Below are positions 1 to 33,118 of a stretch of DNA of 33,118 bases, one piece after another; positions within the stretch are counted from its first letter, which is position 1; each line of letters begins with the position of its first letter. Location: assembly GCA_009692785.1 (NCBI GenBank), contig SHYN01000007.1:1-33118 (forward strand), given 5' to 3'. The notes beneath the pieces were generated by a model. That model worked only from the letters and a program-made list of their open reading frames with translations. It was not told where the DNA came from and ran no database searches. Made by a program: the position numbers and the translations under genes. Origin of the DNA: Chloroflexota bacterium. Lineage in GTDB: Bacteria; Chloroflexota; Limnocylindria; P2-11E.

Positions 1-717
1 GTAGCCGAAGACCGCTCGAAGCACCGAGCCGGGTGCCCGATCGTCGGGTAGGAAGCTCAGCGTGCTCCAGAGCCTCGGGCCCTCGATGGCAGCGAGCAGG
101 CCGGCCTCCGCGAGCTCGTGCGCGGCACGCGCGAAGAGCCCCGCCGCGAAGAGGACGAGCAGCCCGCCGGTCACGCGGAAGAAGGCGGTGAGTGGCACGG
201 TGCGGCCGAAGACGTACATCGCGATCCCGATGGCGATCGCGCCGGCGAGCCCGACGACGGAGCCCACCAGCTTGCCCTCGCCCGGGGCGGCGAAGAGCAG
301 GAGCGCGAGCTCAACGCCTTCGCGCACGACCGCAAAGAAGACGAGGAAGAAGATCCCCCACTGGGCGCCGCCTCCGCGGAGCACACCCTGGACGCCGCTC
401 TGGAGCGCACCACGAAGGTAACGCGCCTGGCGAAGCATCCAAAAGATCATCCAGGTGAGGAATCCGCCGGCGAGGATCATGGTCGAGCCTTCAAAGAGCT
501 GCTCGGCGGTACCGGTGAACTCCGCGTTGAGGGCGTTCAGGAGGCCAAGCGCACCGAGACTCGCGAGCGCGGCCGCGACGACCCCGGCCCAGACCCAGCG
601 ACGGGCGCCGCGCGCCCCGACACGCGAAAGATAGGCCAGGACGATGCCCACCACGAGGCTCATCTCAACGCCCTCGCGCAGCGCCAAGAGAAGCGCGCTG
701 ATGTCTCCGGCCGACAT
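1..717 (-). CDS. FTR1-family high-affinity iron permease (C-terminus cut by window edge)
   Basis: Membrane permease for ferric or ferrous iron uptake, related to Ftr1p/EfeU. It reads open through base 1, giving 239 visible residues. Two REGVE motifs are seen, at residues 14-18 and 132-136; the Glu residues of such REGxE motifs are the family's iron-translocation signature. Hydrophobic helices are visible around residues 6-30, 41-62, 78-97, 119-144, 152-171 and 183-200. I chose ATG 717 because AAGGAG lies 7 nt upstream; an in-frame ATG at 738 preceded by GGGAG is a reasonable alternative and would add 7 residues. The gene is divergent from a DtxR-type regulator, and its promoter overlaps paired iron-box-like palindromes, so metal-dependent repression is likely. 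Family assignment is confident; the metal specificity is inferred. Confidence 0.93.
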   Translation of the reverse strand, partial: MSAGDISALLLALREGVEMSLVVGIVLAYLSRVGARGARRWVWAGVVAAALASLGALGLLNALNAEFTGTAEQLFEGSTMILAGGFLTWMIFWMLRQARYLRGALQSGVQGVLRGGGAQWGIFFLVFFAVVREGVELALLLFAAPGEGKLVGSVVGLAGAIAIGIAMYVFGRTVPLTAFFRVTGGLLVLFAAGLFARAAHELAEAGLLAAIEGPRLWSTLSFLPDDRAPGSVLRAVFGY

Positions 718-765
718 ACTCATGCTCCTTGTGTCCATGCGATACTCCCGGTAGGCCGCTGGGTT

Positions 766-794
766 TTGTTAGGCGACCCTAACAAGGTTAGGAT
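766..794 (+). promoter_or_regulatory. Candidate promoter of the DtxR-family regulator gene
   Basis: TTGTTA (766-771), a 17-base spacer and TAGGAT (789-794) point toward the regulator gene. Both hexamers overlap the two palindromic operators, which would make the regulator autorepressed. The -35 is only a partial match, so this is less certain than the opposite-strand promoter. Confidence 0.45.
768..783. promoter_or_regulatory. DtxR/IdeR-type operator, box 1
   Basis: GTTAGGCGACCCTAAC is a perfect inverted repeat, GTTAGG-N4-CCTAAC. It matches the core of the IdeR/DtxR box (TTAGG...CCTAA). It lies between the divergent FTR1 and DtxR-like genes. Confidence 0.75.
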
Positions 795-802
795 AGCCTA
801 AC
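787..802. promoter_or_regulatory. DtxR/IdeR-type operator, box 2
   Basis: GTTAGGATAGCCTAAC repeats the same 6-bp arms with a different N4. It starts 19 bp from box 1, about two helical turns, as expected for two dimers bound on neighbouring faces. The outer arms TTTTGTTAGG (764-773) and CCTAACAAAA (797-806) make the whole element a larger perfect inverted repeat. Confidence 0.75.
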
Positions 803-824
803 AAAAACCAACCCGGCGAGTCAA
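795..824 (-). promoter_or_regulatory. Promoter of the FTR1 permease gene
   Basis: On the minus strand a -35 TTGACT (824-819), an 18-base spacer and a -10 TAGGCT (800-795) fit a sigma-70-type promoter. The -10 lies inside operator 787-802, so a repressor bound there would block RNA polymerase. The predicted 5' leader then runs about 70 nt to the ATG. Confidence 0.6.
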
Positions 825-838
825 GAATCGGATACGAC

Positions 839-1486
839 ATGGGCAGCACCCCCGCGATCGACGAGTACCTGCAGGCGATCTACACGCTCACCGACGGCCC
901 AAGGGGCGTCATCAGCGCACGGCTGGCCGACTACCTCGCTGTTTCGGCCGCCGCGGTTTCGGAGATGGCGCACCGGATGAAGCGTGAGGGCTATGTGACC
1001 TTTGACGAGCACAAAGAGATCCACCTGTCGGGCGAGGGACGGTCGGTCGCGGCGACGATCATGCGGCGCCACCGCCTCGCCGAGCGGATGCTGACCGACC
1101 TTCTCGGGTTCGAATGGTGGGAGACGCACGAGGAGGCGGAGCGGCTCGAGCACGCGATGTCGCCGGCCCTCGAGGCACGCCTCATCGAAACCCTTGGCAA
1201 CCCGCAGACCTGCCCGCACGGAAATCCGATGCCCGGAGCGATCGCGGTTCCCACGCGGCCGCTCGAGCAGGTCGCGCCTGGGTCGCTCGCCACGATCGAG
1301 CGGATCCCGGATCAGTTCGAGCACGAGCCCGGCTTCCTCGCCTACGTCGCGAGCCAGGGGCTGCGGCCCGGGCTCACCGTGAAGGTCATCGCGGTGCCGC
1401 CGAACGGCCCACTCCGTCTGGAGATCGACGGCACGATCCGCGAAGTCCGCCGCGACTGCGGCCACAAGGTGTGGGTCCGGGCCTGA
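839..1486 (+). CDS. DtxR/MntR-family metal-dependent transcriptional repressor
   Basis: A 215-residue regulator with the full three-domain layout: winged helix-turn-helix (about 1-65), dimerisation and metal-binding helices (about 66-135, including RRHRLAERMLTDLLG and the HGNPMPG loop), and a C-terminal SH3/FeoA-like domain (about 140-215). Metal-site residues visible by alignment from memory are H78, E82 and H97 (ancillary site) and E101, E104 and H105 (primary site). The primary-site Cys of DtxR is Glu101 here, and the DtxR Met10 position is Glu9, which looks more like MntR. It probably binds the two TTAGG boxes directly upstream, controlling itself and the iron permease. ATG 839 is the natural family start. 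Confidence 0.92.
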   Translation: MGSTPAIDEYLQAIYTLTDGPRGVISARLADYLAVSAAAVSEMAHRMKREGYVTFDEHKEIHLSGEGRSVAATIMRRHRLAERMLTDLLGFEWWETHEEAERLEHAMSPALEARLIETLGNPQTCPHGNPMPGAIAVPTRPLEQVAPGSLATIERIPDQFEHEPGFLAYVASQGLRPGLTVKVIAVPPNGPLRLEIDGTIREVRRDCGHKVWVRA

Positions 1487-1505
1487 CGCCAGCCATGAAG
1501 CTGGG

Positions 1506-2000
1506 TCAGCCTGCGGATGGACCGAGCGCCCACGCCACCGCAGCACCGGCGTGGAGCTCGAGGAGCTGACGGTGATCGCGGCGCATCGGTGGCAGCGCGT
1601 GCGGCGCGAAGACCCCGAGCGCCGCCAGCTCGCCACCGAATGCCGTCGGGATCGGCTCGCGCACGCGGTAGGGATAGAGCACCTCGAGATGCGCCCAGCC
1701 CTCGGTGGAGGAGAAGCCGAGGAGCGGTCCCACCTCCACAATGAGCCCCGTCTCCTCCTGGATCTCCCGTGCGAGCGCCACGGGGCCCGACTCACCGCGC
1801 TCCATCAACCCGCCCAGGAACCGCCACGCCGAAGCGCCAAAGCGGTGCCGTGCAAGCAGGATCCGGCCGTCGCCGTCGACGCCGATCCCAACGACGCCGA
1901 CGAGGAAGCGCTGGTGCGTGACGGTCAGGGTGAGCCGCTGGAGATCGACCGGAAGCAGATTGTAGAGGGCCGCGAGCGGGCGGAGCGGAAGCCGAGGCAA
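1506..2000 (-). CDS. Nudix hydrolase
   Basis: A 164-residue Nudix-fold pyrophosphohydrolase. The complete Nudix box G-x5-E-x7-REIQEETGL is visible (segments GLMERGE and REIQEETG). The N-terminal strand pattern (FLVGVVGIGVDGDGRILLARH) and FLGG before the box fit NUDT/MutT-like proteins acting on nucleoside-diphosphate derivatives; the substrate cannot be read from sequence. No in-frame ATG or GTG precedes the domain. I chose TTG 2000, 11 nt after the upstream propeller gene stop; CTG 2015 overlapping that stop is an alternative. It is the last gene of the atp transcription unit and converges on the DtxR-like gene with 19 nt between. Confidence 0.85.
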   Translation of the reverse strand: MPRLPLRPLAALYNLLPVDLQRLTLTVTHQRFLVGVVGIGVDGDGRILLARHRFGASAWRFLGGLMERGESGPVALAREIQEETGLIVEVGPLLGFSSTEGWAHLEVLYPYRVREPIPTAFGGELAALGVFAPHALPPMRRDHRQLLELHAGAAVAWALGPSAG

Positions 2001-2011
2001 CGCGTTCCCGG

Positions 2012-3166
2012 TCAGGGGATCCCGACGGAAACGATGCCATGCGCCTTGGGGACGGCGATCTTCTGAACGACGAGGTGGGTCTTGGCGTCGATGACATTGA
2101 CCATGCCGTCCACATTCGTCGTGACGAGCATGCGGTCGTTCAACGGGTCGTACGTCGAGTGAAATGGCTGCTGCCCGAGCTTCGTCTCTGCGACGATCTT
2201 CCGTTCGCGCCAGTCGAGCCACAGCAGGCCGGGGAGCAGGTGGTCCGAAAGGACCATGATCGACTTGTCGGCCGGGAAGTACATGCCGTCCTGGTTCTCC
2301 TTGAGCGTGTGGAACGGGTAATGGCCGGTGAGCTGGATCTGCCCCTTCACGGCACGCGTGGTCGGGTCGTAGATGACCATGCGGCTCGATGGCTTGTCGA
2401 TGAAACCCGATGAGGACGACCAGATCTCGCTCTGATCCGGGGTGAAGTACACGTCGTGGACATCCTCGACCCTGATGTTCACGGTCTTCTTCGATTCCAG
2501 GTCGTACATCCTGAGGACGTCCACCTGGCTCGTGTTCGTCAGGGAGAAGTAGAGCTCGTTCGGACGCTTCGAGCCGATGAGGAGCACGTGCTGCGGCACG
2601 CCGACGACGATCGGCGTCAAGGGCATCCAGGTGCCGGCGGCGATCGGCTGGATGTAGGTGTCGCGTTCGTGCGCGATGAAGAGCGTCTGCGAGTCCACGG
2701 ACCACGTCACGCCATGGGGCTGCTTGCCAACCTTCACGCGCGCGACCTCCTTCATGGTCGCGCTGTCGATGATCGAGGTGGAATCGGACAGCCGATTGTT
2801 CACCACGACCCACTTCCCGTCCGGCGACACGGCCATCTGGTGCGGCAGCCTGCCGACCGGGATCTTCGCGACGACCGCGAGCTCCTTCACGCCCTCGAGG
2901 ACCCAGACCTGCTCGGTCGACTCGGACGCGACGAAGACGCGCAGCTTTGTGAAGAGCGGCTTCACGGGGGCAACAGGGGCCGCGGTCTCCGCGGGGAGCG
3001 CGGCGGCGGCGGGTGGGGCCGGCGGAAGCGGCTTGTCCTCCCCTGCGCCCACGGTCGCGGAGCCGTGCTCCATCGGCGCGAGGTCGAGTGCCTTGGGCGT
3101 ATTTCGGTCCATCGCCACGCCGGCAGCGGCGCTCGAGATGACCAGCAGGGCCGCCAAGAACACCAC
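2012..3166 (-). CDS. Secreted YVTN-type beta-propeller protein
   Basis: A 384-residue protein with a hydrophobic N-terminal signal (VFLAALLVISSAAAGVA), an Ala/Pro-rich linker at about residues 45-68, and then blade-like repeats of about 45 residues. The repeats carry motifs such as VSPDGKWVVVNN, PHGVTWS, DVYFTPD, PFHSTYDP and VNVIDAKT, typical of YVTN/lactonase/cytochrome-D1-like propellers. No catalytic or heme motif is evident, so binding or scaffolding outside the membrane is as likely as an enzymatic role. The start is weak: GTG 3166 (or 3163) lies 33 nt after the atpC stop and has no clear ribosome binding site. It is placed directly behind atpC on the same strand. Confidence 0.75.
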   Translation of the reverse strand: MVFLAALLVISSAAAGVAMDRNTPKALDLAPMEHGSATVGAGEDKPLPPAPPAAAALPAETAAPVAPVKPLFTKLRVFVASESTEQVWVLEGVKELAVVAKIPVGRLPHQMAVSPDGKWVVVNNRLSDSTSIIDSATMKEVARVKVGKQPHGVTWSVDSQTLFIAHERDTYIQPIAAGTWMPLTPIVVGVPQHVLLIGSKRPNELYFSLTNTSQVDVLRMYDLESKKTVNIRVEDVHDVYFTPDQSEIWSSSSGFIDKPSSRMVIYDPTTRAVKGQIQLTGHYPFHTLKENQDGMYFPADKSIMVLSDHLLPGLLWLDWRERKIVAETKLGQQPFHSTYDPLNDRMLVTTNVDGMVNVIDAKTHLVVQKIAVPKAHGIVSVGIP

Positions 3167-3198
3167 GCTGCCGGCGTGGCGACCATCTCGGAGGGCGG

Positions 3199-3618
3199 TC
3201 AGCGCGGCCGTCGGCGCCTCTCGCTCACGCGGATCCGAACGAGAGCTCGAAAGAGGGAGGCCTTTGCGCGGGCCCCCTCGGTGGCATTCGCCGAACCTGC
3301 GGCGAGCTCAAGCGCCTTCTGCGCGGCCTCGCGCGCCGCCTGCGCGCGCTGATCGTCGATCTCCTCGGCGTTCTCGGCGGCGTCGGTGAGCACGGTCACG
3401 CGGTCGGCGCGGACGTCCATGAAGCCACCGAAGACCGCGATCGCCTGCTCCATCCCCCCGCGCTTGATGCGAAGCTCACCGCTGCCGAGCAGTGTGAAGA
3501 GTGGTGCGTGGTGCGGCAGGATGCCGAGCATCCCCTCGCTGCCGGGCGCGATCACCTCCTCCACGACCTCGTCGTAGACCGTGCGCTCGGGCGTGATGAT
3601 CTCGAGCTTGAGCGGCAC
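3199..3618 (-). CDS. atpC: F1Fo-ATP synthase epsilon subunit
   Basis: A 139-residue central-stalk subunit that couples rotation and can inhibit ATP hydrolysis. The N-terminal beta-sandwich (LKLEIITPERTVYDEVVEEVIAPGS split by the ILPHHAPL motif, then GELRI and AVFGGFMDV) and an Ala-rich C-terminal helical pair are clear. The reading frame is open further upstream, but homology begins at PLKLEIITPE, so I chose GTG 3618, with AGGAAGG about 11 nt before it. It is the last atp gene, separated from atpD by an unusual 102-nt spacer. Confidence 0.95.
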   Translation of the reverse strand: MPLKLEIITPERTVYDEVVEEVIAPGSEGMLGILPHHAPLFTLLGSGELRIKRGGMEQAIAVFGGFMDVRADRVTVLTDAAENAEEIDDQRAQAAREAAQKALELAAGSANATEGARAKASLFRALVRIRVSERRRRPR

Positions 3619-3653
3619 CTTCTTTGGATCCTTCCTACGAGTCCATTTGGCTC

Positions 3654-3713
3654 GCGGCTGCGCCGCTCGCACTGCTCAGGGCTGGTTGGATTCGTTCGGC
3701 GCGGCGAAGCCGC
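3654..3713 (-). promoter_or_regulatory. Twin GC-rich hairpins in the atpD-atpC spacer
   Basis: Two look-alike stem-loops, GCGGC-N3-GCCGC, lie at 3654-3666 and 3701-3713 in a 102-nt gap inside an otherwise tight operon. Neither is followed by a T tract, so they are not classic intrinsic terminators. Attenuation, mRNA processing or stability control is possible. Low-complexity chance pairing at this GC content remains an alternative. Confidence 0.35.
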
Positions 3714-3720
3714 TCCTCGC

Positions 3721-5151
<1,431 letters not shown>

Positions 5152-5166
5152 TCATACGTTGGGGAC

Positions 5167-6027
5167 CTAACCCTTGGCCAGGGCTTCGGCGCCGGATGCG
5201 ATCTCGAGCATTTCCTTGGTGATACGGGTCTGCCGTGCCTTGTTCGCGGCGAGCGTGAGGTCGGCGATGATGTCGCGGGCGGCGTCGGTCGCACTGCGCA
5301 TCGCGACCATCTGGGCCGAGTACTGCGAGGCCTTGGACTCGAGCAACGCCTGGAACACCGCGAGCTCCACAAGCCGCGGAAGCACCTGCTCGAGCACGCC
5401 GACGGCGTCGGGCTCAAAGAGGTACTGGAGCGGTGGGAGGGCGTCGAGATCCTCGTCCTCTGGGACCAGGGGCAGGACCCGTCGGATCGTCGGGACCTGG
5501 CGAAGCGTGTTCACAAACCGGGTGAAAGCGACGTGCACCTCGTCCACCCGCTCCGTGAGGAACTCCTCCTGGGCGATCCGCGCGATCGGGTTGGTATCGA
5601 CGGTGGTCGGGCGGTCCGTGAGTCCCGCGAACTCGGCGACGACGCGCGCGCCAAGCCGGCGCAGCCCGTTGATCCCCTTGCGCCCAACGGCCACGTAGGA
5701 AACGGCGGGACGCTCATCGGCGAACTTCACCGCCGCACGAAGGAGGTTCACATTCATCGGTCCCACCAGGCCGCGGTCCGTCGTCACGAGAATGACGAGG
5801 ACGTTCTTCACCTCGCGATGCGCGAGGAGCGCGTGATCATCCGGCTCCGCAAAGGGCGCCAGATCATTCAGGACGGTGCGGAGCCGCTCCTCGTAGGGAC
5901 GAGACGCGAGCACCGCCGCCTGCGCACGGCGCATCTTGGAGGCCGCGACGAGCTGCATCGCTCGCGTGACCTGCTGGATGTTCTTGATGCTGCGCGCACG
6001 CTGGCGCAGCTCTCGCTCGGATGGCAC
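5167..6027 (-). CDS. atpG: F1Fo-ATP synthase gamma subunit
   Basis: A 286-residue rotor shaft. The N-terminal SIKNIQQVTRAMQLVAASKM coiled-coil signature and the C-terminal ATDAARDIIADLTLAANKAR and ITKEMLEI helix are diagnostic. GTG 6027 overlaps the atpA TAG by one base (TAGTG), consistent with translational coupling. Confidence 0.97.
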   Translation of the reverse strand: MPSERELRQRARSIKNIQQVTRAMQLVAASKMRRAQAAVLASRPYEERLRTVLNDLAPFAEPDDHALLAHREVKNVLVILVTTDRGLVGPMNVNLLRAAVKFADERPAVSYVAVGRKGINGLRRLGARVVAEFAGLTDRPTTVDTNPIARIAQEEFLTERVDEVHVAFTRFVNTLRQVPTIRRVLPLVPEDEDLDALPPLQYLFEPDAVGVLEQVLPRLVELAVFQALLESKASQYSAQMVAMRSATDAARDIIADLTLAANKARQTRITKEMLEIASGAEALAKG

Positions 6028-7544
6028 TAGGCCGCCGCCGCGTATGAGTGGGCCTTCTTGAACTCGTCGAGCATGGCGCGGAGGGACTTCTCGATCTCTG
6101 GTGTGAGCTTGCCTTCCTTCTTGATGGCCGCGCCTACGCCCTGCGCCTGCGTGTCCATCGAACGATAGAGATCGCGCTCGAAGTCACGCACCCGGGCGAC
6201 CGGCACATCGTCCAGGAACCCGTTCGTTCCGGCAAAGATGATGGCGACCTGCTTCTCGACGGGCACCGGGCCGTACTGGTGCTGCTTCAGGATCTCGGTG
6301 AGGCGCTCCCCGCGGCGGAGCTGGGCCTGCGTCACCTTGTCCAGATCGGAGCCGAACTGCGCGAACGCCGCGAGCTCGCGAAACTGCGCCATATCGAGCT
6401 TGAGCCGACCGGAGACCGTCTTCATCGCCTTGACCTGCGCGTCGCCGCCGACGCGGGAGACGGAGATGCCAACGTTGATCGCCGGGCGGATGCCCTGGTT
6501 GAAGAGATCGGTCTCGAGGAAGATCTGCCCATCCGTGATCGAGATGACGTTCGTCGGGATGTAGGCCGAGATGTCGTTCGCCTGCGTCTCGATAATCGGC
6601 AGTGCGGTGAGCGAGCCGCCCCCGTTCTCCTCGCTGAGGCGCGCGGCGCGCTCGAGGAGCCGGCTGTGGAGGTAGAAGACGTCACCGGGGTAGGCCTCGC
6701 GACCAGGCGGGCGTCGGGTGAGGAGTGAGACCTGGCGGTAGGCCCAGGCGTGCTTGGATAGGTCGTCGTACACGACGAGCGCATTCCCGCCCCGGTCGCG
6801 GAAGAACTCGCCCATCGCGCAACCGGAGAACGGGGCCAGGTACTGGAGCGTCGCGGGGCTGGATGAGCCGGCGATGACGACGATCGTGTGCTCCATCGCG
6901 CCGTGCTCCTCGAGCGTGGCGACGATCTTCGCGACCGACGACTCCTTCTGCCCGATCGCGACGTAGATGCAGATGACGCCGGTGCCCTTCTGGTTGATGA
7001 TCGCGTCGATCGCGACCGCCGTCTTGCCGGTCTGGCGGTCGCCGATGATGAGCTCACGCTGGCCGCGACCGATCGGGATCATCGCGTCGATCGCCTTGAT
7101 GCCCGTCTGGAGGGGGGTGTCGACGTTCTTCCGCATGATGACGCCTGGCGCGACGACGTCGGCCGGGCGCGACGCGGTCGTGGCGATCGGCCCCTTGCCA
7201 TCGACCGGTCGGCCGAGCGGGTCGACCACTCGACCGATGAGCGCATCCCCGACCGGCGTTTCGACGATCCGCCCCGTGGTGCGGACCACGCCGCCTTCCT
7301 TGATGCCCGTGTAATCGCCGAGCACGATCGCGCTCACGGTGTCCTCTTCGAGGTTGAAAGCGAGGCCGAACACCCCGTCGCCAAAGTCGAGAAGCTCCGA
7401 GGCCATGCAGCCGGCGAGGCCGTGGACGCGGGCGATGCCGTCGCCGATCTCAACGACGGTTCCCACGTCGGCCGAACCGGCGTGACCCTGGAACCCCTTG
7501 ATCTGGGCGGTGATGATGTTGGTGATCTCTGAAGTCGTGGCCAT
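6027..7544 (-). CDS. atpA: F1Fo-ATP synthase alpha subunit
   Basis: A 505-residue non-catalytic nucleotide-binding subunit. Walker A GDRQTGKT is at residues 168-175, and the arginine-finger segment [10 protein letters not shown] lies in the second half. Length and order match the family. The start is ATG 7544 with AAGGAG 9 nt upstream; the frame is open for about 140 further codons but those residues show no homology. It lies between atpH and atpG. Confidence 0.98.
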
Positions 7545-7557
7545 GGACGCTTTCTCC

Positions 7558-8088
7558 TTACGAAGCGAGCTGCACGCGAAGCGCGTTGAGCTGTCCGGCG
7601 AGCGACGCGTCGACCAGACGGTCGCCGATCTGCACCGTCGCGCCACCGAGGAGCGCAGGATCGACATGGAAGGTGGCACGGATGCGGCCGCCGCTCTTGC
7701 GCTCAAGCTCCGCGATGTACGTGGCGCGATGCGCGGCCTCGATCGCGACCGCCGTGGTGATACGGGCTTCCCGCGTCCCATCGCGACGATCGACCAATCT
7801 GCCGTAGGCCTCCGCGATGCCGGCGAGCAGAGCGATGCGGTCGCGCTCGACGAGAAGCCGGATGAGCGACCGAACGTCCTCGGGCTCCGACGCGGTCGCA
7901 GCCGCCGCGGCGGCGCGTCGGGCGGCCAGCGGGACACCGGGGTCCCGGAGTGCGCGGATGGTCGCGGCATCGAAGGCGGGGCCCAGTCGATCCAGGGATG
8001 CGCGGTAGGCCTCGACGGACTTCGCGGCCTGCGCGAGGTCGAACATCGCCTCCGCGTACCGCCGTGGCGCCGAACCGTCGAGTGCCAT
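7558..8088 (-). CDS. atpH: F1Fo-ATP synthase delta subunit
   Basis: A 176-residue peripheral-stalk subunit linking the F1 head to subunit b. The N-terminal helical-bundle start ([13 protein letters not shown]) and the C-terminal [19 protein letters not shown] motif are clear. ATG 8088 overlaps the atpF stop as TGATG. Confidence 0.95.
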
Positions 8089-8624
8089 CAGTTCGGGCGA
8101 TCCAGCTCGTCACCGGCCTCGGCGAGCGATCGCTCGATGAGGGCCCGGTGCCTCGCGGGGTCGATCTCGGCGCCGAGGATGCGGCTCGCGGCGGCGATGA
8201 CCAGGCCGGCCACCTCCGAGCGAAGCTGCGCAAGGGCCTGGTCGTGGAGCGCGGCGGCGTCGGCCCGCCCTCGTTCGCGGATGCGATCAGCTTCGGCCTT
8301 CGCCTCGGCCCGCAGCAGCGCACCCGCGGCTTCGGTCGCCTGGGTAGAGCGCTCGGCGAGCGCAGCCGCCTCGCGGCGGGCCTCGGTCAGGAGGCTTTCG
8401 ACCTCGCGCTTCATCTCCTCGCGATCGCGCTGTGCCGACGCGACGAGATCCAGACCTTCGCGGATCTTCGCCGAGCGGTCGGTGAGCATCCGCGTGACGG
8501 GCGTCCAGAGGAACTTCCTCAGGAGGAAATAGAGGATCGCGAACTGGACGATCGTGACCAGCACCCAGTAGGGCTCAACGATGAGTCGCGAGGTCTCCTC
8601 GGCGAGCTGAGGGGAGAACAACAT
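8088..8624 (-). CDS. atpF: F1Fo-ATP synthase subunit b
   Basis: A 178-residue stator subunit with one N-terminal membrane helix (about residues 17-37, VEPYWVLVTIVQFAILYFLLRKF) followed by a long charged Ala/Glu/Arg-rich helix (about 50-165) that forms the peripheral stalk. It starts 3 nt after atpE and overlaps atpH. Confidence 0.95.
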   Translation of the reverse strand: MLFSPQLAEETSRLIVEPYWVLVTIVQFAILYFLLRKFLWTPVTRMLTDRSAKIREGLDLVASAQRDREEMKREVESLLTEARREAAALAERSTQATEAAGALLRAEAKAEADRIRERGRADAAALHDQALAQLRSEVAGLVIAAASRILGAEIDPARHRALIERSLAEAGDELDRPN

Positions 8625-8627
8625 CGC

Positions 8628-9693
<1,066 letters not shown>

Positions 9694-9703
9694 GTTCGGC
9701 CCC

Positions 9704-9988
9704 CTACTCCGCGTTCTTTTGTCGCTCGCGCTCGTCGATCTCGGCCTGCCAGCGTCGCCCCGCCTCGCGCGCTCGCTCCGACGAACCCTCCACCGGGTTC
9801 TCCTCCGCGTAGCGCTTGATCAGCAGGCCGACACCGACCCCGGCGACGGCCATCCCCGCGAAGATCAGACCCAGCAGTCCCCAGGGCGAGGTTCCGATCG
9901 CTCCATCGAGCTTCAGACCGAGCCAGGCGCCGAGCGCGATAGGGACTGCGATGACGAGTCCGACCTGGCCCAGGATCGCCGCGTTCAT
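9704..9988 (-). CDS. atpZ: AtpZ/AtpI-family ATP synthase accessory membrane protein
   Basis: A 94-residue protein with two membrane helices (about 7-26 and 38-58) and a charged C-terminal tail. The GAWLGLKLDGAIGTSPWGLL segment is typical of AtpZ/AtpI (putative F0F1-ATPase subunit), small proteins encoded at the head of atp operons and linked to c-ring assembly or cation transport. It is the first gene of the operon, directly before atpB. The exact AtpI versus AtpZ naming is uncertain. Confidence 0.85.
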   Translation of the reverse strand: MNAAILGQVGLVIAVPIALGAWLGLKLDGAIGTSPWGLLGLIFAGMAVAGVGVGLLIKRYAEENPVEGSSERAREAGRRWQAEIDERERQKNAE

Positions 9989-10026
9989 CGCGCTTCACCC
10001 GGTGTGCGAAGTGCCAAACCTCCGTG

Positions 10027-10032
10027 AGTGTA
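10027..10032 (-). promoter_or_regulatory. Candidate -10 box of the atp operon
   Basis: TACACT on the minus strand lies 38 nt before the atpZ ATG and fits TANNNT. No convincing -35 is seen. The gap 9989-10099 otherwise holds only leader sequence. Confidence 0.3.
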
Positions 10033-10099
10033 CCCGGCACATCGAGCAGGCATCCGGGGGGGCCGACCGCTGGACGCGACGCGGACGATAGTTATCTGG

Positions 10100-10549
10100 A
10101 TGACCATCCGAGGCCGACCGGACGGTACGCTGCCCAGATGACCGGCCGAGCCGCGGGACGCCGAAGCGATAGCCGGCCTGCTTGGTGAGCTCGGCCATCC
10201 CGCGTCGCGCGAGGCCGTGCTCGACCGACTCAAAAGGCTCGACCATCGCGACCCGGTGTTCGTGCTCGACGATGAGGAGGGGACGGCGATCGGCCTGATC
10301 GCGCTCCATCTCGGGCCGCAGCTCCATCGCGCCCTGCCCGTCGCGCGCATCACGGCGCTTGTCGTGACGGACGCGCGCCGCGGGCGCGACCAGGGACTCG
10401 TCCTCGTCCAACATGCCATCGGCCTTGCACGCGAACGCGGCTGCGGTCTCATCGAGCTCACAAGCCGCCTCGAGCGTCAGGCGGCGCACGGCTTTTACGA
10501 GGCCGCCGGCTTCACGCGCACCGCGCATCGCTTGAGCCGCGACCTGTAA
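10100..10549 (+). pseudogene. GNAT N-acetyltransferase, probably broken
   Basis: From about residue 14 on, the frame encodes a GNAT domain (segments DAEAIAGLLGELGHPAS, ITALVVTDARRGR, GLIELTSRLERQAAHGFYEAAGF). ATG 10100 reads MTIR as in family starts, but TGA at 10139-10141 is in frame before the domain. The first usable in-frame start after the stop is GTG 10217, which would remove the first strand and helix. The acetyl-CoA loop is also degenerate: RGRDQG where RGxGxG/A is usual. So I read it as a decaying gene. A sequencing error, or a real short protein from 10217, are the alternatives. It is divergent from the atp operon. Confidence 0.6.
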
Positions 10550-10555
10550 GGCGGG

Positions 10556-10630
10556 CTAGAGCCAGCCTCGCTGCCGCTCCGACACGGCCTCCTCCTCCTC
10601 CTCCTCGGGGACGAACAGCCGGAAGGTCAT
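10556..10630 (-). CDS. Possible 24-residue acidic peptide
   Basis: ATG 10630 overlaps the S9 peptidase stop as ATGA, and the frame runs to TAG at 10556. It encodes MTFRLFVPEEEEEEA and a short basic/aromatic tail. The six Glu codons come from a GAG tandem run. No family is recognised. The coupling geometry is like that of real neighbouring genes here, but the length makes chance likely. Confidence 0.25.
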   Translation of the reverse strand: MTFRLFVPEEEEEEAVSERQRGWL

Positions 10631-12504
10631 GGCGCGAGGAGCTCGGCGGCGAGCCAGTCGACGATCTTCGTGTAGACCCGCTCGGTGTTGCTGCGTTTCG
10701 TGAAGCCGTGGCCCTCGTCTTCGATCACGACGTAGTCCACCCGGCGTCCCAGCGCGCGCAGCCGGCCGACGACCTGGTCCGACTCGTCCTTCGGCACGCG
10801 GGGATCGTTGACCGCCTGGATGACGAGGAGCGGGCAGCGCACGGCTTCGAGGTGGGTCACCGGTGAACGCGCGATGAGGGCCTCGCGATCGCGTGGGAGC
10901 TCGCCGATCCACCGCGCAAGGAAGCGACGCCAGTTCGGCGCGGAGTGCTCGATCATGGTCACGAGGTTCGAGACCCCGAAGAGGTCCACGGCGCAGCGCC
11001 AGAACTCGGGGAGGCGCGTGACGCAGGTGAGTGTCGCGAAGCCACCGTACGAGCCGCCGTAGACGGCGAGGCGATCGGCCCGGAATCCGGGGTCGGCCGC
11101 CATCCAGGTCGCGACGGCGCGAAGGTCAGCCATGTCCACGCCGCCCCAGTCGCGGTGGATCGCCGCCTGCCACGATCGCCCGTAACCGGTCGAGCCGTGG
11201 ATATTCGGGATGACCACCGCCACGCCGCGCTGCACGAGCGCCTGCAGGTGCGAGAGCACATGGTCATACGCCGGGCGCGACTGCGTCTCGGGTCCGCCGT
11301 GGATGTAGAGCAGAGCAGGCGTCGCCCGCCCGGCAGCCACCGCTTGCGAGTCCTTTCGGTCGACCGTGGGGGGGCGGTACACAAAGGCGGGGATCGGACC
11401 GCGCGGGCCCGGTATCCGGACCGACTCCGGTTCCGCGAGCTGGCGCCGCGACACCGCGGCGGCGGTCGCGTGGACCAGCTTCGTCGTGCCAGTCTCGGGG
11501 TCGAGCGTCCAGAGCTGCGCGGGCTCGGTCGGAGAGGCGCGCAGATAGGCGGCTGATCCGCCATCGCCCGCGACGACAAGGTCCTCGCACACGCCGTAAA
11601 GCACGCGCTCGCCGCGCCTTCCGTCGGCGGCGCGCCACCGCAGCGTGGACCAACCACCCTCGTTCACCGACCAGATCACCACCCGACCATCGGCAGAGGA
11701 GACGGCACACTCGACATCAGCGTCCGGGGCATCGATGATCTCGCGGGCGCCGGTCGCGGCGTCGAGCGCGACGAGCGAGAGGTGCTCGCGACCAAGGTCG
11801 CTCGTGATGAGGAGCCGGCCATCGGCGAGCCATCCCGCCGGCACGTGCTGGGCGCCGCCTGCGACCGGCGTCACGAGTCGGGTCGTGCCGGTCGCCACAT
11901 CAACGACGAGCACGTCCTGGTCCAGGTTGTCGCGGACGCGCTGAACGGCCACGCGCCGGCTATCCGGCGACCAGCCGCCGGCGAGATGCCACGACGGCCC
12001 CGCGACAACGACCTCCGCCCGCGAACCGTCCCGCTCGTGCATCACGAGATCAACGTCGGCGACCTCCCGGGCATTCGACGAATAGGCGAGGGTGGCCCCG
12101 TCCGGAGACCAGGCGTGCCGCGAAAGGTGATGCTGCACGCGGTGCCCCTCGCTCACGGCGAGGCCGGTCACCACCCCGTTCGCATCGCGTAGCCACAGCT
12201 GCCAGCGCTCCGAGCCGCCCTGATCGGCCGAGGCCACGAGCTCACCGCGTGACGACCAGGCGATGCCCCGAACGGCAAGCCCGTCGAGCTGGATGAGCGG
12301 AACGGGCTCGCCGGTTCTGTCGAGAGCGATCCCCCAGACCCCGTACGTCCCGCCGCGATCGGACACGAAGGCGAGCACGCGCCCGTCGGGTGAGAGCGCC
12401 AACGCGGACACGAGCGCGTAGCGCCTGATCGTGCGGCTCTCGTGCCGCACGAACTCCGTCGGCTGGAAGTCACGGACCGACCGCACCCCTCGTCGCTCAC
12501 TCAT
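10627..12504 (-). CDS. S9 family prolyl-oligopeptidase-like serine peptidase
   Basis: A 625-residue cytoplasmic-looking enzyme with no signal peptide. The N-terminal two-thirds is a WD40-like/DPP-IV-type beta-propeller with repeated SPDGRVLAFVS, WSPDGATLAYSS and WSPDSRRVAV blades. The C-terminal alpha/beta-hydrolase domain holds the triad S485 (GGSYGG), D567 (NDPRVP) and H599 (EGHGF), with the HGGPE oxyanion segment upstream. This matches acylaminoacyl-peptidase/dipeptidyl-peptidase relatives that cut short peptides. Start ATG 12504 has no clear ribosome binding site. Confidence 0.93.
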   Translation of the reverse strand: MSERRGVRSVRDFQPTEFVRHESRTIRRYALVSALALSPDGRVLAFVSDRGGTYGVWGIALDRTGEPVPLIQLDGLAVRGIAWSSRGELVASADQGGSERWQLWLRDANGVVTGLAVSEGHRVQHHLSRHAWSPDGATLAYSSNAREVADVDLVMHERDGSRAEVVVAGPSWHLAGGWSPDSRRVAVQRVRDNLDQDVLVVDVATGTTRLVTPVAGGAQHVPAGWLADGRLLITSDLGREHLSLVALDAATGAREIIDAPDADVECAVSSADGRVVIWSVNEGGWSTLRWRAADGRRGERVLYGVCEDLVVAGDGGSAAYLRASPTEPAQLWTLDPETGTTKLVHATAAAVSRRQLAEPESVRIPGPRGPIPAFVYRPPTVDRKDSQAVAAGRATPALLYIHGGPETQSRPAYDHVLSHLQALVQRGVAVVIPNIHGSTGYGRSWQAAIHRDWGGVDMADLRAVATWMAADPGFRADRLAVYGGSYGGFATLTCVTRLPEFWRCAVDLFGVSNLVTMIEHSAPNWRRFLARWIGELPRDREALIARSPVTHLEAVRCPLLVIQAVNDPRVPKDESDQVVGRLRALGRRVDYVVIEDEGHGFTKRSNTERVYTKIVDWLAAELLAP

Positions 12505-12511
12505 CGTTCGC

Positions 12512-12667
12512 TCATCGACCGGCGTCCATGTCGGCGATCAGCATGGCAGAGAGCTCGGCGGCATTGCGCACCGCCTTGTCGCCGTAGCAGTTGTTCATGA
12601 GAAGGTGCACCTGTCCGCCGGGTACCAGCCGGCGCCGACCAGGGTCGGATCGGTCCAGGAGCAGGTC
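12512..12667 (-). pseudogene. C-terminal remnant of a DUF72 (YecE-like) protein
   Basis: A 51-codon open stretch without a plausible start ends in GQVHLLMNNCYGDKAVRNAA and then AELSAMLIAD. The NNCYxDxAVRNA pattern is the C-terminal signature of the DUF72/YecE family. A TAG (12668-12670) closes the frame upstream, exactly in a 13-bp tandem duplication. The rest of the gene, over 200 residues, is missing; the wecA-like gene ends 30 nt upstream. I infer a truncated pseudogene. The identification is from memory of the family. Confidence 0.6.
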
Positions 12668-12682
12668 CTAGGAGCAGGTCCC
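12657..12682. repeat. 13-bp tandem duplication
   Basis: AGGAGCAGGTCCT at 12657-12669 is followed by AGGAGCAGGTCCC at 12670-12682, 12 of 13 identical. A 13-bp addition shifts frame and here creates the TAG that ends the DUF72 remnant. Confidence 0.85.
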
Positions 12683-12699
12683 GGTCTTGACGATGGCGG

Positions 12700-13797
12700 T
12701 CAGTCAGCGTCCTCCGGGTAGAGCGCCGGATCGAGCTCCTCCGCCTTGGGCGATCGCTGGGCGAGCACCATCACCGCGCCGCCGAGAAGGACCGCGAACG
12801 TCGCGAATGAGTAGAGCTGCACCATGCCGGTCGAAAGAAAGGCGATCGCACCGAGCGCAAGCGTGACGCTGTAGATGAAGAGGACCGCCTGAGGGTGCGA
12901 GAAGCCCACATCGAGCAGCCGGTGGTGGAAGTGCCCGCGGTCCGGCGCGAACGGCGCGCGGCCCTGGAGTGCGCGCCGCGCGAGGACATAGAAGGTGTCG
13001 ATGATCGGCACCCCCAGCACGAGAAGAGCCGCGGCAACTTTGGACGTGCCAAAGATCGACAGGACAGCGAGGAGCGTCCCGATGAAAGTGACGCCCGTCG
13101 TCCCGAGGAACAAGCGTGCGGGGTGGAAGTTGAAGACGAGGAAGCCGCAGATGGCGCCCCCCAGCCCAAACGACATCCAGGCCACGAAGGGCTCGTTGAC
13201 CTGGGGGAGGAGCGCCATGGCGCCGAACGTGAATGCCGCGATCGCCGCCACGCCGGCGGCAAGCCCGTCGAGTCCGTCGATGAAGTTGAGCGCCACATTC
13301 ATGCCGACGATCCAAAAGACCGTGAAGGCCACGGCGAGCGGCGGTGCCAGCGCGATAAGGCTGTCGCCGCTCAGGGGATCGTTCACGGTGTCGATGCGGA
13401 TGCCCGCGGCGACGATGACACCGGCGATGAGCAGGTGGCCGAGGAACTGCCACCGCGCGCGGAGCTCGAAGACATCGTCGAGCAGCCCGACGACGAGCGC
13501 GAGGAGCGCGGCGAGCGCGGTGACGGTGAAGCGTGGCGAACGCACCTCCTCGGGGATGAGGAACGGGAACCCCGCGAGGCGGTCGACGAGCCAGAAAGCG
13601 AGGATGGTCAGGCCGAACGCGACGGCGATCGCAACGCCGCCGGGCCGGGGGATCGGCCGGGGATGACGCCGTCGCCCACCTGGAACATCGACCATCCCGA
13701 GCCGGGTCGCAAGGTTCGCGACGACGGGCGCGACCGCCACCGCGAGGAGGGCCGCGACGAGCGTCGAGGCTCCAAGGAGGAGCCAGGTCGGATTCAC
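12700..13797 (-). CDS. MraY/WecA-family UDP-GlcNAc (HexNAc)-1-phosphate:undecaprenyl-phosphate transferase
   Basis: A 365-residue polytopic enzyme that loads a sugar-1-phosphate onto undecaprenyl phosphate, the first step of cell-wall polymer or polysaccharide assembly. The conserved cytoplasmic motifs are present: RRHPRPIPRPGG near the N-terminus, LLDDVFELRAR, NFIDGLDGLAAG and RGHFHHRLL. The HFHH form fits WecA/TagO rather than MraY. About ten membrane helices are seen. GTG 13797 is chosen because TATCGT ends 6 nt before it; GTG 13845 is a longer option without support. UppP, encoded at 20629, would recycle the same lipid carrier. Confidence 0.92.
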   Translation of the reverse strand: MNPTWLLLGASTLVAALLAVAVAPVVANLATRLGMVDVPGGRRRHPRPIPRPGGVAIAVAFGLTILAFWLVDRLAGFPFLIPEEVRSPRFTVTALAALLALVVGLLDDVFELRARWQFLGHLLIAGVIVAAGIRIDTVNDPLSGDSLIALAPPLAVAFTVFWIVGMNVALNFIDGLDGLAAGVAAIAAFTFGAMALLPQVNEPFVAWMSFGLGGAICGFLVFNFHPARLFLGTTGVTFIGTLLAVLSIFGTSKVAAALLVLGVPIIDTFYVLARRALQGRAPFAPDRGHFHHRLLDVGFSHPQAVLFIYSVTLALGAIAFLSTGMVQLYSFATFAVLLGGAVMVLAQRSPKAEELDPALYPEDAD

Positions 13798-13803
13798 AGC
13801 ACG

Positions 13804-13809
13804 ACGATA
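13804..13809 (-). promoter_or_regulatory. TATCGT -10 element before the wecA-like gene
   Basis: TATCGT, 6 nt, then GTG 13797. With a start point about 7 nt after the -10, the transcript would begin at or next to the start codon (leaderless). There is no Shine-Dalgarno sequence. It is one of nine TANCRT sites in the window. Confidence 0.5.
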
Positions 13810-13875
13810 GGCGGTGCGACGAACCGGTCGGCCGCGCGGCGCCACCGTTGCCCCATGAGCGCTGAGGCGAGATCG

Positions 13876-14496
13876 TCAGCCGGTCCCGAACTGGCGGTCC
13901 CCCGCGTCACCCAGGCCGGGCAGGATGTAGCCCTTCTCGTTGAGCCGCTCGTCGAGCGCCGCGATGTGGATCGGGACGGCCGGGTGGGCGGCGGAGAGCG
14001 CGGCGACACCCTCCGGGGCGGCGATGATGCCGACGTATTTCACACGCTTGGCGCCCCAGCGTTTGAGGATGTCGATCGTGGCGACCGCGGAGCCGCCGGT
14101 CGCGAGCATGGGGTCGAGAACGAGACAGACCTGGGCGGTCGCCCCCGCCGGCAGCCGGTTGTAATACTCGATGGGACGGAGCGTGCGCTCGTCGCGGAAG
14201 AGGCCGATATGCCAGACCTGGGCTTCGGGGATGAGCGCGAGCGCGGCCTCGACCATGCCGATCCCGGCGCGCAGCACGGGAACGAGTCCGACCTGCTCCG
14301 CGAGCCGCGATCCGCGGTATGGCGCGAGCGGCGTGCGCACCTCGTGGTCGGCGAGCGGGAGGTCGGCCGTGGCCTCGTACAGCAGGAGCGTCGCGATCTC
14401 GGCCACGAGCGCGCGGAAGTCTCGGGGTGGCGTGCGCTCGTCGCGCAGCCGAGTGAGCTTCTCGCGGAGAAGCGGGTGGCCCGACACCTTGAGCAT
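13876..14496 (-). CDS. upp: Uracil phosphoribosyltransferase
   Basis: A 206-residue pyrimidine salvage enzyme making UMP from uracil and PRPP. The PRPP-binding loop VLDPMLATGGSA, the VLRAGIGM motif and the C-terminal YILPGLGDAGDRQFGT uracil-binding segment are all present. Full length. It follows glyA by 5 nt in the same transcription unit. Confidence 0.97.
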   Translation of the reverse strand: MLKVSGHPLLREKLTRLRDERTPPRDFRALVAEIATLLLYEATADLPLADHEVRTPLAPYRGSRLAEQVGLVPVLRAGIGMVEAALALIPEAQVWHIGLFRDERTLRPIEYYNRLPAGATAQVCLVLDPMLATGGSAVATIDILKRWGAKRVKYVGIIAAPEGVAALSAAHPAVPIHIAALDERLNEKGYILPGLGDAGDRQFGTG

Positions 14497-14501
14497 GGCG
14501 G

Positions 14502-15761
14502 TCAGGTGCGCGCCACCTCGCGGGTGATGCCCGGTACGGGAAACCGGCTCGTGAGATCCATGACCTCCGCGCGGATGTCGCGCGATGCGCTCTCGTCGTC
14601 GACCGCGCGGAGCGTACGCGCGATGAGCGAACCGATGCGCGTCATCTCGGCGACCCCCATGCCTCGCGTCGTCACGGCCGGCGTACCGACTCGGATCCCC
14701 GAGGTGATCATCGGCTTCGCCGGGTCGTAGGGGATCGTGTTCTTGTTCACGGTCACGCCGACCGCGTCGAGCGCGCGCTCCGCCGTGCGGCCCGTGGTCT
14801 CGAGCGGACGAACATCAACGAGCATGAGATGGTTGTCGGTGCCACCGGACACTATGCGCAGACCCTCCCGCTCGAGCGCCGCGGCAAGGGCGACCGCGTT
14901 GGCGCGGATCTGCTTGGCGTAGGTGACGAAGACCGGCGTCGCGGCCTCCTTGAGGGCGACGGCCTTTCCCGCGATGACGTGCATGAGCGGACCGCCCTGC
15001 GCGTACGGAAAGACGGCCTTGTCCACCGCCTTGGCGTAGGGCTCCTCGCAGAGGATCATCCCGCCGCGCGGGCCGCGCAGCGTCTTGTGTGTGGTGGTCG
15101 TGACGACCTGCGCGTGGGGTACCGGATTCGGGTGCTCGCCGGCGGCGACGAGCCCGGCAAAGTGCGCCATGTCCACCATGAGAAGCGCCCCCACTCCATC
15201 CGCGACCCGGCGCAGCCGCGCAAAGTCCCAGAATCGCGAGTAGGCGGTCGCGCCGGCCACCAGCAGCTTGGGCCGATGCTCTTCGGCAAGGCGCGCGATC
15301 TCGTCGTAATCGAGCAGCTCGTCCTCGCGGCGCACGTGGTACGCGACAAAGCGGTACAGCTGCGCCGAGAAGTTGACGGGCGAGCCGTGCGTGAGATGGC
15401 CGCCCTGATCGAGCGCCATGCCCATCACCGTATCGCCCGGCTTGAGCAGAGCGGCGTAGGCGGCCATGTTCGCCGATGCGCCGGCGTGCGGCTGCACGTT
15501 GGCGTGCTGCGCGCCGAACAGCGCTTTCGCGCGCTCGATCGCGATGTTCTCGACAACATCGACCCACTCGCAACCGCCGTAGTAGCGATGACCCGGATAG
15601 CCCTCGGCGTACTTGTTCGTGAGAACGCTGCCGACGGCCTCGAGCACCGCTTCGCTCGTGTAGTTCTCCGACGCGATGAGCTCGATCTTCTCCACCTGGC
15701 GCCGCCGCTCGCCCGCGATGGCCGCGAAGAGGTCGGGATCCTGCGCTTCGAGCATCGTCAT
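14502..15761 (-). CDS. glyA: Serine hydroxymethyltransferase
   Basis: A 419-residue PLP enzyme interconverting serine and glycine with tetrahydrofolate as one-carbon carrier. PLP-lysine K226 lies in [14 protein letters not shown]. The N-terminal [15 protein letters not shown] and [11 protein letters not shown] motifs are complete. ATG 15761 overlaps the rpiB stop as ATGA and has GGAG 8 nt upstream; ATG 15755 two codons later is also possible. The frame is open further upstream, without homology. Confidence 0.97.
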
Positions 15762-16204
15762 CTTCCAGTCTCCATTTCGGTGATCTGCCTCCTGCGTCGC
15801 TCGTGCCTTCCGAGCTGGGCGGTCGCGCCGAGGTAGGCGTCGACGATGCACAGCGCGAGCGACTCGCCGACGACCTTCTCGCCCAGGGTCAGGAGGTTCA
15901 CGTCAACGTGAAGGACCGCGTCACGCGCCGACCACTCATCGCTGACAACGGCGGCACGCACGCCGGCGATCTTGTTCGCCGCGACCGCCGGACCGATGCC
16001 CGAGCCGCAGCAGAACAAGGCCCGATCGAACTCCCCGGCGGCAAGAGCACGAGCGAGCGGCGCAACGATCAGGGGGTAGTCATCGGCAGGATCCGTCGGC
16101 ATCGGCGAGCTGTCGGTGACCGCGTGGCCGGCCGAGCGAAGGTGGCGGACGAGGGCATCCTTGAGGTGGACCCCCGCGTGGTCGGCCGCGATACCGATCC
16201 GCAT
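15758..16204 (-). CDS. rpiB: Ribose 5-phosphate isomerase B
   Basis: A 148-residue RpiB/LacAB-family isomerase interconverting ribose 5-phosphate and ribulose 5-phosphate. The [11 protein letters not shown] start and the catalytic-Cys segment [16 protein letters not shown] are diagnostic. ATG 16204 overlaps the tsaC-type gene's stop (TGATG); the longer open frame lacks homology. Its placement before glyA is common in Gram-positive and Chloroflexota genomes. Confidence 0.95.
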
Positions 16205-16806
16205 CACGCCGCGACCGTGCCCGCGATCGTGGCGGCGATGTCGGCCGCGGAGATCGCGCCCTGGCGAAGGATCCGGATCGGCTCGCTCGTGCAATCGACG
16301 ATCGTCGACGCGAGACCGCTACCGAGCGCCGGGCCACCGTCGAGCACGAGCGCGATGCAGCCGTCGAGCTGTTCAAGGACCTCCGCCGCCGTGTGCGTCT
16401 CCGGCTCTCCCGAGCGATTCGCGCTCGTGACGGGCAGTCCGCCGCCGGAAAGCGCGATGAGGCGCCGAGCGAGATCATTCGCGGGCACGCGAAAGGCCAG
16501 CGTCCCGCGCCGCGGAGCGACGAGGACGAGCGTGAGCGGACCGGGCCAATAGCGAAGTGCGAGGGCGCGGGCCGCAGGAGACACGATCGCGCTCGCCTCG
16601 AGATTGGTCACGTCGGAGAGGAGCACCGGGATGCGCTTCTCGGCCGATCGATCCTTTGCAACGTAGAGCTTCCGCACGTGATCGTGGCCCGCGGCCAGGC
16701 CGTAGACGGTGTCCGTCGGGAACGCAACGAGCTCGCCGCGGCCAAGAGCCGCCGCCGCCGCCTCGATCGCGCCTGGAGCATCGCCCGGGAGGAGACGGGT
16801 CTTCAT
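16204..16806 (-). CDS. tsaC: L-threonylcarbamoyladenylate synthase (Sua5/YwlC/TsaC family)
   Basis: A 200-residue YrdC-domain enzyme that makes threonylcarbamoyl-AMP for the tRNA t6A37 modification. Motifs are VAFPTDTVYGLAA, KRIPVLLS, RYWPGPLTLVL and LPVTSANRSGEPE. The C-terminal Sua5 extension is absent, so it is the short form. ATG 16806 is chosen over GTG 16836 because it matches family starts and a TAGCAT box precedes it by 7 nt. It lies 39 nt behind prmC, a frequent pairing. Confidence 0.93.
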   Translation of the reverse strand: MKTRLLPGDAPGAIEAAAAALGRGELVAFPTDTVYGLAAGHDHVRKLYVAKDRSAEKRIPVLLSDVTNLEASAIVSPAARALALRYWPGPLTLVLVAPRRGTLAFRVPANDLARRLIALSGGGLPVTSANRSGEPETHTAAEVLEQLDGCIALVLDGGPALGSGLASTIVDCTSEPIRILRQGAISAADIAATIAGTVAA

Positions 16807-16813
16807 CAGAGCG

Positions 16814-16819
16814 ATGCTA
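16814..16819 (-). promoter_or_regulatory. TAGCAT -10 element before the tsaC-type gene
   Basis: TAGCAT, 7 nt, then ATG 16806, within the 39-nt prmC-tsaC gap and without a Shine-Dalgarno sequence. This suggests an internal leaderless promoter for tsaC-rpiB-glyA-upp. Confidence 0.5.
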
Positions 16820-16845
16820 ACGGCCGTGGGGTCCACGCTCCCGAC

Positions 16846-17658
16846 CTAGCTTCGCTCCACCGCGACGACTCGTGCGTCGCCGGCTAGGTCATACAGGACG
16901 AGGGCCGCACTGCCGACGGCGACCTCGAGCGATCGCGCCACCTCTCCGGCCTGCGCAGGGTCGATCTCGAAGAACGCGGCGCCGCGTGGGGCGAGCACGC
17001 GGGGCAGATCGGCGATCGCGCGCCGCACAAGGCTCAGACCGTCGGCGCCGGCGTAGAGCGCGATCGCCGGCTCGAAGGCGAGCGATGCGAGCCGCTCCGG
17101 ATCACGAAGGTACGGCAGGTTGGCGACGACGAGATCGACCGGTGCATCGAGCGGCGCCAGCAGGTCCCCCTCACGAACCTCGATCCGGTCCGCGACCCCG
17201 TGACGCGCGATATTCAGGCGGGCAACCTCGAGCGCGCCCGGTGAAGCGTCGAGTGCGATGACCCGCAGGCTCGGCGCACCGAGCGCGAGGGCGATCGCGA
17301 TCGCGCCCGAGCCGCTGCCGACATCTGCCGCGGTGCGGGCTCCGCTTCGCCGGACAAAGGCGAGTGCCGCGTCCACCAGGGTCTCGGTCTCAGGTCGAGG
17401 GATCAGCACCCGCGGGTCGACCGCGAGCTCGTGACCGTGAAACTCCTTGCTGCCCCGGAGGTACGCCACCGGCTCGCCGGCGGCTCGCCGGAGCACAAGC
17501 GCGGAAACGCCTAGGGCCTCAGCGGTGGAAAGGGTGACCTCGGGATGCGCGTAGAGCGCCTCCTTTGGAATGCCCAGCGCATGGGCCATGAGCACATCCG
17601 CATCGAGCGCCGCGATCCGCTCGAGCGCGGCACGTCGCGCATCGCCTCGAGTGACCAC
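16846..17658 (-). CDS. prmC: Peptide chain release factor N5-glutamine methyltransferase
   Basis: A 270-residue HemK/PrmC SAM methyltransferase that modifies the GGQ glutamine of release factors. An N-terminal helical domain (about 1-75) is followed by EPVAYLRGSKEFHG, LIPRPETETLV, SAM motif DVGSGSGAIAIALA (about 112-125) and the catalytic tetrapeptide. That tetrapeptide reads NLPY (180-183) instead of the usual NPPY, which is noteworthy; the rest of the family signature makes PrmC the best call. The N-terminal domain is somewhat short. GTG 17658 is only 20 nt from the divergent dehydratase gene. Confidence 0.9.
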   Translation of the reverse strand: MVTRGDARRAALERIAALDADVLMAHALGIPKEALYAHPEVTLSTAEALGVSALVLRRAAGEPVAYLRGSKEFHGHELAVDPRVLIPRPETETLVDAALAFVRRSGARTAADVGSGSGAIAIALALGAPSLRVIALDASPGALEVARLNIARHGVADRIEVREGDLLAPLDAPVDLVVANLPYLRDPERLASLAFEPAIALYAGADGLSLVRRAIADLPRVLAPRGAAFFEIDPAQAGEVARSLEVAVGSAALVLYDLAGDARVVAVERS

Positions 17659-17664
17659 CCGCCA

Positions 17665-17670
17665 AGTATC
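17665..17670 (-). promoter_or_regulatory. Candidate -10 of prmC overlapping the opposite promoter
   Basis: GATACT, 6 nt, then GTG 17658. It has the same geometry as the TANCRT sites but a poorer hexamer. It overlaps the plus-strand TATCGT (17667-17672), so both genes cannot easily fire from here at once. Confidence 0.3.
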
Positions 17671-17672
17671 GT
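17667..17672 (+). promoter_or_regulatory. TATCGT -10 element before the dehydratase gene
   Basis: TATCGT, 6 nt, then ATG 17679. No Shine-Dalgarno sequence fits in the 20-nt intergenic gap, so a leaderless start is likely. Confidence 0.5.
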
Positions 17673-17678
17673 CCTGGA

Positions 17679-18650
17679 ATGGCCGCGGAGACCGTCACCC
17701 TCGAGGACATCGCCCGGGCGCGCCGGGTGGTCGAGCGGTGGCTGCCGCGCGCGCCCCTTGAGCGATCGCCGCTCCTCTCGCGCGAGCTGGGGGGCGAGGT
17801 CTGGCTCAAGATCGAGACCTTCAAGCCAACCCGCACGTTCAAGGCGCGCGGCGCGCTGAATGCGATCGCGTCGCTGGACGCCGACGCGCGAGGGTGCGGC
17901 GTCGTCGCCGCATCGGGCGGGAGCCACGGGCTTGGGGTCGCCTGGGCGGCGTCCACTCTCGGCACATCCGCGGTCATCGTGATGCCGGAGGCCGTGTCCG
18001 GGGAGATCGTCGCCGGCTGCCGGGATCTTGGAGCGCGGGTCGTGCTCCGCGGAACGATCTACGACGAAACGCTGGCGCTCGCGCGTGAGATCGAGCGCGA
18101 GGAGGACCGTACCTTTATCTCGGCCTATGCCGATCCCAGGATCATCGCCGGTCAGGGGACGGTCGGAGCCGAGATCCTTGAGGACCTCCCCGACGTCGAG
18201 CTCGTCGTCCTTCCGGTCGGCGGCGGCGGACTCTTCGCGGGGGCGGCGCTCGCGCTCCACGGCGCCAGGTCGTCGGTGCGCGTCATCGGCGTCGAGCCGG
18301 TCGGCTCTGATGCGGTCGGGCGCTCGCTCGCCGCGGGGATGCCGGTGGCGCTCGAGCGACCGTGGAGCATCGCCGACAAGCTCGTCTCCGGCACCACGGC
18401 GCAGCTCAACCTCGCGCTCATCCGGGAGCACGCGGCCGGCTGCGTCACCGTGGACGAGGACGCGATCCTCGCTGCCACCCGGGAGTATGTCGTGCGGCAC
18501 GCGCTCCTGGTGGAGCCGGCTGGTGCCGTGCCGCTCGCGGCGGTCCGCTCTGGTCGCGTCAACGTTCGAGGGACGCGCTGCGTGCTCGTCGTGACCGGCG
18601 GCAACCTCACGCCGGCGGTGCTCCAGCGCGCACTCTCGGTGGCTGGCTAG
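17679..18650 (+). CDS. Threonine/serine dehydratase-like PLP enzyme
   Basis: A 323-residue fold-type II PLP enzyme of the threonine ammonia-lyase group. The PLP lysine is K55 in RTFKARGALNA, the substrate loop is SGGSHGLGVAW, and the phosphate-binding loop is VGGGGLFAG. It has no C-terminal ACT regulatory domain, so it resembles catabolic threonine/serine dehydratases or related racemases more than biosynthetic IlvA. SGGSHG has Ser where SGGNHA is common. Substrate therefore remains open. It is monocistronic or leads the plus-strand group; the alpha-toroid gene follows 77 nt later. Confidence 0.88.
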   Translation: MAAETVTLEDIARARRVVERWLPRAPLERSPLLSRELGGEVWLKIETFKPTRTFKARGALNAIASLDADARGCGVVAASGGSHGLGVAWAASTLGTSAVIVMPEAVSGEIVAGCRDLGARVVLRGTIYDETLALAREIEREEDRTFISAYADPRIIAGQGTVGAEILEDLPDVELVVLPVGGGGLFAGAALALHGARSSVRVIGVEPVGSDAVGRSLAAGMPVALERPWSIADKLVSGTTAQLNLALIREHAAGCVTVDEDAILAATREYVVRHALLVEPAGAVPLAAVRSGRVNVRGTRCVLVVTGGNLTPAVLQRALSVAG

Positions 18651-18727
18651 ACTCAGCGCGCAGTTCGGCGCGCACTTCATGGGGAGGAAGCCGCGTTGGT
18701 CGATCAGAGCGATGCTGTGCGCAACAG
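18648..18727 (+). promoter_or_regulatory. Leader region of the alpha-toroid operon with hairpin and uORF
   Basis: TAGACT (18648-18653) may be a -10 box. A perfect 6-bp stem GCGCGC (18656-18661) and GCGCGC (18668-18673) encloses loop AGTTCG. A strong GGGGAGGAAG (18681-18690) precedes TTG 18696, which opens an 11-residue ORF ending TGA 18729-18731. That stop overlaps the toroid GTG 18728. A coupled leader peptide is possible. Confidence 0.35.
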
Positions 18728-19672
18728 GTGACGGGATCGTGGCGCGCGCTGCTCCACGACGACCCACTCCCCTGGCTTCTTGAGAAGCGTGATCCCGCGG
18801 TCCGCGCCCTGACGCTGCGCCTGCTGCTCGACCGCGGACCACGCGACGCCGAGCTCCGCGAGGCTCAGGCGCGAGCGATGGCCTCGCCGCCGATCTCGAG
18901 CATCCTCAGGACGCAGCGTCCGGACGGCAGCTGGCCCGGGCCGAACGCCTACGCCCCGAAGTACGGCGGCGCGCACTGGGCGAATCTGCTGCTCGTTGAG
19001 TACGGCGCGGATGCGACCGATCCACGCGCGCGCCGCGCGGCGCGGAGGATCCTTGACGACATCGCAGCGGGCACCTCCGGGGTCGAGTGGCCCGAAGCGA
19101 AGGATCACGGCGTCTCCTGCTTCTATGGCAGCGTGGTCCGGTACGTTTCGGCCGCCGGCTACGGTCTGGACCCGCGACTCGAGCCGGTCGTGGCCCGACT
19201 CGTTCGCGACTCAAAGACCTTTGACGCCGCGTGTTTCGTGAACGGCGAGAAGCCCTGCGCCTGGGGCTACGCCCGGCTCGTCTGGGGCCTTTCCGCGCTG
19301 CCCGAGGCCGTGCGCTCGCGCGAGGTCGAGCGAACGCTACGGCGCGGGGTCGAGTTCCTCCTGGCCTTTCCCACCACGCGCGGAGGGTACCCCGCCAAGA
19401 CCACGCCGAGCCATCTCTGGCGGCAGGTATCGTTCCCGCTCTTCTACCAGGCCGACGTTCTCTTTGTGCTTCGTGCGATCGACGCCGCCGGAGCGATCGA
19501 CGACCCGCGGGCGCTGCCGCTCATCGCCTGGCTGCTCGCCCGCCAGGATGAGCGAGGGCGCTGGGGTGGCCGCGCGCCGTACGCGGCTCGCATGCCGTCC
19601 AAGGTGGATGCGAGCAAGTGGGTGACGCTGCAGGTTCTCGGCGTGCTCAAGCACGCCTTCCCGGAGGCATGA
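18728..19672 (+). CDS. Squalene-cyclase-like alpha-toroid (prenyltransferase-repeat) protein of unknown function
   Basis: A 314-residue all-helical protein related to the prenyltransferase/squalene-oxidase repeat superfamily. Recognisable pieces are LLHDDPLPWLLEKRDPAVR, SSILRTQRPDGSWPG, CFYGSVVRYVSAAG, CAWGYARLVWGLSALP and RQDERGRWGGRAPY, with SKWVTLQVLGVLK at the end. Cyclase catalytic motifs (DXDD) are not seen, so enzymatic cyclisation is doubtful. GTG 18728 starts the homologous region directly (VTGSWRALL). The stop overlaps the next gene's ATG (ATGA), which suggests the two proteins work together. The family is widespread but uncharacterised as far as I know. Confidence 0.8.
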   Translation: MTGSWRALLHDDPLPWLLEKRDPAVRALTLRLLLDRGPRDAELREAQARAMASPPISSILRTQRPDGSWPGPNAYAPKYGGAHWANLLLVEYGADATDPRARRAARRILDDIAAGTSGVEWPEAKDHGVSCFYGSVVRYVSAAGYGLDPRLEPVVARLVRDSKTFDAACFVNGEKPCAWGYARLVWGLSALPEAVRSREVERTLRRGVEFLLAFPTTRGGYPAKTTPSHLWRQVSFPLFYQADVLFVLRAIDAAGAIDDPRALPLIAWLLARQDERGRWGGRAPYAARMPSKVDASKWVTLQVLGVLKHAFPEA

Positions 19673-20619
19673 CGGCAAAGCGACGACTCGTCCCGACCCC
19701 GCCGCTGCGATTTGGCGATGGTCGCGAATGCACGTTCCCGGCCTCCCTCGCGGTGGCCACCGGCGTCGATTACGACTGGCTCATGGGCTGCTCTGGTGCT
19801 GCCTTCACCGCAACCATCGATCGAGAGGGCTGGGACCCGCTCGCCGCAACACCGCGTGACCCGGGAACGCTTGCCCTGGCGGCGCGTGCGGCTGGGGTCC
19901 GTCTCGACAACGTGCCGCCGCCGTTTGACGACGACCTGCGCCCGTTCGTTCTCGCCCGGATCGAGGAGGCCCTCGATGAGAAGCTGCTTCCGGTGGTCCG
20001 AGGGATCAGCGGTCCACCGGAGTTTGGGCTCATCGTGGGCTGCGACGGGACGACGATCGACTGTCAGACGTTCTTCGACCGCGACGCAAAGCCGACCCGC
20101 GTCGGCTGGGACGCGTTCCGCGACGAGGACCACGGAGGGCTGCTCTTTCTCGACCGCCTTGCCGAGCCACATCCTCGTGCGCTCCTCGCTCGCGAGGCGC
20201 TCGACCACGCGGTGGAGGGAGCGTCCGCATCCCGCGACGCGATCCTCGCGTGGATCGGCGGGCTCCGGGACGACGCGCGCTGGACCGACCCGAAGCACGC
20301 GGGCTCATCGGCCTTTGCCGATCACGCCATGCGCGCGACGCTCTGCGACCGGCGGCGCGCGGCGGCGCGATTCCTGCGGGGCCTGCGTGCCGTCTTCCCC
20401 GACGCACCGGGCGCGGATCTCATCGTCGCCGCCGAGTCCTACGGGCATGCGGCTGACGCCGTCGCGCGCGGAGGGCTCGGTCCGTTCGATGCCGGGGTCG
20501 CGGTCCGTTTCCAAGACGTCGGTCGGCGGCGCGGTCTTGCCAACTTTCTCGAGAAGGCGCTCGAGCATGAGTCCGCGGGCCTGGCGGCGATCGCGGACGC
20601 GAGGGCTCATATCCGCTAG
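19669..20619 (+). CDS. Peptidase-C39-like/BtrH N-terminal-type protein
   Basis: A 316-residue cytoplasmic protein. Its first half resembles the papain-like C39/BtrH-N group. That group opens with a Gly-Arg-Glu-Cys strand-helix (GRECTFPASLAVA, candidate nucleophile C21), then YDWLMGCSGAAFTATID, WDPLA and a later VVRGISGPPEFGLIVGCDG module. The second half is helical and Arg/Ala-rich, with no recognised domain. BtrH is an acyltransferase in butirosin synthesis, but most relatives are uncharacterised, so no reaction is claimed. It overlaps the alpha-toroid gene by ATGA and is followed after 9 nt by uppP. Confidence 0.6.
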   Translation: MTAKRRLVPTPPLRFGDGRECTFPASLAVATGVDYDWLMGCSGAAFTATIDREGWDPLAATPRDPGTLALAARAAGVRLDNVPPPFDDDLRPFVLARIEEALDEKLLPVVRGISGPPEFGLIVGCDGTTIDCQTFFDRDAKPTRVGWDAFRDEDHGGLLFLDRLAEPHPRALLAREALDHAVEGASASRDAILAWIGGLRDDARWTDPKHAGSSAFADHAMRATLCDRRRAAARFLRGLRAVFPDAPGADLIVAAESYGHAADAVARGGLGPFDAGVAVRFQDVGRRRGLANFLEKALEHESAGLAAIADARAHIR

Positions 20620-20628
20620 ACAGAGGTG

Positions 20629-21429
20629 ATGAACGACCTCGCCGCCGCGGCCATCCTCGGTCTGGTCCAGGGTCTCACGGAGTTCCTGCCGGTTTCCTCG
20701 ACCGCGCACCTCATCCTCGCGACGCAGCTGTTCGGCCTCGACCCGATCCGCTTCGGTCTCGCCTTCGATGTTGCGCTCCATCTCGGCACCGCCCTCGCCG
20801 TGCTGCTCTACTTCCGGTCGATCTGGCTCGGTCTCCTCCGCGACCTCCTGGCGGGACGCTGGCAGGTCCCGGCGTTCATCGGTCTGGGCACCATTCCGGC
20901 GGCCGCGGCGGGCGCCGCGTTCCAGTCGGCGGTGGAGCGCGAGCTTCGCGGCGCCATTCCGATCGCGCTGGGGCTGATCCTGGGATCGATCGCCATCCTC
21001 ATCGCGGAACGGGTCGCCACGCGTTCGCGCGAGGGACTCCACAGAACAACGCTCCGCGATGCGCTCGTCATGGGCGTTGCGCAGGCCCTCGCGCTCATGC
21101 CCGGCGTGTCGCGCTCCGGCATCACTATTTCTGCCGGTCTCGCGCAAGGGCTCGCCCGGGCCGACGCGGCGCGACTCTCGTTCCTGCTCGCGACCCCGAT
21201 CATCCTGGGCGCGGGGGCAAAGACGCTGCTCGACGCGCGGAAGGCCGCGGACCTCCTGGGCCGCGCCGACGTCGCGGCGGTCGGGTTCGCCGTATCACTC
21301 GTCTCCGGGCTCGCCACGGTCGCGCTCCTGATGCGTTTCCTTCGGACGCGGTCGCTCGTGTGGTTCGTCCCGTACCGGATGATCCTCGCCGCGAGTGTGC
21401 TGCTTGGGACGTTCGGTATCGCGAGGTGA
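20629..21429 (+). CDS. uppP: Undecaprenyl-diphosphatase UppP (BacA family)
   Basis: A 266-residue polytopic phosphatase that regenerates undecaprenyl phosphate from the diphosphate, needed for peptidoglycan and WecA-type pathways; it can confer bacitracin tolerance. Both active-site motifs are present: GLTEFLPVSSTAH (Glu18, Ser23/24, His27) and PGVSRSGIT with its conserved Ser/Arg. ATG 20629 is preferred over GTG 20626 one codon earlier; AGAGG sits very close upstream. It is probably co-transcribed with the two preceding genes. Confidence 0.96.
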   Translation: MNDLAAAAILGLVQGLTEFLPVSSTAHLILATQLFGLDPIRFGLAFDVALHLGTALAVLLYFRSIWLGLLRDLLAGRWQVPAFIGLGTIPAAAAGAAFQSAVERELRGAIPIALGLILGSIAILIAERVATRSREGLHRTTLRDALVMGVAQALALMPGVSRSGITISAGLAQGLARADAARLSFLLATPIILGAGAKTLLDARKAADLLGRADVAAVGFAVSLVSGLATVALLMRFLRTRSLVWFVPYRMILAASVLLGTFGIAR

Positions 21430-21465
21430 CGCGTGGGCCGTCTCGCCTATGGCTGGTCCCGACGG

Positions 21466-21639
21466 TCAGACCCGGACCGACACCGCAAATCGGCGACCCT
21501 CGTAGCGACAGCGCACTTCGATGAGTGGGGTTCCGCCGATGAGCCGTCGCAGCGACGCGAACCGCTCGGCGATCGCCCGAGCGAGCGCCAGGTGGGCAGC
21601 GGTGTAGGTCGGCCGCGCCGCATCGTCGTGGCCATCGGG
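21466..21639 (-). pseudogene. N-terminal remnant of a cysteine-synthase-like PLP enzyme
   Basis: A 57-codon open stretch lies between TGA 21640-21642 and TGA 21466-21468 and has no start codon. It reads RPTYTAAHLALARAIAERF, then LRRLIGGTPLIEVRCRYEG. The LIG-TPL-E-RYRG pattern is the N-terminus of PLP-dependent cysteine-synthase-family lyases. The PLP-lysine region and all later parts are missing. I infer a truncated, dead gene; the match is from memory. The rest of the 270-nt gap between uppP and menG holds nothing else I can support. Confidence 0.5.
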
Positions 21640-21699
21640 TCAAACGTATCCACGGGCCATGTCAGCCTCGTGTCAGGGGTGCGCTCCTCACCGACACGC

Positions 21700-22413
21700 T
21701 CAGGCCTCTCCAACGTGGATGGTCGCGGCACCGAACGTCAATCGTTCGAATCGGACGGCGCTGAAGCCCGCGACCCGCATGAGAGCGGCGACGGCCTCGG
21801 CCGACGGGTGGCGTGCCACCGAGGCGGGCAGGTAGCGGTAGGCCTCAGGGTCGCCGCCGATGAACGTGGCGACGCGCGGCGAGAGCTGCTCGAAATAGAA
21901 GCGGTAGATTGCACCGAACAGGCGATTCGGCGGTGTGGACAGCTCGAGGACGACAGCGCGGCCACCCGGGCAAAGCACCCGCCGGAACTCACGGAGTCCG
22001 GCTGCGAGGTCAGCGAAGTTCCGCACCGCGAAACCGGCAATGACCCTGTCAACGGAGGCGTCGGGGAACGGCAGGGCGTTCGCGGTGCCGACAACACGGT
22101 CGATGCGACGCGTGAGTCCTGCGCCCGCCGCGCGCAGGCCGCAGAGCCGAAGCATCGACGCCGAGAGGTCCACCGCGGTAACCCGCGTGTCGGCGGCGGA
22201 GGACCTCAGGATCGCGAGGGCGAGGTCGCCGGTCCCCGCACCGACATCCAGCGCACGTTCGTGTGGTCCGAGGCGCGCCAGATCGGTCGCTCGTCTGCGC
22301 CACCGCTGGTCGACGCCGAACGAGAGGATGCGATTCAAGCCGTCGTAGCGTCGCGAAACACGGTCGAACATCGCGCCGATGCGCCGCTCGTGGGCACTGA
22401 TATCCACCTTCAC
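21700..22413 (-). CDS. menG: Demethylmenaquinone methyltransferase (MenG/UbiE)
   Basis: A 237-residue SAM methyltransferase for the last step of menaquinone synthesis. Visible motifs are MFDRVSRRYDGLNRILSFG, SAM motif DVGAGTGDLALAI, FAVRNFADLAAGLREFRRVL, and the family-specific DPEAYRYLPASVARHP. Menaquinone as the quinone fits the absence of ubiquinone genes nearby. Start GTG 22413 follows a TACCGT box by 6 nt. Confidence 0.95.
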   Translation of the reverse strand: MKVDISAHERRIGAMFDRVSRRYDGLNRILSFGVDQRWRRRATDLARLGPHERALDVGAGTGDLALAILRSSAADTRVTAVDLSASMLRLCGLRAAGAGLTRRIDRVVGTANALPFPDASVDRVIAGFAVRNFADLAAGLREFRRVLCPGGRAVVLELSTPPNRLFGAIYRFYFEQLSPRVATFIGGDPEAYRYLPASVARHPSAEAVAALMRVAGFSAVRFERLTFGAATIHVGEA

Positions 22414-22419
22414 GACATT

Positions 22420-22425
22420 ACGGTA
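22420..22425 (-). promoter_or_regulatory. TACCGT -10 element before menG
   Basis: TACCGT, 6 nt, then GTG 22413; a leaderless arrangement. It lies 7 bp from the opposite-facing TACCAT at 22433. Confidence 0.5.
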
Positions 22426-22432
22426 GCGCCCA

Positions 22433-22438
22433 TACCAT
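22433..22438 (+). promoter_or_regulatory. TACCAT -10 element before the PIG-L remnant ORF
   Basis: TACCAT, 7 nt, then ATG 22446. It is divergent from the menG promoter within a 32-nt gap. The retained promoter could now serve the membrane gene at 22535. Confidence 0.5.
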
Positions 22439-22445
22439 TGATGCG

Positions 22446-22538
22446 ATGAGCACGGCCCTCTTCATCAATGCCCATCCCGACGATGGGTCCTTTGGCATTG
22501 CCGCCGACCTCCTCGCCGGACCGGACGGCACGAGGTGA
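22446..22538 (+). pseudogene. N-terminal remnant of a PIG-L/LmbE deacetylase, now a 30-residue ORF
   Basis: ATG 22446 encodes STALFINAHPDDGSFGIAA and stops at TGA 22536-22538. AHPDD is the zinc-binding motif of PIG-L/LmbE N-acetyl-sugar deacetylases, whose N-termini read like this one; the usual following Glu is Gly here. Everything after the first strand and helix is lost. The stop overlaps the GTG of the next gene (GTGA), so the remnant may survive as a translated leader for that membrane protein. Confidence 0.55.
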
Positions 22539-23353
22539 ACGCGCTCATCACGCTGCCCCTCGTCGTCGCGGTGATCTTTGTGGAGCTTGCGGTCGGCGGC
22601 GTGTTCCTCATCTGGCTTCTCGACCGGAACGGTCAGGCACCCACGGGCTTCCTTCGGCTGACAGCGTCGGTCGATCTCGCGGCAGCCGGCATCGCCGCGC
22701 TCCTGATCCCGACCCTCCCGACCGGCGAGGGGGCGCGGCTCGCGAACCTTTCCCCTGGGCCGCTCGCGGCGTTCGGCCAGGGTCTGATCGTCGTGACCGT
22801 CCTGATGGCGCTGCACCTTCTGACGACGATCATCCCGTCAAGAGGCCTCCGCGCGATCGTGGGCATTCTCGCGCTCGTCGGCGGGTCGGGCACGCTCATC
22901 GCGGCGGCGATCAGCCGGCCGGTGGCGCCGGATGCGGCATTCGACATCTTTGCGCTCCTTGCACTGCCGGTCGCCGCTCTCGCGCTGGGCGGATCGAGCG
23001 CCGCGATGCTTCTCGGCCACTGGTATCTCGTGACCCCCAAGCTCAGCACGACTCCGCTGCAGCGCGCCGCACTCGTGGTCGCCGCCGCGGTCGTGCTGCA
23101 GCTCGCTCTGGCGGGGATCGCCTTCGCCCGAGGCGACCTTCAGGCGCAACTCCAGGGACCGCTCGTCATCGCGGCGGGGATCCGTCTTGGCGTGGGGCTC
23201 CTCATGAGCCTGGGCGTCGCGCTCGCCGCCTGGTGGACCGCGAAGACGAACACCCAGTCATCCACCGGCCTGCTCTACGTCGGCATCGGGACCGTCCTCG
23301 CCGGTGAGATCTCGGCGCGGGTCATCTTCTTCCTGCAGGGAGTCGCGATCTAG
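22535..23353 (+). CDS. Polytopic membrane protein of unknown function
   Basis: A 272-residue, very hydrophobic protein with about eight membrane helices (first at about 6-28, last at about 248-270). Between helices it carries LLGHWYLVTPKLSTTPLQRA, whose GHWYL could hold a membrane-facing His. I do not recognise the family. GTG 22535 overlaps the stop of the PIG-L remnant and has ACGAGG upstream. It converges on the ABC permease gene with 16 nt between. Confidence 0.75.
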   Translation: MNALITLPLVVAVIFVELAVGGVFLIWLLDRNGQAPTGFLRLTASVDLAAAGIAALLIPTLPTGEGARLANLSPGPLAAFGQGLIVVTVLMALHLLTTIIPSRGLRAIVGILALVGGSGTLIAAAISRPVAPDAAFDIFALLALPVAALALGGSSAAMLLGHWYLVTPKLSTTPLQRAALVVAAAVVLQLALAGIAFARGDLQAQLQGPLVIAAGIRLGVGLLMSLGVALAAWWTAKTNTQSSTGLLYVGIGTVLAGEISARVIFFLQGVAI

Positions 23354-23369
23354 GCCGCGGCCTCCGGTC

Positions 23370-24149
23370 TCAGCGGTTGCGCTCCGAGCGCACGAAGAGC
23401 GTGGTCCCGACGATGAGGAACGCCGCAAAGGCAACAGTCATGATCGCCAGGTTCGTGAGCGGGTCGGCGAGGACGACCTTGTCGTACTCGGGCCGCCCGG
23501 CGTAGTACACACCGCGCAAAAGGTCGACCGCGTAGCGCAGCGGCGAAAGGCGCGAGACCAGGTCGAGGTACCAGGGCAATCCGACGATCGGATTGAAGAC
23601 GCCGGCCAGGAAGAACTGCGGCAGCAGGATGAACGGGAAGATCTGATTCGCCGCGCGTTGGCTCTTGAGATTCGCGAGCACGATGACGCCGAACGCACCG
23701 CCGAAGAGCGTGGCGACGACCGCCGCCAGGAGAAGTCCGATGAGGCTCGCCACCGTGAAGGGCACGCCGATGACGAAGCCGAAGAGGATGATCCCAAGGC
23801 CCTGCGGCAACGCGACGAGCGTCTCGCCAAGGATCTTGCCGAAGATGATCGTGTAGCGGGACACCGGGGAGATGAAGATCTCCTGGCTGAAGTCGTTCTC
23901 GCGGTCCTCGATGAGGGAGATGAGGCCCAGCGCGCTGGACTGAAAGATCGTCTGCGCGAGAACTCCGACAAAGGTGAAGGTCAGGAAGCTGTAGCCGATC
24001 ACCGAACCGAGGCTCGCCTGAAGGCTTCCGCCGAGAAGGCCGATGAACACGAAGGGAAAGATGAAGGTCGACAGAATCCGGGTCCGGTCGCGAAGCAGCT
24101 TCAGGAAATCACGTTGAGCGATCACGAGGATCGCGGAGAGCGCGTTCAC
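23370..24149 (-). CDS. ABC-2 type transporter permease
   Basis: A 259-residue permease with an N-terminal cytoplasmic helix (QRDFLKLLRDRTRIL) and six membrane helices, plus the ABC-2 segments DRENDFSQEIFISPVSR and QIFPFILLPQFFLAGVFNPI. It probably exports a drug, lipid or polysaccharide with the ATPase encoded upstream. ATG 24149 overlaps the ATPase stop by ATGA. Substrate unknown. Confidence 0.93.
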   Translation of the reverse strand: MNALSAILVIAQRDFLKLLRDRTRILSTFIFPFVFIGLLGGSLQASLGSVIGYSFLTFTFVGVLAQTIFQSSALGLISLIEDRENDFSQEIFISPVSRYTIIFGKILGETLVALPQGLGIILFGFVIGVPFTVASLIGLLLAAVVATLFGGAFGVIVLANLKSQRAANQIFPFILLPQFFLAGVFNPIVGLPWYLDLVSRLSPLRYAVDLLRGVYYAGRPEYDKVVLADPLTNLAIMTVAFAAFLIVGTTLFVRSERNR

Positions 24150-25078
24150 GAGACGCTCTCCGGAGCGATGGTCGCAAGGTAGGCGTCTTCGAGCGATGGG
24201 GCGTGGGTCTCCACGAACGTCAGCGGCGTGGCGATCGCCTGCAGGAGCGCGTGGACCGTTCGACCGGCGAGCGGGACGCGCAGGTGAACGCCCTCCTCAA
24301 AGCGGAGGCCAAGCCGCGTGAGCTCGACGCGAAGCGCGCTCCGATCCGGGGCGTCGACGAGAACGTACTCCTGGACCAGGCGCGCCTTTACTGCCCCGGG
24401 CGTCCCGTTAAGGACGACCTTGCCGCGATCGACGATGCAGAGGCGATCGGCCTGCTCGGCCTCCTCGATGTAGTGGGTGGTCAGGAAGATCGTGGTGCCG
24501 CTCTCGGACCGGACGCGGCTGAGATGCTCCCAAAGGCCCCGGCGGCTGGCGACGTCCAGACCGCTCGTCGGCTCGTCCAGAAAGAGCACCCGCGGACGAT
24601 GGATCAGGCTGCGCACGATCTCGAGCTTCCGGCGCATCCCACCCGAGAACGTGCGGATCGGCTTGTGGACATCGTCCGCGATGCCGAGCACGTCCGCGAG
24701 GGCCTGAAGCTCGCGGCGATACGCGCTTGGCATGAGCGCGTACGACGGCCGCCACGGGTAGAGGCCGTACAGCACCGCGTGGAAGCGGACGTTCTCCTCC
24801 GCCGTGAGATTCTGGTCCAGGCTCGGGCGCTGGAAGATGATCCCGACCGAACGGCGGACCGCGCTCGCTTCGGTGCGAAGGTCATGACCGTCGATTGTCG
24901 CGCTGCCGCTCGTGGGCGTGAGCGTCGTCGTGAGGATCGAGATCGTCGTGGTCTTCCCCGCGCCATTGGGGCCGAGCAGGGCGAAGAACTCGCCGGCGCC
25001 AACGGTGAAGGAAACGCCATCGACCGCGTTGCGCTCGCTCTTGCGATAGCGCTTGACGAGATCGCGGACGTCGATCAT
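24146..25078 (-). CDS. ABC transporter ATP-binding protein (DrrA-like)
   Basis: A 310-residue nucleotide-binding subunit of an ABC-2 exporter. Walker A is GPNGAGKTT (about 36-44), the Q-loop is FQRP, the signature is FSGGMRRK, Walker B is VLFLDEPTSGLD, and the H-loop is TTHYIEEAE. A C-terminal extension of about 80 residues is typical of DrrA/NodI-type proteins. It follows the small four-helix membrane gene by 4 nt and overlaps the permease gene. Confidence 0.96.
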   Translation of the reverse strand: MIDVRDLVKRYRKSERNAVDGVSFTVGAGEFFALLGPNGAGKTTTISILTTTLTPTSGSATIDGHDLRTEASAVRRSVGIIFQRPSLDQNLTAEENVRFHAVLYGLYPWRPSYALMPSAYRRELQALADVLGIADDVHKPIRTFSGGMRRKLEIVRSLIHRPRVLFLDEPTSGLDVASRRGLWEHLSRVRSESGTTIFLTTHYIEEAEQADRLCIVDRGKVVLNGTPGAVKARLVQEYVLVDAPDRSALRVELTRLGLRFEEGVHLRVPLAGRTVHALLQAIATPLTFVETHAPSLEDAYLATIAPESVS

Positions 25079-25082
25079 GTCG

Positions 25083-25583
25083 TCAGCGAGTGTGCGCTCC
25101 TTTTCGGGAGTGCGGTTCTCGGGCGTGCCCCTCGTCGATCAGCTCCCACTCCCGGGCCGCGTAGAGGTCCCCGCCGGTGACGAGCGCGGCGCCGACCGTG
25201 ACGAGGGAGAGGATCCCGATGAGGAGCGGCGCGGGCGAGGCGCCGGCGGCGCCGAGCTCCCCCGAACGAAGTGCCATCGAGATCGTGGCGGCCACCGCGG
25301 CCAGTGCCAAAACGGCGAGGTCGATCCTCGCCAGCGACCGCTCATCTCCCGGGACGTCGCGGAGCTCGGCGAGCGAGCAGAGGACGGCGAGCAGACCGAG
25401 GATGGCGACCCCACCGAAGAGCCAGTAGGCGGCCCAGACGAAGGCGTTGGTCTCACGGGTCCCCCAGGCGAACCAGGCGGCGAGGTCAACCAGGACCGCT
25501 GCAAGACCGAGTCCGAACGCGACCTGACCGAACGCCGGACGAAGCGCAAAGCCGAGACGCCGACCCTGAAGCAGTTCTTTCAT
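25083..25583 (-). CDS. Small four-helix membrane protein, DUF2231-like
   Basis: A 166-residue protein with four predicted membrane helices (about 22-42, 48-70, 88-106, 117-137) and a charged cytoplasmic tail. The spacing (NAFVWAAYWLFGGVAILGLL, then RSLARIDLAVLALAAVAAT) recalls DUF2231 membrane proteins. The assignment is tentative. It is the first gene of a three-gene unit with the ABC exporter, 4 nt before the ATPase gene, so an accessory role in that transporter is plausible. ATG 25583 has a TACCAT box 7 nt upstream. Confidence 0.7.
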   Translation of the reverse strand: MKELLQGRRLGFALRPAFGQVAFGLGLAAVLVDLAAWFAWGTRETNAFVWAAYWLFGGVAILGLLAVLCSLAELRDVPGDERSLARIDLAVLALAAVAATISMALRSGELGAAGASPAPLLIGILSLVTVGAALVTGGDLYAAREWELIDEGHAREPHSRKGAHTR

Positions 25584-25590
25584 TTGTCGG

Positions 25591-25596
25591 ATGGTA
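25591..25596 (-). promoter_or_regulatory. TACCAT -10 element before the ABC exporter unit
   Basis: TACCAT, 7 nt, then ATG 25583, with no Shine-Dalgarno sequence. It fits the recurrent TANCRT leaderless pattern. Confidence 0.5.
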
Positions 25597-25630
25597 CCGG
25601 GCCGGGCGACCGCCCGTCCTTCTCGGGCAG

Positions 25631-25795
25631 TCAGCATCCCGGCTCGCCGTCGTTGCCGCAGCATGTGCTCCGGCGCGTGAAGCGCAGGGCGGCGTTCCGA
25701 GCGGTGACGACAAGCCGGAGCGGGAACGGGATCTCGCTGTTGAGAAAATTGCGGAGCGCGCTGGACGGTGCGCCTCGCGGATGCTTCACCCGCAT
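25631..25795 (-). CDS. 54-residue protein with a C-terminal CCGNDGEPGC motif
   Basis: A basic, mildly amphipathic body (ALRNFLNSEIPFPLRLVVTA, then RNAALRF) ends in TRRSTCCGNDGEPGC, with Cys45, Cys46 and Cys54 as the final residue. I recall similar small hypothetical proteins with CCGxxGEPGC tails in Chloroflexota and Actinobacteria, but know no function; metal binding or redox chemistry is only a guess. ATG 25795 is the likely start. It lies 47 nt upstream of the DUF2231-like gene on the same strand and is divergent from the molybdopterin oxidoreductase. Confidence 0.6.
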   Translation of the reverse strand: MRVKHPRGAPSSALRNFLNSEIPFPLRLVVTARNAALRFTRRSTCCGNDGEPGC

Positions 25796-25863
25796 ATCAT
25801 GAACGCACCGCGCCCGATGGGCGCATCGGTCCGCGGACCTGATCCGCCACGACGCCATCGTCG

Positions 25864-25869
25864 TATCGT
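25864..25869 (+). promoter_or_regulatory. TATCGT -10 element at the oxidoreductase start
   Basis: TATCGT lies 4 nt before ATG 25874 and 7 nt before GTG 25877, the next in-frame codon. The recurrent spacing would favour GTG 25877 as the true first codon. Confidence 0.4.
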
Positions 25870-25873
25870 CCGC

Positions 25874-27412
25874 ATGGTGAACGCTTCGCTTCGGGATGCT
25901 CGCACCGGCCTCCTGCTGGGCCTTCTCGCGAGCTCGTTCGGATTGCTCGTCTCGTTCGTGCTCGGCTGGCAGGGCGTCTCCTTCGCGCCGGCCAGTGCCG
26001 GCCAGGCGTTCATCGAGCTGCTCCCCGGCTTCATCGCCATTCCACTGATCGAGCTGCTCCACGAGTGGGCGAAGCGGCTGCTGGAGATCGCGGTCGTCAT
26101 CCTGTTCCTGGCCGCCGGAGCCTTCGCCGGGCGCGTGGCCGTCGACGCGCGGCGCGGCGCGGGTCTGGTCGCGGCGCTCGCGGCCGGACCCTGGGCCCTC
26201 ACCGTCGCGCTCGGGTCCATCTTCGCGGGCGGCAAGGTCGATCTCGCTGGCACCCTGCTCAATGCGTCGCTCGGTGCGCTGGCCCAGGTCGCCGCCCTCG
26301 CCTGGCTCTCGAGCAGCACCGCGGAGCTCGCGCCGTCCTCCGCGAGCCGTCGACGAGCGCTGGTCAGGGTGGCCGCCGTCGCGGCGACGATCGCCGGAGC
26401 CAGCGCGCTCTTCGGATCAGGGCTGCGCACGCTCGGAACCAGGCTCGGCGATGTCGCGTTCGTCGCCCGAACGCTCAAGCTCCGCGTCGACCCCACCCCC
26501 GAAGAGCCGCCCTTCGCGCGGATCGCGGGCCTCACACCGCGCCTGACGCCGACGGCGGACCACTACACGGTGGACAGCGCGCTCCTCAAACCAGCGGTCG
26601 ACATCGCGCAGTGGACCCTCGAGGTCAAGGGTGCGGTCGAGCGACCGTTCACGCTCACGTACGCCGAGCTGCTCGACCTCGCCGCGGTCGAGCAGCTTCA
26701 CACCCTCGCCTGCATCAGCAACCAGATCGGCGGCTCGCTCAGCGGTACGTCACTCTGGACCGGCGTGCCGCTCGGCGACCTCCTGGCACGCGCCGGCATG
26801 AAGGCGGGGGCCTTTGACGTGGTGCTGCGTTCGGTCGATGGCTACGCCGATTCGATCCTGCTCGCAAAAGCCCTGGAGCCACAGACGGTGGTGGCCTACC
26901 TCATGAATGGACGGACGATCCCGCAGGATCACGGCTACCCGGTGCGCGTCCTCGTGCCGAACATCTACGGCATGAAGAACGTGAAGTGGCTGCGCGCGAT
27001 CGAGGTCGTGACCTTTGACTTCAAGGGCTACTGGATGGAGCGTGGCTGGTCGGACCTCGCGCTCGTGAACACCGCGGTGCGCATCGATGTCCCTGGTCGC
27101 ACGCTCAAGTGGGACGGTCGCGAGGTGACCATCGCCGGCATCGCGCTCGCGGGAAGCCGCGGGATCTCACAGGTGGAGGTCTCGTTCGACGGTGCCGCGT
27201 CCTGGCAGGTCGCGACCTTCGAGCCTGCCCTCGGTCCGCTCACCTGGCGGCGCTGGGCGATCGCGTGGACCCCGCGGTCCGTGGGCACCCACAACCTCGC
27301 CGCCCGCGCGACCGACGGGACCGGACAGCTGCAGACCGCCGTGAGACGGGAGCCCTTTCCCGATGGCGCAACTGGCTACGACCGGATGGACGTCAGCGTC
27401 CAGCGCGGATGA
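25874..27412 (+). CDS. Membrane-anchored sulfite-oxidase-family molybdopterin oxidoreductase
   Basis: A 512-residue protein. Residues 1-150 hold four or five membrane helices. SRRRALV (158-164) followed by a hydrophobic stretch (about 166-182) resembles a Tat signal inside the chain. The catalytic domain (about 230-512) is of the sulfite oxidase/YedY type, with the molybdenum-ligand Cys280 in HTLACISNQIGG, then VVAYLMNGRTIPQDHGYPVR and IYGMKNVKWL. A C-terminal Mo-oxidoreductase dimerisation domain follows (segment SQVEVSFDGAASW). The catalytic part probably faces outside. The substrate may be sulfite or another oxo-compound. Start: ATG 25874 or GTG 25877; ATG 25799 is a longer in-frame option. 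It overlaps the GH3 gene by ATGA. Confidence 0.92.
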   Translation: MVNASLRDARTGLLLGLLASSFGLLVSFVLGWQGVSFAPASAGQAFIELLPGFIAIPLIELLHEWAKRLLEIAVVILFLAAGAFAGRVAVDARRGAGLVAALAAGPWALTVALGSIFAGGKVDLAGTLLNASLGALAQVAALAWLSSSTAELAPSSASRRRALVRVAAVAATIAGASALFGSGLRTLGTRLGDVAFVARTLKLRVDPTPEEPPFARIAGLTPRLTPTADHYTVDSALLKPAVDIAQWTLEVKGAVERPFTLTYAELLDLAAVEQLHTLACISNQIGGSLSGTSLWTGVPLGDLLARAGMKAGAFDVVLRSVDGYADSILLAKALEPQTVVAYLMNGRTIPQDHGYPVRVLVPNIYGMKNVKWLRAIEVVTFDFKGYWMERGWSDLALVNTAVRIDVPGRTLKWDGREVTIAGIALAGSRGISQVEVSFDGAASWQVATFEPALGPLTWRRWAIAWTPRSVGTHNLAARATDGTGQLQTAVRREPFPDGATGYDRMDVSVQRG

Positions 27413-28908
27413 CCCTTGGGACCGGGGCGCTCGTCTGGGGGGCCTACGAGGGAGCGTTCCCCGATGAACGGTTGCTCGCCGCCGTCCGCGGCGGTCAGGT
27501 CGGCGGTGTCGTGCTCTTCGCGCGCAATGCTCCATCCCAGGCTGCGGTCCGCACCGCGACGAGCGCGCTGCTGGATGCGGCGCGCGGCGGCGGCCTGCCT
27601 CCGGTGACCATCGCGGCCGACCAGGAGGGTGGCGCCGTCGTGCGCTTTGGCCACCGCACGATCTTCCCCGGCGCGATGGCGCTTGGAGCGACCGGCGATG
27701 CCGACCTCATCGAACGTGTCGCACTGGCGACCACCGCCGGCCTGCGCGCGGACGGGATCGGCGTGGACCTCGCGCCGGTCTGCGATGTGAACTCCGAGGC
27801 GGCCAACCCCGCGATCGGCACGCGGTCGTTCGGCGACGATCCCGCGCAGGTCGCGACGTGCGTGGCGGCGTGGGTGCGCGGCAGCGCTACCGCGGGTGTC
27901 GCATCGTGCGCGAAGCACTTTCCCGGGCACGGTGCGGCGGCGTACGACTCGCATCACACGACGGTCGACGTCCGGGCGGACCGCGCGCTCCTCGACCGCC
28001 GCGACCTCGCTCCCTTTCGCGCCGCTTTCGCCGCCGGCGCGCCCGCGGCGATGACGGCGCACGTCCGCTACCCGGAGCTCGATGAAGCGATCGCTACGCT
28101 CTCACCTGCCATCGCCACCCGACTCCTGCGCGACGACCTCGGCTTCACCGGGCTGCTCCTCTCGGACGCCTTCGAGATGGGTGGCATCACGGCGGCAGGC
28201 ATGCCGGAGGCGCTCGTACCACGCGCGATCGCGGCGGGCGTCGACACGGTGCTGCTCGGGGCCCACGGCCCCATCGACCAGGCCTGGGAATGGATCGCAG
28301 TGGGAGTGCGCGCGCCGCGGGTCATGGAAGCGCTCGCCCGAGCGCGGCGGTTTCGCACCAGATTCGCTATCGAAGCCGGAGCGGAGACGCGCGGCGACCA
28401 GCAGGACCTTGAGGCACCGCTCGCCGGCGCGCCGGCGCTCGCGATCGAAGCGGCCGAACGATCGCTCACCCTCGTCGGCCCGGCCCTCCCGGACCTCGCC
28501 CGGGCGAGCACGGTGCGCGTGGTCGCACTGCCCCCGGACGATGCGGCCGAGGTCAGCGCGCTCCGCGATCCGGCCGGTCGCCTCGAACGGGCACTCCGAG
28601 CGAGGCTCGGCACGCGCCTTGCGTTCGCCAGCGGCGTTCCTCCGGAGGGCACCGGCCCGCTCGTGGTGTGCACGTGGGGGGCGCGCTTCGACCCGGCGAG
28701 GCTCCGGCATGCGGCCGCGCTCCTCGATCAGGCGGCCGTGCACTGCGCGCTCCGGAGCCCGTATGACGCCGGCCTGGGCCGGCCCCTCCCCACGTTGCTC
28801 ACCTATTGCGACGTTCCCGCCTCGCTCGACGCGCTCGCGACCGCGCTCGCCGGCGCGTTGATCCCGCGCGGACGCTCGCCCGTCCGCCTCGCGCGGCCGT
28901 ACTGCTGA
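27409..28908 (+). CDS. Glycoside hydrolase family 3 beta-N-acetylhexosaminidase (NagZ-like)
   Basis: A 499-residue enzyme. The TIM-barrel domain carries the NagZ catalytic loop KHFPGHGAAAYDSHH (residues 169-183), in which Asp180 and His182 form the acid/base dyad typical of GH3 N-acetylglucosaminidases. The nucleophile is Asp253 in LSDAFEMGG. A C-terminal domain of about 150 residues, less conserved, follows. No signal peptide is seen, so cytoplasmic recycling of peptidoglycan GlcNAc-anhMurNAc or muropeptides is likely. Its start overlaps the oxidoreductase stop (ATGA) and its stop overlaps the next start (TGATG). Confidence 0.93.
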   Translation: MTLGTGALVWGAYEGAFPDERLLAAVRGGQVGGVVLFARNAPSQAAVRTATSALLDAARGGGLPPVTIAADQEGGAVVRFGHRTIFPGAMALGATGDADLIERVALATTAGLRADGIGVDLAPVCDVNSEAANPAIGTRSFGDDPAQVATCVAAWVRGSATAGVASCAKHFPGHGAAAYDSHHTTVDVRADRALLDRRDLAPFRAAFAAGAPAAMTAHVRYPELDEAIATLSPAIATRLLRDDLGFTGLLLSDAFEMGGITAAGMPEALVPRAIAAGVDTVLLGAHGPIDQAWEWIAVGVRAPRVMEALARARRFRTRFAIEAGAETRGDQQDLEAPLAGAPALAIEAAERSLTLVGPALPDLARASTVRVVALPPDDAAEVSALRDPAGRLERALRARLGTRLAFASGVPPEGTGPLVVCTWGARFDPARLRHAAALLDQAAVHCALRSPYDAGLGRPLPTLLTYCDVPASLDALATALAGALIPRGRSPVRLARPYC

Positions 28909-29945
28909 TGAAGGACCTCGCGCAGCGCGCGGCGCCGATCATCGATGCCGCGATCGGCGTCATCGGCACGGCGTGCGCGCTGCTCGTGGAGCAGAAGGGT
29001 GTGCGCTCGACCCACGCCGCCGGCACGCTCTGCCCGGACCCGCGCGGCGGACCCGACGCACCCTGCACGACGGACTCGCTCTTCGACCTCGCGTCGCTCA
29101 CGAAGGTCGCGACGACCGCCCTCGTCCTCGCGCTCGTCAGAGATCGCAGTCTCGCGCTCGCAACGCCGCTGCGCGAGCTTGTGCCGGATTTCCGCGGCGG
29201 TCGCAAGGACGAGGTGACGGTCGGGCATGTGCTCACGCATACCGGCGGACTTGCCTGGCACCTGCAGCTCTGGACGGAATGCCGGTCGGCCGAGGAGGCG
29301 CTCTGGCGCGCCGCGCAGGAGCCGCTCGCGCAGGACCTCGGCGAGGTCCGTTACAGCGACCTGGGGTACCTGCTCCTCGCGGCGGGCCTCGAGCGCGTGA
29401 CCGGTGCGCCGTTCGCGCAGGCGCTCCGCGAGCGCGTGATCGCCGGGGTCGAGGCGACGACGCTCGACTTCGGTCCGCGCCCGTCCGCGGCGTGCGCCGC
29501 CACCGAGGATGACACCACGTACCGGATGCGCCGCCTTCGCGGCGAGGTGCACGACGAGAACGCGAGCCGGCTCGGCGGCGTTGCCGGCCATGCCGGGCTC
29601 TTCGGCTCCGCGGCCGATGTCGCGGCGCTCGCGCGGGTCTTCCGCGACGGCGCGCTCATCGGCAACGATCTCGCCGAGCGCGCCCGCGTCGAGAGCGCGC
29701 GAGGAGACAACGTGCGACGGGGCCTGGGCCTCGCGCTGCGCGCGCCGCGGAACGCGATGTGCGGGCGTCACTTCTCCGAGGATGCGTGGGGCCATGCAGG
29801 CTTCACGGGAACCTCGCTCTGGGTCGACCCCGACGTCGATCTGACCGTGGTGCTCCTCACGAACCGCGTCTATCACGGTCGCGACAACGACGAGGCCACC
29901 TGGCGTCTCCGCGTCGCGGTGCACGAGGCGATCAGCGCGCCCTGA
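28908..29945 (+). CDS. Serine hydrolase of the beta-lactamase/PBP4* family
   Basis: A 345-residue class-C-beta-lactamase-like hydrolase. The SxxK motif is SLTK (63-66), the Y-x-N-like motif is YSD (149-151, Asp for Asn), and the third motif is HAGFTG. VGHVLTHTGGL and GGVAGHAGLFGSAAD are typical of PBP4*/EstB-type proteins. It has no signal peptide. Activity could be D-amino-acid peptidase, esterase or amidase. The pairing with a NagZ-like enzyme suggests muropeptide turnover. Confidence 0.9.
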   Translation: MKDLAQRAAPIIDAAIGVIGTACALLVEQKGVRSTHAAGTLCPDPRGGPDAPCTTDSLFDLASLTKVATTALVLALVRDRSLALATPLRELVPDFRGGRKDEVTVGHVLTHTGGLAWHLQLWTECRSAEEALWRAAQEPLAQDLGEVRYSDLGYLLLAAGLERVTGAPFAQALRERVIAGVEATTLDFGPRPSAACAATEDDTTYRMRRLRGEVHDENASRLGGVAGHAGLFGSAADVAALARVFRDGALIGNDLAERARVESARGDNVRRGLGLALRAPRNAMCGRHFSEDAWGHAGFTGTSLWVDPDVDLTVVLLTNRVYHGRDNDEATWRLRVAVHEAISAP

Positions 29946-29999
29946 TCGCTCTCGCCGTGCGGCGCACACCAGACTGCCGGGGCGCTGTTCGTTCGGGGC

Positions 30000-30005
30000 T
30001 AGCAT
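30000..30005 (+). promoter_or_regulatory. TAGCAT -10 element before the XRE-type gene
   Basis: TAGCAT, 6 nt, then GTG 30012; leaderless geometry and no good Shine-Dalgarno sequence. Confidence 0.5.
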
Positions 30006-30011
30006 GGAAAC

Positions 30012-30473
30012 GTGGCTGAGCATCCGACACCAACGGCGGTAGCGGCACCGGCCGTCCCTCCCGCTGCGGCGGCTCCCTTGAACTCGCGCCGCGAGGAGAC
30101 CCCGCCCGACCCCCTCGCCGTGCAGGTCGCCGGTGCCGTGCAGCGCCTGCGGCGTGAGGCGGGACTCTCAGAGCGTGGCGCGGCGCGCGCACTCAGGACG
30201 TCCCAGACCCAGCTGCGTCGCATGGAGGACCCGCGCTACCTTCCGTCCCTCCGCTCGCTCGCGCGGGTCGCCGCGGCGTACGGTCGGCGACTGTCGATCG
30301 AGTTCACCGTGGCGACCGCTGAGAGCAAACGGCCGACCGCGATGCCGACCGCGATGCCGACCGCGCCGGTCCGCGGCGCGCCCGCTGCCCGAGCTACGGC
30401 GAAGGCGAAGGACGCAGCGCCGCGAAGAGGTCGTGCTCGACCGGCCCCGAAGGGTCGGGGAACGCGCGGATGA
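30012..30473 (+). CDS. XRE-type helix-turn-helix DNA-binding protein
   Basis: A 153-residue protein. The low-complexity Ala/Pro N-terminus (1-35) is followed by a Cro/C1-type HTH at about 38-95 (VQRLRREAGLSERGAARALR and SLRSLARVAAAYGRRLSIEF), and then a basic, Ala/Pro/Arg-rich tail. The tail contains a 12-bp tandem repeat encoding PTAM units. The HTH resembles antitoxin-like XRE proteins (HigA/MqsA style), but no toxin gene is recognisable beside it. It converges on the 95-residue unknown gene with 10 nt between. Confidence 0.78.
   Translation: MAEHPTPTAVAAPAVPPAAAAPLNSRREETPPDPLAVQVAGAVQRLRREAGLSERGAARALRTSQTQLRRMEDPRYLPSLRSLARVAAAYGRRLSIEFTVATAESKRPTAMPTAMPTAPVRGAPAARATAKAKDAAPRRGRARPAPKGRGTRG
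30333..30368 (+). repeat. 12-bp tandem repeat within the XRE-type gene
   Basis: CCGACCGCGATG occurs at 30333-30344 and 30345-30356, with a third partial copy CCGACCGCGCCG at 30357-30368. It encodes PTAM-PTAM-PTAP in a basic tail and keeps the frame. Confidence 0.9.
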
Positions 30474-30483
30474 ACGCCTCATC

Positions 30484-30771
30484 TCAGAGAAATTCCGAGT
30501 CGAGCTGACGGCCTCGCTCCCAGGCGGCCACGTCACGCGCCTGGGTGAGGTGAACCTCCATAGCGTGAACCTTGCGCACGAGATACGGACTGACGTCGAT
30601 GCTCGCGCCAAGTCGGTCGAACGTCCAGCGCTCCGGCCGCACGGCAAGGGTCCGCATGTAGGTCTCGAACTCCGGGTAGATGCGCGGCAGCATGGCAAGA
30701 GCCTCCGCGGTGAGGACGTGCTCACAGGCCGCGATGCTTGCACCATCTGGTCGAAGGTCGTGCCCTAGCAT
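30484..30771 (-). CDS. Hypothetical 95-residue protein
   Basis: An open frame with GC-rich third positions encodes a soluble, mostly helical protein (segments LTAEALAMLPRIYPEFETY, RPERWTFDRLGASIDVSPY and KVHAMEVHLTQARDVAAWER). I recognise no family. ATG 30771 is the first in-frame ATG; ATG codons inside offer shorter versions. It converges on the XRE gene and diverges from the GNAT gene at 30779, whose -10 TAGCAT contains this ATG on the other strand. An antisense artefact cannot be excluded. Confidence 0.5.
   Translation of the reverse strand: MLGHDLRPDGASIAACEHVLTAEALAMLPRIYPEFETYMRTLAVRPERWTFDRLGASIDVSPYLVRKVHAMEVHLTQARDVAAWERGRQLDSEFL
30766..30771 (+). promoter_or_regulatory. TAGCAT -10 element before the first GNAT gene
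   Basis: TAGCAT, 7 nt, then GTG 30779. It supports GTG 30779 over GTG 30791 as the start. Confidence 0.5.
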
Positions 30772-30778
30772 CGCAGCG

Positions 30779-31369
30779 GTGCTTGGTGGTGTGATCCGCG
30801 GCAAGATCGCGACGCTTCGCGTGCCCACCGAGGCGGACCTTGCGGACTACTCCCGGTGGATGGCGGACCCGCGCGTGCGACGTGGTGGATGGGTCTGGCA
30901 CGAACCGGCGATGCTCGCCACCTGGAAAGAGCGGCTCGCCGAGATCGCGAAGGATCGCCAGCAGGTGCTGTGGTCGGTCGACGAGAAGGAGACCCTCGTC
31001 GGCCTCTGCGTCGTGACGATGGGCGACCCGGAGCAGAGCGACGCCGTGTCGTTTGATGGCCTCGTCATCGCACCGCCGGCGCAGCGACGCGGGATCGGCG
31101 CCGATGCGGTCCTTGCGCTCCACCGCTATCTCTTCGACTACCTGCACACCCGTGTGGCCGACGCGGTGGTCGCCGCCGACGCGACGGCCGCGCTCGGACT
31201 TCTCGAGCGACTGGGCTACATCCGGTACGCGCGGGGCGCGAACGTGCGGTACCGGGAAGGCGCTCGTGTCGACGAGCTCAGCCTTCGCTTCGACCGGGCG
31301 ACCTGGGACGAGCGCTGGGCCCCGAGCGAACGCGAGTACCAGCGGCATGCGCCCGAGGCGGCGCTCTGA
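30779..31369 (+). CDS. GNAT-family N-acetyltransferase (RimJ/RimL-type)
   Basis: A 196-residue acetyl-CoA-dependent acetyltransferase. The N-terminal TLRVPTEADLADYSRWMADP, the core strand VSFDGLVIAPPAQRRGIGAD with the acetyl-CoA loop QRRGIG, and the later LGLLERLGYIRYARGANV are typical of GNAT proteins acting on protein N-termini or small amines. Substrate unknown. Its stop overlaps the next GNAT gene's ATG (TGATG), so the two are co-translated. Confidence 0.9.
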   Translation: MLGGVIRGKIATLRVPTEADLADYSRWMADPRVRRGGWVWHEPAMLATWKERLAEIAKDRQQVLWSVDEKETLVGLCVVTMGDPEQSDAVSFDGLVIAPPAQRRGIGADAVLALHRYLFDYLHTRVADAVVAADATAALGLLERLGYIRYARGANVRYREGARVDELSLRFDRATWDERWAPSEREYQRHAPEAAL

Positions 31370-31902
31370 TGCTCGGCCCGATCCTGCTCGGGACCGCGGG
31401 CGTTTCGCTCCGGCCGCCCACGCTCGCGGAGGCGCAGCTCCTGCAGCGGATGCAGACACTGCCGGAGACGACGCGGTTTTGGGGCCCACGCTACGGCGAG
31501 TACACCGCTGCGCATGTCGAGGAGCGCTTCAAGCGGCTTGTATCCGGGGAGAGCTCGGTCAACTGGAGCATCCATCTGGACCAGGAGGCGGTCGGCTTCA
31601 CCGGCATCTTCCACATCGATTGGATCCGCCGCGACGCGGAGACCGGGATCTTCATCGGACGCCCCGACCTCTACGGCAAGGGCGTCGCGACCGAGGCGAT
31701 CCGGCTGCGGACGGCCTTTGCCTGGCGCGAGCTGCGGCTCCACCGGCTCCACAACTGGATCGGCCTGGCCAACCGCGGCAGCCGACGGGCGAACAAACGC
31801 GCCGGCTATACAGAGATCGGGCGCTTCGAGCAGGCCTGGTTCCGCTCGGGGGAGTGGGTCACCGAGTGGCTTGGCGAAGCGCGGAACCCCGACCCCCAGT
31901 GA
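31369..31902 (+). CDS. GNAT-family N-acetyltransferase (RimJ/RimL-type), second copy
   Basis: A 177-residue protein with VSLRPPTLAEAQLLQRMQT at the start. The AcCoA-binding region is GIFIGRPDLYGKGVATEAIR, where the loop is LYGKGVA, and LHRLHNWIGLANRGSRRANK plus AGYTEIGRFEQAW closes the domain. This is the standard RimJ/RimL layout. It is only distantly similar to the preceding GNAT protein, so a recent duplication is unlikely. Confidence 0.9.
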   Translation: MLGPILLGTAGVSLRPPTLAEAQLLQRMQTLPETTRFWGPRYGEYTAAHVEERFKRLVSGESSVNWSIHLDQEAVGFTGIFHIDWIRRDAETGIFIGRPDLYGKGVATEAIRLRTAFAWRELRLHRLHNWIGLANRGSRRANKRAGYTEIGRFEQAWFRSGEWVTEWLGEARNPDPQ

Positions 31903-31933
31903 GCCTCGGGGAGGGCCCCTTCCACGCGTCTGC

Positions 31934-31964
31934 TAATCTCTCGCCGGCACCACTTCAGGGGAGG
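31934..31964 (+). promoter_or_regulatory. Promoter and ribosome binding site of the zinc-ribbon gene
   Basis: TAATCT (31934-31939) is a good -10. A leader of about 30 nt carries AGGGGAGG (31957-31964), 11 nt before GTG 31976. Unlike the TANCRT genes, this one has a normal leader with a Shine-Dalgarno sequence. Confidence 0.5.
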
Positions 31965-31975
31965 ACGCAACCGCC

Positions 31976-32317
31976 GTGAGCTTCACCGACAAGACGCTGA
32001 CCTGCAAGGACTGCAGCCAGGAGTTCATCTGGACCTCTGGCGAGCAGGAGTTCTACGCCTCGCGTGGTCTGACGAACGAGCCGGGGCGTTGCCCCCAGTG
32101 CCGCGCGGCACGACGATCCGGCGGCGGCGCCGGCGGCGGCCGAAGCATGGGCGGTCCCCGCGAATTCTTCACCGCCGTGTGCAGCAACTGCGGCGGCGAG
32201 GCCCGCGTGCCGTTCCAGCCCCGCGGCGACAAGCCGGTCTATTGCTCTAACTGCTTCGAGCAGGTCCGCCCGTCGGGCGGAGGCGGCGCGGGCGGCGGGG
32301 GTCGCGGCCGCTACTAG
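31976..32317 (+). CDS. Two-zinc-ribbon protein
   Basis: A 113-residue protein with two Cys4 zinc-binding modules. The first is C10/C13...C39/C42 (DKTLTCKDCSQEF, EQEFYASRG, RCPQCRAARR), typical of the 'probable zinc-ribbon' family. A Gly-rich linker of about 15 residues follows, then C69/C72...C90/C93 (CSNCGGEARVPFQP, YCSNCF). A Gly/Arg tail ends the chain, recalling RNA-binding RGG-like tails. The family is common in Chloroflexota and anaerobic bacteria; its function is unknown, with nucleic-acid binding plausible. Confidence 0.88.
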   Translation: MSFTDKTLTCKDCSQEFIWTSGEQEFYASRGLTNEPGRCPQCRAARRSGGGAGGGRSMGGPREFFTAVCSNCGGEARVPFQPRGDKPVYCSNCFEQVRPSGGGGAGGGGRGRY

Positions 32318-32400
32318 AGCGACCAAAGGCCGCTCGAGCAAACCGACAGCCGAGCCGATGTCCAAGGTTGGCGGCTTCCTGGCGGGAGCCCGCGAGGACA
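32318..32400. other. Convergent intergenic region
   Basis: Between the zinc-ribbon gene and cofE. It holds GATGTCC (32357-32363) paired with GGACATC (32396-32402) at a distance, and a short GCGG-GAGC-CCGC element. No T tract follows, so no convincing terminator is seen. Confidence 0.3.
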
Positions 32401-33118
32401 TCAGCGGAAGAGATCGCGCTCCGGCGGGCGGATGTAAGCCGTCGCGGGCTCGCTGAGCCGGCTCGGCTCCATGCCACGCACCATCGCCACCGGACAGCGG
32501 TCGAGTTTGCGCTGGACGAGCTCGCTCGCCGCGGCGACCTCGTCAGCGATCGCCATCTCGGTGACCCGCAGCTCGTAGCCCTCGGGGTCCACCTGGCCCA
32601 TGTACCGCTCGAGCGCGGGAAGACCCGCGATGCCGATCGCAACGTTCACATGCCCCTCGCGCCACGCGCGCCCGAACGTGTCGGTGATGACCACCGCGAC
32701 CGTGCGGCCGGTCCGCTCACGGAACGCCCGGCGCAGTGTCTCGGCCGAGGCGTCGGGGTCGACCGGGAGCAGGATGAGGGTGTCCGCCGCCCCCGCGTTC
32801 GAACGATCGACCCCCGCATTGGCGCAGACAAAGCCGTGATGGGTCTCGGTGATGAGGATCCCTCGCTCCCAGCGGAGGATGCGCTTGGACTCGTCGAGGA
32901 CCACCTGGATCACGCGCGCGTCCTTCTCGGGTGCGTCTCTGACCATCCGGAGCGCCTCGGGTCCCGGCATGACGTCGGCGAGCCGGCGGATCCTTCCCTC
33001 TGCCTTCGAGACGACCTTCTGGGCGATCGAGAGCACGTCGTCGTCGCGCAGCTCCTCGCCGATCGCCGCAACGGCCTTGAGCACGAGGCCGACGAGGTCA
33101 TCTCCCGGCCGGACCTCG
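32401..33118 (-). CDS. cofE: Coenzyme F420-0:L-glutamate ligase (CofE), N-terminus beyond the window
   Basis: The visible 239 codons lack the N-terminus; the frame continues past base 33118 (EVRPGDDLVGLVLKA before the first internal GTG). CofE adds gamma-linked glutamates to F420-0. Recognised pieces are SIAQKVVSKAEGR, ILITETHHGFVCANAGVD, VVITDTFGRAWREGHVNVAI and the C-terminal ADEVAAASELV with VAMVRG. The C-terminal FMN-binding nitroreductase domain found in actinobacterial FbiB is absent, because the chain ends soon after PPERDLFR. It implies F420-dependent redox chemistry in this organism; cofD/cofC may lie just outside. Confidence 0.93.
   Translation of the reverse strand, partial: EVRPGDDLVGLVLKAVAAIGEELRDDDVLSIAQKVVSKAEGRIRRLADVMPGPEALRMVRDAPEKDARVIQVVLDESKRILRWERGILITETHHGFVCANAGVDRSNAGAADTLILLPVDPDASAETLRRAFRERTGRTVAVVITDTFGRAWREGHVNVAIGIAGLPALERYMGQVDPEGYELRVTEMAIADEVAAASELVQRKLDRCPVAMVRGMEPSRLSEPATAYIRPPERDLFR

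Follow-up and report, generated by a model that had tools for sequence, protein, structure and literature searches.

Known systems combining Sec and Tat

In the actinobacterial Rieske protein Sco2149, helices inserted by Sec are followed by an internal twin-arginine (RR) helix that is inserted by Tat (Tooke et al. 2017, PMC5449189). The same paper describes Sco3746 of Streptomyces coelicolor, a MoCo protein of five helices in which histidines of TMDs 2-4 are predicted to bind b heme; MBP and AmiA reporter fusions showed that it depends on Tat. The Sec/Tat logic for a molybdoenzyme is hence an already published principle. The paper also provides a rule for release from Sec, namely low hydrophobicity of the last helix combined with positive charges after it. 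A MoCo enzyme and a membrane module also work together in MsrP/MsrQ (YedY/YedZ), as two chains with a heme partner (PMC5449189).

Here, we analysed a window of 33,118 nucleotides from a Chloroflexota bacterium (contig SHYN01000007.1 of assembly GCA_009692785.1) and found a protein with the plan of Sco3746: five helices, an N-terminus predicted inside, an RR motif directly before the fifth helix and a C-terminal MoCo domain with the sulfite-oxidase fold. As in Sco2149, putative Sec helices precede the internal RR helix, but the Rieske protein has three helices and an iron-sulfur domain. We propose, with a probability of roughly 0.84, that the window protein is an integral-membrane molybdoenzyme relying on two translocases, with helices that would be inserted by Sec and an internal Tat signal that would then export the folded MoCo domain. 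Judged from its sequence, it is apparently a heme-free variant, in which the combination of Sec helices with an internal Tat signal and a MoCo domain would have been assembled independently of the Sco3746 type. No earlier description of a heme-free class was found in the literature searched; the TATFind/TMHMM list of Tooke et al. could include such proteins.

Gene, start and domain layout

The coding sequence (25874..27412, + strand) specifies a polytopic sulfite-oxidase-fold molybdoenzyme of 512 residues, is free of internal stops and has near-full-length homologues in genomes of the same family. The ATG at 25874 is a plausible start, since GC by codon position changes from 0.78/0.70/0.57 in the upstream in-frame extension to 0.70/0.52/0.88 within the ORF, and since alignments with homologues begin at about residue 7. 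The first-pass annotation had read a molybdopterin oxidoreductase with a sulfite-oxidase domain after the RR helix, and Pfam confirms it: the MoCo-binding domain covers residues 240-387 (26591..27034, + strand; PF00174, Oxidored_molyb, E 2.7e-44). Its Mo ligand, Cys280, is invariant in 31/31 sequences of alignment A1 (mean column identity 42%). A Mo-co dimerisation-type domain (Mo-co_dimer) follows at residues 399-487 (27068..27334, + strand; PF03404, E 2e-5). Pfam detects no known domain in the four-helix module, and Foldseek with the membrane module alone returns no match at E <=0.001; the best VIA Z is 6.3, and neither result speaks for or against a known fold.

For the catalytic part, the top fold match in Foldseek is SorA (2blf, E 3.2e-26), which is a periplasmic enzyme. 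The NCBIfam equivalogs SorA, SoxC, SorT and MsrP all match the window protein, and all four do so far under their cut-offs (for instance 137.7 bits against 600 for SorA and 53.9 against 207 for MsrP). In the alignment, D234, a gap and W392 stand opposite the SorA residues R55, R109 and Y236, which we take to be substrate-site residues; sulfite is therefore an improbable substrate. The combination of a MoCo enzyme with a membrane module recalls MsrP/MsrQ, but here both parts belong to a single chain.

Homologue samples

The class sample comprises 54 proteins, drawn from the window genome and from relatives in its class. At least 80 named loci were obtained by an alignment scan, whereas a peptide scan with the window protein alone as query gave no named relatives; among the matches listed, the six nearest named loci are Chloroflexi bacteria, which places the host with Chloroflexota MAGs. 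The wide set of 125 proteins unites the 54 of the class sample and 80 named loci, less nine duplicate loci. Setting aside seven shortened or unalignable proteins and 14 helix-less ones leaves 104 polytopic homologues. Among the helix-less proteins, two (L052, L096) are cut by contig ends, two (L055, L115) are without RR and 10 were used as evidence. The heme-free module occurs in Chloroflexota, Actinomycetota, Thaumarchaeota and haloarchaea, and is wide in the first two.

For comparison, a Sco3746-type set of 69 proteins from 76 loci was picked by published description and helix coordinates; it represents mostly one large actinobacterial genus resembling Streptomyces. Sco3746 itself was sought by means of eight residues and five helix positions given in PMC5449189 and was not recovered, the best score being 4/8. 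L318 and L319, which have helices at the coordinates printed there for Sco3746 TMD1-4, stand in as the type.

Membrane helices and topology

Four spans precede the RR motif, all on the + strand: TM1 (residues 10-32, with the N-terminus in; 25901..25969; dG -0.58; AF2 helix 2-32), TM2 (residues 68-90; 26075..26143; dG -0.98; AF2 helix 65-90), TM3 (residues 96-117; 26159..26224; dG 0.81; AF2 helix 96-117) and TM4 (residues 124-147; 26243..26314; dG 1.16; AF2 helix starting at 124). TM5, the proposed Tat-inserted uncleaved anchor, spans residues 162-182 (26357..26419, + strand; dG 0.72-0.89; AF2 helix starting at 156). The pLDDT of the AF2 model is 89.4 for the whole protein and 91.1 for residues 1-190. 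An even number of helices ahead of the RR, placing it inside the cell, had been set as a check, and this is the common arrangement among the polytopic homologues: four helices in 85 of the 104, against five in nine, three in nine and two in one. Some of the three- and two-helix counts perhaps result from misplaced starts. Furthermore, the density of Lys+Arg is higher on the side predicted to be cytoplasmic (N-in/RR-in) in 22/22 near relatives and in 97/104 homologues overall. Helix count and positive-inside bias thus point to a cytoplasmic RR and a catalytic domain outside the cell, and the AF2 model agrees.

The twin-arginine motif

The motif S158-R-R-R-A-L163 (26345..26362, + strand) would lie on the cytoplasmic side; SRRRALV and a hydrophobic stretch through residue 182 are indeed found where the first reading placed them. 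Conservation of the RR in homologues, also proposed as a check, is high at every scale. R159 and R160 are invariant in 31/31 sequences of A1 and are, together with P51, the sole invariant columns before residue 231. In the class sample, Arg occupies position 159 in 53/54 proteins and position 160 in 54/54. The RR is present in 117/125 proteins of the wide set, three of the eight exceptions being gaps, and in 101/104 polytopic homologues, the others having KR (two) or RS (one). A loose Tat-like pattern occurs at the place of the motif in 89 of these 104, and elsewhere in them matches only 13 times in 54,230 residues. Of 25 N-terminal modules from the family, four are matched by the NCBIfam Tat-signal model TIGR01409 (E 2.5e-4 at best); the window protein itself is not.

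Ten Nitrospirota homologues (L078, L098, L100, L103, L107, L112, L118, L119, L123 and L128) are without the four helices and carry the aligned RR near their own N-terminus, at residues 5-40. As aligned, this placement resembles an ordinary N-terminal Tat signal and is a natural control.

Proposed hand-over from Sec to Tat

TM5 of the window protein is poorly hydrophobic, with a dG of 0.5-0.9 kcal/mol that varies with the scan window, and is followed at residues 185-204 (26426..26485, + strand) by a basic stretch comprising R185, R190, R199, K202 and R204 as well as the acidic D193. The low hydrophobicity of the last helix, which was to be checked, therefore holds for the window protein but not for its homologues in general, since the dG of TM5 is above 0 in only 56/104 of the polytopic ones. 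Moreover, TM5 is the least hydrophobic of the five helices in only 22/85, and only 58/104 have a net positive charge behind it. For contrast, TM5 has a dG above 0 in 69/69 proteins of the Sco3746-type set. Going by these sequences, the Sec-release features described by Tooke et al. are not universal in the family of the window protein.

The assembly that we propose would proceed as follows. SRP/Sec would insert TM1-TM4 with the N-terminus in, so that the loop between TM4 and TM5, which carries S-R-R-R-A-L, stays in the cytoplasm. Sec would not complete the insertion of TM5, a helix of weak hydrophobicity with basic residues behind it. The C-terminal domain would then fold in the cytoplasm and load molybdopterin on Cys280. 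Finally, Tat would read the RR signal within the chain and insert TM5, moving the loaded domain outside, where it would stay anchored by TM5 without cleavage. TatC, two TatA-like genes, MoaC and MoeA are present in the genome, which is about 67% complete. The first-pass annotation had extended the Sec/Tat logic of the actinobacterial Rieske protein to a molybdoenzyme; RR conservation and the predicted cytoplasmic position of the RR speak in favor of this extension.

Alternative explanations

Sec alone might insert all five helices and export the C-terminal domain unfolded, in which case the RR would be a positive-inside anchor and the cofactor would be lost or gained outside. Such a route would suit the 48/104 homologues in which the dG of TM5 is not above 0, so that Sec could insert this helix. 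It fits poorly with the near-exclusive use of RR rather than other basic pairs, and with the invariance of C280, as MoCo insertion into enzymes takes place in the cytoplasm. Since high-GC genomes prefer Arg regardless, we also considered the 10 polytopic homologues from loci below 50% GC. Arg makes up 0.44 of their cytoplasmic-side basic residues outside the motif, Lys thus being equally available, yet it is found in 8/10 at position 159 and in 9/10 at position 160. This retention speaks against a mere positive-inside anchor, which would accept Lys, and we regard export by Sec alone as very improbable. A different objection to the two-translocase reading concerns the topology: if residues 44-62 were a true span, there would be five helices ahead of the RR, so that either the motif or the catalytic domain would be on the other side and the Tat step would be unneeded. 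In the window protein, these residues are of marginal hydrophobicity (dG 1.5-1.9). AF2 nevertheless resolves the segment into two short helices, residues 38-49 and 52-62 (25985..26059, + strand), just 12 and 11 residues long and broken at P51, a residue conserved in 98/104 homologues (K67 in 90/104). Residue 55 is Lys in 32/104 homologues, with Asp or Glu close by, and the positive-inside bias agrees with four spans. In all nine five-helix homologues, the additional segment is this 38-64 region. A fifth span ahead of the RR therefore has hardly any likelihood; of the "several hydrophobic helices" noticed in the first-pass annotation, four stand as spans, whereas the 44-62 stretch is probably a pair of extracytoplasmic or interfacial helices.

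Another possibility is that the window protein simply belongs to the heme-MoCo family published for Sco3746, with which it shares the plan of four helices, RR, TM5 and MoCo domain. The MoCo domains are homologous: hhalign gives 99.9% (E 5.5e-32) between the window family and the Sco3746 type, and the best matches reach 35-39% identity across about 135 residues. The four-helix modules tell a different story. In four comparisons, the Sco3746-type module scores only 0.1-0.4% by hhalign against the modules of near relatives, actinobacteria, Thaumarchaeota and haloarchaea, and is thus non-homologous to them by profile, whereas four comparisons of heme-free modules among themselves give 59-95% (E 9.5e-5 to 3.4e-8). 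In the set picked by description, the Sco3746-type module resembles cytochrome b561 and has conserved His columns, the one in TM2 and the two in TM4 being occupied in 69/69 proteins and the one near TM3 in 67/69, with RR in 69/69; for two proteins of the heme type, Pfam gives weak, below-cut-off matches to cytochrome b561 (E 6e-5 and 0.0016). These heme-ligand columns are without counterpart in the window family: no conserved His column exists in residues 1-200 of the 54 class-sample proteins, the best being H63 (10/54), outside the spans. The Sco3746-type proteins also stop after the MoCo domain, the median distance between the HGxP[AV]R motif and the C-terminus being 28 residues, against 159 in the window family. 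A quick-method tree of 75 rows, based on the catalytic part, has the six Sco3746-type rows on one side of a branch, but it comes with a long-branch warning and is given no weight here. A search of six genomes with one Sco3746-type query revealed both types in a Halovivax genome, namely the His-bearing L336 and, without heme ligands, L343 and L348. Given the differences in module, histidines and length, ordinary membership in the Sco3746 family is scarcely credible, and a two-translocase molybdoenzyme of separate make-up remains our preferred reading.

A proposed heme-free class and its gene neighbourhood

A wider proposal would be that such proteins form an independent heme-free Sec/Tat class, with members in several bacterial phyla and in two groups of archaea. 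Its cofactor-free four-helix module, with conserved P51 and K67 on the outer side, would replace cytochrome b; it might, for instance, bind quinone and exchange electrons directly with the molybdenum. We put this forward tentatively and hold it to be rather unlikely in its full form: separate assembly has good support, and the quinone role of the module is speculation. The comparison with Sco3746 suggests that the hand-over from Sec to Tat within one polypeptide had more than one origin, on the same MoCo domain and with unrelated membrane modules. The two types thereby offer a natural replicate in which to test what sequence features lie behind the release of the last helix by Sec. They also prompt one to ask how an enzyme with the sulfite-oxidase fold operates alongside a heme-less membrane partner.

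Clustering of the flanks of 125 loci, based on a crude gene caller, revealed no conserved redox partner gene across lineages. A candidate neighbour partner in the window is a divergent small four-helix protein (25083..25664, - strand), DUF2231-like with an E of 0.012 that is under the Pfam cut-off. A DUF2231-like protein also adjoins the molybdoenzyme gene in six relatives (L003, L012, L017, L019, L020 and L053).

Fasciclin-domain genes are often found near the actinobacterial heme-free homologues, in some cases with RskA-type anti-sigma genes (L136-L140 on plasmids, and L145, L148, L155, L158, L159, L163, L164, L167, L169, L173, L102 and L129). Fasciclin neighbours occur at 10/27 class-sample loci and 2/10 named loci, against 0/30 Sco3746-type loci and 0/24 near Chloroflexota. 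Among the actinobacterial plasmid loci, fasciclin is annotated in 4/5 and anti-sigma in 2/5. This fasciclin/anti-sigma neighbourhood suggests a stress regulon. On a Thermus thermophilus plasmid (L142), a molybdopterin oxidoreductase is annotated near sigma-70 and anti-sigma factors, with stops in the frame translated. Elsewhere in the window, two ATP-synthase alpha/beta-type subunits, one of them with a V/A-type C-terminal domain, are encoded at 3721-5139 and 6027-7970, both on the - strand.
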